A stretch of 64,000 nucleotides of DNA, from positions 64,664-128,663 of the forward strand of contig QHYI01000118.1 in assembly GCA_003223245.1 (NCBI GenBank), given 5' to 3'. Of the stretch, positions 1 through 64,000 are shown in pieces. Position 1 is the stretch's first letter; the number at the start of each line of letters is the position of its first letter. Below the pieces are notes generated by a model. That model had not been told where the DNA came from. It searched no databases and saw nothing but the letters and a program-made list of their open reading frames with translations. Made by a program: the position numbers and the translations under genes. This DNA comes from Acidobacteriota bacterium. Lineage in GTDB: Bacteria; Acidobacteriota; Terriglobia; Acidiferrales; UBA7541.

Positions 1-106
1 ATTCGTCCTGCGCGTACATCAGCATGGGAATCAGCGCGCTGCGCTTCGCCGGATAACTGGTTTGCAGCTTTTCGAATTTCGCTGAAAGTTTAGGGGGAAG
101 TTCCAT
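1..106 (-). CDS. nuoE: NADH-quinone oxidoreductase subunit E, N-terminal part (runs off the window)
   Basis: Reverse-strand ATG at 106 reads MELPPKLSAKFEKLQTSYPAKRSALIPMLMYAQDE, NuoE-like N-terminus; directly downstream of nuoD. Confidence 0.75.
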   Translation of the reverse strand, partial: MELPPKLSAKFEKLQTSYPAKRSALIPMLMYAQDE

Positions 107-108
107 GG

Positions 109-1305
109 CTACCTGTCAACTTCTCCAAGCACGATGTCAATCGTTCCGATGCACGCAATTACGTCGGCGATGAGCTGCCCTTCGACAAGCTTGGGCAACG
201 CCTGCAAATTGATGTACGAAGGCGCGCGGAAATGGACGCGCAGCGGCTTCGGCGACCCATCGCTGGCCACGAAGCAACCCAACTCTCCCCGCGGCGACTC
301 GACTGCGACAAAGGCTTCGCCCGGCGGCGGAGAAAACCCTTCGGTGAAAATCTTGAAGTGGTAGATGAGCGCCTCCATTTCCGTCTTCATCTTCTCGCGG
401 TCCGGAGGAATGATTCCGGGTGCTTCCGCCTTGATGGGGCCTTCGTCGCTAATTTTCTGCATCGCCTGCCGCACGATTTTCAAGCTTTCGCGCATTTCTG
501 CAACGCGCACCATGTACCGCGCATAGCAGTCCGATTCCGTGCGCGTCGGCACGTCAAAGTCGAACTCCTCATAGCTCGAATAGGGAAAAACTTTCCGGTT
601 GTCGTACGCGACGCCCGCCGCGCGCAGCGTCGGCCCGGTCATGCTCAACGCAATCGCATCTTCCGGCGAGATGTAACCGATATTCTTCGTGCGCCTGATC
701 CAGATGGGGTTTTCGGTGAGCAGCGCTTCGTATTCGTCCACGCGGCTGGGCATCATCTCCAGGAATTTTCTTACTGCCGGCCGCCAGCCTGCCGGAGGTT
801 CCAGCGCCACGCCGCCGATGCGAATGTAGCTGGTCATCATGCGCTGACCTGAAAACATTTCGAAAATCTTCAAAATCTCTTCGCGTTCGCGGAAGCAATA
901 GAGAAAGACGGACATCGCGCCGAGGTCGATGGCATGCGTGCCCAGCCACACTAGGTGCGAGGAAATTCGTTGCAGCTCGACCATCAACACACGGATGTAT
1001 TGCGCCCGCTTCGGCACCTCCAGTCCCAGAAGCTTTTCGACCGCCATGCAATAGACGAGGTTGTTGCCCAGCGGATTCAAATAATCCATGCGGTCGGTCA
1101 AGGTGATGGCTTGCGAATAGGTTTTGTCTTCGCATGATTTTTCGATGCCGGTGTGCAGGTAGCCGAGGTCGGGAACGGCTTTCACCACCGTTTCTCCGTC
1201 CAGCTCCAGCAAAATGCGCAGCACGCCGTGCGTCGACGGGTGCTGCGGCCCCATATTGAGGACCATGGTTTTTGCTGTGCCGGTAACGGTATCCGCGGTT
1301 GTCAT
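109..1305 (-). CDS. nuoD: NADH-quinone oxidoreductase subunit D
   Basis: NMGPQHPSTHGVLR, DRMDYLNPLGNN, SHLVWLGTHAIDLGA motifs of NuoD. Confidence 0.97.
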   Translation of the reverse strand: MTTADTVTGTAKTMVLNMGPQHPSTHGVLRILLELDGETVVKAVPDLGYLHTGIEKSCEDKTYSQAITLTDRMDYLNPLGNNLVYCMAVEKLLGLEVPKRAQYIRVLMVELQRISSHLVWLGTHAIDLGAMSVFLYCFREREEILKIFEMFSGQRMMTSYIRIGGVALEPPAGWRPAVRKFLEMMPSRVDEYEALLTENPIWIRRTKNIGYISPEDAIALSMTGPTLRAAGVAYDNRKVFPYSSYEEFDFDVPTRTESDCYARYMVRVAEMRESLKIVRQAMQKISDEGPIKAEAPGIIPPDREKMKTEMEALIYHFKIFTEGFSPPPGEAFVAVESPRGELGCFVASDGSPKPLRVHFRAPSYINLQALPKLVEGQLIADVIACIGTIDIVLGEVDR

Positions 1306-1841
1306 AGCATGCTGCTCTTTTTAAAAAGCTCTCCCGAAGTGGGCACGTCGCGATATCCTTCGACCGGGAAATCTTTGCGAAGCGGATAGCCTTCCCAATC
1401 ATCGGGAAGCAGAATCCGGCGCAAATCGGGGTGGCCGGTGAAGTGAATCCCGAAGAGGTCGAAAATTTCGCGCTCCAGCCAATTGGCGCCGGGCCAGACG
1501 GAAACGAGCGAATCCACCACGGGATCCTGGCTGTTCAGTTCGACTTGCAAACGCACGCGGTCGCGCCGGGGAATGGACACCAGGTGATAGTTCAACTCGA
1601 AGCGCGGCTCAACGGGGAAGCGATCCACGCAAGTCGCGTCCGTGAGCAGGTTGAACTGAAGCTGGGCATCCGCCCGGCAGCGCTCCGCCACGGCCCGGAA
1701 TAAGTTTGGAGGCACTACGATCGTCGTTTCGTTCCGGAATTCGATGACCTTTGCAATGGCCTGTGGGTTCCACGAGCGCAAGCACTCGGCTACAACACTG
1801 GCTTTTTGGCTGGAAGATTCCGTCACAATTTCCAATCCCAC
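1302..1841 (-). CDS. nuoC: NADH-quinone oxidoreductase subunit C
   Basis: WLEREIFDLFGIHFTGHPDLRRILLPDDWEGYPLRKDFPVEGY signature; 4-nt overlap with nuoD. Confidence 0.96.
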   Translation of the reverse strand: MGLEIVTESSSQKASVVAECLRSWNPQAIAKVIEFRNETTIVVPPNLFRAVAERCRADAQLQFNLLTDATCVDRFPVEPRFELNYHLVSIPRRDRVRLQVELNSQDPVVDSLVSVWPGANWLEREIFDLFGIHFTGHPDLRRILLPDDWEGYPLRKDFPVEGYRDVPTSGELFKKSSML

Positions 1842-1850
1842 GAGCGCCGT

Positions 1851-2219
1851 TTATTTGTTCCAGTCCAGCGCGCCCTTTTTCCAGAGATAGAGATAACCGA
1901 CCAGTAGAACAGCGATGTAGATCATCATCTCCAGAAAGCCGTACCAGCGTAAACTGCGAAAGATGTAAGCCCAGGGGTACAAGAAGATGGCTTCCACATC
2001 GAATAGAATGAAAACCATGGCCACGAGGTAGAACTTTACCGAGAAGGGTTGGCGCGCGTCACCTGTGGGTTCCATACCGCATTCGTAAGCTTGCTGCTTG
2101 GCCCGATTTGGCCTCCGCCACCCTACCAGAACGGAAAACGCTGTCAGCATGCCAGCAAGCCCAAAGGCAATCAGCAGGTGTAGGAGAAGGGGAGCGTAGG
2201 TATGTAAGCCAGAATCCAT
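1851..2219 (-). CDS. nuoA: NADH-quinone oxidoreductase subunit A
   Basis: YECGMEPTGDARQPFSVKFYLVAMVFILFDVEAIFLYPWA; start trimmed to MDSGLHTY (the track ORF extends to 2330). Confidence 0.93.
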   Translation of the reverse strand: MDSGLHTYAPLLLHLLIAFGLAGMLTAFSVLVGWRRPNRAKQQAYECGMEPTGDARQPFSVKFYLVAMVFILFDVEAIFLYPWAYIFRSLRWYGFLEMMIYIAVLLVGYLYLWKKGALDWNK

Positions 2220-2328
2220 CACGGTCAACTTGCTATAATATCGATTTAGCAGGCGCGCGGTCAATTCGAGTGCAAGAATTTCAGCGAGGCTTGTTTCCGG
2301 CGGTGCGAATGCCCGAGCGGATACCAAC

Positions 2329-2952
2329 ATGCTATTCGGTCACAACTCCAGCGTGAGGATTGCCGGCGACACTTTTCACGTGCAGACAGAAGAACGCGGC
2401 GCCGCGCATGCCATGATTGACACGACCGTTTATTTACGCGGGCGCGTGTTGCATCGCCGCACCAACAGCTTCAAAGACCTGCTTCCACTCAATCCGGCCC
2501 GCGAGCAGGCCCTCAAGCTTCGCGTGGATACGCAGCACCGCAGCGTGGTCGACGAAATTCGCTCGGGCAGGTTGCGCCTGACGGCCCCAACCGATGCAGA
2601 GGCCGTAACCTCGGCTGGGTCTGCCGCGGAGGCGGCCGCGGCTCTTCATATTGAACTGCTTAACGCCAAAACCTGGCTGACGGGAAAGCGCGCTTATTTG
2701 CAAATCGCCGTAAACGATCACGCCGACAAGCCGGTGGAACGCGCCACGGTGACGGCTCGCGTGGAGGGCGCCGCGCAGCCTGCCGCGTTTTCCGCGGAAA
2801 CCGGTTCGCTCGGACGCGCGAATCTTGAATTTGAGATGCCGCCACGGGTTGGGTCTGAAGTGGCGTTGGTGCTCGAAGCCTCCAAAGGCCAGGCGCGTGC
2901 TCATTTGCGGTTTCAATTGCGCGCCAAGCCTCGCGTGCCTTCAGCTAGTTAA
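2329..2952 (+). CDS. Conserved hypothetical protein
   Basis: 207-aa ORF, divergent from nuo, good coding character; no family recognised. Confidence 0.65.
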   Translation: MLFGHNSSVRIAGDTFHVQTEERGAAHAMIDTTVYLRGRVLHRRTNSFKDLLPLNPAREQALKLRVDTQHRSVVDEIRSGRLRLTAPTDAEAVTSAGSAAEAAAALHIELLNAKTWLTGKRAYLQIAVNDHADKPVERATVTARVEGAAQPAAFSAETGSLGRANLEFEMPPRVGSEVALVLEASKGQARAHLRFQLRAKPRVPSAS

Positions 2953-2955
2953 GGA

Positions 2956-3168
2956 ATGCGGGTCATGATTGCGATTACCGTGAATGGTGAACAAAGAACG
3001 GCAAGGCCCGGCTCGACGGTAACCGATTTGCTCCACGAGATGGGCCTCGATCCCGGGCGCGTAGCCATCGAGCGCAACCTCGAAATTCTTTCCCGTCCAG
3101 AATGGCAGAAAACCAGTGTCCAGCCCGGCGACCGCTACGAAATCGTGCAATTCGTCGGCGGAGGCTAG
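2956..3168 (+). CDS. thiS: Sulfur carrier protein ThiS-like (MoaD/ThiS fold)
   Basis: 70 aa, ITVNGEQRTARPGSTVTDLL...VAIERN...GDRYEIVQFVGGG with terminal GG. Confidence 0.9.
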   Translation: MRVMIAITVNGEQRTARPGSTVTDLLHEMGLDPGRVAIERNLEILSRPEWQKTSVQPGDRYEIVQFVGGG

Positions 3169-3803
3169 ACGCCCTTGAGCAAGTGCCCCATCTTGCATTT
3201 TTTGGTTTTCAGGTAGGCGCGGGAAATTTTGGAAACGCGCGGCTGGCACGGCACGCGTGCCACGACTTGAATCCCGGCTTGTTCGAGTTGCCGCACTTTT
3301 TCGGGGTTGTTGGAAAGCAATCGAATTCGTTTCGCACCGAGCTTTTTCAGGATTTCAGCGGAAAAAGCATATTCGCGCGCGTCGGCGGCGAAACCCAGTT
3401 TCTCGTTCGCCTCCACCGTGTCCATGCCACCGTCCTGCAATTGGTAAGCCCGGAGCTTGTTCATTAAACCGATTCCGCGGCCCTCTTGCGGCAAGTAAAC
3501 CAGGATTCCAGACGGGGTTTGGCTGATTTTCTTCAAGGAGAGTTCGAGCTGCGAGCGGCAATCGCACCGCAGTGACGTCAGCACGTCTCCAGTCAGGCAT
3601 TGCGAATGTACGCGCACCAGCGGTGCGGTTTTCCCGTTCAAATTCCCGCGAACCAGGGCCACAGCTTCCTCATTTTTGCCGCGCCCCTGAAAACCAAAGA
3701 TCGTGAAGCGGCCATACCGCGTCGGAAGGTCGGCCTGCGCGATCTTCCGCACGCTGGCGCCGTACCTGCTTGGACGCTTACCTTGTGGCGATTTCGCCCT
3801 CAT
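3165..3803 (-). CDS. ribA: GTP cyclohydrolase II
   Basis: VRVHSQCLTGDVLTSLRCDCRSQL, LPQEGRGIGLMNKLRAYQLQDGGMDTVEAN; convergent with thiS with 4-nt overlap. Confidence 0.95.
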   Translation of the reverse strand: MRAKSPQGKRPSRYGASVRKIAQADLPTRYGRFTIFGFQGRGKNEEAVALVRGNLNGKTAPLVRVHSQCLTGDVLTSLRCDCRSQLELSLKKISQTPSGILVYLPQEGRGIGLMNKLRAYQLQDGGMDTVEANEKLGFAADAREYAFSAEILKKLGAKRIRLLSNNPEKVRQLEQAGIQVVARVPCQPRVSKISRAYLKTKKCKMGHLLKGV

Positions 3804-3928
3804 GGGAAACGAGCAGTATAACAGGAACTGCCGGTCGAACCGGTTTGCCCCTTCTTTCCCCTTTCGCCAACTCGCTTTACTTCGCCGAGCGGATTGGCTA
3901 GCGTTACTTGAGATACCGGGAACCGCCC

Positions 3929-5254
3929 ATGGACTCCGTCACGCCACTTCGCGAATTTCTTTTCACGTTGCTGCTGAAGGTCGCCGTAGCGTCTTCGTTT
4001 GCCGCACTTCTCGCCCGCTGGAACACGTTTCGCCGCGTGCTATTCACGGAGCAACGCGACCCGGATCAAAAACTGAAACTAATGTTGTTTATGGTGCCGC
4101 CGCTCATTTTGGGCGTGACCCTGCGTCTGATTGGCGGCTCAAGCTATTCCTTCGCCGATTTGTCGCTCGAAGGCGCGTTCCTGATGGGCTTGCTGGGTGG
4201 CCGCGTGGTGGGACCCATCGGTGGCGCCATCATCACGATTCCAGCTCTTGTAGGGCACGAATGGCTGGCGATGCCCGCGACTTCCGCGGCAGGCTTGCTC
4301 GGCGGACTGATCCGGCAAGCCATTCCCAACAAAGAAGATCTCTGGAATTTTGGCCCGTTCACTTTTTTGAATATTCCCAAGGCCACGCTGCGTCTCCTGC
4401 GAAAAGGCGAACTGTCGTGGGAGATGGTGCCGCTCGGAACCTGTGTGGGCCTGGAAGTGGTCCGCGTGGCCTTGGTGCTGGCCACCAAACCGAAATGGCT
4501 CTTCGCCATTCATGCGCGCTGGGACTGGTGGCTGGTGCTTGCCATGATTGCCGCGTTGATGTCGGTTGCCGCGCCGCTGAAAATCTGGAACAACACGCGT
4601 AACGAAATGAACCTCGAGCGGCACCAGCAGCTCCTGATGAAGGCGCGCATGGACGCGCTGTCACGGCAGATTAACCCGCATTTTCTTTTCAACACGCTGA
4701 ATACGGTCACGTCGTTGATTCGCTTCGATCCCGACGCCGCGCGCGGCGTGGTCCTTAAGCTGAGCAATATTCTTCGCCGGCTGTTGCGCAAGCACGAAAC
4801 GTTTGTGGCGCTCCGCGAAGAGTTGCAATTCATCGACGACTACCTGGACATCGAGGTGGCGCGCTTCGGCCGCGAAAACCTGGAAATTGTGAAGCACGTG
4901 GACGATGAGTCCTTGGAAGCGTTTGTGCCAAGCATGTTGTTGCAACCAATTGTCGAGAATTGCCTGAAGCATGGGCTGGCGCCAAAAATCGGCGGAGGAA
5001 AAATCGAATTGCGCACGACTGGCCGCGACGGCCGGCTCAGCATCGAGATTGAAGACAACGGCGTGGGCATCTCCGAAGAGCGGTTGCCGCACGTCTATGT
5101 GGAAGGCATTGGGCTCAGCAACGTGCGCGAACGCCTGCGCGTGCTCTATGGGACGGATTTTCAGCTCGACATCAAGAGCCGGTTGAGCGAAGGAACAGTG
5201 ATTCGCATCGAAATTCCCGAACTTGTTCCGGCCATGCAAGAAGTCAGGAAGTGA
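3929..5254 (+). CDS. LytS/YehU-type sensor histidine kinase (5TM-LYT-like region + His_kinase)
   Basis: SRQINPHFLFNTLNTVTSLIRFDPDAAR and IEDNGVGI ATPase motif; hydrophobic N-terminus. Confidence 0.88.
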   Translation: MDSVTPLREFLFTLLLKVAVASSFAALLARWNTFRRVLFTEQRDPDQKLKLMLFMVPPLILGVTLRLIGGSSYSFADLSLEGAFLMGLLGGRVVGPIGGAIITIPALVGHEWLAMPATSAAGLLGGLIRQAIPNKEDLWNFGPFTFLNIPKATLRLLRKGELSWEMVPLGTCVGLEVVRVALVLATKPKWLFAIHARWDWWLVLAMIAALMSVAAPLKIWNNTRNEMNLERHQQLLMKARMDALSRQINPHFLFNTLNTVTSLIRFDPDAARGVVLKLSNILRRLLRKHETFVALREELQFIDDYLDIEVARFGRENLEIVKHVDDESLEAFVPSMLLQPIVENCLKHGLAPKIGGGKIELRTTGRDGRLSIEIEDNGVGISEERLPHVYVEGIGLSNVRERLRVLYGTDFQLDIKSRLSEGTVIRIEIPELVPAMQEVRK

Positions 5255-5477
5255 ATCCCGCCGCCGGGTGTCGGGAAGGCCTACCGCTTCCTTCGTCAAT
5301 CGTTATGCAACGAGCGTTGTAATCGCCTCCCACGCAACTTGTTCCTGCAAATGTAGCTTGACAGCGATGGGGCTGCCGCCTAGAGTGTCGGCCATCGATG
5401 ATTCGCTAGGCGTAGTGCACCAAACGTTTCACCTTGCGTTTTACGTTCCCAAAACGATTTCACGCGGAGAGACGAAG

Positions 5478-7502
5478 ATGATGACCGTACATCCTCGGGT
5501 GCTGCGGCACGCCATTTTGATCCTGGCAGCATGCGGCTTGTTGCGCACGCAACTTTGCGCGCAGGAGCAAAAAGGGGCGCCGCCGAAGAGCACTTCCGCG
5601 GCGAAGAAGAGTGCGCCGGCAGCAGCGGCCTCGAATGCTGCAAACTCGCCGGTACACGGTCAGGAACTGACCGAGGCGGATCTTTCCGCGTTCCTTGACG
5701 GCGTGATCCCCCAACAGATTGAAAAGGCGGACATCGCGGGCGCCGTCGTCGCCGTGGTAAAAGACGGGAAAGTGCTTTTCGAAAGGGGATACGGCTATTC
5801 GGACGTAGAAAAGAAAACGTCTGTGTCCCCGCAAGACACGCTGTTCCGGCCAGGTTCCATTTCGAAGACATTCACCTGGACGGCAGTGATGCAACAGGTA
5901 GAGCAGGGCAAGCTGAACCTCGATGCAGATGTGAATCAGTATCTCGACTTCAAGATCCCCCCGACGTTTGGCAAGCCCACCACGCTGCGCGACATCATGA
6001 CCCATCGCTCCGGGCTCGAAGAAACCATCAAGGATCTCTTTGTTGCTGAAGAGAAAGATTTAACGCCAGTCGCCAAGTATCTGCCGTCTCATTTGCCAGC
6101 GCAGATTTTTGCTCCGGGAACCGTTCCCGCCTATTCGAATTACGCCACGACTGTGGCTGCTTATATCGTCCAGCGCGTCTCGGGCCAGGATTTCTATGAT
6201 TACGTCGACGAACATTTCTTCAAGCCGCTGGATATGGCCCGCGCCACTTTCCGTCAGCCGCTCCCGAAATCGCTTGAACCGTTTATGTCCAAAGGCTACG
6301 ACCTCGGCTCCGGCAAACCGAAACACTTTGAGTGGGTAGAGGTGGCTCCCGCCGGCTCGCTCTCCGCCTCCGCAGAATCGATGGCGCATTGGATGATCAT
6401 GCATTTGCAGAATGGCCGCTATGGCGACGTCCAGATTCTCAAGCCTGAGACGGCGATCGCCATGCACGAGCGGCAGGAAGGCTGGCCCGCCGGGATGAAC
6501 GCGATGTGCCTGGGCTTTTACGAACAAAACATGAACGGCCACCGCGTGATCGCCCACGGCGGCGACACGGAGTTATTCCACAGCGATATGTTGCTGCTGG
6601 TGAATGACAACGCGGGGCTGTTTGTGTCTTACAACAGCGCAGGCCGCCCGGACCACGGCGATGCCCGTGGCGATCTGTTTAGCAAATTTATGGACCGCTA
6701 TTTCCCGGCGCCTCCGGAAAAGGATCCGGCTCTTTCCGCGGCCGCGGAGGACGCGCAGAGGGTGGCGGGCTCCTACAAAATCAGCCGGCGCTTCGAGACG
6801 AATCTCCTGGCCGTAACCACGATGCTGGGAGAAGCCAAATTTGTGTTCGACCCAAAAGACAACACGGTTTTTCTCGATGGCTTCTTGAAAAAGGAGAATG
6901 GGCAGCCGCGGCACTTCAAGGAAGTGGGCCCGATGCTGTTTCGCTCTGTCGATGGGCCGGAAAAAATCGCTCTCGTGAAAGACCGCCGTGGGAAGCGCAC
7001 GGTCTACATTGATTATCCCTTTATGGTTTTTCAGGAACTGGGCAGTGGCTTGGACAAGCAGATGTTTAATTACGTGGTCGTCGGCTTCAGCATTGCCGTG
7101 GTCGCACTGACCATTTTAATGTGGCCGGTGGCCGCGATTCTGCGGAAGCATTATGGCAAGCCGCTTACGCTCGATCCTGCTGCGCGAAAGTGGCGCCGCT
7201 CGGCGAAGATTGTCTGCATCATCGATATTCTTTATCTGATTGGATTCGCCTGGATATTCAGCCTTTTAGAGAAGCTCGAGCTGGGAACAAACGGTGCATC
7301 GAAGATCCACCTCCTGCAAGTGATTGGCGTGCTCGGTGGAATCGGCGCTTTCATCACTATCATCACCGCCGCCAAGTCCTGGGCAGACGCGCAGCAATGG
7401 GTTTGGTACAAAATCTGGAACACGCTGCTTGCCGTGGGTTGTGTGGCGTTTTTCTGGTTCCTGGTGCACTGGCACCTTCTGAATTTCAACCTCAACTACT
7501 GA
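5478..7502 (+). CDS. Serine hydrolase, beta-lactamase/penicillin-binding-like, with C-terminal membrane segments
   Basis: Signal peptide; LFRPGSISKTFTWTAVMQ (SxxK) and PAYSNYATTVAAYIV (YxN) motifs; start trimmed to MMTVHPRVLRH. Confidence 0.85.
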   Translation: MMTVHPRVLRHAILILAACGLLRTQLCAQEQKGAPPKSTSAAKKSAPAAAASNAANSPVHGQELTEADLSAFLDGVIPQQIEKADIAGAVVAVVKDGKVLFERGYGYSDVEKKTSVSPQDTLFRPGSISKTFTWTAVMQQVEQGKLNLDADVNQYLDFKIPPTFGKPTTLRDIMTHRSGLEETIKDLFVAEEKDLTPVAKYLPSHLPAQIFAPGTVPAYSNYATTVAAYIVQRVSGQDFYDYVDEHFFKPLDMARATFRQPLPKSLEPFMSKGYDLGSGKPKHFEWVEVAPAGSLSASAESMAHWMIMHLQNGRYGDVQILKPETAIAMHERQEGWPAGMNAMCLGFYEQNMNGHRVIAHGGDTELFHSDMLLLVNDNAGLFVSYNSAGRPDHGDARGDLFSKFMDRYFPAPPEKDPALSAAAEDAQRVAGSYKISRRFETNLLAVTTMLGEAKFVFDPKDNTVFLDGFLKKENGQPRHFKEVGPMLFRSVDGPEKIALVKDRRGKRTVYIDYPFMVFQELGSGLDKQMFNYVVVGFSIAVVALTILMWPVAAILRKHYGKPLTLDPAARKWRRSAKIVCIIDILYLIGFAWIFSLLEKLELGTNGASKIHLLQVIGVLGGIGAFITIITAAKSWADAQQWVWYKIWNTLLAVGCVAFFWFLVHWHLLNFNLNY

Positions 7503-7710
7503 TTGCTGCGCGCACGCTCTCGCGCACAAGCGGCGAAGGCGCTGCCGTGTGAAATTCTGTCTCTCCCGCACAGCAAGGGCAGGGAAGCGCACGGGATTTG
7601 GTTTGCTCGTATGGTCCTGCCTAAAACGCGACAAGGAGGCAGGGCGCTGCCCGGAAGGTCGGTTCCAGCCGTCCCGGGAAAACCGCAAAAGCCCCCTCAA
7701 AAACAAACGC

Positions 7711-7739
7711 TTGACCAGCGGCGGTCTTTTTGGTAATTT
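7711..7739 (+). promoter_or_regulatory. Putative sigma70-type promoter of the GbsR/MarR-like gene
   Basis: TTGACC (7711-7716), 17-nt spacer, TAATTT (7734-7739). Confidence 0.45.
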
Positions 7740-7762
7740 CTGAATAGAGAGAAAGTACAGAA

Positions 7763-8323
7763 ATGAGCGTACATACAAAAACAACACAAAACTCCCTCGC
7801 CCCCGTGGCCCAGAAATTCATCCTCCATTGGGGAGAAATGGGCACCCGCTGGGGCATCAACCGCACCGTCGCGCAGGTCCACGCGCTGCTCTTTATTTCG
7901 CCGCGGCCCCTGCCCGCCGACGAAATTGCCGAAACGCTCGCCGTGGCGCGCTCCAACGTGAGCACCAGCCTGCGCGAACTGCAGGGCTGGCGCATCGTCC
8001 GCGTCGTGCATGTGCTCGGCGACCGGCGTGACCACTTCGAGTCCATCAAAGACGTCTGGGAGATTTTCCGCATCATTTCCGAGGAACGAAAACGCCGCGA
8101 GATCGATCCCACGCTGCACGTGCTCGAGGAATGCGTGCAGGAAGTGAAGGCCAACCCACAAGGCGACCCCTACACACGCGAGCGGCTCACCGATATGCGC
8201 GAAATGTTGATGGCCATGACGGGATTATTCGATGAGGTGATTCACATGCCGGCGAGCACGCTGAAGGGCGTTCTGAAGCTGCGGGGCAAGGTTGTGACCA
8301 TGCTGGGCAAGAAAGCTGGATAA
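7763..8323 (+). CDS. GbsR/MarR-family transcriptional regulator
   Basis: HTH region LPADEIAETLAVARSNVSTSLRELQGWRIVRVVHVLGDRRDHFE typical of GbsR-like proteins. Confidence 0.88.
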   Translation: MSVHTKTTQNSLAPVAQKFILHWGEMGTRWGINRTVAQVHALLFISPRPLPADEIAETLAVARSNVSTSLRELQGWRIVRVVHVLGDRRDHFESIKDVWEIFRIISEERKRREIDPTLHVLEECVQEVKANPQGDPYTRERLTDMREMLMAMTGLFDEVIHMPASTLKGVLKLRGKVVTMLGKKAG

Positions 8324-8366
8324 AGATACCAACGAGATGGCAGCGTAGGGAAGTAAGGATAAAAAA

Positions 8367-8780
8367 ATGATTTCGCTCGTGAGTGAATATACGGACGGAA
8401 AAGGACGGCACGCGCGAGGCTGGTTGTTCTTTGACGCGGAATGCAAGTTCTGCACCAAGACCGCGCGCTGGCTGGCGCCCATCATGGAGCGGCGCGGAAT
8501 GGCTCTGGCCCCGCTGCAGGATCCGCGGGTGGGGGAGCTGCTCGGTCTCTCCTACGAAGACTTGATGAAAGAGATGCAATTTTTGAAAAGCGATGGCAGC
8601 CGCTACGGCGGCGCGGACGCGGCGGTCGAGCTGGCCCGCGAAATTTGGTGGGCCGCGCCGCTGGTGTGGTTCTCGAAGATTCCCGGGATGATGGAAGTTC
8701 TGCGTAAAGGCTATCGTTGGGTGGCAGCGAACCGCAAATGCGCGGCGGCACAATGTGCGGTGGGGCAAAGTTCCCGGTAA
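8367..8780 (+). CDS. DCC-family thiol-disulfide oxidoreductase (DUF393)
   Basis: [22 protein letters not shown]393-like organisation. Confidence 0.8.
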
Positions 8781-8805
8781 ACGCCGCCCACAATCGGAGG
8801 CGACC

Positions 8806-8994
8806 ATGCGTGGTCTATTTGCTCTGCTGTGGCTCGCCGGTTTCGTGCAAATCGCAATTGCTTCTGCGAACCTTTTTCTTCCTGCAAAATTGCAATACCA
8901 CGAAAATCTTTCGCGCGTCTCGCCCATCATCCGCCAGATTTTGGTAGTGCGTTGTGAGCCTCTGCCATGTCCAACACCATGCGTGTGGCGATAA
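8806..8994 (+). pseudogene. N-terminal fragment of a small membrane protein, probably truncated
   Basis: MRGLFALLWLAGFVQIAIASANLFLPAKLQYHENLSRVSPIIRQILVV then a cysteine/proline tail inside the next gene's start. Confidence 0.45.
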
Positions 8995-9926
8995 CCGGCG
9001 GAACGGGATTCGTGGGGCGGCACCTGACGCGCGAGCTAGTCGCGCGTGGACACGAAGCCGTGTTGATCGCTCGCGGTAAAGATGTGCGCGACGAATCCAT
9101 TTACAGTTTGGCAGGCGCCCGTTTCTTTGCTTCCGATCTGACCAAGGTGACAGAACTTCAAAAAGCGTTTTCGAGCTGCGAAGCGGTAGCCCATTGTGCG
9201 GGCATCAATCGTGAGATTGGCGCGCAGACTTACCGGCGCGTGCACATCGAAGGAACCAGACGCGTCCTCGAAGCGGCACTGCAGGCGGGAGTCCGCAAAC
9301 TCGTGCTGCTGAGTTTCTTACGTGCGCGGCCGAATTGCGGCTCCGCGTATCACGAATCCAAATGGGCCGCCGAAGAAATCATTCGCTCATCTGGCCTCAA
9401 CTACACCATTTTCAAGGCCGGGGTGATCTACGGCCGCGGCGACCACATGCTCGATCATCTGAGCCACGCGCTGTACACATTTCCAGTTTTCGGGCTTGTC
9501 GGAATGAAGGAAAAACCGATCCGCCCGCTGGCAGTGGAAGACCTTGTTAAGGCCATCGTCGCGGCTTTTAACGACGCGCGCCTCTCGAACAAAACGATGA
9601 GCATCGCCGGCCCGGAAGAAATTGTTCTGAGCGAAGCGGTACGCCGTGTAGGGCAAGTCATCGGCAAGAAACCGCTGTGTGTGCCTACGCCGATCGCGAT
9701 TCAAAAAGGGATCGCGTGGATGGCGGAGCGAACGATGAAAATCCCGTTGCTGTCACTCGCACAACTCCGTATTTTGTCGGAAGGTATCGTGGAAGAGCTG
9801 CCTGCTTGCGATGCGCTTCCCAACGATTTGCTTCCGGCGACGCGCTTCACAGCGGAACAAATTCAAAAAGGATTGCCCGAGCCTGGAGCTTTCGGCCTGC
9901 GCGATCTGCGCTGCAGCAAGGCGTAG
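8967..9926 (+). CDS. NAD(P)-binding oxidoreductase/epimerase (NDUFA9/NmrA-like SDR)
   Basis: MRVAITGGTGFVGRHLTRELVARGHE nucleotide-binding motif. Confidence 0.88.
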   Translation: MSNTMRVAITGGTGFVGRHLTRELVARGHEAVLIARGKDVRDESIYSLAGARFFASDLTKVTELQKAFSSCEAVAHCAGINREIGAQTYRRVHIEGTRRVLEAALQAGVRKLVLLSFLRARPNCGSAYHESKWAAEEIIRSSGLNYTIFKAGVIYGRGDHMLDHLSHALYTFPVFGLVGMKEKPIRPLAVEDLVKAIVAAFNDARLSNKTMSIAGPEEIVLSEAVRRVGQVIGKKPLCVPTPIAIQKGIAWMAERTMKIPLLSLAQLRILSEGIVEELPACDALPNDLLPATRFTAEQIQKGLPEPGAFGLRDLRCSKA

Positions 9927-9962
9927 GTCAGCGTTTTTGAATAACGAAGGAGCACCGCGAAT

Positions 9963-10319
9963 ATGAATCCGACTAGCGCATTCTTAACGGACGTTGGGTT
10001 TGTGGCGGTTCTATCGATTGGCTTGGTGGCGTACGTGAAAGGGCACTTGAAAAGCCTGTTGATTGAGCTTTGCGGCACGGCGGAACGCGCGAATTTTTGG
10101 CTGGCATTCTCTAACGTCACACTGGTGCTCGTGCCATTTATCTTCGCGCTGGACTATAGGCCGGAGTTCGGATCCGATCACAATTTCATCTTCGAAATGG
10201 CCACGCAACTCAAACACGCCATCATCGGGTTTGTTATTGCCCTGAGCTCGCTCGCTGTGACCGTTTATCGATTCATTCCTCGTGATAAGCCCAACGTGAC
10301 GATGGGTTCACGCCGATAG
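9963..10319 (+). CDS. Small membrane protein of unknown function
   Basis: 118 aa with about three hydrophobic segments. Confidence 0.6.
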   Translation: MNPTSAFLTDVGFVAVLSIGLVAYVKGHLKSLLIELCGTAERANFWLAFSNVTLVLVPFIFALDYRPEFGSDHNFIFEMATQLKHAIIGFVIALSSLAVTVYRFIPRDKPNVTMGSRR

Positions 10320-10380
10320 AGAGAAAGCTTCCAGCGGCGAATTCCTCCACAGAGGACACAGGGACCGCAGAGGAAACAGA

Positions 10381-11355
10381 ATGCATCATCACAAGGACCA
10401 CGGGCAACCGCAGGCCGACGGCGCAAAGCACGAAACGGTCGTCATTACCGGAGCGTTCAGCTACACCGGCAAATATGTGGCGAGGATGCTGCTCGGTCGA
10501 GGATATCGAGTCCGCACGCTCACCTACCATCCGGAACGCGAAAATCCTTCTGGGGATAAAATTCGAGTTTTTCCCTACAGCTTCAACAATCCCGATCGGC
10601 TCACGGGAGCGATGCGCGGCGTCTCAACACTAATCAATACGTATTGGGTGCGTTTTCCTCGCGGCAAAGCCACGTTTGAAGAGGCTATTCAGAATACACA
10701 CACGTTGATCAACGCCGCGAAAAACTCCGGCGTGAGGCGCATCGTGCACGTCAGCATCGCCAATCCATCCTTCGAATCGCCGCTGGGTTATTACGGAGGG
10801 AAAGCGCAGCTCGAACAAGCCGTCGCTGCGTCTGGTTTGGCTTACACGATTCTTCGGCCCACGGTCATCTTTGGCCTCGAAGATATTCTCATTAACAACA
10901 TCGCTTGGTTCGTCCGCCATTTTCCGGTGTTTGCGATTCCCGGCGATGGCCGCTATCGCATCCGCCCGATTTTTGTGGAAGATATGGCGCGACTCCTCGC
11001 CAATGCGGTAGAGCAAGAAGAGAATACCGTCCTCGACGCCGTCGGGCCTGAGACTTACAGCTTTGAGGAATTAGTCAGACTCATTGCAGATCAACTAAGC
11101 CGACGCGTTCGCCTAGTCCACGTGCCCATGCCTGCAGCCTATTTCGCTACGCGGGTCGCCGGCTGGTTCGTTGGCGATGTCGTCCTTACTTGGGAGGAAT
11201 ACAAGGGGCTGATGGCGGGTCTGCTGGCACCGGAAGGCCCAGCCACAGGTGAAACCCGCTTGAGCCAGTGGCTGGCCGCGAATCGAGGCCAGATCGGCAA
11301 CCGCTATGCCTCGGAAGTGTTGCGTCACTATGTCCTGCCACCGACAAGAGCGTAG
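10381..11355 (+). CDS. NAD(P)H-binding protein/epimerase (NmrA-like)
   Basis: TVVITGAFSYTGKYVARMLLGRGYRVRTLTYHP. Confidence 0.85.
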   Translation: MHHHKDHGQPQADGAKHETVVITGAFSYTGKYVARMLLGRGYRVRTLTYHPERENPSGDKIRVFPYSFNNPDRLTGAMRGVSTLINTYWVRFPRGKATFEEAIQNTHTLINAAKNSGVRRIVHVSIANPSFESPLGYYGGKAQLEQAVAASGLAYTILRPTVIFGLEDILINNIAWFVRHFPVFAIPGDGRYRIRPIFVEDMARLLANAVEQEENTVLDAVGPETYSFEELVRLIADQLSRRVRLVHVPMPAAYFATRVAGWFVGDVVLTWEEYKGLMAGLLAPEGPATGETRLSQWLAANRGQIGNRYASEVLRHYVLPPTRA

Positions 11356-11382
11356 CAGACGGCCAGATGTGAGGAGGAGGGC

Positions 11383-11772
11383 ATGAATGCAAACGATTTT
11401 CGGCGCATTGCCTTGCGTTTGGAAGGGGCGGAAGAGGGTTCGCACCATGGGCAGGCGGACTTTCGCGTGGGCGGGAAGATTTTTGCGACGCTGGCGGCGG
11501 AGAAGCAAGGTTACGGGAATCTGATGCTAACGCCCGAGCAGCAGGCGGCGTTTGTTGAGGAGCTGCCGGGAGTGTTCCTCCCTATCCACGGTGGGTGGGG
11601 TAGGAACGGAGCGACGCATGTGCGGCTCGCCGTGGTGAGCGAAGACGTGCTCGAAGGTGCGCTGCGCACCGCCTGGAAGCTCCGCATGGAGAAAAACGCT
11701 GCGCCTGCAAAAAAGGGAAATGAACGGAGGAAACGAACTCGGCAGAATAAAAGCCGTCACAAACAGCGATGA
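11383..11772 (+). CDS. MmcQ/YjbR family protein
   Basis: RRIALRLEGAEEGSHHGQADFRVGGKIFATL. Confidence 0.85.
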   Translation: MNANDFRRIALRLEGAEEGSHHGQADFRVGGKIFATLAAEKQGYGNLMLTPEQQAAFVEELPGVFLPIHGGWGRNGATHVRLAVVSEDVLEGALRTAWKLRMEKNAAPAKKGNERRKRTRQNKSRHKQR

Positions 11773-11822
11773 GAGATTAAAAAAACTCTTCTCTCAGCCA
11801 TAAATTACGGTACGGTTGTCCT

Positions 11823-11900
11823 ATAAGCACGACCATCGACATATCTGATCCTGTCTACCGACGCCTAAAAACCCGGGCGACGAACGATGGGACTGCGCCA
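11823..11900 (+). pseudogene. Relic of a VapB-type antitoxin N-terminus
   Basis: Frame from 11823 reads (I)STTIDISDPVYRRLKTRATNDGTAP; initiator position is ATA. Confidence 0.6.
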
Positions 11901-12127
11901 AGACGGCTTGCGACCACTGGCTCGAAGATCAGCGGGTTGATTTCTTGGACAAGCCCGGTGGGCTTGAAACCTCGTTTCGAGGGTTGACTCGGTCGCCTAA
12001 CGCCTCGCCAAAGGATTGGGCCGATTGGTATCTTGCGACTTTCGCGCTGGCCTCCCGGCTCGCACTGGTCGCGTTTGACAGGGCGTTTGAAAGCAAAGCC
12101 AAGGACCTTGTTCTGCTCGAGGCCTAG
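11888..12127 (+). pseudogene. Relic of a VapC/PIN toxin C-terminal half
   Basis: WDCAKTACDHWLEDQRVDFLDKPGGLETSFRGLTRSPNASPKDWADWYLATFALASRLALVAFDRAFESKAKDLVLLEA; PIN C-terminal pattern (D.YLA.FA...L.TFDRAF). Confidence 0.65.
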
Positions 12128-12148
12128 GATGACAAGACTCGCAGTGGT

Positions 12149-13273
12149 TTAAGATTCCGAGAGGATGCGTTTGTAGTAGGCCTCGTAGACAGGGATGACG
12201 TCGTTGGCGCAGAATTTTTTCTTGGCGTTCACGCGGGCAATTTTGCCCATTTCGCGGCCGCGGTCCGAGCGCGACAGAATTTCAATGGCATAGCCCGCCG
12301 CAGTCTGCACATCACCCGGTTCCACCAAATAGCCATCCGTACCGTGCTCGACCACTTCGGGCATGCCGCCGCTGTTCGTGCCGATTACCGGAACTTCGCA
12401 AGCCATGGCTTCGAGAGCGGCGAGGCCAAAAGATTCGAGCTGCGACGGAAGCAGAAAGAGGTCGGCAGCGGCGAGCTTTTGATAAACGGCGTCCTGCTTG
12501 CCGAGGAAGAACACGTCTTTTTGCAGCTTTTTTTTGCGGACGAGATATTCGGCGGCGCCGCGATCTGGCCCATCGCCGATGAGCACCAGCTTCGCAGGCA
12601 TGTTCGCCCGCACCAGCGAGAAAATTTCGACGGCATCAGTAAGACGCTTGACGGGGCGGAAGTTGGAAAGATGCATCAAGATTGGCTCGCCGTTGGGCGC
12701 CCAGTGCGCCGCGAGACCTTTGTCGGCGGCGCGGCTGTACAGATCACAGTTCACGAAATTGGGAATCACTTCGATGGGGCGCTTGATATCGAACTCTTTC
12801 AGCGTTCTATCAAGGAGATACCGGGAAATGCAAGTGATGCCGTCGCTTTGCTCGATAGAAAATTTGGTGATGGGAAGATAGCTGCGGTTGCTGCCGACCA
12901 GTGTGATGTCCGTGCCGTGCAGCGTGGTGATAAACGGCAATCGGCGCGGTGCGGCCATTGAGCGAGCGAGCAGCGCGCTCACCGAATGGGGAATCGCGTA
13001 ATGAACGTGGAGAAGGTCAAGCGATTCGGACTCGAAGACTTCGAGCATTTTGGTAGCGAGCGCCAGCGTGTAGGGAGGATGGTCGAAGAGCGGGTAGCTG
13101 ACGACTTCCACTTCATGAAAGTGAATGCGCTCCGTGTCGAGGCTCAGGCGGATAGGCGGGGCGTAACTGATGAAATGGATCTCGTGACCGCGGGCGGCAA
13201 GTTCCATTCCAAGCTCGGTGGCGACGACGCCGGAGCCGCCGTAGGTGGGATAGCAGGTGATGCCGATGCGCAT
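12149..13273 (-). CDS. bshA: N-acetyl-alpha-D-glucosaminyl L-malate synthase BshA (bacillithiol biosynthesis)
   Basis: [59 protein letters not shown]4 motifs. Confidence 0.93.
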
Positions 13274-13498
13274 GGTAAAAGTTTTCGGTTCTCAGTTTTC
13301 AGTTCTAAGTCCGAGAAAAGTCTTTAACGGAAATAGAAGGCGCTCGCCTTACCACCTTTTGGCTACGCTAACGCAAAGAGCCCCAGCTTGCGGGTTCGAG
13401 CGCCTGGATGCTAGAGTCGCGCGCAGCTGAAGAGACAAGTCCCGGCAGCGCCGCATCCTAGTAAACGCGCCTATTCGGCGCTCTTATTAGACGTTTGG

Positions 13499-14275
13499 GT
13501 GGGGAAAATCGTGACACGACTTGCAGGCAAAGTAGCGCTGATCACCGGAGGCGGCACGGGGATTGGCCGGGCCATCGCGCTGGCTTTCGCGCGCGAAGGC
13601 GCGAGTGTGGCGGCGGCGGGCCGCCGCCTGGAAAAAGTGAAAGACGTTGCCACGGAGATCGAAAAACAAGGCGGCGCCGCTCTGGCGCTACAGTGTGACG
13701 TGACGCGGGCGAAGGACGCGGAGCGAGCGGTAAGCGAAACCGCGAAGAAATTTGGCAAGGTCAACGTGCTGGTCAATAACGCGGGAACGCTGAGTGTCTC
13801 GACTGTGGACACGATCAGCGAAGCGGACTGGGATCGCGTCATCACAGTGAACCTGAAAGGTCCGTTTCTGATGTCGCGGGCGGCGCTGAAGGAATTTCGC
13901 ATGGCTGGCGGCGGGACCATCGTGAATATCGGCTCGGTGCTTGGCCTCGTGGCGATGAAGGATCGCGCGGCGTATTGCGCCTCCAAAGGAGGCGTGACGC
14001 TGCTGACGAAAGCCATGGCGCTCGATCACGCGCACGAAAATGTGCGCGTGAACTGTATTTGCCCGTCCATCGTGGAGACGGAATTGGTGAAGGGACTGTT
14101 CGACGACAGCGAACAAGGGCGCAGACTAAAGCAATCGCGGGTCGGGACGATTCCGCTGGGACGGTTCGGCAAGCCTGCCGATGTCGCGGAGGTGGCAGTG
14201 TTTCTGGCGTCGGAAGAATCGTCCTGGTTGACGGGTACGGCGATTCCGTTGGACGGTGGCCTGACCGCGTTCTGA
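13499..14275 (+). CDS. SDR-family oxidoreductase
   Basis: ITGGGTGIGRAIA, NNAG, YCASKGG motifs. Confidence 0.92.
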   Translation: MGKIVTRLAGKVALITGGGTGIGRAIALAFAREGASVAAAGRRLEKVKDVATEIEKQGGAALALQCDVTRAKDAERAVSETAKKFGKVNVLVNNAGTLSVSTVDTISEADWDRVITVNLKGPFLMSRAALKEFRMAGGGTIVNIGSVLGLVAMKDRAAYCASKGGVTLLTKAMALDHAHENVRVNCICPSIVETELVKGLFDDSEQGRRLKQSRVGTIPLGRFGKPADVAEVAVFLASEESSWLTGTAIPLDGGLTAF

Positions 14276-14357
14276 ATTCAGTTCTAAGTGATAAGGTGTT
14301 GGAGCCCTAAGTAAAAGACAACTTACAACCGGCGGCTATAACAAGCGGAAGAACCCT

Positions 14358-14852
14358 TTGATAAGTTTGTGTGATGGCGTACTCAGGCAGAAAAGACGAG
14401 TGAAAGCAAAGGCAAAACAATCGTCGGACGCGCGCTGGGCCACGGAGCTCGTGCGCGAGCGCATGAAAGAAAGCCAGGTGATCACCCACCTCGGCTTCGA
14501 CGTCGAAAGGGTGGAGAAGGGCCACGCGGTTTTTCTGCTGGACGTCCGTGCCCACCACAAACAAATTCATGGAGTCGTGCACGGCGGAATTCTGGCGGCG
14601 CTAGCCGACACCACGGCGGCAATCGCCGCGTACAGCGTCGTGCCGCGTGGAACAGAAATCGCCACGGTCGAGCTGAAGATCAATTACTTGGAGCCGGTGC
14701 CGGGAGGCCGCATCAAAGCGGACGCACGAGTCCTGCGTGCCGGTAGAAATTTTGTCGTCGCCGAGTGCGAGATCTGGAATGAAGATAAATCGCTAGCTGC
14801 AAAGGCGCTGCTCACGTTCGGAGCAGCCGCCGGACACGCGATCCAGGAATGA
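14358..14852 (+). CDS. PaaI-family hotdog thioesterase
   Basis: VHGGILAALADTTAAIAAY hotdog motif; start may be further downstream. Confidence 0.85.
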   Translation: MISLCDGVLRQKRRVKAKAKQSSDARWATELVRERMKESQVITHLGFDVERVEKGHAVFLLDVRAHHKQIHGVVHGGILAALADTTAAIAAYSVVPRGTEIATVELKINYLEPVPGGRIKADARVLRAGRNFVVAECEIWNEDKSLAAKALLTFGAAAGHAIQE

Positions 14853-14857
14853 GAGAA

Positions 14858-15193
14858 TTACTCTTCGCCGCCTTGCGCGGATTCTTCGCCATCCTTATAC
14901 ACGTACTTGATGACACGCTTGAAAATGAGCAGGTTCGGGCTCCCTTGGCGGGTGAGCTTGATGCACTCCCGGTCATACCACTCGACCGTGCCGCGAAGCA
15001 CCTCGCCATCTTCCAGGACGACGGCCATCGGCGTGTGCGACTGCATCTGCTTGACCCAGTAGAAGTTTTCGGCGTGCGTAACTTCCGGTGGGGCCGGCTT
15101 TTTGCTTGGTACCGGGCCATTGTGGGGAGGGCGCGGTGCGCTCGGCTCCTTGACGTCCGCAAAACCCGGACGAAACATCCGACGATTCACCAT
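14858..15193 (-). CDS. hfq: Hfq-like Sm-fold RNA chaperone with N-terminal extension
   Basis: QMQSHTPMAVVLEDGEVLRGTVEWYDRECIKLTRQGSPNLLIFKRVIKYVYKD resembles Hfq Sm1/Sm2 strands. Confidence 0.75.
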   Translation of the reverse strand: MVNRRMFRPGFADVKEPSAPRPPHNGPVPSKKPAPPEVTHAENFYWVKQMQSHTPMAVVLEDGEVLRGTVEWYDRECIKLTRQGSPNLLIFKRVIKYVYKDGEESAQGGEE

Positions 15194-15311
15194 GACTGCT
15201 CCTTTAGAACACCTCAGGGGTGGAGTGACTGTTCTTAAGATGCGCGGGCATCACGATAGGTTTCAGTGTACGCGATTTCCGACCGCGCTGGCCAGCATAT
15301 CATGAGAAAAT

Positions 15312-16439
15312 TCAAAAGCGTCGCTCCGCAGCGCCCGAGGGCGCTTGCGCGAGCGACGCCGCGAGTGCGTCCAGACCGAGTTGGCGATTCAAATTGCGGC
15401 GCGCCCCGGCGTACAGCTCATCAAAACCGGCGATGGCGCGAAGCACCCACGCCGAATCGACAACTTTGCCGAGCGATTCTAACTCTTTGGCAAGGTTGGC
15501 GTTGCGGAGAACGGGCTCCTTTATTTTGGACGTCAGTTCAAGCAGATCGGTGAGCAATCCGTAAAAGACCCCAATCTGGTCTTCGAAAGAGGATTCGCGG
15601 TCCTTCGCAAGGGCCGCCGTGTCCGCAAAAAGCTGCGCGAATCCTTGGCCGCGCGCGGCGCGCTCGAGGATGCGCAGCGCATTTTTGCGGCTCTCGGCAG
15701 CCGCGGTGACGTCCATTTCGATGGCCAGGCCAGGGCTCCCCTCGGCAAGTTGCGCTGCGAGCTTGACGTCCGTGGCCTTGCGTGCGGTTTTTTCTTTTAG
15801 GATTTTTTCCACGGCGGCTTGCGGAAGCGGCGCAAAGTGGAACTGCAAGCAGCGCGAAACGATCGTGGGCAGAAGGGCATACGGTGAAGGAGCCGTTAGG
15901 ATGAGCGTGGCCGAGCCCGGTGGCTCCTCGAGAATTTTCAGGAAAACGTTGGCCACGTCCCAGCGCATCGTTTCCGCGCCGTCCAGAATGAACAGACGGC
16001 GGCGGCCCATGGGCTGGAAATACGCGGCGCGCTGCACGGCGCGCAATTGCCCAATGCGCAGCATCGGGCGCGCCACGGGACTCTTTAGCCTTACGGGATC
16101 GGGCAGGAGCGCCCAGACGTCCGGATGCGATTGAAGGATGAGCGGAACGCGCTCAACCGTCGCAGCGTCGGCGCTTTCGCCGCGCTCGACGAGGCCCTGC
16201 TCGATGAGTTTTTGCGGGTCAGCGAGCAGGGAAATGCGCTGGCACGTGGCGCACTCGCCACAGAAGTCGTCTGTCATCCGCTCGCAGTTGACGGCTTGCG
16301 CGAACATTCGAGCGAGCGTGAATTTGCCCACGCCGCGTGAGCCGGTGAACAGCAATGCATGCGGAACGCGCCCGCTGCGAAGCGCGCCGCGCAGTGCCGC
16401 GACGATGCGTTCGTTGCCAAGAAACGCAGAAAAGCCCAT
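15312..16439 (-). CDS. holB: DNA polymerase III delta' subunit-like protein
   Basis: FLGNERIVAALRGALRSGRVPHALLFTGSRGVGKFTLARMFAQAVNC; CGECATC; start trimmed to 16439, ATGA overlap with tmk. Confidence 0.9.
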   Translation of the reverse strand: MGFSAFLGNERIVAALRGALRSGRVPHALLFTGSRGVGKFTLARMFAQAVNCERMTDDFCGECATCQRISLLADPQKLIEQGLVERGESADAATVERVPLILQSHPDVWALLPDPVRLKSPVARPMLRIGQLRAVQRAAYFQPMGRRRLFILDGAETMRWDVANVFLKILEEPPGSATLILTAPSPYALLPTIVSRCLQFHFAPLPQAAVEKILKEKTARKATDVKLAAQLAEGSPGLAIEMDVTAAAESRKNALRILERAARGQGFAQLFADTAALAKDRESSFEDQIGVFYGLLTDLLELTSKIKEPVLRNANLAKELESLGKVVDSAWVLRAIAGFDELYAGARRNLNRQLGLDALAASLAQAPSGAAERRF

Positions 16440-17140
16440 CAGCGTCCGCCCGCGCGAGAAACTTGGGATGTCATCAGAACCGCGCCCAGAACTTCCTTCG
16501 CGATGTCTTCCGCCGACCGCATCTGCTTGCGCTTGGCGTCGAAACACTCGATCGTATCCCAGTTCGGCCGCTTCGAGAGAGAATCGTACATTTGCGCGGC
16601 ATCCTCGAGGTGCCGCAGGCTGGCCTCCTGCAAATCTTTTTGCGCGGCTGTATAACGGCGCACGGACTTCAACGCCACCAACTTTTGTGCTTCCACGGGC
16701 GGCACGCGAAGATAAAGGACGAGGTCTTCTCTCGGCAGCCCGTAAATCCCATACTCGAGACGCTCGATCCATCCCACGAATGCAGCGCGCTTTTCTGGAG
16801 CCACACGCGCCGTTTGATGCGCCAGGTTCGAGGCGATGTAGCGGTCGGCAAGAACAATTTGGCCGTTGTTCAGCGCGGCTTCCAGTTTAGGCTTGGCTTC
16901 GAAGCGGTCACCGGCATACAGAAGCGCCGTAAAGTGAGGATCGACGCTTTCGAGCGGACCGAGTTCGCCGTTGAGGAATTGCCCGACCATGTTACCGAAC
17001 CAGGATTCATACTGCGGGAAGCCCGTCGCACACACGGAATGGCCCATCGCGCGCAGTGCGCTGGCCAAGAGTTCGACTTGCGTGCGCTTCCCGCTGCCAT
17101 CGATTCCTTCGATGGCGATTAATTTTCCTCGAGCCCGCAT
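16439..17140 (-). CDS. tmk: Thymidylate kinase
   Basis: LIAIEGIDGSGKRTQVELLASAL P-loop; DRYIASNLAHQ. Confidence 0.93.
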   Translation of the reverse strand: MRARGKLIAIEGIDGSGKRTQVELLASALRAMGHSVCATGFPQYESWFGNMVGQFLNGELGPLESVDPHFTALLYAGDRFEAKPKLEAALNNGQIVLADRYIASNLAHQTARVAPEKRAAFVGWIERLEYGIYGLPREDLVLYLRVPPVEAQKLVALKSVRRYTAAQKDLQEASLRHLEDAAQMYDSLSKRPNWDTIECFDAKRKQMRSAEDIAKEVLGAVLMTSQVSRAGGR

Positions 17141-17235
17141 TTTGAGTTAACCATGTATCGAACGGCGGTCGAGATCAGTCTAACGGGAGAGAGGCCGCGC
17201 TGCAATGCGACGCATGTTACGATTCGAATTGGAAC

Positions 17236-17949
17236 ATGACGCAGACCTCCATTCGCGAGAACTTGCTTCGGATCCAGGAAAGAATTGCTGCTGCTGCAGC
17301 TCGGGCAGGACGCCGCTCGGAAGAAATCACGCTCATCGGAGTTTCGAAGACGCATCCGGCCATCGCCATTCAGGAGGCTTTTCAGGCGGGCGTGCGCCAC
17401 TTTGGCGAGAACCGCGTGCAAGAGTGGGAAGTCAAGCGCGTTGGCACGAACAACTTGCCCGCAACGTGGCACTTGATCGGTCATTTGCAAAGCAACAAAG
17501 CCGCCAAAGCAGCGAAGCTGTTTCACGCCGTGGATTCTGTGGACGATTTAGCCGTCGCGCAAAAACTCAATCGGGCAAGGGCAGAAGCCGGCTTTTCTGC
17601 GAAATTGCGCGTGCTTCTCGAAGTGCGGGTCGCGCAAGAGGAAACCAAAAGCGGGGTGGAGATCGCTGCGCTTCCCGAATTGGCCGAAAAGGTCGCCGCG
17701 CTGCCGCAATTAGAACTCGCTGGTTTGATGTGCATTCCGCCCTTCTTCGGCTCTGGCGCGGCTTCTCCTGCCGACGCCGTTCGTCCTTACTTCACTAAAT
17801 TGCGCGAGCTGCGCGACGAACTAAAGGCCAAGCTCGGGTTGCCGCTCCCCGTTTTATCCATGGGGATGTCGCACGACTTTGAAGTGGCCATCGAAGAGGG
17901 CGCCACGGAAGTGCGCGTGGGAACTGCGCTGTTTGGAGGTCGCATGTAG
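17236..17949 (+). CDS. YggS/PLPBP-family pyridoxal phosphate homeostasis protein
   Basis: LIGVSKTHPA, HFGENRVQEWEVK, WHLIGHLQSNKAAK, LSMGMSHDFEVAIEEGATEVRVGTALFG. Confidence 0.95.
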   Translation: MTQTSIRENLLRIQERIAAAAARAGRRSEEITLIGVSKTHPAIAIQEAFQAGVRHFGENRVQEWEVKRVGTNNLPATWHLIGHLQSNKAAKAAKLFHAVDSVDDLAVAQKLNRARAEAGFSAKLRVLLEVRVAQEETKSGVEIAALPELAEKVAALPQLELAGLMCIPPFFGSGAASPADAVRPYFTKLRELRDELKAKLGLPLPVLSMGMSHDFEVAIEEGATEVRVGTALFGGRM

Positions 17950-18068
17950 CGGCGACTTTACGTCTCGGTCTCCCTACATGTCCCTATCTTGCTTCATTTA
18001 TCATCAAACAGGGTGGGAGGGCCTTTAGGCCTGAGGCATCTGCCCAGCCAATGCGTAGCTAACTACTA

Positions 18069-19078
18069 ATGAACGGCGAGGTTTTGGAAATGGCCAGGTT
18101 ATTCACTCCGTTGCGATTGCGGGAAATCGAACTAAAAAACAGGATTGTCGTTTCGCCGATGTGCGAATACTCGGCTGTGGATGGTCATCCGCAGCCATGG
18201 CATCTGGTGCATCTCGGGAGCCGTGCGGTGGGAGGCGCTGCATTGGTTTTTACGGAAGCTACCGCGGTGGAAGCCCGCGGCAGGATCTCTCCTGCGGATA
18301 CCGGCATATATCTCGCGTCTCATGTGGATGCATGGCGGTCCATCGTCGATTTTGTTCGCAAACAGGGAGCCGTCCCTGGTATGCAGCTTGCTCACTCAGG
18401 CCGCAAGGGAAGCACGGCGCCGCCGTGGCTCGGCGGCAAGAAGGTCCCGTTGGAAGAAGGAGGATGGGAGCCGGTTGCACCGAGCGCGGAGGCTTTCGAC
18501 AAGGATTATCCCATGCCCCGCGCGCTTGCAGCCGCAGAGGTCCGCGAAATCGTGGACGCTTTTCGAAAGGCAGCCGAGCGCGCATTCGCGGCGGGATTTG
18601 AAGTCCTGGAAATTCATGCGGCCCATGGTTACCTGCTGCATGAGTTTCTTTCTCCGCTGAGCAATTTCCGGCAAGATGAATTTGGCGGGAGCTTCGAGCA
18701 TCGCATTCGGATCGTTCTCCAGGTGGCGGAGGCGGTGCGCGAAGTGTGGCCCGCAAGGTTGCCTCTATTCTGAAGGCTTTCAGTGTGGATCTCATCGACG
18801 TGTCCAGCGGCGGCATCGTGCCAGGAGTGCAGATTCCTGTTGGGCCGGGCTATCAGGTGAAGTTTGCGGAAGCGATTCGCAAGAAGGCAGGGATTGCTAC
18901 TGGTGCGGTCGGAATGATTACTGAGCCGGAGCAAGCCGACGCCATTCTGAAGGCGGGTCAGGCAGACTTGATCATTATGGCGCGCGAACTGCTGCGCGAC
19001 CCCTACTGGCCACGCCGTGCTGCGCACGCTCTGGGCGAAAAAATCAAGCCGCCCGCCCAGTACGAGCGCGCTTGGTAG
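18069..19078 (+). pseudogene. NADH:flavin oxidoreductase (OYE/YqjM-like), split by internal deletion and frameshift
   Basis: ORF 18069-18773 ends ...EAVREVWPARLPLF*; ORF 18746-19078 continues in another frame ...LKAFSVDLIDVSSGGIVPGVQIPVGPGYQVKFAEAIRKKAGIATGAVGMITEPEQADAIL. Confidence 0.85.
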
Positions 19079-19086
19079 CTTGGATA

Positions 19087-19108
19087 GCACAGGCACTCCT
19101 GCCTGTGC
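19087..19108. repeat. Short perfect hairpin (REP-like candidate)
   Basis: GCACAGGCA-CTCC-TGCCTGTGC, 9-bp perfect arms, intergenic. Confidence 0.55.
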
Positions 19109-19182
19109 AGTTTTCGGCGCGAATGCGCAGTTCCGAAAAACGTGCGGCGTACCCGGGGTACCTCACTTACTTAAGAAGGCCC

Positions 19183-19476
19183 ATGCTAGAAATTCAGGAA
19201 CGCAATGGCGCCGCGATCTTTTCCGTCCGCGTCCAACCCCGCGCCAGTAAAGACGAACTCGCCGGGGAATGGGCGGGCGCGTTGAAGGTGCGACTGCAAG
19301 CCCCGGCCGTGGAGAACCGCGCCAATGAAGCGCTGATCGAATTCCTGGCGCAACTTTTGAAAACGCCCAAGTCGGCTGTTAGAATTCTCAGCGGCGATCG
19401 AAGCCGCACGAAGCGCGTCGAAATTTGCGGTGTGACTGGGCAACAGATCCAAGCGCTGCTTGCCGTGGAAGCCTGA
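19183..19476 (+). CDS. DUF167/YggU family protein
   Basis: VRVQPRASKDELAGEWAGALKVRLQAPAVENRANEALIEFLAQ...SGDRSRTKRVEI. Confidence 0.92.
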   Translation: MLEIQERNGAAIFSVRVQPRASKDELAGEWAGALKVRLQAPAVENRANEALIEFLAQLLKTPKSAVRILSGDRSRTKRVEICGVTGQQIQALLAVEA

Positions 19477-19536
19477 AAGCCACGCAGTTGCGCGTGCCGC
19501 GCGACGGAGTGTGCCGGCCATGGAGCGTACCAGCCA

Positions 19537-20715
19537 ATGAGCGCGAACATTCTGGACATTCAAAGCGATTTGCGTAATGCCAAGCTTGATGGCTGGCTCT
19601 TTTACGATTTTCGGAGCCGGGATCCCATCGCGCAAACCATTTTGAACTTGCCCAACGGCATGCGCACGCGACGCTGGTATTACTTTGTGCCAGCCAATGG
19701 CGAACCGAAAAAACTGGTTCATAAGATCGAATCGGAATCGCTCGCGGCTTTGCCGGGCGACACGCTGTATTATGCGGCGCAAGACGAGCTGCATAAGAAT
19801 CTCAAGAGGATGTTGGGGCGCGCGAAAAAAGTGGCGATGCAGTATTCGCCGAAGAACGAAATTCCTTACGTCGCAATGGTGGATGCGGGGACTGTGGAGT
19901 TGGTGCGGGCCGCTGGAGCAAAAGTGGTGAGCTCCGCGGACCTGGTGCAGAAATACGAAGCCTGCTGGAGCGCCGAGCAGAAGGAGTCTCATTTTTCCGC
20001 TGGAGTGATCATCGACCGCATCGTCCGCGGGGCGTTTGAGCACGCGGCGAAATGCGTGCGCGAAAAGAAGCCGCTGACGGAATACGATTTGAAGCAGTGG
20101 ATCTTGAAGGAATTTGAAGCGGCGGGGATCTGGGCGGAAGAAGGACCGGACATTGCTGTGAACGCGCATGCGAGTGACCCGCATTACGGCCCGACGCCGC
20201 AGTCTGCAGCACCGATCCGCGAAGGCGATCTGCTGCTCCTCGATGTGTGGGGAAAGAAGAAAGCGGCGGGAAGCGTTTATTACGATGTGACCTGGATGGG
20301 CTATCTCGGCGCGAAAGTGCCGGAGAAATATGCGAAGATTTTTGCGGTAGTGCGTGAAGCACGCGACAAGGCCGTAGACTTGATCCGCACTCACGTTGCG
20401 AAAAAGAAACCGTTAGAGGGTTGGCAGGTAGACAAAGCGGCCCGCGGTGTCATCGAAAAAGCCAGATACGGCAAATATTTTTTTCATCGCACTGGCCACA
20501 GTATCGGCGAAAAAGTTCACGGCAATGGCGTGAACATGGATGGCCTCGAGACGCACGACGCGCGCCATTTGATTCCACATACCTGCAATTCGATTGAGCC
20601 AGGGATCTATCTACCGGAGTTTGGCGTGCGCAGCGAAGTGAATGTGTACATTGATGAAAAGGAAGCGCGCGTGACAGGCGCGGTGCAAAGCGAGATCCTG
20701 CCGTTGCTTGCGTAG
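19537..20715 (+). CDS. M24-family Xaa-Pro aminopeptidase-like peptidase
   Basis: M24 fold metal-site motifs DVWGKKKAAGSVYYDVTWMG, HRTGHSIGEKVHGNGVNMDG, EPGIY. Confidence 0.92.
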   Translation: MSANILDIQSDLRNAKLDGWLFYDFRSRDPIAQTILNLPNGMRTRRWYYFVPANGEPKKLVHKIESESLAALPGDTLYYAAQDELHKNLKRMLGRAKKVAMQYSPKNEIPYVAMVDAGTVELVRAAGAKVVSSADLVQKYEACWSAEQKESHFSAGVIIDRIVRGAFEHAAKCVREKKPLTEYDLKQWILKEFEAAGIWAEEGPDIAVNAHASDPHYGPTPQSAAPIREGDLLLLDVWGKKKAAGSVYYDVTWMGYLGAKVPEKYAKIFAVVREARDKAVDLIRTHVAKKKPLEGWQVDKAARGVIEKARYGKYFFHRTGHSIGEKVHGNGVNMDGLETHDARHLIPHTCNSIEPGIYLPEFGVRSEVNVYIDEKEARVTGAVQSEILPLLA

Positions 20716-20734
20716 TTTTGAAGAGGGAACAGGT

Positions 20735-21157
20735 ATGGCTGAAGAATCAACTTCATCCGAACCGGCAATCCGGCCAAAGGATTCCAAACACGAAACCAGG
20801 GCTGCCATTGTCGGCGTGGCAGCTTGGCTCGTGCCCGGTCTGGGGCACGCGCTGATGAAGATGTGGGGCCGCGCGGTGGTTTGTTTCTTGACCGTGGGCG
20901 TGCTCGTATGGGTCGGCGCTGGGATGCGCGGAAATCTTTTCGCCTCGAGAGGAAATGATGCATTCGGTTCGCTGAGATACCTTGCGGATCTCGGCACCGG
21001 TGGATTTTATTGGGTGGCCAAATCGCTGGAATCGAACGGCCCGGACGTGTCGCACGCGGACGGCGATTATGGAACAAGGTTTCTCGCCACCGCCGGAGTG
21101 TTCAATTTGCTGGCGGCGCTGCATGCTTACGAAATCGCGCGGGGTCGCAAAGCATGA
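20735..21157 (+). CDS. Small membrane protein (DUF6677-like)
   Basis: AWLVPGLGHALMKMWGRAVVCFLTVGVLVWVGAGMRGNLF. Confidence 0.7.
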   Translation: MAEESTSSEPAIRPKDSKHETRAAIVGVAAWLVPGLGHALMKMWGRAVVCFLTVGVLVWVGAGMRGNLFASRGNDAFGSLRYLADLGTGGFYWVAKSLESNGPDVSHADGDYGTRFLATAGVFNLLAALHAYEIARGRKA

Positions 21158-21402
21158 TGGCCCTAATGACCACGACCGTGAACGCCGCGATGGCGATTGG
21201 GTTGACCATGATTGCGTCGATGGTGCTTAAGCTCAGCCATTTGCAAGCTATGGTCCTCTTCGCTCTGGTGATTTCGGTTGCGTTCGGATTCCTGGGTCGC
21301 CGCCGGCCCATGGAACGCTTGAAGTACATCCTTTGGACGCTGCTTCTGTTTCTCTTGATTGGCGTGGGCATCGGCTGGGCCATGTATCCCTTCTCCCACT
21401 GA
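21154..21402 (+). CDS. Small membrane protein whose 3' end is duplicated at 38.5 kb
   Basis: 82 aa, MMALMTTTVNAAMAIGLTMIASMVLKLSH...GWAMYPFSH; ATGA overlap with upstream gene. Confidence 0.75.
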   Translation: MMALMTTTVNAAMAIGLTMIASMVLKLSHLQAMVLFALVISVAFGFLGRRRPMERLKYILWTLLLFLLIGVGIGWAMYPFSH

Positions 21403-21425
21403 ACGTCTTGCCGGGAACAGTTCCG
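21287..21425 (+). repeat. Direct repeat copy L (3' end of the small membrane-protein gene plus downstream bases)
   Basis: GATTCCTGGGTCGCCGcCGGCCCATGGAACGCTTGAAGTAcATCCTTTGG...CACTGAACGtCTTGccGGgAACAGTTCCG; matches 38506-38637. Confidence 0.9.
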
Positions 21426-21982
21426 GGTCGAAAGCGTCACGCCACACCCTGTCACTGCCCATCACAGCGTGCCCGATGCCGCAATTCGCCCCAGGTAAGC
21501 GTCGAAATTATTCACCCACCCTGTGCTTGGAACGAGCTGAGAATTCCCCGCATGCGGCTTGAAACCTGTGTAGCGGATTTGAAACAGTCCATTCAAATAT
21601 AGCGAGAACTCCCTTTCCGAGGAGCGCATAGAACGCGTGGGTCTGCAGGTTCCCAAGGTGTTTCGGTGGCAGGCTACGACGATATCTCGCTGGCTAGCTG
21701 ACAGATCCTCAATTAACCACTATCAGAATCCCGAGAACTTCTTCTGCCTTCTGCGAGTTCGCAAACAGTTTCAGTATTCCTCAACCAAATCTTTTGAAAA
21801 TCGGGTTTGAAACCCAAATTCAAATTGCAGATGGTGGTAATCGACAAGTTCCCATTTCTAGTGATGCGCAGAGGGAAACCCGCCCTCGCAGCAAAATATT
21901 GCGATAGCGCGGAGAGAAGATTCTTAGATTTTACGCTTGACAGTGGAAAGGTCGGCGCGAATAATGCAAAACCATTAGGGAC

Positions 21983-21994
21983 GTAAACGCTTAC
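21983..21994. promoter_or_regulatory. Candidate LacI-type operator upstream of the TonB receptor
   Basis: GTAAACGCTTAC fits GTAAnCGnTTAC; same motif at 31854. Confidence 0.5.
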
Positions 21995-22064
21995 CTAGCT
22001 TGCGTTCCGAGGGTGGAGAACCTTCCTGGAATTCAGTCTTTTGGGGACCTTCGAGGTGATAACA

Positions 22065-25000
22065 ATGTGGTGGAAACCAGCTAGCTCGACAACCTTTCGT
22101 TTTGGGTATTTGCTGGCGTTATGTCTAGGCGTGCTTTTGATGTCTATTTCTGTGCGTGCCCAGATTGGCAATGCGACCTTGGGTGGAACTGTTATGGACC
22201 CGTCCGGTGCTGCGGTGGCCAACGCCGAACTGACGCTGACGAATAAGGCCACCGGGTTCGAAATGAAAGTTACGTCCAACGAGAGGGGCGAATATACGTT
22301 CCGCAATGTAACCCCGGCTACCTACGATCTAAGAGTTGTGAAAACCGGATTTCAAAACTACATCCAGAAAGATATCGAATTGACGATCAACCAGTCCGGG
22401 CACGCTGACGTTTCGTTAAGGCTTGGGGCCAAGACGGAAACGGTCACGGTGGAGGGTGAGAACACTCTCATTAACTACGACAACGGAACGTTGCAAGGGG
22501 GAATTGATCCTGAGACCGTCAAGGATCTGCCACTCATCGTATCGGGCAAACCAAGGTCTTCTGCCAGTTTCGCCGTGCTTCTGCCCGGAGTGTCCACTGG
22601 CAACAGTAATGAGGCATTTAACGCGCGGATTAACGGCGGGCTGCAGTCCGGCGACGAGGCGCTCCTGGACGGCGCAACTATGCAGGAAGGCTTTATGAGC
22701 CAGAGTGGCATGGTCTCGATCCAGGGCGACTTTCAAATGTCCCCGGACATGGTGCAAGAGGTCAAGGTTCTTACCTCGGACTATGCTCCCGAATACGGCT
22801 CATCTGCATCGGGACAAATCACAATGGTGAGCAAGTCCGGCGGTAGCACGTATCACGGAGCGGCGTTTGAATATGCTCGCAACAAATCCTTCAATGCGGC
22901 TCCCTGGAATGCAACTTGCAGCAGTCCAGGTTGCGACCGACGTCCGCCGGATGTCGAGCACGACTTCGGGGCAAACGTTGGAGGTCCTGTTAAGATTCCG
23001 TACCTTTACCACGGGACTTCCAAGCATCATTCGTTTTTCTATTTCGACTGGGAAGCCTTTCACCAGGCAGGCGGTTCGAACGTTCCTACTCTTTCAATCC
23101 CTTCGATGCTCGAGCGAAGCGGGGACTACACGGACTGGAAGGACAGCAAAGGCCAACTGATTCCTGTTTATATGCCCGGCAATGCCAGCGCAGCGTGTCA
23201 AGCTGCCGCCGGAGTTGGACCAGGCCAGCAATTCCCCGGCAACAAGATCCCTTCGAATTGTTTCAGCCAAATTGCCGTTGCCTATCTGGCGAAAATGCCG
23301 CAGCCAACAAACGCTCAGCCGTTCAACAATTACACCCTTTCCAAGCCGGTCCCGGACTCATTGGTCTCCAACAGCAATGTTTTCATGACCCGTATTGACC
23401 ATAACTATGGCGATAAGGACCATTTCTATTTCTTCTGGTGGCGCCAGTTTACGGGCTACAACACGGCGACTGAGCTTCCCCCGATTATCTCCACGGAGTC
23501 GCCGACAAGACCGCAGAACTCGCCGATTGCCCGTTTTAATTGGGAGCACACGTTCTCAACAACGATGACCAACCACCTGACTCTGGGGTACCTGAACCGC
23601 AATGAGGGCTACGGCTCCGAGCCGCAGATCCTGAACGCGGCGAAAGCCGGAACACTGCCGCTGGTGGCAGGAGCAGCGGGGAGCAACTCGCTGCCTCAAT
23701 TTACTTTCACGACCTTCCATCAGATTTCGAACAGCACTGGGCCCCCAGCGGGGAATGTCACGACTCGTCCGACTTGGGACCTGAACGACACCGCAAACAA
23801 AACTCTTGGCCATCATACGATTACCTTTGGTTTCGACTGGCGAAACATCCAGGGCAACATTCACCAGCACACCAATCAGGCAGGTTCGTATAATTTCAGC
23901 GGCTCGGCTACAGCCATACCTAGCCTCAATAGCGGCGCCCCTGTGGCGGATTTCCTGCTCGGGGCGGTCACGGGTGGTTCCGTAGACCGCCGAACGGTCA
24001 GCGCCTGGTACCCTCGTCAGAATTCCTGGGCGCTGCATGTCAACGATTCCTGGAAGGTGACCACAAAATTCACCGCGAATTTCGGCATGCGGTGGGATTA
24101 CTTTTCGCCATCGCATGAGAAATACAATCATCTTTCGTTCTTCGATCCCACAGGTACGAATCCCGACGGAATACCAGGCAGTTTGGCTTTTGCAGGTAAC
24201 GGTTCGGCGTGCCAACCTGCTTGTTACGGAGCGGAATACCCGGAAAAGGCCTGGCGCAAGGGTTTTGCTCCTCGTTTGAGTATCGCCTACGCCTACGACC
24301 CAAAGACCGTTGTTCGAGCCGGTTACGGCGTTTTCTTTACGCAAGCATTCTACCCAGGCTGGGGCGGAGGGATTTCGCTTGACGGGTACAACCTAAATCA
24401 GTCCTTCGGCACGCTCAAGGACCCGACGACAAATCAAAACGACCCCACTTTCTACCTCGACAACGGAGTCCCGGTGCCCGCGCAGACGCCGCCATTTATC
24501 ACGGGTTCCTTCGACAACGGTCACGGCATCCTTTATCGCCCCTTGGATGCCAACCGGCGGTCCTATTCCCAACAATGGAACCTGACCATTGAACGGCAAC
24601 TTCCACAGAATGTTTTCCTGAGCGTGGCTTATGTAGGAAACAAGGGCTCGCGGTTGCCGTCGAGTTTGAACCCGATCAACGTCCTGAATCCCTTCGATCC
24701 AAAGATTCAAGCGCTTTACGCGAACACAACCCCCATTGACCCATCGTGCGCTACCGGCAATCCGGCAGCGGGGGCCAATTGCAGTTACGTGCCTGAGTTA
24801 AACGTTCCGTTTACTTCAGACAACCAGACTCTCTTCGGCGTTATGCCACCATACCCTGGGTGGATCGCAGAACTCAACGCAGCGGGGAATTGCTCTCCGA
24901 CTGTTGGGCAGGCCCTTCTTCCATTTCCGCAGTACTGCGATAAGCTCCAAGGACTCAATGAGAATCATGGAAGCTCCATCTACCATTCCTTCCAGTTGAA

Positions 25001-25805
25001 GTTCGAGAAGCGCTACAGCCAAGGCTTGTACATGTTGGTGGCCTATACCAACTCGAAACTCCTCACGGATGCTGCGGACAATACGCAACGTGACGCCTCG
25101 ACGTGGAACGCCTCGCAAGGAGTGATCTCGCCCTATGAAGAGAAGCGAAATCGTTCCCTGGCTCCGGATGATGTTCCGCAAACTCTTTCCGCAGCTTTCG
25201 TTTACGAGTTGCCTTTCGGCCGAGGGAAGCACTACTTGAGCGGCAGCGGCGGCCTCGATCGCGTGGTCGGCGGCTGGCAGATTAGCCCGATCATCCGTTA
25301 CTCGAAAGGTACGCCATTCTGGATCCGTTCCGGAGCTTGCCTCACCTCCTACACTGGACAAGGATGTTTGCCGGGACGCATTTCTGGAGCGAAGCCTTTC
25401 TTGCAAGATCCCAGTAATTTCGATCCCAGCAAGGGGGCGCTCCTCAACGCAGCCGCGTTCGAGCCACTCACTTCTTTTGAGCCGACGGGAGCGTGTCCAG
25501 GCTGCACAGGAGTTTTTGGGTACACCGGCACAGGCCCGCGCATCTTCGGTTTCCGAGGGCCGAACTACAAGAACGTGGACTTTGCAATTACCAAGAACAC
25601 CCGGTTGAATGAGCGGCTCAACCTCGTTTTCCGCGCAGAGTTTTACAACGCCTTCAACCTACATATGTTCGTCAACGATGGCAATTTCACCATTTCGGGA
25701 GGGAATGCTTTCGACACGGATATAAGCTCGACCAGCTTTGGTCAATGGACAGGCAACGTCAGTGCGCCACGAAGAATTCAGTTGGGCGCAAGAATCGAAT
25801 TCTGA
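22065..25805 (+). CDS. Oar-like TonB-dependent receptor with N-terminal carboxypeptidase-regulatory-like domain
   Basis: ATLGGTVMDPSGAAVANAELTLTNKATGFEMKVTSNERGEYTFRNVTPATYDLRV; SASGQITMVSKSGGSTYHGAAFEYARNKSFNAA; C-terminal beta-barrel ending in F. Confidence 0.95.
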   Translation: MWWKPASSTTFRFGYLLALCLGVLLMSISVRAQIGNATLGGTVMDPSGAAVANAELTLTNKATGFEMKVTSNERGEYTFRNVTPATYDLRVVKTGFQNYIQKDIELTINQSGHADVSLRLGAKTETVTVEGENTLINYDNGTLQGGIDPETVKDLPLIVSGKPRSSASFAVLLPGVSTGNSNEAFNARINGGLQSGDEALLDGATMQEGFMSQSGMVSIQGDFQMSPDMVQEVKVLTSDYAPEYGSSASGQITMVSKSGGSTYHGAAFEYARNKSFNAAPWNATCSSPGCDRRPPDVEHDFGANVGGPVKIPYLYHGTSKHHSFFYFDWEAFHQAGGSNVPTLSIPSMLERSGDYTDWKDSKGQLIPVYMPGNASAACQAAAGVGPGQQFPGNKIPSNCFSQIAVAYLAKMPQPTNAQPFNNYTLSKPVPDSLVSNSNVFMTRIDHNYGDKDHFYFFWWRQFTGYNTATELPPIISTESPTRPQNSPIARFNWEHTFSTTMTNHLTLGYLNRNEGYGSEPQILNAAKAGTLPLVAGAAGSNSLPQFTFTTFHQISNSTGPPAGNVTTRPTWDLNDTANKTLGHHTITFGFDWRNIQGNIHQHTNQAGSYNFSGSATAIPSLNSGAPVADFLLGAVTGGSVDRRTVSAWYPRQNSWALHVNDSWKVTTKFTANFGMRWDYFSPSHEKYNHLSFFDPTGTNPDGIPGSLAFAGNGSACQPACYGAEYPEKAWRKGFAPRLSIAYAYDPKTVVRAGYGVFFTQAFYPGWGGGISLDGYNLNQSFGTLKDPTTNQNDPTFYLDNGVPVPAQTPPFITGSFDNGHGILYRPLDANRRSYSQQWNLTIERQLPQNVFLSVAYVGNKGSRLPSSLNPINVLNPFDPKIQALYANTTPIDPSCATGNPAAGANCSYVPELNVPFTSDNQTLFGVMPPYPGWIAELNAAGNCSPTVGQALLPFPQYCDKLQGLNENHGSSIYHSFQLKFEKRYSQGLYMLVAYTNSKLLTDAADNTQRDASTWNASQGVISPYEEKRNRSLAPDDVPQTLSAAFVYELPFGRGKHYLSGSGGLDRVVGGWQISPIIRYSKGTPFWIRSGACLTSYTGQGCLPGRISGAKPFLQDPSNFDPSKGALLNAAAFEPLTSFEPTGACPGCTGVFGYTGTGPRIFGFRGPNYKNVDFAITKNTRLNERLNLVFRAEFYNAFNLHMFVNDGNFTISGGNAFDTDISSTSFGQWTGNVSAPRRIQLGARIEF

Positions 25806-25839
25806 AAAGCGGGCACGCTAATACACTCCAAAACGACCG

Positions 25840-25873
25840 GCGCCCCGATGAAAAGTCGGGGCGCGGTTTTTTT
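25840..25873 (+). terminator. Rho-independent terminator
   Basis: GCGCCCCGA-TGAAAAG-TCGGGGCGC then GG and TTTTTTT, 35 bp after the receptor stop codon. Confidence 0.88.
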
Positions 25874-25936
25874 GGCGAAGTTTTCGAGCGGAAATTCACA
25901 CAGACAATTTCAGGTGACGGCTTCAATGGCCTCCGG

Positions 25937-27001
25937 CTACTGTGGTTCTTGTTCAGTCGCTCGCGCAGCTTGCGCTTCACTGGCTTTCCTTAGCTCTTGA
26001 AAGCGGCCAATTTCCGATCTCGAAAGCGGTTCGTTTCCCAGCCGATGGTAGATTTTGCCAAGCAGATAATGCGGTTCGGGATACTCCGGGGCCAGTGTGA
26101 CGGCAGTTTTAAGGGACTCGGCAGCCGATTGATATGCCCCTTGCATCTCAAGAACCCGGCCAAGCTGATAGTGCGCCTGAGGAAGCCGTGAATCGTATTC
26201 GATCGCTTCGCGAAGATTTTTCTCGGCCTCGGGCAACTGATTTAGGGCAATCAACGAAATGGCCAAATCCACATGGGGCCAGGGAGAAGGCTTTGGCAGC
26301 AGCCGGTTCAGATATACCGCCTGGTTATAGTTTTTGACCGCCTCTTCAAATTTACCCAGGTAATCAAAGCACAACCCCAAAGTGTCGTAAGCACGCGCCA
26401 TCTTAGGGTCCAGCGCGATAACTCTTTGCAATCGGGTGACGGCCGAATTGTAATTACGCTCGTCATAATCCAAACGCCCGAGCCAATACAAGAAAAACGG
26501 ATTTTGCGGTTGTGCCGCTGCGAGCTTCTCTAATTCCGGGCGAGCCCAATCGCGCCGGTTGAGCTTGATGTAGGCCATTGCCAGAGTGAACCGGCTCCGT
26601 TCGTCGAGTGGGGCAATGGCTTCGGCTTTTTTCCAGGCGATGACGGCGTTCGCGTAATGACCATCGAGGAAGAAAACTCCGGCGGCGATAGCGAGCAATT
26701 TTGCCGAACGCAGCGACTTCGGATCGCGTTCAACTTCTTCAAGCAAAATCTTTTCCGCGGCGGCATAGTCGCGCGCGTGAATGGCCCTCTCTATCTCCGC
26801 CTGACGAGCTGTTTCCATCTGCAAATCGGACAGTTGGCCTGAGAGAGTGGATGACCAGGGATCGTCTTGCTGTGGCACAGGGACTTGAGCGCGGACAAAC
26901 GATGTCAGGCACAAGGCAACTGCCGGCAGAGTGATAGCTCGCTTCTTTACCTTCCGCACAGTGTGCCAATCAAGGTGCTGAGCCAGCTTTTGCATTTTCA
27001 A
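25937..27001 (-). CDS. TPR-repeat protein
   Basis: Repeated LGLCFDYLGKFEEAVKNYNQAVYLN-type motifs. Confidence 0.88.
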   Translation of the reverse strand: MKMQKLAQHLDWHTVRKVKKRAITLPAVALCLTSFVRAQVPVPQQDDPWSSTLSGQLSDLQMETARQAEIERAIHARDYAAAEKILLEEVERDPKSLRSAKLLAIAAGVFFLDGHYANAVIAWKKAEAIAPLDERSRFTLAMAYIKLNRRDWARPELEKLAAAQPQNPFFLYWLGRLDYDERNYNSAVTRLQRVIALDPKMARAYDTLGLCFDYLGKFEEAVKNYNQAVYLNRLLPKPSPWPHVDLAISLIALNQLPEAEKNLREAIEYDSRLPQAHYQLGRVLEMQGAYQSAAESLKTAVTLAPEYPEPHYLLGKIYHRLGNEPLSRSEIGRFQELRKASEAQAARATEQEPQ

Positions 27002-27860
27002 TCTTTGTCTTCAACTCCGCGGCGGCCTTACTCTCCGGCACGAGTTTCAGCTCTGCGTCAATTTCCGCAAGCGCTTGGTCGAATTTCTTTTGTTCCAGAA
27101 GAATTGTGCTGATAGCCAGGTGAACGTCGGGCAGTTTCGGGTCCGCATCCAAGGCGCGTTGAAAGGCCTCAAGCGCCAAATCATATTTTCCCTGAGCTAC
27201 ATACTCCTGTCCGAGACCTTGTTGCAAGCGAGCGGACTTGGGGTCAATTCGCGCTATCCGCTGATAGGACCAACCGGAAAGCCTCATCCAGCCTTTGCCC
27301 ATCTGATAAGCGTATTCCGGGTCGTGCGGAGCCATTTCAACGAGTTTCTGGAGTTGCTGCGCGGCGGAAAGCCAGTTCTCCGAAGCTTCATAAGCCTTCG
27401 CTAGTTCAAGACGGGCCTGCGGTTGTTCGGGCATCAATTTGACGGCGCGCTCCAGTTCGCGGACGGCTTCCGTGTTTTTTCCAAGCGCCAGAAGGCTGGC
27501 TCCGAGCAATAGCCGTGACGGACCATAAGCCGGTTGGAGGGCCAATGCCTCGCGAAACCTCTGGACGGCCTCCAAATGCCGGTTGCGCATCTGGGCGATG
27601 ACGCCCAGGTTGTGATAGACGAGCGGATGTTTGGCTCCATGCCGAAGAGCGCTCAAGAAAATCCTTTCTGCCCTGTCAAGATCGCCAGATTTCAGCGCTT
27701 CTATGCCGGGAGCCACCTGGGTTTCGAGTGAAGGCAGCGGATTCTCCTGCGCAAAGGAGAGTGTTGGCGCGCTGAAAAGCAGCAGGAGGAGGATGTAGCC
27801 GTGCAAGCTCTTCAAAAAAAGGGTTTGCAAGCTGCGTGGACTTGATTCGCTTCTTCGCAT
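26970..27860 (-). CDS. Secreted TPR-repeat protein
   Basis: YHNLGVIAQMRNRHLEAVQRFREALALQPAYG; hydrophobic N-terminus; 32-nt overlap with next gene. Confidence 0.87.
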   Translation of the reverse strand: MRRSESSPRSLQTLFLKSLHGYILLLLLFSAPTLSFAQENPLPSLETQVAPGIEALKSGDLDRAERIFLSALRHGAKHPLVYHNLGVIAQMRNRHLEAVQRFREALALQPAYGPSRLLLGASLLALGKNTEAVRELERAVKLMPEQPQARLELAKAYEASENWLSAAQQLQKLVEMAPHDPEYAYQMGKGWMRLSGWSYQRIARIDPKSARLQQGLGQEYVAQGKYDLALEAFQRALDADPKLPDVHLAISTILLEQKKFDQALAEIDAELKLVPESKAAAELKTKIENAKAGSAP

Positions 27861-28040
27861 TCTCAGTCATCTGAGAGCAGTGGTCATCCGATCAAAAGCA
27901 CTCTCAGACTTCTATTCCTTCCGGTTCGCAGGTGCATTCCAGACACAAATAGTATAAGACAGCGGAAGACGAGCCCTGTCCAATGTATCAATCAGGGGTC
28001 ATGGATCGTTGCTCCAAACTTCACCATACCCTGTGAGAGA

Positions 28041-29657
28041 ATGGGCCCGGTGGCTCTGATGCGATCGCGCTTCTCGATCCCAGTGATGTCTATGGCCGTT
28101 CTCTTGTGTCCGCATCTTCTGCGCTCAGCGCACTCACGGCAGCGGCAAACCAGCACCAGAGATCAAGAAATTCTGCTGATCCAACAGTTGATCCAGGAAC
28201 ACGATCTCCAAAAGGCGCGCTTTGAGCTGGCAAAGGCTGCTAACCAGTATCCAGCCGATGCGGGCTTCGACAATTTGCTAGGCATCGTCGAGGCACAGCA
28301 AGGCAATTACGTCGCAGCCGAAAAAAGCCTTCGCCGGGCCATCACGAGGGATCCGAAGTTCACCGGGGCCTACCTTAACCTTGGGCGGCTGTATCAAGAG
28401 AACGCCACGGCCGACCCACAAGCGGTGCGTAAAGCGATCGAAGTTTATAGGCGAGTGCTCGAATATGACGCAGCAAATGGCGAAGCGCTGTATCAGAGTG
28501 CCGCCCTTTTGCTGCGACAAGGTCGGTATCAGGAGTCACTTAATTACGTTTCACGCCTTCCCGCGCAAGACCAGACGAGCGCGCAGAGCTTGTCCATCCG
28601 TTGCGCCGATTACGCTGGACTGTCGGACCGCAAAGGCGCCGACGACGCAGCCGCACAGTTAATGGGCGCTTCGGACCTTTCCGAGCCGGACGCCCAGCAA
28701 GCCTTGTTAGGGCTAACACCCGGCAAGCGCGCCGACCTGATTGTCACCTTGCTAGAGAATCTGCAAGAGCGCCAGCCACTCAGTTCAGTTTCGCTGGAGT
28801 CACTCGGCTTAGCTTACGAACATTTGAACAGGCTTGTAGAAGCGCGGGCAGCTCTGGAGAAGTCTTTCGCTAATGGAAAGCCGAAGGTTGCGTTGCTTTT
28901 GGAATTGGCACGCGTTGCCCGGCTCCAAAAAGACTATCAGGGGGCCCTTGGTTACCTGGCGCACGCGCGAGACCTGGAGCCCGGCAATGCAAGTTTGCAT
29001 TACTACTTTGGCCTTGTGTGCGTGGATTTGAGCCTTATTGCGGAAGCCCGAGACTCGTTTGCAAAAGCCGTCGAGCTCGAACCGGAGAATGCAGATTACA
29101 ACTATGCAATGGGAGCAGCCTCTGCCTTCCGGCAAGACCCGGCGGAGGCCGTTCCGTACTTCGAAAAATATCTTAAACTGAAACCGCAGGATCCACGCGG
29201 CAAGCTGGCTCTGGGTGCCGCACTTTTTCGGGCCAAAGATTACGAACATGCCCTTCCTTGGCTGAAGCAATCCGCAGGAAGATCCGAAACGGCCACCAGA
29301 GCTCATTATTATTTGGGTGCGATTGCCTTGGAAGAGGACCGGCAGGACGAAGCTTTCCTAGAGCTGCAAGAAGCGTTGAAAGCCAAGCCGGATTTTCCGG
29401 ACGCGCTGGCTGAGCTCGGCCGGTGGTATCTAAACCGCAAAGACTACCGACAAGCGGAGAAACAGATTCAACTAGCATTAAAGATTGAGCCGGACCACTA
29501 TGCCGCAAACTTCTACCTCTTGATGCTCTACACTCGTACGAAGGATGCGAAACAAGTGGCGCAAGCCAAGCGTTTCGATGAGCTAAAGAAATTACTGGCG
29601 GAAAAAAATCAGGAATTTCTGCGCATTGTTGAAGTACGTCCATTTGAAACTCCATGA
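28041..29657 (+). CDS. TPR-repeat protein
   Basis: Multiple TPR motifs, e.g. LGLAYEHLNRLVEARAALEKSFANG, LHYYFGLVCVDLSLIAEARDSFAKAVELEPEN. Confidence 0.9.
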   Translation: MGPVALMRSRFSIPVMSMAVLLCPHLLRSAHSRQRQTSTRDQEILLIQQLIQEHDLQKARFELAKAANQYPADAGFDNLLGIVEAQQGNYVAAEKSLRRAITRDPKFTGAYLNLGRLYQENATADPQAVRKAIEVYRRVLEYDAANGEALYQSAALLLRQGRYQESLNYVSRLPAQDQTSAQSLSIRCADYAGLSDRKGADDAAAQLMGASDLSEPDAQQALLGLTPGKRADLIVTLLENLQERQPLSSVSLESLGLAYEHLNRLVEARAALEKSFANGKPKVALLLELARVARLQKDYQGALGYLAHARDLEPGNASLHYYFGLVCVDLSLIAEARDSFAKAVELEPENADYNYAMGAASAFRQDPAEAVPYFEKYLKLKPQDPRGKLALGAALFRAKDYEHALPWLKQSAGRSETATRAHYYLGAIALEEDRQDEAFLELQEALKAKPDFPDALAELGRWYLNRKDYRQAEKQIQLALKIEPDHYAANFYLLMLYTRTKDAKQVAQAKRFDELKKLLAEKNQEFLRIVEVRPFETP

Positions 29658-30610
29658 AGACGCTCGTTTGGAAAACTGAGTTTTCCGTCTTGTCGTTGAG
29701 CTGGCGGCTTTTCTTGTTGTTGATTCTTACGGTAGTCATCGCAATCCGCGCATATGGCCAGTCGTCGCTTAACGAATGTACCCGGGCTTTTTATCGCGGG
29801 GACTATGCCCTGGCTGTTCAATTGGCGGAGAAACATCTGCATAAATACCCCAAGGATGTGCCAGTCCGAGTAGTTTTGGCTCGGGCGGAGCTTGCTCAAG
29901 GGAAACCTCTCCAGGCTTTTGAAGAGCTTCGGACTGTGCTCGAATCCGATCCGAAAAGCATCGACGCGCTTTATTATTTGTCTGTTGCTTCCAAAGAGCT
30001 CTCGCAAAACGAATATCAGCGGCTATTTGCAATAGCTCCGGACTCCTTCCGTGTGCACCAGCTTCTCGGCGAGGCCGCTTGGAGTTCAAAAAACCCCACG
30101 GAAGCTGAACACGAATTCGACAAAGCCCTGGAAGTGAATCCTCGGTCCGCTGAGGTTTCAACGGAATTAGCCGAGCTGAAGCGGTCGCAATCGAAGTTCG
30201 ATGAGGCGATTACATACTATTTGCAGGCGGAGAAGAATGGACCGCCGAACTATGACGTCGCCTATGGACTGGGCGCTTGCTATACATACAAGCAGGAGTA
30301 CTCTCAAGCGATTGAATGGCTAAAGAAGGCGGTGGCTCTGGCTCCAGATGCTGTTGCCGGCCGGTTTGCCCTCGGCAACGCATTGTTTCAGGATGGACAG
30401 TTCACGGCCGCCATCCCCGAATTGAAGGATGCTCTGCGGCGCGAGCCGCGGATGAAGCAAGCGTATTTCCTGCTTGGGCGGGCCTATTCCAAGCTTGGAA
30501 AGCCTGAAGAAGCAAGAGTGGCAATCCAAAAGCTGGACGAACTTAATCGCTCCGAGGTGCCAGAAGAGAGGAAAAAAACATCGGCCCCGGTCACGCCAAA
30601 ACCCGAGTAA
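29654..30610 (+). CDS. TPR-repeat protein
   Basis: AYGLGACYTYKQEYSQAIEWLKKAVALAPDA; ATGA overlap with upstream TPR gene. Confidence 0.9.
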   Translation: MKTLVWKTEFSVLSLSWRLFLLLILTVVIAIRAYGQSSLNECTRAFYRGDYALAVQLAEKHLHKYPKDVPVRVVLARAELAQGKPLQAFEELRTVLESDPKSIDALYYLSVASKELSQNEYQRLFAIAPDSFRVHQLLGEAAWSSKNPTEAEHEFDKALEVNPRSAEVSTELAELKRSQSKFDEAITYYLQAEKNGPPNYDVAYGLGACYTYKQEYSQAIEWLKKAVALAPDAVAGRFALGNALFQDGQFTAAIPELKDALRREPRMKQAYFLLGRAYSKLGKPEEARVAIQKLDELNRSEVPEERKKTSAPVTPKPE

Positions 30611-30661
30611 CTCCGATAGTTTCCCGGAGGGAATTGTTGCCTTTGATCCTCTTAATCCCAG

Positions 30662-31825
30662 CTATTTGGAGACTTTCAGCAGCACGGCGCCGTGGCTCGG
30701 CACTTCTGCAGCGTAGGAACCTTGCGCCGCGCCCAGATCTTTGTGGTCCAAAAGATCACGAAGCTTCGCTGAGGCTGGCGCACCAATCGTCTTGAATTCA
30801 AGGGTCATCTTGATAGCAGACTCGCTGCGATTGAATAGCCCCACGGCTTGACTGTCGTCCGCCAGCGGCCTCGCCCAAATCTCCAACGGGCCTTCCTGCC
30901 AAAAGCGGTGTCCTTGTATTCCCTTCGGGTCCTGATCGACGGCAATCACTTCAGAATTCGTAAGAAGTTCCTTCGTTTCCGCAGACATGGTCCGAAGATC
31001 GTTGCCTGCCAGCAGCGGCGCAGCCAGGATTGCCCATAGCGCCAAGTGCGTGCGATATTCCTCGCGATTCATTTTGCCGTTGCCGATTTCCAGCATGTCC
31101 GGATCATTCCAGTGTCCCGGACCGGCAAACTTCTCCAGACCGTTTTGTCCAAATCCTATAAGAGACATGCTGTCGTAACTATCGCTTATGTCTCCCGTGG
31201 TCCTCCACAAATTGCCGGTTTTCGGCCCCCATCGCCATGGCGCTTTCACGCCCCAGTTGCAAATGCTGAACACGATGGGGCGGCCGGACTGCGCCAGAGC
31301 GTCGCGGAATTTCGCGTATTGCACCTCCGGATCGAGACCCTCCGCATTGCACCAATCGATCTTCACATAATCGATTCCCCAGGAAGCATACGTTTTGGCG
31401 TCTTGAACCTCATGGTTTAGGCTCCCCGGCCGCTTTTCACAAGTGCCCGTGCCCGCATCGGTGTAAATCCCCAGTTTCAAGCCCTTGCTGTGAACGTAAT
31501 CCGCCAACGCTTTCATCCCTTCGGGAAACCTTTCGGGATCGGCGACGATGGTCCCCTGGGCATCGCGACTCACCTGCCAGCAGTCGTCTATGTTCACGTA
31601 CTGATAGCCGGCCGCCTTCATCCCGCTGGTGACCATGGCATCTGCCATTTCGCGAATGAGTTTGTCGCTCACGTTGCAGCCAAACTTGTTCCAACTGTTC
31701 CAACCCATTGGCGGAGTTAGCGCCAGCGAACCAGAAGCCTGGGGGAAGGCGGATGGGGCGAACCAAGGAGCTGCGAAGACAAGGAGGAACACTGCAAACC
31801 GAGTGACCGGGCAAGGGCGTGTCAT
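30662..31825 (-). CDS. GH27 alpha-galactosidase
   Basis: LTPPMGWNSWNKFGCNVSD, YQYVNIDDCWQ, YVKIDWCN, GHWNDPDMLEIGNG. Confidence 0.95.
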   Translation of the reverse strand: MTRPCPVTRFAVFLLVFAAPWFAPSAFPQASGSLALTPPMGWNSWNKFGCNVSDKLIREMADAMVTSGMKAAGYQYVNIDDCWQVSRDAQGTIVADPERFPEGMKALADYVHSKGLKLGIYTDAGTGTCEKRPGSLNHEVQDAKTYASWGIDYVKIDWCNAEGLDPEVQYAKFRDALAQSGRPIVFSICNWGVKAPWRWGPKTGNLWRTTGDISDSYDSMSLIGFGQNGLEKFAGPGHWNDPDMLEIGNGKMNREEYRTHLALWAILAAPLLAGNDLRTMSAETKELLTNSEVIAVDQDPKGIQGHRFWQEGPLEIWARPLADDSQAVGLFNRSESAIKMTLEFKTIGAPASAKLRDLLDHKDLGAAQGSYAAEVPSHGAVLLKVSK

Positions 31826-31853
31826 AGGTGAAATCCTCGCATAAAAGCCATGC

Positions 31854-31865
31854 GTAACCGCTTAC
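31854..31865. promoter_or_regulatory. Candidate LacI-type operator between GH27 and a CRTAC1 gene
   Basis: GTAACCGCTTAC within GCGTAACCGCTTACGC; fits GTAAnCGnTTAC. Confidence 0.55.
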
Positions 31866-31897
31866 GCGGAGCCTAGCACGTCTCACGGAAAAGTGCG

Positions 31898-33868
31898 ATG
31901 CTATTCGCGGCATCGCAAGGCGCTACTTCCCTGACTCGAAATCTTGTGCAGAAACCGAGAACGACCTGCGGCCGGAAGGTTAGCCGTTCGCGGATTTCGC
32001 TGCGTTTCTTAGGAGCGGCACGAAGAAGCATGCGCAAGGGCATTTTTTGCTGGAGTTGTCTGACCGCCACCGTGTTGTTGTCTTGGCTTTGGCAAAGCGC
32101 TTCTTCTCAGGAACCTGAGGAACGCAAGCCGCAAAAGCAGGAGTCCACAGGAGTGGCGACCGGCACGCCTCACGCTCCCGTGAAAGACGCCATGTCCCGC
32201 CCGATCACGGCTGGGGGATTTGTAGACGGCGCGCCAATCGTATTCGCAGATATCACGAAGCAAGCCGGTCTTGGCAAGTTCCACCATCGCTCTGGAACTC
32301 CAGAAAAGGCGACTATCCTCGAGACCCCTGGTTCGGGTGTAGCTCTGCTTGATTATGACAATGACGGCTGGCTGGACATCTATCTGCTCAACGGATCCAC
32401 GTTTGCGGCCTTGAAAGGGAAGGAGCCCGCTCCCCGCGCTATGCTGCTGCACAACAATCATGACGGTACCTTCACCGATGTAACTGCCAAAGCCGGCGTG
32501 CCCAATGAGCGATGGGGATTCGGCGTGGCTGTAGGCGATTACGATAATGATGGCTGGCCGGACATTTACGTTGCGAATTACGGAAAGAACCGTCTCTATC
32601 ACAACAATCACGATGGAACCTTCACTGATGTGGCTGAGAAAGCCGGCGTCATTCTTGGTGGTTGGTCCACGGGGCCAACTTGGGGCGACTATGATCGGGA
32701 CGGTTTGCTGGATTTGTTTGTGCCAGGCTACGTGCAGTTCGATGCCGAGCATCCTCCTCTAGCTGGGCAAGGTGGAATCAGCCCGAGCGCATGCCAATAT
32801 CGCGGCGTGAGTTTCGCCATGTGCGGCCCTCGCGGTTTGCCGGGGGAAAGCGATCATCTGTTTCACAACAATGGCGATGGCACATTCACCGATGTCAGTC
32901 GAAAAGCTGGCGTCGCCGACCCGCAGCATTATTACGGCTTGGCCTCGGTATTGGTGGATGAGGATGACGACGGCTGGCTTGATTTGGCCGTGGCCAACGA
33001 CTCCGTTCCCCGGTATCTGTACCGCAATCTTCGCAATGGCACTTTCGAGGATGTGAGTTATCTGTCCGGGTTCGCCCTAACCAATGAAGGGTTGGCGCAA
33101 GCGTCCATGGGAATCGCCGTGGGAGACTACAACCGGGACGGCAAAGTCGACTTCTTATTTACGACATTCTCGGACGACTACAAGACACTCTATCGAAATG
33201 ATGGCGGGAATAATTTCTCTGACATTACGTTTCGCGCGGGATTAGGCGGTCCCACCATTCCTTTCCTCGGGTGGGGGGCCGGGTTTCTAGACTTCGATAA
33301 TGATGGACTCCTGGACATTTTCCTGGCCAATGGCCACGTTTACCCCGCGGTGGACCAGCGCGACTGGGGCACAACCTGGGCGCAGCGACCACAGTTGTTC
33401 CGCAATCTCGATGGCGCTAAGTTTCAAGAAGTTCCTCCCGCAACAGGGAGCGGCTTGGCGGATGTCATTCCCGCGCGCGGCGCGGCGTTCGGGGACCTCT
33501 TCAACGACGGCCACATTGACGTTGTCTTAAACAACATGGACTCGGCGCCTGCGCTCCTCAGAAATGTTGTAAAAAACGGCAACCATTGGATCACATTTCA
33601 ATTAATTGGCGGACCAAAGAGTCCGCGGGATGCCATCGGCGCGAAGATTTTTGTGGCTGCCGGAGGTGTTCGCCAACGCGGTGACGTGATCAGCGGCGGA
33701 AGCTACGGGTCGAGCTCGGATCCGCGACTGCATTTCGGATTGGGTTCTGCGACGAAAGTGGAAAAAGTTGAGATTCATTGGCCCGACGGCAAGACGGAAG
33801 AAATTTCCGTGCCAAGTGTGGATCGAATCCTGACGGTGGTCGAAGGAAAGGGAGCTGTTGAGAAATAG
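31898..33868 (+). CDS. CRTAC1-family protein (FG-GAP/VCBS repeats + ASPIC/UnbV)
   Basis: Repeated [18 protein letters not shown] / [17 protein letters not shown] and C-terminal GSYGSSSDPRLHFGLGSATKVEKVEIHWPDGK. Confidence 0.95.
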   Translation: MLFAASQGATSLTRNLVQKPRTTCGRKVSRSRISLRFLGAARRSMRKGIFCWSCLTATVLLSWLWQSASSQEPEERKPQKQESTGVATGTPHAPVKDAMSRPITAGGFVDGAPIVFADITKQAGLGKFHHRSGTPEKATILETPGSGVALLDYDNDGWLDIYLLNGSTFAALKGKEPAPRAMLLHNNHDGTFTDVTAKAGVPNERWGFGVAVGDYDNDGWPDIYVANYGKNRLYHNNHDGTFTDVAEKAGVILGGWSTGPTWGDYDRDGLLDLFVPGYVQFDAEHPPLAGQGGISPSACQYRGVSFAMCGPRGLPGESDHLFHNNGDGTFTDVSRKAGVADPQHYYGLASVLVDEDDDGWLDLAVANDSVPRYLYRNLRNGTFEDVSYLSGFALTNEGLAQASMGIAVGDYNRDGKVDFLFTTFSDDYKTLYRNDGGNNFSDITFRAGLGGPTIPFLGWGAGFLDFDNDGLLDIFLANGHVYPAVDQRDWGTTWAQRPQLFRNLDGAKFQEVPPATGSGLADVIPARGAAFGDLFNDGHIDVVLNNMDSAPALLRNVVKNGNHWITFQLIGGPKSPRDAIGAKIFVAAGGVRQRGDVISGGSYGSSSDPRLHFGLGSATKVEKVEIHWPDGKTEEISVPSVDRILTVVEGKGAVEK

Positions 33869-35105
33869 CCTGCCCAGATTCTTTACGTTGGCCGGGGGAC
33901 CTGCCCTGAGTGTGATATTTCAGCTCCGAGTTGTCCGTTGTTTTTCCCTGTGCTGTGTAGCCGCCTGTGCTTTTTCCCTTTCCTGTCCGGGCCACTCTCA
34001 GACAAAATCAAGCCACGCAAGCAGCTTTTCCGACTTTCGCCCGCGAAAGGAACTGCCAGGGGAGGGCTTCGTAGGCCCGCACGCTTGCGTAAGTTGCCAC
34101 GCTCAAAAGAGCAGTTCGCATTCGCAGACCGCCATGGCACATGCCTTGCAAAAGCCCTCCGAAAGCCCAGTGCTGAAGACACATCCCCGAATGACTTTTC
34201 GCAGCGGACAGTTTTTGTACGAGATCGTAAGCGACGGCACGCAGAGCGTGTACCGCGTAACTGACGGAAAGGAAACTCTCGATGAGCCGATTCTTTATGC
34301 GTTTGGTAACGCGCACGTTGCCCAAACTTACGTTTTCCGTCACGGGGGAAAACTACTGGAGGGGCGCGTGAGCTACTATGCGTCCATCGATGGATTGGAC
34401 TGGACGGTTGGGGACGCACTCGATCCTCCACCAGACCTGGAAGAGGCAGCGGGACGGGATATCGACAGCGATGAGGCGCGTAATTGCTTCAGTTGCCACG
34501 GGACCGCGGCACTGGCAAATGGAAGACTTCAGCTCGATCCTTTGATTCCTGGGGTAAGTTGCGAAGCCTGCCACGGGCCGGGACAGAAGCACGCCATGGC
34601 AAAGCTTCTCGAAACGGGAGCGGATTCCATGATCTTTAATCCCAAGACTCTTGACGCGGAGACGTTATCGCAGGAATTCTGCGGGGCATGCCATCGCGGA
34701 GTGGATTCGGTTGCCGTGATGCCGGACCTCGGCGGCGTCAGTAATGTCCGCTTCCAGCCCTATCGATTGTTTAACAGCCGCGGCCACGACGCTAAGGATC
34801 CGCGCCTGACTTGTACCGCCTGCCACGACCCGCACTTGAATCTGGGTCAGCAGGACGCCGGCAATGACTCTCATTGCAAAATCTGTCACGATCCGGGAAC
34901 CGCAGCGCAAACGCGGCACACTAAACAAGACAAGTCAGCGGGCGCCAAACGTCGCGAGGCTTCTTCACTCAGCACAAAATGCCCGGTGGCGGGCGATAAA
35001 TGCATGAGTTGCCACATGCCCAAGGTGGAGGTCCCCGGCTCGCACTTCCAATTTACCGACCATCGTATTCGAATTGTGCGGCCGGGCGAGCCATACCCTT
35101 ACTAA
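33858..35105 (+). CDS. Multiheme c-type cytochrome with seven CXXCH motifs
   Basis: CVSCH, CFSCH, CEACH, CGACH, CTACH, CKICH, CMSCH; secreted; TTG start overlaps the CRTAC1 stop by 11 nt. Confidence 0.9.
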   Translation: MRNSLPRFFTLAGGPALSVIFQLRVVRCFSLCCVAACAFSLSCPGHSQTKSSHASSFSDFRPRKELPGEGFVGPHACVSCHAQKSSSHSQTAMAHALQKPSESPVLKTHPRMTFRSGQFLYEIVSDGTQSVYRVTDGKETLDEPILYAFGNAHVAQTYVFRHGGKLLEGRVSYYASIDGLDWTVGDALDPPPDLEEAAGRDIDSDEARNCFSCHGTAALANGRLQLDPLIPGVSCEACHGPGQKHAMAKLLETGADSMIFNPKTLDAETLSQEFCGACHRGVDSVAVMPDLGGVSNVRFQPYRLFNSRGHDAKDPRLTCTACHDPHLNLGQQDAGNDSHCKICHDPGTAAQTRHTKQDKSAGAKRREASSLSTKCPVAGDKCMSCHMPKVEVPGSHFQFTDHRIRIVRPGEPYPY

Positions 35106-35118
35106 GTTGGGTCCGGAA

Positions 35119-36876
35119 TCACGCGATTCCAGAACCTTCAACAATGGTGATGTAGCGGTCAATGGGAAGCTCCGTGAAGGTTTCCACGTGCTCGCTCGGG
35201 TGCGGCCAACGAACCTCCAGCTTGTCTATCTTCTTACGTGTGCCAATCCCCAGCACTTCACGCGGGTCATGTGAAGAAAGATAGCTGCCGCCTCCAACTT
35301 TGAGCCTGGTGCGCTTCAGATTTCCCGCCTGCCACATAATAGTCGCGCCGATGGCATCGGGATTGGATTTCTTGCCGATCAGGCGCAAGCCGAGCCAATG
35401 ATTTTCGGCTGCGGCGTTGTTCTCTAACAGCAGGGGCGGCCCGTCATTAACCGCGACGAGAACATCCAGCGCGCCATCGTTGTTGAAGTCTCCTACCGCC
35501 ATCCCGCGTGCCGCAAAGCTCTCCGCGAAAACCGGGCCGGCTAGTGTGCCGACGTTCTCGAGCACCCGGCCATTGTTGTGCAACAGCAGCAGCGGCTCTT
35601 TGTATCGGATATGGCTCGAATGGGATTCAATCTTGTCATCGGGATGTCCATTGGCGATGAAAAGGTCCACGTTGCCGTCGTTGTCATAATCGAAAAACTT
35701 CACTCCCCACCCGCTCATCAAGCGCGTCAAACGCCCCAGACCCATGGATCCGGCCTTGTCCTCGAAGGTAAGGTCATGGTTGTTCCGGTAGATGGAATAC
35801 ATCTCCTGATCCACGTTCGTGACGAAGAGGTCCTGCCAACCGTCTTGATCGTAATCCGCCGAATCCACACCCATACCGGATCGCTCGCGGCCATTCTGGC
35901 TGTAGGCCACGCCTGCTTCAAGCGCAGCGTCTTCGAACTTTCCGTTGTGCTTGTTCACAAAAAGAAAATTCGCGACCGTATCGTTGGCCACAAACAAATC
36001 CATCCAGCCGTCGTTATTGACGTCTGTGGCGACAACACCCCAGGCCTTTCCCAGTGCCTTCGCAATCCCCGACTCCGCGCTGACATCCGTAAACGTGCCG
36101 TCACCGTTGTTGTGAAACAGCCAGCTCGCTGCCGGCGCATATACCCGCGGAATGCAATAGAACCTTTCACCCGTCTTTTCGTTGCCGCAAAATTTGTTCT
36201 TTGACTTGTCAAAATCAACAAAACGACAGACAAATAGATCGAGCCGGCCATCGTGGTCATAATCAAACCACACAGCGCTTGAGGCCCAGCCAGGGGCCGC
36301 CACCCCCGCCTTTTGTGTCACATCCGCAAATGTTCCGTCGCCATTGTTGTGATACAGAATGCTCCTGCCGTACTGCGTCACGTAAAGGTCCGGCCAGCCG
36401 TCGCCGTCGTAGTCTCCTCCGGCCACGCCCATTCCATAGCCACCGCCGGGAACACCCGCTTTCTTTGTGACATCCGTAAACGTGCCGTCGCGATTGTTAC
36501 GATAAAGTGCGTTACTGAGGGGCGAGCTCGGCGCAAAAAAATCGCACTTCCCGCTGTTAACCAGATAAATGTCCATCCAACCGTCGTTGTCGTAGTCCAG
36601 GAAGGCACAGCCCGCCCCCGTAGTTTCGGGCAAATAGTAATCCGGCGAGCGTCCGTTCACGTGACGCCACGTGATTCCGGTCGTGGAGGAAGGCACTTCT
36701 TCAAACAATGGCCGGGCCGAGGTTTGCAAAGAACTTGGTGACTTCACAGAATTCTGCTTCGGCCAAAAAGGAAGGTTTGGAACTCTTGTTAGGCACCCGC
36801 CCCCAGCAAGCGACAGCCTCCAGAGGAATTTCCGCCGCGTCCAATGGGGCATCACGGTTGTTCGCCGCATGACCAA
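35119..36876 (-). CDS. CRTAC1-family protein (FG-GAP/VCBS + ASPIC/UnbV), possible Tat signal
   Basis: [73 protein letters not shown] near the N-terminus; start could be 36852. Confidence 0.94.
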
Positions 36877-36929
36877 GTTTTGGGTACTGCGTGTCGGCTT
36901 GACGGGTTCAAGGCATCCACAGTGCCGAC

Positions 36930-38379
<1,450 letters not shown>

Positions 38380-38505
38380 TCACGCCGGGATCAAGCACGC
38401 CATACGGGTTCGCGGAAACGCAATCTTTACCGCTGTGCATACCGAAAAACTCCATCCAGCGGTTTCCCGTCGAATGACTATTGTTACTTCCCGGTCGCGC
38501 CTTCT

Positions 38506-38637
38506 GATTCCTGGGTCGCCGTCGGCCCATGGAACGCTTGAAGTATATCCTTTGACGCTGCTTCTCTTGATCGGCGTGGGCATCGGCTGGGCCATGTATC
38601 CCTTCTCCCACTGAACGTTTTGCAGGAAACAGTTCCG
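38506..38637 (+). repeat. Direct repeat copy R: decayed duplicate of the 21154-21402 gene 3' end
   Basis: Near identical to 21287-21425 but with a 1-bp (CTTTGGACG>CTTTGACG) and a 6-bp deletion plus point changes. Confidence 0.9.
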
Positions 38638-39313
38638 ACTCGCTTTTACTTCGCTCGCAGTCGATTGACTGAGTTTTTGGTAGAGACAGGGGCCAAATTG
38701 ACGCAAGTCCCGTATTTCCCGATGTTGAAGGAGGACAACGTTCGAAAGGGCTTTGTCACGATTGAGCAGTTTAGGAAGCTGCGTGAGGCGATGCCCGAAC
38801 ACCTTCGTCCATTGATAACGTTCCTGTATTTCACCGGGTGCAGAATTGGGGCTGCTCTGGCGATTACCTGGTCGCAAATGGAGTTTCAAAGTGGGACGGC
38901 GCAGCTTCGCTTAGAAGGGAACCAGACGAAAAACGAGGACCCGATTCTGCTGCCTTTACCTCTTGAAGTGAGCGAGATCTTGAAGGAACTGCCGCGCGAA
39001 GGAAAGGTGTTCGATGCCAGGAACCTGAAGGAACCTGCGCAAAGCTTTTCAAGCTGCATGCGTTAAGGTAGGATTGGGAGTGAAGACGGGCCCAAAGGTG
39101 TGGCAGTAGAAGGGCCTCATACTGCATGATTTTCGCCGGAGTGGGGTTAGGAATCTCATCCGGTCGGGCGTCCCTCGAACGATTGCCACGAGGATTTCAG
39201 GGCACCTTACCGAGTCTACTTTCGAGAGGTACAACATCGTGGACTCGACCGATTTGCATCAGGCGATGGTGGAGGTCGAGAAACATTTCGATGGCACTTT
39301 GGGTGGGAGTTGA
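38620..39313 (+). pseudogene. Tyrosine recombinase/integrase, 5'-truncated, frameshifted, in-frame stop
   Basis: RKGFVTIEQFRKLREAMPEHLRPLITFLYFTGCRIGAALAITW, then in another frame RKAFQAACVKVGLGVKTGPKVWQ*KGLILHDFRRSGVRNLIRSGVPRTIATRISGHLTESTFERYNIV. Confidence 0.88.
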
Positions 39314-39405
39314 TTGCCGTGTGGAGGGCGGTTTGATTGAGGTTTGATTGAGGTTGGGCCAAATAGGGGCAAGGCGGAGAAATAAGTCTTTTATTACCAA
39401 TCAGG

Positions 39406-39480
39406 GCCGAGGTAGCTCAGTGGTAGAGCAGCCGATTCGTAATCGGCAGGTCGCGAGTTCAACTCTCGCCCTCGGCTCCA
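39406..39480 (+). tRNA. tRNA-Thr(CGT), CCA encoded
   Basis: Full cloverleaf: acceptor GCCGAGG/CCTCGGC, D-stem GCTC/GAGC, anticodon stem GCCGA-TTCGTAA-TCGGC, T-stem GCGAG-TTCAACT-CTCGC, TCCA 3' end. Confidence 0.95.
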
Positions 39481-39500
39481 TACTTTCAATAGCTTAGCGA

Positions 39501-40171
39501 TCAGTTGACCGAAACCTGCTGCACATCTGCTGCACAAGCAATTCTCTGTTCCAGCCGCTTCATCGCCTCGGTCACCACGCTCGGCAACGTCTTGATGTAG
39601 CTCCTCTGCGTCGTTTTAACATCTTCGTGGCGCAGGATTGCTTGTCCGGGATTCCGAGTTCGTGCAGGTTCTTGGCTAAACCTCGGCGATAAGCGTGCCA
39701 GCCTTTCCAGTTTAGGCCGTTCGCCTTGAGCACTGGCTTGATCACCCGGTCAGCGAGATTGTCGAGGTCGAGTGCCCCGCCGATGCTGTTTGCGAACATC
39801 CAGCCCGACCCGGCTTGAGGTCGAATCTGGTCAAGCATGAGACGGAACGGTTGAATGATGGGCACAACGCCGGGGTTGTCCTCATCCTCGTGAGTCTTCG
39901 TCTCGTCTAGCACAACGCTGTGCCAGACCGAACGCCGAATGTTGAGGACAGACAACTCGTCGTCTTCCCACCACAAACCACGGATTTCTCCCTCCCGCAG
40001 CCCTGCAAAAGCTGCCACCCCGATCACAGCGCGAATGAGTCTCACTGAAATCTTAGGGGCATAGGTTGAACCGTCCCCGTTGACGATCAGAATCGGATCA
40101 TTCTTGAAGAGATCAAGATGTTGCTCGATTTCTGCGAGGGAGTAAGTCAATCGCTTCCGAATATTGCCCAC
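39501..40171 (-). pseudogene. Second tyrosine integrase, N-terminally truncated and frameshifted
   Basis: ORF 39572-40171 has AFAGLREGEIRGLWWEDD; after ELGIPDK another frame continues ILRHEDVKTTQRSYIKTLPSVVTEAMKRLEQRIACAADVQQVSVN*. Confidence 0.85.
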
Positions 40172-40582
40172 CGTCCGAGAGCCGGTGACCTAGGTTGGCC
40201 ATGGCGCCCACGATCCGGTCATAGCCACCGAGCCGGGATTTTCCTTCGCCATCCGCACCACCAACCGCTCGGTTTCCTCGTCAACTCGGGGACGACCCCA
40301 GGATTTGCGAAACTTCGATCCGTCGAACTTGTTGGCGATGAGCTTGCGGTACCAGGCCAGCAGCGTATCCGGTTTCGCGACAGCCGCCAATTCTTCCAAG
40401 GCCTTCCGTTTGAGCCGGTGGGCGATCTCCGCCAACGTAGCTTTTTCGGCATCGGATAACAACAACCTGCCTTTGATTTGGGCTCTCAGGATGCGGTTCT
40501 CTGCGGCCAGATATTCGTTCCTCAGTAGTAGTTCCTGGTCTACGGTTCCGGTGATGTAAGCAAGCATGCGAGCCCAAATCAT
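40150..40582 (-). mobile_element. IS transposase fragment (integrase-core type, N-terminal part, frameshifted)
   Basis: MIWARMLAYITGTVDQELLLRNEYLAAENRILRAQIKGRLLLSDAEKATLAEIAHRL...KPDTLLAWYRKLIANKFDGSKFRKSWGRPRVDEETERLVVRMAKENPGS then GYDRIVGAMANLGHRLSD in a second frame. Confidence 0.8.
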
Positions 40583-40758
40583 TCCAGAGCCTCCGTAAAC
40601 TTGATCGTCGAACCCGGATTGTACATGCTCTTGAGGTTTCAGAAAGCAGCTGTGTGACAAAATTACGAGACCGGAAACCAAGCCTTTTCAATACGTTTGA
40701 GATTTTTGACCACACGGGATCATCGGGTTGTGGAAGATAGTCCATCCGTAAATTCATG

Positions 40759-40787
40759 TTGACAGAGAGGGAATCTTGGCCTAAATT
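40759..40787 (+). promoter_or_regulatory. Putative sigma70-type promoter
   Basis: TTGACA, 17-nt spacer, TAAATT upstream of the lipoprotein gene. Confidence 0.5.
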
Positions 40788-40909
40788 TCCTCCAATAGTT
40801 CTATTCTGGGCACGTGACCAAGGATAAAAAGGCGTTCTTTCTGTCCGCTCCGCGAGCAGTTCGATCGGAAAGCCCAGCAGTGACCCGCGGAGAAAGAGAA
40901 GGCCCTGCG

Positions 40910-42424
40910 ATGCGAACGACTCTTCTGCTCGGGTTATCCCTTCTTTCCAGCTTGATTCTCGGTTGTCCTCCCGCATCCAACGTCAATCCCGGCTCGCCGT
41001 CGAACCCCGGTCCTGCGACGACGCTTCCGGTAGTTACGCTAGTGGACATCATCCCGGAGTCTCTCGGCGGCGAGACGAATCAGGACAGCGAGCCCTTCCT
41101 CGCCGCGCACTCGGACCCGAATGTGTTGGCTGCTTCGGCGTTCACGCCCAATCCGTCAGGTGCATCGAGCTCGACGGCTCCTATCTTCATCTCGCTCGAT
41201 GGTGGCGACACGTGGACTCTCAACGCTATCGTTCCCAGCGCGGCGATGACCTGTGACATTACACAGGCGTTCGGCGGAACAGCCGTTAACCTGCCGCGCG
41301 GCACGCTCTACAACGGGATTCTGAGAAATCCTTGCTCGAACGGAACCACTCTGCGCGAGCTGGACACGCCCGACATCGCTTCCTCCGCCCCGATGGCCGT
41401 CCAGAATTCGCGGGACGATGTCGATCAGCCTTTCATCCAAGTGGTTCAGTTTCAGAACAAAGACCACATATTCATCGGCAACAACGACTTTGGTGGACCA
41501 AACGGGCGCACGGCGACACTGGACCTATCAACGGACGGAGGTAGCACCTACCAGCCAATTCGCCTCGAAAAGCGAAACACAAATCCGTCGAATGCGCCTT
41601 CGATCCGACCCACGGTTGCGAAGGACAGGACTGTTTATGTGGCATTCTTTGGATGGCGCAGTTTTTCGGGGGACGCGACCTCCGGGACCGCGACTAGCGA
41701 CATCGTCGTCGTGCGCGACGACAGCGGTGGAACAAGCGTTCCTCCATTTGAAGCGCTCAAAGACCCTTCGGACAATGTGGCCGGCCGCTTGGTCGCTACG
41801 GGCCGCACCATTCCCTGGGCGAATCCCTGGCCGAACCCCGGGCCTCTGGGACAGGAGCGCATTGGCTCAAGCCTCTCGATTGCCGTAGACCCAAATGACA
41901 GCAAGACTCTTTACATCGCATGGGCTGATCGCAGCGGGAGCGACATCTACACGCTTCATCTCCGTCGGTCAGTAGACCGCGGACAAACCTGGTCGGGCGA
42001 TCTACGCACTCTCTCCAATGCCACGAATCCAGCGTTGGCGATCGCCGAAAACGGCACCGCGGGTTTTCTGTACCAACAGGTGACCGGTTCGGGCGGCACC
42101 GCTCGCTGGGCCACACACTTGGAACAAACCAGGGACGCCTTCGCGCACATCAAAGATACTGTCTTGGCGAACACGCCGGCCAACGAGCCGCCCATGAAAG
42201 GCCTGCCCTATCTTGGGGATTATAATTACTTGCTTGCCGCGCAAGGCGAGTTCCGTGGCATTTTCTCAGCGAACAACAAGCCCGACCCGGCAAATTTCCC
42301 GAGCGGGATGCCCAAGTACCAACGTCACGTGGATTTGACAACAAAGCAATTGCTCGATGGCTCGGTGAATCCGGTGGATGTTTCCATTGACCCCTTCTAT
42401 TTTCGAGTTTCCGTCCTGCACTGA
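40910..42424 (+). CDS. Secreted lipoprotein with sialidase/BNR-like beta-propeller repeats
   Basis: Lipobox LILGC; ISLDGGDTWTLN, LSTDGGSTY, RSVDRGQTWSGD Asp-box-like motifs; start trimmed to MRTTLLLGL. Confidence 0.75.
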   Translation: MRTTLLLGLSLLSSLILGCPPASNVNPGSPSNPGPATTLPVVTLVDIIPESLGGETNQDSEPFLAAHSDPNVLAASAFTPNPSGASSSTAPIFISLDGGDTWTLNAIVPSAAMTCDITQAFGGTAVNLPRGTLYNGILRNPCSNGTTLRELDTPDIASSAPMAVQNSRDDVDQPFIQVVQFQNKDHIFIGNNDFGGPNGRTATLDLSTDGGSTYQPIRLEKRNTNPSNAPSIRPTVAKDRTVYVAFFGWRSFSGDATSGTATSDIVVVRDDSGGTSVPPFEALKDPSDNVAGRLVATGRTIPWANPWPNPGPLGQERIGSSLSIAVDPNDSKTLYIAWADRSGSDIYTLHLRRSVDRGQTWSGDLRTLSNATNPALAIAENGTAGFLYQQVTGSGGTARWATHLEQTRDAFAHIKDTVLANTPANEPPMKGLPYLGDYNYLLAAQGEFRGIFSANNKPDPANFPSGMPKYQRHVDLTTKQLLDGSVNPVDVSIDPFYFRVSVLH

Positions 42425-42460
42425 CGGCGAGTGCCCACGGGAGGAGAGGAGGCAGTAGCC

Positions 42461-43321
42461 ATGAGAAAACATTGGATGGTACAGGCATCGCGATCGGTGG
42501 TTTTCTGCTCGCTCGTCGTCGGAGTCCTCCTGCACTCCAGTTGGGCACAGGACCGCGCAGCTCTCATGAAGCAAGCGAGCATCATCTTCCGTGGCACCGT
42601 AAAGAAAAAAGGAGACGTGTCTTTCAAGGGCATTCCCAAGTCGGACCGGACCATTGTGGTTGTGGTCGACGAAGTGATCCAGAAGCCGTCCGCAGTCTCA
42701 CTTGCCAAAGGAGCAGAGGTGACCGTGGATGCGGTAGACGCCGAGGCGCTGTCCGCCGGTTCCAGTTTTGTTTTTTACACGGAAGGCTGGATCTACGGTT
42801 CTGGGGTGGCCGTACGCGAAATCGGTCACGAGGCTGCTCCTGTGCGAACGGCGGAGTTGGCGGAGCCCATGGGAGCCCAGCTTGAACAGACCCGGAAGGA
42901 GATGAGCGACAACGAACTCCGCTCTCGCCTGGATGCTGCGGACATCGTCGTGACCGGCCAAGTCACTGCGGTGCATCCCTGGAACCCGCCGTCCCTGGTT
43001 GCAACTCGGCCGCGCATCTCCGAACACGCCGCCAACTGGCAGGAGGCCGTGATTCGTGTCAAAACAGCATTGAAGGGCGCGCCCGCGGATCATGAAATTG
43101 TAGTGCGTTTTCCGGGGTCCTGGGACATCGCCTGGGCATCGACTCCCAAGCTCCAGTCCGGGCAATCGGGCACTTTCATTCTTCAGAAGGACAAGGTTAC
43201 CGGTGTGCCGAGGGCGGCGCTCGCAGGCAGATCCGTGGATGCTCATACTGCCCTGAAGCCGGGCGACGTCTTGCCGATCAGCGAAGCGCAGCGTGTCCGT
43301 GCGCTCTTGCGGAAGGAGTAG
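42461..43321 (+). CDS. Secreted hypothetical protein
   Basis: MRKHWMVQASRSVVFCSLVVGVLLHSSWAQ signal peptide; 286 aa. Confidence 0.65.
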   Translation: MRKHWMVQASRSVVFCSLVVGVLLHSSWAQDRAALMKQASIIFRGTVKKKGDVSFKGIPKSDRTIVVVVDEVIQKPSAVSLAKGAEVTVDAVDAEALSAGSSFVFYTEGWIYGSGVAVREIGHEAAPVRTAELAEPMGAQLEQTRKEMSDNELRSRLDAADIVVTGQVTAVHPWNPPSLVATRPRISEHAANWQEAVIRVKTALKGAPADHEIVVRFPGSWDIAWASTPKLQSGQSGTFILQKDKVTGVPRAALAGRSVDAHTALKPGDVLPISEAQRVRALLRKE

Positions 43322-43452
43322 CCCTTGTTCCGTCTCGGCGTTACTTCGAGAAGACCGGCAGGCTTCCGCACCTCACAACTCTTGAGAAGGCGATAGAAAA
43401 ATCAGTCGAGGCGCGGACAAGGCGAGTGGGAATTCGATCACTAAGCGAGCGG

Positions 43453-45039
43453 CTACGGCTTCAGCCGCTTATCCGTGCATAGTTTGTCGAGTCTCTTCCC
43501 CAGATCCGGACGCTCGCCGGGCGGGAGTTTTTTTCCGGATACTTCATAGGCTGCGCAGAAGTACGCCACCGCGGCCCGATCCCAAACTTGTTTGGCTGCA
43601 TGCACGGGAAGAGGCGGTAGCTGGCCGGCGGCAGGCGGCGTTTTCGCGGCCCCCTGCGCCGCAGCACTCGCCGCCTCCGGGACAGGGCAGGACAACCTTG
43701 CGTTCTTCTCTTGAAAAACTTTCAATGAAGTTGCACTCTGCTGCGCCGCAGTCATCTTGGCTGAAAATCTCGGAAAAACGTTCGTGCCGAATCCAGCCGC
43801 TGTCAGGCCCTTGCCCTGATTGAAGTACCGAAACAATCTTCCCACGTGCTCTTCCGAACTTTCCGCAGGGCTGGTTTTCGTCGCCTCGCTCTTTCGAGTC
43901 GTAAGCATCTGTAGCAGATTCTCCTTCTCGACCTTCTTGTACTCCACGGAGGAAGCCGCGTCCGGCCAGGTGAACTGTACAATCACCTCGGTCAGTCCTT
44001 GCCCGCCCGGAGGGGGCAGGGGAATGGTGATCTCTTCGCCCCGATCTGGCACAAAGTTATAAGCAGGGCACTGACTCAGCTGGGGAATCGAACTTGCAAC
44101 CTCTTGACTCTTGACGATCGGGCCAGCCGTTGACTTGTACGGTAGAACGAGATGGATGGCCTGTCCCGTAGAGGCGACGTCTAGCTGGTGATCCAGGTGA
44201 CTGCAGAAGCCTTCGTCGCCCCAATTGCGCGCAAAAATCGCCCAGGTGTTATTTCCCTTCGATTCATCCACCTGGATCGCGACTGCATAAGCAGGATGAA
44301 CTTCGCTCCGGCACCCGTGCTCACAATCTATGCCAAAGATGCCGTAAATCACACCGTATGCGAGTCCTGGGCCGGGGTGCAGGTGATTCTCAACTGTGGA
44401 ATAGTCTCCCGAAGCAGCCCCCTCCGATGCCAATCGAGCGAAATCCTCCCACCATTGAGTGCCAAACCGGCTCTCTAACTCGCGAGAATCGAACTCGACC
44501 TCGATGTATCTGCCGTCGTTATGGGAAAGTTCATTGTTGTTTCCTGTAAGGCCGTTTTCATTATCCGGCACTAGCAGCAGGTTATAGTCCCAGTCGTCGG
44601 CAAAGTTCAGCCAGCCAACAGCTCCTTGCCCGCTAGCTACCGTCCAGTCGGCATGGCCATTAATCGAAGAGGAATCCCCGAACAGACTGCAGAGTGCTCC
44701 CGTAATTCCGGCCCCCGTGTCCTCCACAAGGTACTTTGATTGGTCTGTGCACGCGCCTTGGTACGGTTGGACGTTCTTCTTCTTGCAATCGGAATCCACC
44801 GTGGGTGGGAGATTCTGGGGTTTCTGAATCTGCGGAGCCCAACGGGGATTGTCGGGAGAACCGTTCGAGTCACTGCCCGGCGAGGTCAGATCGAAGTCCT
44901 TCGCGCCCGTGGTGGTGCCATACGGCGGCTGTGGCGTCCAAGTGGCTGGATGTCGAGGACAACCAGGGAGTATGAGAACACAGCTAAACAAAAGCGAAAT
45001 CAAAAGAATCGCGCCGACTCGTTGTGTGAGAAGCGCCAT
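43453..45039 (-). CDS. Putative lipoprotein of unknown function
   Basis: LLISLLFSCVLILPGCPRHPATW lipobox; 528 aa; no recognised family. Confidence 0.65.
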   Translation of the reverse strand: MALLTQRVGAILLISLLFSCVLILPGCPRHPATWTPQPPYGTTTGAKDFDLTSPGSDSNGSPDNPRWAPQIQKPQNLPPTVDSDCKKKNVQPYQGACTDQSKYLVEDTGAGITGALCSLFGDSSSINGHADWTVASGQGAVGWLNFADDWDYNLLLVPDNENGLTGNNNELSHNDGRYIEVEFDSRELESRFGTQWWEDFARLASEGAASGDYSTVENHLHPGPGLAYGVIYGIFGIDCEHGCRSEVHPAYAVAIQVDESKGNNTWAIFARNWGDEGFCSHLDHQLDVASTGQAIHLVLPYKSTAGPIVKSQEVASSIPQLSQCPAYNFVPDRGEEITIPLPPPGGQGLTEVIVQFTWPDAASSVEYKKVEKENLLQMLTTRKSEATKTSPAESSEEHVGRLFRYFNQGKGLTAAGFGTNVFPRFSAKMTAAQQSATSLKVFQEKNARLSCPVPEAASAAAQGAAKTPPAAGQLPPLPVHAAKQVWDRAAVAYFCAAYEVSGKKLPPGERPDLGKRLDKLCTDKRLKP

Positions 45040-45591
45040 AGCATTCCACTCTATCTCATATCTAACATAGCTATTTATATCCTAGCTAGCTAGATGTCCG
45101 TCAAGCATGTTGTTCCGAAAAATCAGAACTCACGCGAAAGCAGCTCATCGGACTTCCGCTTCCGCCAACATTCGTGATTGGTCTTGAATATGCCTGTTTC
45201 TGACGTCTTGGCGAGCGTCGAACTTGGAGAGAGGCACTTTTCGGAATCTCTGAATGGTCGACTCAACGGAAATCTTGAAGGGCCCTCACTCGCCTTGGCG
45301 CTTCCCATCAAGGCAAAGGACCCGCCGACAAACAAGCATGGGATTGATTCTTCTTGGCAAAGCCGACTTTCTAACGCACGGCCTGGAGCAGCATTCGGAG
45401 GTTATTGGCGACTGGTAAATGACAACGGGCCATGCAAGAGCAATCCGGCTCCAGGCGCATTGTTTTGCCAATTGTGAACTGTAGAATCGATCCAGATTTT
45501 GGAGATGTATCTCGTAGAGGGCTGGTTCAACCGCGAGGGAGCGATCGTACAGTTCCAAGGCGGTAGTGTTTTGCGATGGCGACGTTTTCGC

Positions 45592-45620
45592 TTGACAGTG
45601 CATAACACTGGTGTTATATT
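45592..45620 (+). promoter_or_regulatory. Promoter of the HigBA-like operon
   Basis: TTGACA, 17-nt spacer, TATATT. Confidence 0.75.
45602..45617. promoter_or_regulatory. Candidate autoregulatory operator in the promoter spacer
   Basis: ATAACAC-TG-GTGTTAT, perfect 7-bp arms overlapping the -10 box. Confidence 0.65.
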
Positions 45621-45626
45621 ACATGA

Positions 45627-45983
45627 ATGGCATGGGACATCGAAGCGACCGACGAGTTCAAGCAGTGGTTCGCGGGATTGGCTGAAGCCGAGCAGATTTC
45701 CATTGGCCGTAAGGTCGATTTGCTCGAGATGCTTGGACCGGTATTGGGAAGGCCCGATGTGGATTCGATCAAAGGTTCGCGCTTTCCGAATATGAAGGAA
45801 TTGCGCGTTCAGCACGGTGGCAAGCCATATCGTGTGCTTTTCGCCTTCGATCCGCGCCAAACGGGAATCCTGCTGATTGGCGGGCGCAAGGGTGCGAAAG
45901 GCTGGTACGAGAAAGCCATCGCTCTTGCGGATGGCATCTATAGCCGCTATTTAGCGGAACTCAAGAAAGAGGGGTTGATCTGA
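45627..45983 (+). CDS. HigB/RelE-type toxin (phage Gp49-like)
   Basis: FKQWFAGLAEAEQISIGRKVDLLEMLGP...GSRFPNMKELRVQHGGKPYRVLFAFDPRQTGILLIGGRKGAKGWYEKAI. Confidence 0.9.
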   Translation: MAWDIEATDEFKQWFAGLAEAEQISIGRKVDLLEMLGPVLGRPDVDSIKGSRFPNMKELRVQHGGKPYRVLFAFDPRQTGILLIGGRKGAKGWYEKAIALADGIYSRYLAELKKEGLI

Positions 45984-46328
45984 ATGCGGACAAAATGGAG
46001 CGATTTGAAAAACGAAACGATGAGTCCGGTGGCGCAGCGTAAAGCCCGCGAACTCGCGGAGCGGGACCTGGCTGAAATCGAAATGAGAGAGCTTCGCGAA
46101 ACCTTGAAGGTGACGCAAGAGGAGCTCGCCGACAAACTCAAGGTTACGCAGGTAGCCGTGTCGCGCCTGGAACGCCGCTCCGACATGCATCTGAGCACAC
46201 TTCGGCAGTTCGTGCGCGCGCTCGGTGGCGAGCTGGAGATTCGCGCAGTCTTCGCGGGGCGCTCGGTGAGACTCACACACATCGGAACGGCTAGCGTAGC
46301 GAAGCGCAAATCGCGCTCGCGTCGGTAG
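45984..46328 (+). CDS. HigA-like XRE-family antitoxin
   Basis: LRETLKVTQEELADKLKVTQVAVSRLERRSDMHLSTLRQFVRALGGELEI. Confidence 0.9.
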   Translation: MRTKWSDLKNETMSPVAQRKARELAERDLAEIEMRELRETLKVTQEELADKLKVTQVAVSRLERRSDMHLSTLRQFVRALGGELEIRAVFAGRSVRLTHIGTASVAKRKSRSRR

Positions 46329-46896
46329 CCGTTTGATTGGCCACTGCGGCCCCACGGACATCCCCCTATTCTGGGAACGGATCCTCACACACATGCCGTA
46401 TTCTGAGCTTCACAGCTACATAGCCGCCCTTACGCAGCACCGCCATCCATCGAACTGGCGTGGCGGCAAGGCGCGCGAAGCTTGAAGCTTGAGCTGTCGA
46501 GCATGGCTATCTTGGCATCGGCAGGTGCGCAAGACGTCGGAGTGGAATAACGTTGGCCTCATAATGTTATAGTGCCGACTACAGGCACCCACCTATCGGC
46601 CCCATAACAAAACAAGCGAACTGACATCTACCACCGCGTGAGAGTGGACAGACCGCTTGTCCATTGATCAGGGGGCGACCCAAGCGGCACGAAACACTTT
46701 GCGCCAATCGCTTCTTAATGATCAAGAAACGACTGCTATATAGGAAACTTATTTTTGCGTGAGCCCTTAGCTTAAAACCTTGCAAATAATGGGCTTGAAA
46801 CACGGTTGCTTTGGTCCTGCAACTATTGGTTGAAACGTTTCACAACAATTGAAAACGGGCAGTGCCACAAGCTTTTCGTGCGAGGCTTAAAGAAGT

Positions 46897-47225
46897 ATGG
46901 CTATCACCGAAAAGACACGAAAGTTGCTCTGGGGAAGGTCTGGTAATCGTTGTGCCATGTTCCGTTGCAAGCTCGCAATTGATGAAACAGAAACGAACCC
47001 AGATTCAATCGTTGTGGAGACGAGTGTCATATCGTATCTGGCCAGCAGTTTGGGCCAAGGTACGATTCCAATTTCCCCGCCGATAAATTAGACGAAGCCG
47101 AAAACCTCATTTTGCTCTGTGAGGTTCATCACAAGTTAGTGGATGACCAGACCGAAACCTACACTGCAGACGTTCGTACCGTCCGGCCAGACCATGTTTC
47201 GCCGCTGACTCGTAAGCAACAATAA
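46897..47225 (+). pseudogene. HNH endonuclease, single frameshift
   Basis: MAITEKTRKLLWGRSGNRCAMFRCKLAIDETETNPDSIV then, in another frame, GDECHIVSGQQFGPRYDSNFPADKLDEAENLILLCEVHHKLVDDQTETYTADVRTVRPDH. Confidence 0.8.
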
Positions 47226-47489
47226 TGTCCGGCGCGGCTCAATGTGTCGCGGAAAAGGCGGAGGTGTGGGATGAACCGCTTATCAAGCCACGTTCTATTG
47301 CCGATCTCCACCACGAACCGGCAGGTCGGCATATTCTTTGATGCAATCAATGCCCTAACTCGACAAGGTTCCATCAAAGTTCCATCAAACCGTCAAAAAT
47401 GAGCCTAAACACACCAAAGCCACCAACAGTTAAGTCCTTGATCTTGCTTGGGCTTAGGGTTGGTGGCTTAGGTTCGTTTGGATTAAAAG

Positions 47490-47537
47490 CGATTCGTAAT
47501 CGGCAGGCCGCGGGTTCAAGTCCCGCGCTCGGCTCCA
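47490..47537 (+). repeat. tRNA-Thr 3'-half remnant (att-like site)
   Basis: CGATTCGTAATCGGCAGGCCGCGGGTTCAAGTCCCGCGCTCGGCTCCA, homologous to the 3' part of tRNA-Thr at 39406-39480. Confidence 0.88.
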
Positions 47538-47800
47538 AAATTTGTTGGGTCCAGCCCGATCTACGAGGAAGAGAATTCAGACGCTTCTCAAAGTGCGCGG
47601 TGGAGATGATCACGTTCACTATCTTTGCTACCTTCTGACTGACAGGCGTTCGGGACAAGGAAATGCGCCCATTGAGCGAGCTCCTGCTTAGCAGGCAGCG
47701 GCCCACATTTGCTACCAGCTGCGAGGAAAGCTGACCAAAACAGGAAAAGGAATTTTGGACGCAGCCCATAAGGCTTGGTAAGCTATTCCCAGGCTTACCT

Positions 47801-48079
47801 ATGAAGATTTCCTTGAGTCCGGACGTTGAGCAACTGATCGCTGAAAGGGTCAAAAGTGGCCGCTATCAGTCCGCCGATGAAGCAGTGCGCGAAGGCTTAA
47901 AGCTGCTGGAGGAACGCGAGAAAGAGACGCGTCGCGCGCCTTCAAACGGCACGCCCAATTTCATGGCAGCTTTTGAGAGCATCGCCAATGATGTTCCCGA
48001 TGCGGATTGGGGCAAGGTGCCCGTTGATCTGTCGAAGAATCTGGATCACTACCTTTACGGGGGCCAGAAGACATCCTGA
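47801..48079 (+). CDS. ParD/CopG-like antitoxin
   Basis: MKISLSPDVEQLIAERVKSGRYQSADEAVREGLKLLEEREKE. Confidence 0.85.
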   Translation: MKISLSPDVEQLIAERVKSGRYQSADEAVREGLKLLEEREKETRRAPSNGTPNFMAAFESIANDVPDADWGKVPVDLSKNLDHYLYGGQKTS

Positions 48080-48489
48080 TGGAGCGGGTGTTTGCTGACA
48101 CCGGCTATTGGATCGCGCTTCTGAACCCTCGCGACGATCTTCATAACAAGGCCACTGCAGTCGCGCGAGATTACGGTCTGGGCCAGATCGTAACGAGCGA
48201 GATGGTTCTCACCGAGTTCCTCAACAGCTTCAGCGATTACGGGCCGCGACTGCGGCAAGCGGCAGCAAGGGCGGTCGCATCGCTTCGGGATGCATCCGAG
48301 ATCGTTATCATCCCGCAGACAACTCTGCTCTTTGAAAGGGCGCTGAAGCGATATCAGGACATGACCGACAAGAACTGGAGTCTCACAGACTGCGCCAGTT
48401 TCTTAATTATGGAAGAGCAGCGACTTGCGGCTGCACGCACTCACGACCGGCATTTCGCCCAAGCAGGATTCCAGACGCTGCTGCGCTAA
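48079..48489 (+). CDS. PIN-domain (VapC-type) toxin
   Basis: VFADTGYWIALLNPRDDLHNKA...TSEMVLTEFLN...LTDCASFLIMEEQRLAAARTHDRHFAQAGF. Confidence 0.9.
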   Translation: MERVFADTGYWIALLNPRDDLHNKATAVARDYGLGQIVTSEMVLTEFLNSFSDYGPRLRQAAARAVASLRDASEIVIIPQTTLLFERALKRYQDMTDKNWSLTDCASFLIMEEQRLAAARTHDRHFAQAGFQTLLR

Positions 48490-48649
48490 TCGACGGCAGA
48501 GCTGTGCCTCGCACAATCCAAAATATTTCTAAAATGAACAACATGTGGAGAGGTCGGCAACATTAGTTACGCGAACTAAATTTATGGTCTTGGATGGTTG
48601 GGAGAGCAAAAACTGCGGATGTAAATATTGGAAGGGTCTTTGACGGTTG

Positions 48650-48688
48650 GTGACAGGGCAGCGTTCTAACCAACTGAACTACGTCCCC
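48650..48688 (-). pseudogene. tRNA-Asp(GTC) 5'-half fragment
   Basis: Reverse strand GGGGACGTAGTTCAGTTGGTTAGAACGCTGCCCTGTCAC, then diverges before the anticodon-stem 3' strand. Confidence 0.8.
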
Positions 48689-49452
48689 AGCCGTGGAATC
48701 AGCGACTTACCGTAAAGCCTTAAGGAATAAGGCTGTTGCAAGTTTCGCATATAGCGCACGTTTTGCTTGCGGTGCATACGGTAGCAGCTGTCCATCTCTG
48801 CCCACACCGCCAGCATCGGTTGGTAGCCGCGCGACCCTTCGTAGGTATATAGGGCCTCTCGTTTGCGACTCTCGATTATCGTGGCGTCTTGATCCACCGT
48901 GAAGATCTTCTGATCCGCACAGCGTTCCCCCAACCGCTGAATCAGATCTCGGTTCACTCGCCCCAGCCCCTCCAGCGCCCGGTTCTCTTCGGGAATGTAG
49001 GCGATGGCATCCGGTAGACGCCGTTGCTGTGCTTCCTCAATCTTTTCCTCTTCGTGAAAAGCGTTCAAAAACTTGCGCGCCGCTTCCGGAGAAGGCAGCT
49101 CATGTCCAACGAGCTCCGCCAACCCCCCATCGCTGCGTAGGTGTGCGAAATCGTCCAGGCACTCTCCCCCGGCCGCGTTCAAAATGACGAAACTCTCGAC
49201 GAACGTGGCCTCGTCGTAGCCCCGCTCGCGTTCCTTGACGGCCACGTGTTGCTGCATGCTGCCCGGCAGCCCCAGGGAACGGAATGCTTGGACGACCAGC
49301 GGAATCCCGCCGAGGGCCGTCAAGGTCTCTTCGAGCGGCTTGGGATCCACTTCGAACAGCAACGGCGACTCGGTTGGTGAAGGTTGCATTCGGCGCATGC
49401 CCGCCATCGTACGCGAATCGCGCACCTTGCGGGTGCGAATTCCTGAGCACAC
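48689..49452 (-). mobile_element. IS1380-like transposase, apparently shortened
   Basis: LLFEVDPKPLEETLTALGGIPLVVQAFRSLGLPGSMQQHVAVKERERGYDEATFVESFVILNAAGGECLDDFAHLRSD; VDQDATIIESRKREALYTYEGSRGYQPMLAVWAE; ORF is only 257 aa. Confidence 0.75.
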
Positions 49453-49564
49453 GCCTTCTCTTGTCGTTGCGGCTTTTATGCCTATCCATGGGCTCTAACA
49501 CTCGCCTCGCCAGCCACCGAGCTACCACACGTCCTCGTTAGCGACGGATCGGGGTGTATAACCG

Positions 49565-50059
49565 TTGGTTTGCAATGCGGTTGAATGCCTATTGGTGGGG
49601 ATTTGTCTGGCCTGCAATTATCGCAATGCCCCGCCAAAGAACCTAACCGAGGAAGGCACAGCGACCATCAACTTGAGCGCAGTGACTAATTCCAGCCAGA
49701 CCCAGGTGTTCAACGAAGTGAAGCAGGCAAGCCGCCTCCCCAGTGCGGTGCTCGATAAGCTCGGGGGAATAGCGGACCCGGGGCAACCATTCAATACAAC
49801 CTGCGCTGTCGACTCGAAATTGCCGATGCGGCAACTTTTTGTGGCGGCTGTGTCCGAGAACTACTGTATTGTAAGCTGCTGGCAAGGCGGCATCATTCTT
49901 AGCATGGAGACAAGGATCTTTGAATTGTCGCCAGGAAGGGTCAAGCGCATATGGGTTTCCGCCGGGGGCGGCCTCGATTTTCGGGACCTCAAAGAGACCG
50001 TGGAGTTAGGTCGCATGCGGTTCCAACGGGTTCCCGTAACGCCCGATTTCAGGCAATGA
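49565..50059 (+). CDS. Hypothetical protein
   Basis: 164-aa ORF, no recognised family; start uncertain. Confidence 0.4.
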   Translation: MVCNAVECLLVGICLACNYRNAPPKNLTEEGTATINLSAVTNSSQTQVFNEVKQASRLPSAVLDKLGGIADPGQPFNTTCAVDSKLPMRQLFVAAVSENYCIVSCWQGGIILSMETRIFELSPGRVKRIWVSAGGGLDFRDLKETVELGRMRFQRVPVTPDFRQ

Positions 50060-50330
50060 CTCGTTTTCGATATTTCTCTGAGCCACACCAGCTCTGTTTG
50101 AAATTGGTGGACAGTTTTGTACAAGCAACCTGCTAAGAGAGACCGGAAATACTTCGTTCAGCAATTCCCTGCCTGGAGAGACGTGCCAGGTCCCAGTAAG
50201 TCGCCTAACCGGTAAAGTCCCCGACGCGAAATCAACTTCGGCGATTACCGCGTTAGAACGTAGCCGCCCGGCGGCAGACGCTACGCGTGAGGTAGCGGAG
50301 CAGTGGTTGCCTGTCGGTTGAGATATAAGG

Positions 50331-50360
50331 ATGGGTCACAAGGAGGTCCCTGTGACCCAT
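50331..50360. repeat. Perfect 10-bp inverted repeat with a Shine-Dalgarno-like loop
   Basis: ATGGGTCACA-AGGAGGTCCC-TGTGACCCAT. Confidence 0.85.
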
Positions 50361-50525
50361 CTACGCAAACTGATGCTGGAGGAACTCCAGCGTCGCAATT
50401 ACTCGCACGAAACTATACGCAGTTACATGCACGCCGTCGAGGATTTTGCTCGACGGTTCAAGTGTTCCCCGGACCGCTTGGGCCCTCAGCACATTCGTCA
50501 ATATCAGGCCGAGCTGTTCCCCTGT
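50352..50525 (+). pseudogene. N-terminal (SAM-like) fragment of a tyrosine recombinase
   Basis: VTHLRKLMLEELQRRNYSHETIRSYMHAVEDFARRFKCSPDRLGPQHIRQYQAELF then loss of similarity. Confidence 0.75.
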
Positions 50526-50539
50526 TCGACGGCACGGCG

Positions 50540-51508
50540 TTTTCATCATCCCGCCGCGGCCCGCGTCCGATCCCTTTCGTCTACCTGCCTATCAATCCCG
50601 AATGGCCGGCTTCTTACGAGTTCTGGGGCGAGGCTGGCTACGAAGCGGAATTCGTAAATGTGGTCTCGGAAATGGAACGCCACTTCCGCGAGAAGGGGTG
50701 GACCCACACGAATTTTGAAGTTTTCTTCAATCACAAGAAACGCTACAAAGGCTTTCCCTGGGATGGCGACGAGGTGCGATTCCCCAAGGACCTCAAATAC
50801 TTCATTGAGTACGGGCGGCTGCTGAAGAAGGCCTTGCCAACCGGCGCTCCCGTCCAGTTCGTTTTCCGGGCCGACGTCAGTTGGGACATGGAGCAACAGT
50901 TCAAGCTCCTTGAGGGAGTTGTGAAGTTGTGGTGTGCTGGCGGAGGCATCTTGAGTTTCTACAGGCACGCACCCACGATGTTGCGCAACCGGGGCGACGT
51001 GGTCTGGTACTACGGCGGGCCTCCGAGCGTGATGGATAGTTCTTCTGCAATCACGGAATCTCCCCTGCGGGCCTGGCTGTGGGGCGTGAATGGCTACGTC
51101 CATTGGCTGACGGTCAGCCCGGGAGAGGACCGCTGGTTCCATTTCGACGGCGGCCAAACTGCCCTCGTGTACTCCGGCGAACGCTTCGGCCTTACCGAAC
51201 CGATTCCCAGCATCAGACTGAAGATGCAACGTAACCGTCTACAAGACCTCGCCGTGCTCGACAGCCTCAAAGGTCACAAGTCCCTCGACTCCCTCAGGGC
51301 CGAAGCGGCGCGTAGGTACAACGACTCGAGCCTCGATGACTGGTGGAATCCTCGGCCTGCGCTGGCCGACCTTCCCTCTGACCAGTGGCTCGGAAGCGCC
51401 ATTGACGATGCGACCAGCCGCACCAGGCAAGCTCTGCAGCACCCAGGTGCGTCCGGCTGGTACAAGGTGCACCGATATGTGCTTAGCCTTCAAGCGGAGG
51501 CAAAATGA
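50540..51508 (+). pseudogene. 5'-truncated DUF4091/GH123-like glycoside hydrolase-like protein
   Basis: PIPFVYLPINPEWPASYEFWGEAGYEAEFVNVVSEMERHFREKGWTHTNFEVFFNHKKRYKG...WLWGVNGYVHWLTVSPGEDRW; open from an upstream frame but lacks a plausible N-terminus. Confidence 0.65.
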
Positions 51509-52095
51509 AAATTCTCTATCTGATCGTGCTCATCGTGAGTTTCACGTTCGCAATGGTGGGAAACCCGAAGCTCAGCCCCGAGGCATCGGTAGCGATGCAA
51601 AAAGAATTGGACGACGTCGCGGGTGTTGGCAGCGTTATGGTGGATGGTGACGTCTGCCAGAAAATCGTCACCGAGCGAGCGAAAGGGTTCCTGTTTGCCA
51701 CTGACCCTCGCGATCAATTCCTTGCGGGCGACAACTACGACGTTGACGACGTGGCATTCAATACCGTCAAGAAAACCTTGATTCGCCTTTCGCACCTGGC
51801 CTCGTTCCCCGCTGACGTCAATCTGTGGATGCCGATCGAGGGCCACCCCGGCAAGATTCAGTTGGTCATTCGCAACAAGAACGAAATGAGCCAATTCTGG
51901 AATTGGGGCGAGCTTTACGGGGACATGGTTCCGCAGATGGAGACCGTGTTGAAGACGGGACGACGGGTCACGGTTACCAGCAAGCCCGGCTGGATTTCTG
52001 TCCTTTCTCCAGTCTATAACAGTTTGGGTGATGTCGTAGGTCTGATCGAAACCGTCAGCCATGTAAAAGTGAATGCGCACGAAAATGTAAAATAG
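51505..52095 (+). CDS. Secreted PDC/cache-sensor-like protein
   Basis: MKILYLIVLIVSFTFAMVG signal; GWISVLSPVYNSLGDVVGLIETVS resembles PDC sensor domains; ATGA overlap with upstream ORF. Confidence 0.6.
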   Translation: MKILYLIVLIVSFTFAMVGNPKLSPEASVAMQKELDDVAGVGSVMVDGDVCQKIVTERAKGFLFATDPRDQFLAGDNYDVDDVAFNTVKKTLIRLSHLASFPADVNLWMPIEGHPGKIQLVIRNKNEMSQFWNWGELYGDMVPQMETVLKTGRRVTVTSKPGWISVLSPVYNSLGDVVGLIETVSHVKVNAHENVK

Positions 52096-52184
52096 CATTC
52101 ACCATGCTCTAGGTGCTCTCTCAAGTCGAATCTCTCGGAAGTAGGCGTCCCGCGGCGTGCAAGCAGCAAGATCTCGGAGGACAT

Positions 52185-55100
52185 ATGCACCACAGTCGTT
52201 TGCGTTCACGGCGGTCGTTTCTGCAAGCGGCCCTGGCAGCGCCCATCGCGGGCATGGTGACAACCTATTCGCCGCTCGGCGGTAGAGACGGGGCGAGCGA
52301 GGCCAGTTCTGTTGTCGCGCGCATCACCCTCGACCATGACCTTTACAACTGCGATGCTGTCTTGAATGGGCGGTTGTACTTTCGCCTGCCGGCGGCCGGG
52401 CCGGTGATCGTGCGCTGGGTGGACAGCTTCGGCCGGACCGTCGACGAATTTCATCCCCCGAATCTTGGTGCGAAAGTAGCGCCACTGAGCTTCTCATTTG
52501 ACCTAGGCCATGGCTTCACTTACCGGAACTGGATTCGAATCTGGGTTAACGATGTTGAGCAGGCCGAGGGAGGGCAGTTTCTGCTTTCGCCATCCCCCAA
52601 GCCTTGGGATGATTTTCACGCCATCAGTTGGGCGCACTATCCGGACGGATTTTACGACCTGCTCCGTCAAGCCGGCGTCGACGCGACAATTGCTTATCGG
52701 GAAGCCGGCGAACCCGCGATCGATAACAACTTTGATTTCTATGTCGAGCAGATGGCCTGGGAAGTCTTTGCGATCTACCACAAGAACCAGCCCCTTTGGC
52801 GGGAGTTACTGAATCGAATCGAGCTCGATCGCAACAATCTAGACTTCTGGATCCGTCATCCCTGTGTGAATGATCCAAAAACGGATGAGTACGTGAAAGA
52901 ACATCTGACCCGGTTCGTCCGCCTGCATCGCGATTTCCGGCCGCTCTTCTACAACATTGCCGACGAGCTCGGCCAGGGCGATCAGATTCGACCCAATGAC
53001 TTTTGCCACTCCACGTACTGCACGAACAAGTTCGCGGAGTATCTTCGCAAAATGTACGGCACGACCGGAAACGTTGCTAGGGAGTGGTCGGTCACCGAAG
53101 AAACTCGCTGGGACGACGAGAGCCTGCGCAACGGGTCCCCCTGGGCAACGAGCAACCTGATGGTGAATCGCACCACGACCGACCAGGCGTTCGATGCCGT
53201 TGCGGTGGCCAATCTCGCAGTCAAATACGGAGGGGTGGCGGGCTTGAACAAAGCCTGGGGCGTGAACTTCCCCGCGCCTAACAACGAGGCGGGCGGCCGA
53301 GAACAGTGGGAGCCGCTCCTAGGATTGCTGAGTGAGACCCGCTCGGTGCCGGAGTTCACCGAAAGAGCTCTCAGCGAGCGCTTAGGGTCCATTGAAAAAG
53401 CCAACGCACGCTGGGGAACTCACACAACCTGGGTGGCTGAGCAGCGATCCACCGGTTTCAAGTCCTGGTCCGAAGTTGCAGCCTTCTTGAATCGGTTTTA
53501 TCAGGAATTGTCGCAGGTCCGGTCAACGGAAGGGTGGAACGTTTCGCCGTGGTGTGACTTCCGCAATTTCATGGATGAGACCTTCGCCGAGGCTGTTGGT
53601 CGGGCCCGGGCTGTCTGCAAAGCTGAAGATCCGCACGCCCGCTGCGCTACCGAGGGCGGCCAAGCTCCCTTTGCCTTCGGTTGGTATAACTACGAAAACG
53701 TCGTCAAGCACGTAGACGTGATTGAGCCATACAACATCGGCAACAATGTGGAAGTGATCCGCTCGCTCAACCGTGACGTTATTATGATTTCCACGCACGG
53801 CTTCCAGCACAAGCCCGGGGTGCCCCTAACAGAAGAAGAGCGCCTTTACCAGAAGCGGGCACCACAGCCTATTTGGTGGGGGTTATTTCACGGCCATCGC
53901 GGATCAATCATCTGGGACGCCAACTTGCCAGACTACCGTTTCGTTGACGAAGAGACCGGGCAGCTCACTCCTGCCGCCCTGACCTACGCTGATACGTTCC
54001 AGGAACTCCATAAAGGCATAGCGAAGCTCATTATTAGCAGTCGGCGGCTCCACGATGGAATTGCCGTCCATTACTCTCAGCCCTCTATGCAGGTCCACTG
54101 GCTGCTCGACAACCTCGAGCATGCGCGGAAATGGATGTTGCACAGCGGCGGAGATCGCGGCAGCCATTTCACAGGCGTTCGCAACGGCTGGACCAAGCTG
54201 ATTGAAGATCTTGGCCTGCAATATGAGTTTGTGGGTGCACGCCAGATCGAGGAAGGCAAGTTGACCCGAAATGAATATCGGATGCTCATACTCCCGCAAT
54301 CGCTCGCGATGAGTGCGCGCGAAGTCGAGCAGATCCGGCAATTTGTTCAAGCCGGCGGCGTCTTGATCGCGGACTGCCGTGCGGCATCCCTGAACGAGCA
54401 CGGACGCGACCTCGGGCACGGTCAGCTCGACAGCATCTTCGGCATCAAGCATGTGAAAGGCCAAGTCAAGGGACGGGCCGTCACTGGCATTGAGAATTAC
54501 GGAGCACTCCGCCTACAGGGTAGAAAGCTCGATCTCATTGTCGGAGAGGAAAGCCTGGGCACTACAACCGGAAAGCCGCTCGCACAGAGCGGCCAAGTCC
54601 CACTTGTTGTCGTCAATGAATTTGGCCAGGGGAAAGCTCTGTTCTTGAATGTTGAGGTGGCCAGCTATCCCTATCACCGGCTGACGCCGACCTCACGGAC
54701 TAGCCTCCCGGAGATCATGGAGCAGATCTTTGGGCTGGCGGGAATTGAGCTGCCGGTTCGCGTGCTCGATGCAACTGGCAATCGCCTCCCTGGCATGGAA
54801 GTTGTCCGGTTTGCGAACGGGGCCTACGAACACGTAGCGATTTTCCGCAACCCGCAGTTCGATGACGGTGGCTGGGGGGGCTTACCAACCCAACCTGAGC
54901 GCGAATGGGCTGGAGCGATCGATAATTCCCTGCTCGAAAAAGAGGTCCTCGTCACCGTCGCGTGGTCTGCTGCGATGGCGACCTATGACATCCGCGGCCG
55001 ACGCGACCTCGGCACCGCAGCCAAGATGCAAATGACTCTTGATCCTTGGAGTCCCCTGGTCCTGACCCGCGCTCCCCAACCCATTCCGAAGCTGCGCGTA

Positions 55101-55379
55101 GAGTCTCCCGCCGAGGCCCAACCAGGCAGATCACTGTTGGTGACGTTCCGGAACGAGTCACCATTGCCGGAAGGAGCTTTTCGAATCGTTCGACTGGAAT
55201 TCGTGACGCCCGAGGGCAGACCCTACGAGCTTTACGCGCGAAATGTGCGCGTTGAATCCACACCTCATCTGGAGCGTTTCCATCTTGCTTACAGTGACCC
55301 CAAAGGGCGCTGGAACATAAACTCTCACGACCTTATGACTGGCCAAGTCGCGCAAACGGAGTTTACGCTCCAGGCCTAA
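52185..55379 (+). CDS. Large Tat-exported glycoside hydrolase, GH42/beta-galactosidase-like
   Basis: RSRRSFLQAALAAPIAG Tat-like signal; YNIGNNVEVIRSLNRDVIMISTHG..., glutamine-amidotransferase-like AREVEQIRQFVQAGGVLIADCRAA (GH42 trimerisation-like region). Confidence 0.75.
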   Translation: MHHSRLRSRRSFLQAALAAPIAGMVTTYSPLGGRDGASEASSVVARITLDHDLYNCDAVLNGRLYFRLPAAGPVIVRWVDSFGRTVDEFHPPNLGAKVAPLSFSFDLGHGFTYRNWIRIWVNDVEQAEGGQFLLSPSPKPWDDFHAISWAHYPDGFYDLLRQAGVDATIAYREAGEPAIDNNFDFYVEQMAWEVFAIYHKNQPLWRELLNRIELDRNNLDFWIRHPCVNDPKTDEYVKEHLTRFVRLHRDFRPLFYNIADELGQGDQIRPNDFCHSTYCTNKFAEYLRKMYGTTGNVAREWSVTEETRWDDESLRNGSPWATSNLMVNRTTTDQAFDAVAVANLAVKYGGVAGLNKAWGVNFPAPNNEAGGREQWEPLLGLLSETRSVPEFTERALSERLGSIEKANARWGTHTTWVAEQRSTGFKSWSEVAAFLNRFYQELSQVRSTEGWNVSPWCDFRNFMDETFAEAVGRARAVCKAEDPHARCATEGGQAPFAFGWYNYENVVKHVDVIEPYNIGNNVEVIRSLNRDVIMISTHGFQHKPGVPLTEEERLYQKRAPQPIWWGLFHGHRGSIIWDANLPDYRFVDEETGQLTPAALTYADTFQELHKGIAKLIISSRRLHDGIAVHYSQPSMQVHWLLDNLEHARKWMLHSGGDRGSHFTGVRNGWTKLIEDLGLQYEFVGARQIEEGKLTRNEYRMLILPQSLAMSAREVEQIRQFVQAGGVLIADCRAASLNEHGRDLGHGQLDSIFGIKHVKGQVKGRAVTGIENYGALRLQGRKLDLIVGEESLGTTTGKPLAQSGQVPLVVVNEFGQGKALFLNVEVASYPYHRLTPTSRTSLPEIMEQIFGLAGIELPVRVLDATGNRLPGMEVVRFANGAYEHVAIFRNPQFDDGGWGGLPTQPEREWAGAIDNSLLEKEVLVTVAWSAAMATYDIRGRRDLGTAAKMQMTLDPWSPLVLTRAPQPIPKLRVESPAEAQPGRSLLVTFRNESPLPEGAFRIVRLEFVTPEGRPYELYARNVRVESTPHLERFHLAYSDPKGRWNINSHDLMTGQVAQTEFTLQA

Positions 55380-55665
55380 CTTGAATGCCTCGATGGTTGG
55401 CAATGCCAGTCTGGCTCACCCTTGTCTTCCTTGGGTCGGCACGTCTCTCCTTCAACGGCAAATACACTCAAGCCCTTCTCTTCCTACGCCTCTTGAGCCG
55501 GTTAGCTTCGGTTACCCAAGGCGATCCGACTTTTTGCACAGCACCCGACACGGTGCGATTAGATCGCTTGACAAGGCATTTTGAATGGTGGTATCGAGCA
55601 AACGCAGAGGGTGGCCTCAATGCTCTAACTTGCCGCGCGCTCCTGTGTCGGCTGCGGAGGTAAAC

Positions 55666-58600
55666 ATGGAATCTTGTGTACTTGGTCTGCGCAGAGTTCG
55701 TAATGCGATGTGTTTTGGATTGATCGCTTTGACAGCGCTGGCACTAACGGCCTTACCAGCAGTCGCACAGACAGGTGCCGGAACCGTGTCAGGTGAAGTG
55801 CGCGACAGTTCGCAGGGTCTCGTATCCGGAGCTAAGGTGACGATCACGAACACCGAGACCGGAATTTCGAGGCAGGTCATGACCTCCCAAGAGGGCCTGT
55901 ATTCCTTCCCCGCTTTGCCGATTGGTCCATACCGGCTGACTGTGGAGAAGGAGGGCTTTGACACTTGGGCGGGGACCTTGACGCTGTTCGTGGGTCAGAG
56001 TGCGACGGTCAACACGGTGTTGCGGCCTGGAAGTGTGAGAAGCGTTGTCGAGGTTACCGGTGCTGCGGCGCCCATTGAGACCACGAGTGGCGTGATCGGC
56101 GATGTGCGAGAGTCGAGCCAAATCCGGGACCTCCCCTTGAACGGTCGCGATGTCGGCTTGCTTTTTGACCTGACCGCAGGCGTGGAGAGCGGCTCGGGTG
56201 GCGCCCGGGTCAATGGGATGAAAGTGGGATCACTGGATATCAATCTGGACGGCGTCACACAGGTCGACCGCTTCGGCGGCGGCATCGTCCGCGTGCGGCC
56301 GGGGATTGAAACTGTCCAGGAGTTTCGAATTGAAACCGTAGGGTCGGACGCTAGCTTCGCCCAGCCGGCCACCGTGATAATGGCTACGCGCAGCGGCACC
56401 AACCAACTACACGGTGCTGTTTATGAATATAACCGCGACAATACGGTGGTCGCTCCCACGCGCTTGCGGTCCGACCCTCTGAATGTGCAAGTGCCCTTGC
56501 TGATCCGCAATGAGTTCGGTGGGTACGTTGGTGGTCCTGTTGTGATCCCGCATCTGTACTACGGGCGCGACAAGACGTTCTGGCTTTTTGACTATGAAGG
56601 CTTGCGGGACCATGAGCGCAGCACGCCCTTCTTCCCCTTCGTCCCTACCCCAGCCATGTGGAATGGGGATTTAAGCAATGCCATCGACTTCTCCAACCCA
56701 TGCGACCCAACCGGACCAAACTGCACTTCGTCCGGATATGCGCCAATCACCATTTATGACCCAAAGACCACAGACCCCAACACCTTCCAGCGGCAACCGT
56801 TTCCTAACAATCAGATTCCGGGACCACTGAACCAGACGGCAAGCGTTTTGAAATCCCTGACCGCTCTTCCAACCAACAACAATAATCCCTTTAACTTCAA
56901 CACTCCCAACTTTACCTCCACCTATCCCAACATTACGCGCACCAACACCTACACCATCAAGGTGGATCAGAACTTTAACGACAAGAACCGACTTTCCGTG
57001 CGCTACACCAAAAGCTGGCTCAATAACGCCATTGAGGGCGGGTATTTCGCCAACCCCATAGATACCTCATCCGGCATGGGAACCAGCGCCAGAGACTACT
57101 ACATCCACAACGTGGACGTGAACTTCACGCGAACCATCTCGCCCGCTTGGCTCAATGAATTGTTGGTCGGCGTGAGCCGCTCCGCCGTCCACTACGGAAC
57201 GAGCGCGGACTCCACTCCCTGGCCTTCCAAGCTCGGGCTGCCCAACCCTTTCGGCGCGACAGGGTGGCCGACGCTGTACACGTGTGAAGCCCCGGATTGC
57301 TCGGCGTTTTTTGGCTGGGACTCGGACAATATACACAATCAGAATCTGACCAGCGAGACGATAGACGACAACGTGACCTGGAACCGCGGCAAGCATACGA
57401 TCCAGTTTGGATTCAGGGGACGCCGAGAGCAGAATAATGTGCGCGAGAACCAGCAAGCCCAAGGTAGTCACGAATGGGACCCGGCTTACACAACCGACTG
57501 GTCAAGTGCTAACCAAGGTCCGGCGGTGGACACGGGCAGCGGGTTCGCCGAGTTGCTGCTAGGCTTGCCCGACTATCTCTCCAATCAGTACAACCGCGGA
57601 TACTTCTACTTTCGTCAGACCCAGCTGGGACTGTATTTCAACGATCGTTTCAAGGTTACGCCGAAGCTGACGCTCAGCCTCGGACTGCGCTGGGACCATT
57701 GGACGCCTTACACCGAAGCGCGACACCGCCTTGTGGTCCCTTACAACCCCGAAACCCCGGGCACGTTCGAGGTGGTTTCACTAGGTAATATAAGCGTGAA
57801 CCAAATCCCGGGAATTCCGCCCGCCGTCCTCACGTCTTGGGCGAATGTGGGGTTAACTTGGGCCACAGCGAACTCCATTGGATACCCCTCCAACCTCTTT
57901 CGGCCGATTCGCCATGACTTTGGTCCCCGCCTGGGCGTTGCCTATCAATTTAAGCACAACACGGTAGTTCGCGGCTCGTATGGCATCTATTACGTAGGGA
58001 TGCCGTTGTCCCTGTTGCTGCAGTCCACACGCAACACTCCGCCGCTCAACCTCCGGTTCTCAAACAACCCGTTCAATAATCCCAATGTTCCCGGCGGTGC
58101 CGCAGGACCCAATTATGGCAATTACCCCTTTATTGTCGCTCCCGCATCCACCGACTACCTCCCCAGCGCCACTGTGGATATTAATACGCCCCAGGGACTG
58201 AACCCCTTTGGAAATGCAGCGACGTACTGGGATCCTCGCGCCTGGGACGACGAGCATCAGCGAACTTGGAACCTAACCGTCGAGCATGAACTGCCCGCGC
58301 AAATAGGATTACGCCTGAGTTATATCGGCACCTATGGCGGAAACCTGGAGCAGCAGTTCTCCATTGATCCTCGCGAGCCGAAGTATAACTACGCTACGCG
58401 TACCGGGCTCACGCCGCCCGGTCAGTCCAACCTTTTGCGGGCGGTGCCACAGTGGGGATTAATCGGCATAAACCATACCGGTTTTTCTCACGACCATTCA
58501 GCCCAATTGGAGCTCCGCCGAAAGTTTGCCAATGGGATGAGCTTCCAGTGGTTCTACACCTATGTGCGTGCCCTCACCACGACCGACCCGGGAGGCTTCA

Positions 58601-59406
58601 GCGATGGAAACACCTCCATCAATGGTGGTGCCGGAAACGGTTCTTTTGGCGGAAGTGGCGGAGCGACCGTGCCAGAGAATATCGAACTGATAGGCGAGCC
58701 AAGCCTTAGCTACAACCAGCGGCGGCGCCTGGTCTACTTCAACAACACCACCATTCCTCCGCATCGGATCACCTTCAACGGCATCTACGAGCTTCCCTTC
58801 GGAAAAGGCAAACGCTTTGGCAGGAACGTTTCGACGCCGTTTAACTATGTGATCGGGGGCTGGCAAGTCGCGGCGATCGGTACTTGGAATAGCGGTCTTT
58901 GGATGGGTGTGAGTCCTAGCTTGGTCCAGACAGGCAACGTACGCGTCTCTGGCGATAAGCGCGCTATCGTGAACATCGCCGGCAGCACCGACCTCTATCG
59001 TCAGTGGTTCGCCGGCGATTTCAACCCCGGGCAGGTAACCGCGGTTAGCGGCACTCTTGCATCGCCTGCCGTTCGGCCAGCCGGCCCGGATTGCAGCGGG
59101 GACTTTGCGGGCAACCTCGCCGTCACGCTGAGCGACGGGACGTGCTACAACGCCCCCTTCGGCGGTCTCTACAACCCCAACCCTCGCGATAACATCATCG
59201 GACCGGGCTCGTGGAATGACGACCTCTCGGCCTACAAACACTTCTGGGTCAGAGAACGGCTGGACATTCGCTTTGCCGCCGACTTTTTCAATGCCTTCAA
59301 CCATCCGAACGACATGCCACCCAACACAGTCAGCGGCTTGCAAGACTTGGGTTTCCAATCGAACAGTCCGCGCGTCCTACAATTCTCGCTGCGCGCCGAA
59401 TTCTAG
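55666..59406 (+). CDS. Oar-like TonB-dependent receptor
   Basis: GTVSGEVRDSSQGLVSGAKVTITNTETGISRQVMTSQEGLYSFPALPIGPYRLTVEKEGFDTW; C-terminal beta-barrel ending LQFSLRAEF. Confidence 0.95.
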   Translation: MESCVLGLRRVRNAMCFGLIALTALALTALPAVAQTGAGTVSGEVRDSSQGLVSGAKVTITNTETGISRQVMTSQEGLYSFPALPIGPYRLTVEKEGFDTWAGTLTLFVGQSATVNTVLRPGSVRSVVEVTGAAAPIETTSGVIGDVRESSQIRDLPLNGRDVGLLFDLTAGVESGSGGARVNGMKVGSLDINLDGVTQVDRFGGGIVRVRPGIETVQEFRIETVGSDASFAQPATVIMATRSGTNQLHGAVYEYNRDNTVVAPTRLRSDPLNVQVPLLIRNEFGGYVGGPVVIPHLYYGRDKTFWLFDYEGLRDHERSTPFFPFVPTPAMWNGDLSNAIDFSNPCDPTGPNCTSSGYAPITIYDPKTTDPNTFQRQPFPNNQIPGPLNQTASVLKSLTALPTNNNNPFNFNTPNFTSTYPNITRTNTYTIKVDQNFNDKNRLSVRYTKSWLNNAIEGGYFANPIDTSSGMGTSARDYYIHNVDVNFTRTISPAWLNELLVGVSRSAVHYGTSADSTPWPSKLGLPNPFGATGWPTLYTCEAPDCSAFFGWDSDNIHNQNLTSETIDDNVTWNRGKHTIQFGFRGRREQNNVRENQQAQGSHEWDPAYTTDWSSANQGPAVDTGSGFAELLLGLPDYLSNQYNRGYFYFRQTQLGLYFNDRFKVTPKLTLSLGLRWDHWTPYTEARHRLVVPYNPETPGTFEVVSLGNISVNQIPGIPPAVLTSWANVGLTWATANSIGYPSNLFRPIRHDFGPRLGVAYQFKHNTVVRGSYGIYYVGMPLSLLLQSTRNTPPLNLRFSNNPFNNPNVPGGAAGPNYGNYPFIVAPASTDYLPSATVDINTPQGLNPFGNAATYWDPRAWDDEHQRTWNLTVEHELPAQIGLRLSYIGTYGGNLEQQFSIDPREPKYNYATRTGLTPPGQSNLLRAVPQWGLIGINHTGFSHDHSAQLELRRKFANGMSFQWFYTYVRALTTTDPGGFSDGNTSINGGAGNGSFGGSGGATVPENIELIGEPSLSYNQRRRLVYFNNTTIPPHRITFNGIYELPFGKGKRFGRNVSTPFNYVIGGWQVAAIGTWNSGLWMGVSPSLVQTGNVRVSGDKRAIVNIAGSTDLYRQWFAGDFNPGQVTAVSGTLASPAVRPAGPDCSGDFAGNLAVTLSDGTCYNAPFGGLYNPNPRDNIIGPGSWNDDLSAYKHFWVRERLDIRFAADFFNAFNHPNDMPPNTVSGLQDLGFQSNSPRVLQFSLRAEF

Positions 59407-59516
59407 CGTGGGCCAACTCGCAACCTTGCCCTCCTAGGTTCACAGGGCTAACATCGCCCCTGACGGGACGCATGGTCTGTTAGTGGAGAGTTAGGCTGGA
59501 ATGTCGAGGTTTTTTT

Positions 59517-61007
59517 TTGCAAACCCTAGCGCAGCCGAAAGAGAAGTTCGCCTCGAGGCAAACTTGGCGTTCCCCCGAACATTCTCCATACTCAGCGTTG
59601 GCTCACCCGAATCAAATCGCTCGCCTCGTGACCCTGCTCGTTTGCTTGCTCGCGACATTATCGGCATACGCTGCCGGCCAAGCGAGCGCGGACCGGTTTG
59701 AAACGCGGCTGGCGGAAGGGATCAAGCTCCTGGGAGAGGGACGCCTTCTCGAATCGGTAGAAGTCCTCAACGGCGCCAAGCAAAGTGCCCCACAAGACGC
59801 GCGGCCCTATTTCTATTGCGGCATGGCCTTGGCTCAGGCCGGACGAATGCGCGATGCCGCCTCCGAAGTGGGGGAAGCGGCCCACTTGGCGCCCGAGCAA
59901 CTTCATTATCGAATTTTTCAGGCCCACGTGCTCGAGCAACTCAAGCAAGCGGCCGCGGCCCAGGAAGCACTGGCCGGGGTTCAAGACAATACACTTGAGC
60001 ATCTGGATGTGGCTTGGCTGCGATTGCTGGCCGATGTCTACTACCGCCTGCAAATGACCGATCCAGCGCTCAAGATTCTCGATCTCTGGGCCCAGCGCGA
60101 CCCAACGAACGCCCGCATCGACCTGTACAGGGGCCAGGTATACCTGGTGAAAAGCCAGCCGGACATGGCCCTAAGCTGTTTTCGGCGTAGTCTGGAAAAA
60201 TCGAGCGAGAATCCCCAAGCCTATTTCGAGATGGGCAAAATTCTCTACGAAAGGAATCAGCTTCCACCGGCGAAGGAGGCGCTGCGCAGCGCAGTTCGCG
60301 AGGATGCGGATAATCCGGAATACCTTGCAAAACTTGCCTCGGTCTACCTGGCGATGGGTGACGCGGATGCGGCGATTGAATGCCTAAAAGGTGCGGAAAC
60401 GACAGGCCTCAGTGTGCCGACGGCCTATTACACGTTGGCGCGAGCTTACCGCAATAAAGGCGATGCTGCTCGCAGCGCCGCCTACATGGAGAATTTCGAG
60501 CGGGCAACCTCCGCCGAACGCGACCGCGAAGCACGCAAGTTAGAGGTTGCGCGTCCGATCGCCCAGGCTCAAAGGGAGCTGGATCGCGGCAATTCTCAGG
60601 CGGCTCGAATCCTATTTGAGAAAGCCCTCGAGGTTGATCCCAGCCAATGGGAGCCGCACGCCTACATAGCTGAGATGGACCTTAATTCCGGTAACATGAA
60701 AGGGGCCTACCCGCACTTGCAAAAGTTGGAACAAATCGACCCCGATTCCGCCACCGGGAATTTCTTGATAGCACGATACTGGTTCATGAAGATGGATTAT
60801 GATCGGGCTCGATTGTACGCCGAAAAAGTGAAGCTGAGCCGGCCGGCTAATTCCGAAGTCCGGGCTTTATTGGGTGGAATTTACGAAAAGCTCGGTGAAA
60901 AGGACAAGGCGCGCCAGGAGTACGAAGAGGCCGTCCACCTCGCTCCAGGCCGCGCCGATTTGCGCCAGCGCCTTCTCGAGCTCGGCGAAAAACCTCGGTC
61001 CCAGTGA
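59517..61007 (+). CDS. TPR-repeat protein
   Basis: Multiple TPR motifs, e.g. PQAYFEMGKILYERNQLPPAKEALRSAVREDADNPEYLAKLASVYLAMGD. Confidence 0.9.
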   Translation: MQTLAQPKEKFASRQTWRSPEHSPYSALAHPNQIARLVTLLVCLLATLSAYAAGQASADRFETRLAEGIKLLGEGRLLESVEVLNGAKQSAPQDARPYFYCGMALAQAGRMRDAASEVGEAAHLAPEQLHYRIFQAHVLEQLKQAAAAQEALAGVQDNTLEHLDVAWLRLLADVYYRLQMTDPALKILDLWAQRDPTNARIDLYRGQVYLVKSQPDMALSCFRRSLEKSSENPQAYFEMGKILYERNQLPPAKEALRSAVREDADNPEYLAKLASVYLAMGDADAAIECLKGAETTGLSVPTAYYTLARAYRNKGDAARSAAYMENFERATSAERDREARKLEVARPIAQAQRELDRGNSQAARILFEKALEVDPSQWEPHAYIAEMDLNSGNMKGAYPHLQKLEQIDPDSATGNFLIARYWFMKMDYDRARLYAEKVKLSRPANSEVRALLGGIYEKLGEKDKARQEYEEAVHLAPGRADLRQRLLELGEKPRSQ

Positions 61008-61162
61008 GCCTGCATGATGAACGAGAAATCCTTCTTTCCTCCCGCGATTCTGGATGCTCCCGCGTACCAGGGTCGGGTTAGTACAAGACATTTCAGGCGC
61101 GCTCGGCTCATGCTCGTCTCCATGTGTTGCGCGCTCCTTGAGTTAACGTTCATGAAGGCAGC

Positions 61163-63643
61163 ATGGTCAACGTAACTACAAGGGTCACAAGGTCTATGTC
61201 AAATGCGAGCCGGATCAAGCCTCCGCGGCCGGATATGCCTTCCCAAGGCCGGCTGGCTCCTGGCGTGATAGGATACCAACCTTGTCATCAAACGATGGGG
61301 CTTGAGTCCACGCCGGTCGTCAGCAAGAAATCTCTTTGCCGCGGTTTTGTCCTCCTCACGTGCGCCCTGCTGTTCACCGGGGCGCCAGCCCTCAGTCAGA
61401 CTTCATCCCCACTGGTATCTAAAGGTTATGCCGTTCTGCCTGTTCCGCAAGAGGTGACATTGACGGGTAAGGACTTTGCGTTGGACGGCCACTGGAAGCT
61501 GGAACTCGAAGGAGAGGTAAAGGAGAATGACGTGGCGGTCGAGAGTCTGAAGGGCGGCTTGGCATCGAGGTTCCACCTAAGCTTCGCTGAAACTGGTTCC
61601 AGCCCGTTGGTGTCCGGAGTAATCCAGCTGGATTTAAGGCCGAAATCGGTTTCCATAGGTCAGGCCATTGACAGGAACAGGCCTGCGCTAGCCGAACAGG
61701 CGTACCGCCTGACCCTGAGCCCGAGGAGCTTGAAAATCGCTGCCAACGCTCCTCCCGGACTCTTTTACGGTGCGCAGACTCTCATCCAACTCGTTCGTCC
61801 TCGAGACGGTCGTCTCTGGCTTCCCGAAGGCGAGATAGTAGACTGGCCTGATGTTGAACTGCGCGTCATATATTGGGACGACGCCCATCATCTCGAGCAC
61901 CTTGAAATACTGAAGCGCGCTGTGCAGGAGGCTGCGTTTTTTAAGATTAACGGTTTCGCCATCAAGCTTGAGGGGCACTTTCAGTACAAGAGCGCCCCGG
62001 CCATCGTTGAACCTTATGCGCTGGCGCGCTCCGAGCTACAAGAGCTCACTGACTTTGCGCTGCACTTTCACGTGCAGCTTATTCCCTACCTGGACGCGCC
62101 GGCGCACGTCGCCTTCATTCTGAAGCACCCACAATATGCCCCGCTTCGGGCCTTCCCCAGCAGCAATTACGAATTCTGTGTAACAAATCCAGAAATCTAC
62201 AAGCTGCTGTTCGGCATGTATGACGATCTCCTGGAAGCTACGAAGGGAAGCAAGTATTTCGTGCTATCTACTGATGAGCCGTATTACGTTGGCTTAGCTG
62301 CTAACTCCCAATGTGACGAAGTGACGCGGGCGCACACACTCGGGTCCGTCGGAAGACTACTGGCGGAATTCATCACCAAGGCCGCTGACTATCTCCACGA
62401 CCGTGGTCGCACGGTCTGGTTCTGGGGGGAATACCCTCTGAAATCGGAGGAGATTAGCGCACTTCCGACTCATCTGGTCAACGGTGAGGTCGATGGTCCC
62501 GAATTTGATTCTGCCTTCAAGAAGCACGGAATCCGTCAGCTCGTTTATACCTCGACCCAGGGCGAGGAGCCGCTGTTCCCTAATTATTACATCCTGCCTT
62601 CGACTCGCCGTCTGCACGTGAAGTCCGTTAGCAACGGGCGTGTTACCGATATGTTCAACCTCCTATCGTTTACCCCGGCGCGCCAAAACGCCGATTTAAT
62701 GGGAGCTTTCGTGGCCGGATGGGCCGACGCCGGCCTGCACCCTGAAACATTTTGGCTGGGATACGCGACAGGCCCTGCCACTGCCTGGCACCCTCGATCG
62801 GCGAGTCCCGCGGAGCTCATGAATTCATTCTACGATTTGTTCTATGGAGCAGGCGCCCAAAACATGGGTCGCCTCTATCAGCTCTTGAGCGAGCAGGCGC
62901 AAATCTGGGATGACACGTGGGAAACCTCGCCTTCGGGCGCCCGAACTCCCATTTGGGGCAACTCGGACAGAATCTTCGATCCGCCAAAACCGGCAAGTGA
63001 CCAAACACTTCCGCCTTTGCCGGTCCCGTCTGCAGTGAACCTGACAATCAGCCCCGATTGGACGCAAGAGAATGCAAGACGTCTTGAGATCGCGGCGACC
63101 GCACTCGCGGAGAACGACGAGTTGCTCGACCTGCTGTATGCCAACCTCAAGACCGTCAACCACAACCAATACAACCTCGAAGTGTTCCTCTCGATCGCAG
63201 GTCTGTGTCGGCAAAACCTTGAGATGATCCTTGAACTAGGTCAAATGAGCGAGCTGCTGAAGGCGGCTCAGAGAGCGGCCAGCCAAGGAAAAGCCAGCGA
63301 GGCACTAGAATCCCTTGATGAAGCGCTCAACACGGCAGCAGGAATTCAGCGGCGGCGCAACCGAGCTCTTCAGGATGCGACGACCACGTGGTATCGGACA
63401 TGGTTTCCGCGGGTCCCAGAGGCGAATGGGCGACGCTATCTCAACCAGGTGGACGACGTGAAGGACCACAGGCCAGTCCGCACCGTCGACATGAGCTACC
63501 TGATCTACCGTGAACTCCTTTATCCTCTGGGTGACTGGGCAGCCAGGACACTTGCAACGAGGAACGAGTATGCACGCGCGCACCAATTGCCCGAGCGTGA
63601 GGGCGGGCTGAACTGGAAGGACACAACAATGGTGGCCAATTAA
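61163..63643 (+). CDS. GH20 beta-N-acetylhexosaminidase-like protein
   Basis: GH20b-like N-domain (LSPRSLKIAANAPPGLFYGAQTLIQLV) and catalytic region STDEPYY, VWFWGEYP; start uncertain. Confidence 0.8.
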   Translation: MVNVTTRVTRSMSNASRIKPPRPDMPSQGRLAPGVIGYQPCHQTMGLESTPVVSKKSLCRGFVLLTCALLFTGAPALSQTSSPLVSKGYAVLPVPQEVTLTGKDFALDGHWKLELEGEVKENDVAVESLKGGLASRFHLSFAETGSSPLVSGVIQLDLRPKSVSIGQAIDRNRPALAEQAYRLTLSPRSLKIAANAPPGLFYGAQTLIQLVRPRDGRLWLPEGEIVDWPDVELRVIYWDDAHHLEHLEILKRAVQEAAFFKINGFAIKLEGHFQYKSAPAIVEPYALARSELQELTDFALHFHVQLIPYLDAPAHVAFILKHPQYAPLRAFPSSNYEFCVTNPEIYKLLFGMYDDLLEATKGSKYFVLSTDEPYYVGLAANSQCDEVTRAHTLGSVGRLLAEFITKAADYLHDRGRTVWFWGEYPLKSEEISALPTHLVNGEVDGPEFDSAFKKHGIRQLVYTSTQGEEPLFPNYYILPSTRRLHVKSVSNGRVTDMFNLLSFTPARQNADLMGAFVAGWADAGLHPETFWLGYATGPATAWHPRSASPAELMNSFYDLFYGAGAQNMGRLYQLLSEQAQIWDDTWETSPSGARTPIWGNSDRIFDPPKPASDQTLPPLPVPSAVNLTISPDWTQENARRLEIAATALAENDELLDLLYANLKTVNHNQYNLEVFLSIAGLCRQNLEMILELGQMSELLKAAQRAASQGKASEALESLDEALNTAAGIQRRRNRALQDATTTWYRTWFPRVPEANGRRYLNQVDDVKDHRPVRTVDMSYLIYRELLYPLGDWAARTLATRNEYARAHQLPEREGGLNWKDTTMVAN

Positions 63644-63697
63644 CAGCGACTCCAGCCAGGTGTGAACCTCGCTGCAATTTTTCTTGGGAAGAAAGAG

Positions 63698-64000
63698 ATG
63701 ATTACAGATTCAACTATCACGAGACGCTCTTTCATTTCTGGCGGCGCAGCGTTGGCCGTTACCGCTAGCTCCGTTGTGAGCGCTCCGCGAGCCGCCGAAC
63801 GACGGCTCCGGATGGCCCTCGTCGGTACCGGGGCCCGCGGCTCCTTTACTTGGGGACAGGAGATCCTGGAAGGCTATAGCGACGTCGTGGAAATCGTCGG
63901 GCTTTGCGACATCAACCGCAAGCGGGTGGAGGCGGCTAAGAAGCTGATAGGGACCACGGCGCCCTCCTTTGTGGATTTCGATCGGATGATCAAAGAGACC
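63698..64000 (+). CDS. Gfo/Idh/MocA-family oxidoreductase with Tat signal (runs off the window)
   Basis: TRRSFISGGAALAVTASS; LRMALVGTGARGSFTWGQEILEGYSDVVEIVGLCDINRKRVEAAKKL. Confidence 0.92.
   Translation, partial: MITDSTITRRSFISGGAALAVTASSVVSAPRAAERRLRMALVGTGARGSFTWGQEILEGYSDVVEIVGLCDINRKRVEAAKKLIGTTAPSFVDFDRMIKET

Follow-up and report, generated by a model that had tools for sequence, protein, structure and literature searches.

The tRNA-Thr(CGT) gene at positions 39406-39480 of the window, the 64,000-nucleotide stretch of a soil Acidobacteriota genome analysed here, has very probably been used as an integration site from both sides, with an island of the usual kind downstream and a separate, reversed island upstream. 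A preliminary description had recognized a classic tRNA island at this gene. That reading is sound for the 3'-side island, with its tRNA fragment, integrase and joint, but it is incomplete, as an element of a different, 5'-side type, common across the genus but far less so than the classic arrangement elsewhere, appears to flank the tRNA upstream. On a wider scale, certain integrase lineages in Acidobacteria may be specialized for the 5' side of tRNA genes, cutting in the anticodon loop, replacing the promoter and 5' half, and so letting a mobile element control how the tRNA is transcribed; where a 3'-side element also occupies the gene, as it does in the window, no part of the tRNA would be of host origin. 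We put the chances of this wider reading at about even.

The tRNA-Thr gene (+ strand), the sole tRNA of the window, is intact as first described (ARAGORN; Rfam RF00005, 73.5 bits) and has element sequence on both sides. A 54-nt direct repeat of 87% identity joins 39433-39486 to 47490-47543. The tRNA copy within it, at 47490-47537 (+), is 48 nt long, corresponds to tRNA positions 28-75, and lies at +8084 from the tRNA in the same orientation with 89.6% identity; the match (E = 2e-13 within the window) is far beyond chance. The recurrence of the tRNA 3' half had been put down to duplication, and here the account changes: 5 of the 48 positions of the copy differ from the intact gene, and the changes in the T stem preserve pairing, which indicates that the copy comes from another tRNA allele and is not a simple duplication. 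The present gene is probably a mosaic, to which the upstream element contributed the 5' half and the downstream element the 3' half. If the upstream remnant is indeed of the 5' type, nothing in the present gene descends from the host.

The copy lies at a joint. The distal end of the 3'-side element (47340-47489) and the displaced tRNA 3' fragment (47490-47537) have separate counterparts in relatives: on the left, 47340-47512 matches contig C140 of genome G018 at 96.5% and 47364-47537 matches G024:C52 at 88.5%; on the right, 47490-47704 matches G011:C217 (91%) and 47490-47668 matches G016:C2 (89%), both beginning exactly at the tRNA fragment. Because the two sides are found separately and their matches overlap only within the tRNA copy, from position 28 onwards, this is a recombination joint and, judged from the alignments, the remnant expected of site-specific recombination in the anticodon stem-loop. 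The element's tyrosine integrase recombined in that stem-loop, replaced the 3' half of the tRNA, and moved the old half to 47490-47537. Relatives with the same gene order but with neither tRNA fragment nor element, which the preliminary description had held to speak against an island, were not found. A search of relatives for an empty site, with an intact tRNA directly before the window's right flank, also returned none.

A conserved right-hand host neighbor, common to G010, G022 and G048, lies on other contigs in this genome; the sequence beyond 47537 differs from the conserved neighbor of some relatives, and further elements may lie there. Just right of the joint are a ParD/PIN toxin-antitoxin pair (47801-48489), a DDE transposase fragment (48679-49452), and an N-terminal integrase fragment (50331-50500), perhaps the debris of such an element. 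The segment at 50515-53000 (loci L082-L084), the start of a GH42/GH20 glycan-use cluster, is kept at 81-89% in G015, G017 and G047. Homology of the joint's flank to G014 and G020 (gggtccggcccgg) was considered as a host flank and dropped, as on a reading of the sequence it looks, in those two genomes, like the end of an insertion sequence beside the tRNA.

The downstream element, which extends over about 39481-47489, is a real but decayed and ordinary 3'-side tRNA island of 8.0 kb. Its degenerate integrase, already noted as facing the tRNA, occupies 39504-40159 (- strand; 96.6% DNA identity to G043:C171) and corresponds to residues 206-427 of an intact 427-aa homologue in G043 (about 96% identity) that adjoins the same tRNA-Thr. 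The N-terminal 205 residues are missing and the frame is broken near residue 379, so activity from the element's own gene is unlikely. The cargo agrees with the earlier list. It begins with a transposase fragment at 40190-40681 (-), which resembles HTH_32 at a Pfam E-value of 0.007, below the cut-off. An exported, sialidase-like lipoprotein with BNR/Asp-box repeats follows at 40910-42424 (+; PF02012, E = 1e-5, slightly below the gathering score). Two further exported proteins, one at 42461-43321 (+) and a lipoprotein at 43453-45039 (-), had no significant match in Pfam, PHROG or NCBIfam. A toxin-antitoxin pair at 45627-46328 (+) combines a Gp49/RelE-type toxin (PF05973, 6e-19; PHROG 3445, "toxin") with an HTH antitoxin (HTH_3, 1.5e-8). 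The HNH nuclease pseudogene at 46862-47200 (+), a set of short broken frames, stands as a reading of the sequence only.

Directly upstream of the tRNA, outside the coordinates of the preliminary description and missed by it, a second broken tyrosine integrase at 38683-39289 (+; PF00589, 6e-8) reads into the tRNA 5' end. It survives in two pieces and frames with internal stops, and its N-terminal half is missing. The closest intact homologue, a 393-aa protein in G005, occupies the same place and orientation beside tRNA-Thr(CGT). In nine relatives, a host block of peptidase M24, DUF6677 and a small membrane protein ends 65-260 bp before tRNA-Thr; in the window, the block lies at 19537-21402, 18.0 kb away, with the latter two genes at 20708-21402 (+; PF20382, 4e-22; synteny in the nine relatives). 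The small membrane-protein gene's 3' end, with 22 bp more (21275-21425), recurs as a direct repeat of 146 bp and 89% identity at 38492-38637 (+), fused to the truncated integrase. The 17 kb between the two copies form a glycan-use islet encoding a SusC-like outer membrane protein, TPR proteins, an alpha-galactosidase, ASPIC/UnbV, a cytochrome c and an esterase; no recognized recombinase was found in it.

A reversed-side island is marked by a displaced tRNA 5' fragment and by an integrase beside the tRNA 5' end from a lineage that makes such islands. The remnant at 38683-39289 carries the second mark, belonging to a clade of 20 integrases with SH-aLRT support of 100. The window contains no displaced 5' fragment, so the remnant is classed not as a reversed-side island but only as derived from something that worked like one. 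That it was a 5'-type element we infer by homology, its own 5' fragment being gone and its integrase fused to a second host-gene 3' end. As the integrase is truncated and its N-terminal half replaced by this copy, the left border of the element cannot be drawn; near 21.45 kb the window resembles the left ends of 5'-type elements in G013 and G023 over only 14-17 bp, which we do not take as proof. We suppose that the upstream integrase would have recombined in the same anticodon loop, so that the promoter and 5' half of the tRNA were replaced and the old ones pushed leftward, and that the displaced fragment would since have been deleted.

Both the lack of a 5' fragment in the window and the heavy decay of the remnant are also what would be seen if only the 3'-side island were real and the upstream integrase were an unrelated relic abutting the tRNA by chance. 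We consider this improbable. The nearest homologue, intact in G005, likewise lies immediately upstream of tRNA-Thr(CGT); nearly all members of the clade precede a tRNA and read in the same direction; and the sequence just before the tRNA is common to G018, G024 and G047.

Relatives lend support to a two-sided site. We queried 36 genomes of the genus with two integrases and scanned the matches for tRNAs. In 38 cases the integrase precedes a same-strand tRNA by 11-521 bp, in 44 it lies downstream and faces the tRNA, and three pairings are of neither kind; these counts are not frequencies, because the sample follows the queries. Integration from the 5' side by the upstream integrases should displace the 5' half of the host gene to the far end, and it was found so. 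Displaced fragments running from tRNA position 1 to 37-39 lie upstream of tRNA-Thr in G014 (-8.5 kb) and G048 (-14.1 kb), of tRNA-Met in G018 (-10.2 kb) and G011 (-3.6 and -6.3 kb), of tRNA-Leu in G024 (-3.4 kb), and of tRNA-Asp in G049 (-8.8 kb). Each of these genomes combines the displaced fragment, at -3.4 to -14.1 kb, with an integrase beside the whole tRNA, which on sequence comparison establishes the 5' type in relatives. Outside the genus sample, such fragments occur upstream of Met and Lys tRNAs in an acidobacterium and a gemmatimonad. At the Thr site of G013 and G023, the host promoter leads into 37 nt of tRNA, after which foreign DNA begins, and the Thr site of G024 retains a 40-nt tRNA 5' fragment. 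For many tRNA-adjacent upstream integrases, no displaced 5' fragment was found within the 5-20 kb examined.

The break point of the displaced 5' fragments (Thr, Asp, Met, Leu, Lys) coincides with the 3' edge of the seven-base anticodon loop or falls no more than three bases away. Together with the start of the window's 3' fragment at position 28, this indicates that both types of element use the same stem-loop, and we assign the putative 7-bp crossover (overlap) region to the anticodon loop TTCGTAA at 39436-39442 (+). The two types would thus work alike. The palindromic anticodon stem would provide two core sites around the 7-bp loop, the integrase gene would point at the core, and the element would carry one half of the tRNA, 3' or 5'. 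Of 81 elements of both types, 13 contain an integrase-side motif, TAAGTTATT, within one mismatch, versus at most 3 in shuffles; that the types share it is suggestive only.

In every case the upstream integrase is followed by a full tRNA, as would be expected if these elements carried a complete tRNA gene of their own as cargo, and a second identical tRNA-Thr exists in the same genome, on contig C135. We nevertheless find it quite unlikely that upstream elements bring a whole tRNA gene in place of exchanging a 5' half. A cargo tRNA would leave the host gene intact, but at the Thr sites of G014, G013, G023 and G048, the far end of complete elements is a host 5' fragment cut at the anticodon loop behind the host promoter.

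Occupation of one gene from both sides is not confined to the window. Alongside the window's tRNA-Thr, tRNA genes occupied on both sides include tRNA-Asn on C216, tRNA-Gln in G024 and G042, tRNA-Thr in G043, and tRNA-Met in G004. The tRNA-Asn on G000:C216 (L053/L057) has homologous integrases on both sides, each pointing at the tRNA, and the two are sisters in the tree. The tRNA-Met on G011:C321 (L262) and the tRNA-Asp on G049:C14 (L257) each have two displaced 5' fragments at differing distances and are apparent tandem 5'-side islands.

Chimeric joins in this metagenome-assembled genome are the least probable explanation of all: the genome is in 237 contigs, and the 2.5-kb contig C135 shares 1850 bp at 99.7% identity with a contig from the genome of another species, G043, but both sides of the joint at 47490 recur in the independent genomes G018, G024, G011 and G016, and the 39375-39595 region recurs in G047, G018, G024 and G043. 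The contig in question (G000:C135, L049, matching G043:C171, L273) carries the second tRNA-Thr, and its near-identity to that of another species of the genus reflects either recent transfer or a binning error.

Analysis of the integrases revealed that the side of integration follows lineage. Mapped on a tree of 78 integrases from the genus, side takes 11 changes versus 25.9 in shuffles, none of 500 of which was as low. When relatives from other phyla were added, an all-upstream, same-strand clade of 20 integrases was recovered (SH-aLRT 100) that spans Thr, Met, Glu and Gln tRNAs and includes four acidobacterial loci outside the genus sample. A second upstream group joins Leu and Asp, and a third consists of two gemmatimonads. 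Most of the distant relatives, for example from Deltaproteobacteria and Nitrospira, lie downstream and face the tRNA. Side can also flip between sisters, as with the Thr integrases of G014 (upstream) and G042 (downstream) and the two Asn integrases that flank one tRNA. We read integration side as a lineage habit, yet one that does flip; the tree is a quick one, and we do not trust its long branches.

Elements of the 5' type must, in the proposed mechanism, supply transcription of the tRNA themselves. The sequence before the window's tRNA (39367-39405, +) appears to replace an ancestral promoter, TTGACA-18-TATTGT, which stands at empty sites but not here. Identity to relatives is 92-95% for 39375-39480 (G018) and 39379-39480 (G024), and 95% for 39367-39595 (G047). 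The best promoter score at the window's tRNA is 2.3, a weak candidate, versus 12.4-12.6 at empty sites, all scored with sigma-70 matrices that are E. coli-like approximations. Across elements, median -10 box scores are 5.0 upstream of 5'-type tRNAs versus 1.9 on the integrase side of 3'-type elements (p = 8e-7), while the host promoters of 3'-type tRNAs score above both, at 6.3. In several 5'-type elements, such as those at Glu, a clear -10 box begins 14-17 bp ahead of the tRNA. The group-wide enrichment in -10/-35 scores supports, but does not prove, an element-borne promoter for the restored tRNA.

Set against known systems, the downstream element is an ordinary island, and the upstream type is of a rare but known kind. 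According to the Islander account, 3919 tRNA islands were mapped, 3760 with 3' fragments and 159 with 5' fragments (about 4%), and 125 tandem arrays contained two or more islands (PMC4383910). Integration on the 5' side is likewise described as considerably less frequent in a report citing Zhao and Williams 2002 (PMC6563490). Like the 3'-fragment islands that Islander describes (PMC4383910), the downstream element has a tyrosine integrase beside the restored tRNA, a 3' fragment at the far end and a crossover assigned to the anticodon loop; unlike them, it has a decayed integrase, a small passenger set and no identified transfer genes. The upstream type resembles the reversed-side islands (Zhao and Williams 2002, via PMC6563490; 159 of 3919 in Islander) in its displaced 5' fragment and element-supplied 5' half, with complete examples in relatives. 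Compared with those reversed-side cases as described, it differs in being a habit of whole integrase clades in Acidobacteria, across several tRNA identities, and in sharing its tRNA here with a 3'-side island. The thaumarchaeal element CalSub-E1 also integrated into the 5'-distal part of a tRNA gene but is, as presented there, a single archaeal case among 3'-side elements (PMC6563490). As in the tandem islands of Islander, several elements can share one tRNA, for example at Met in G011 and Asp in G049 with their two 5' fragments, whereas the two in the window occupy opposite sides of their tRNA and are not stacked on one. In a limited literature search, we found no description of a 5'-side habit of integrase lineages at many Acidobacteria tRNA genes or of two-sided occupation of single tRNA genes.

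For methods that locate islands, these observations are a caution, as many islands can lie upstream of their tRNA. Sister integrases on opposite sides of a tRNA, namely the Thr pair of G014 and G042 and the Asn pair on C216, offer natural pairs for learning how side preference changes. With most tRNA islands, the promoter and 5' half of the target gene stay those of the host, and this goes some way to explaining the safety of tRNA genes as integration sites. An element that takes over the promoter of a tRNA the cell needs would instead have to keep that tRNA expressed, so that tRNA expression, excision and cell survival would be coupled.
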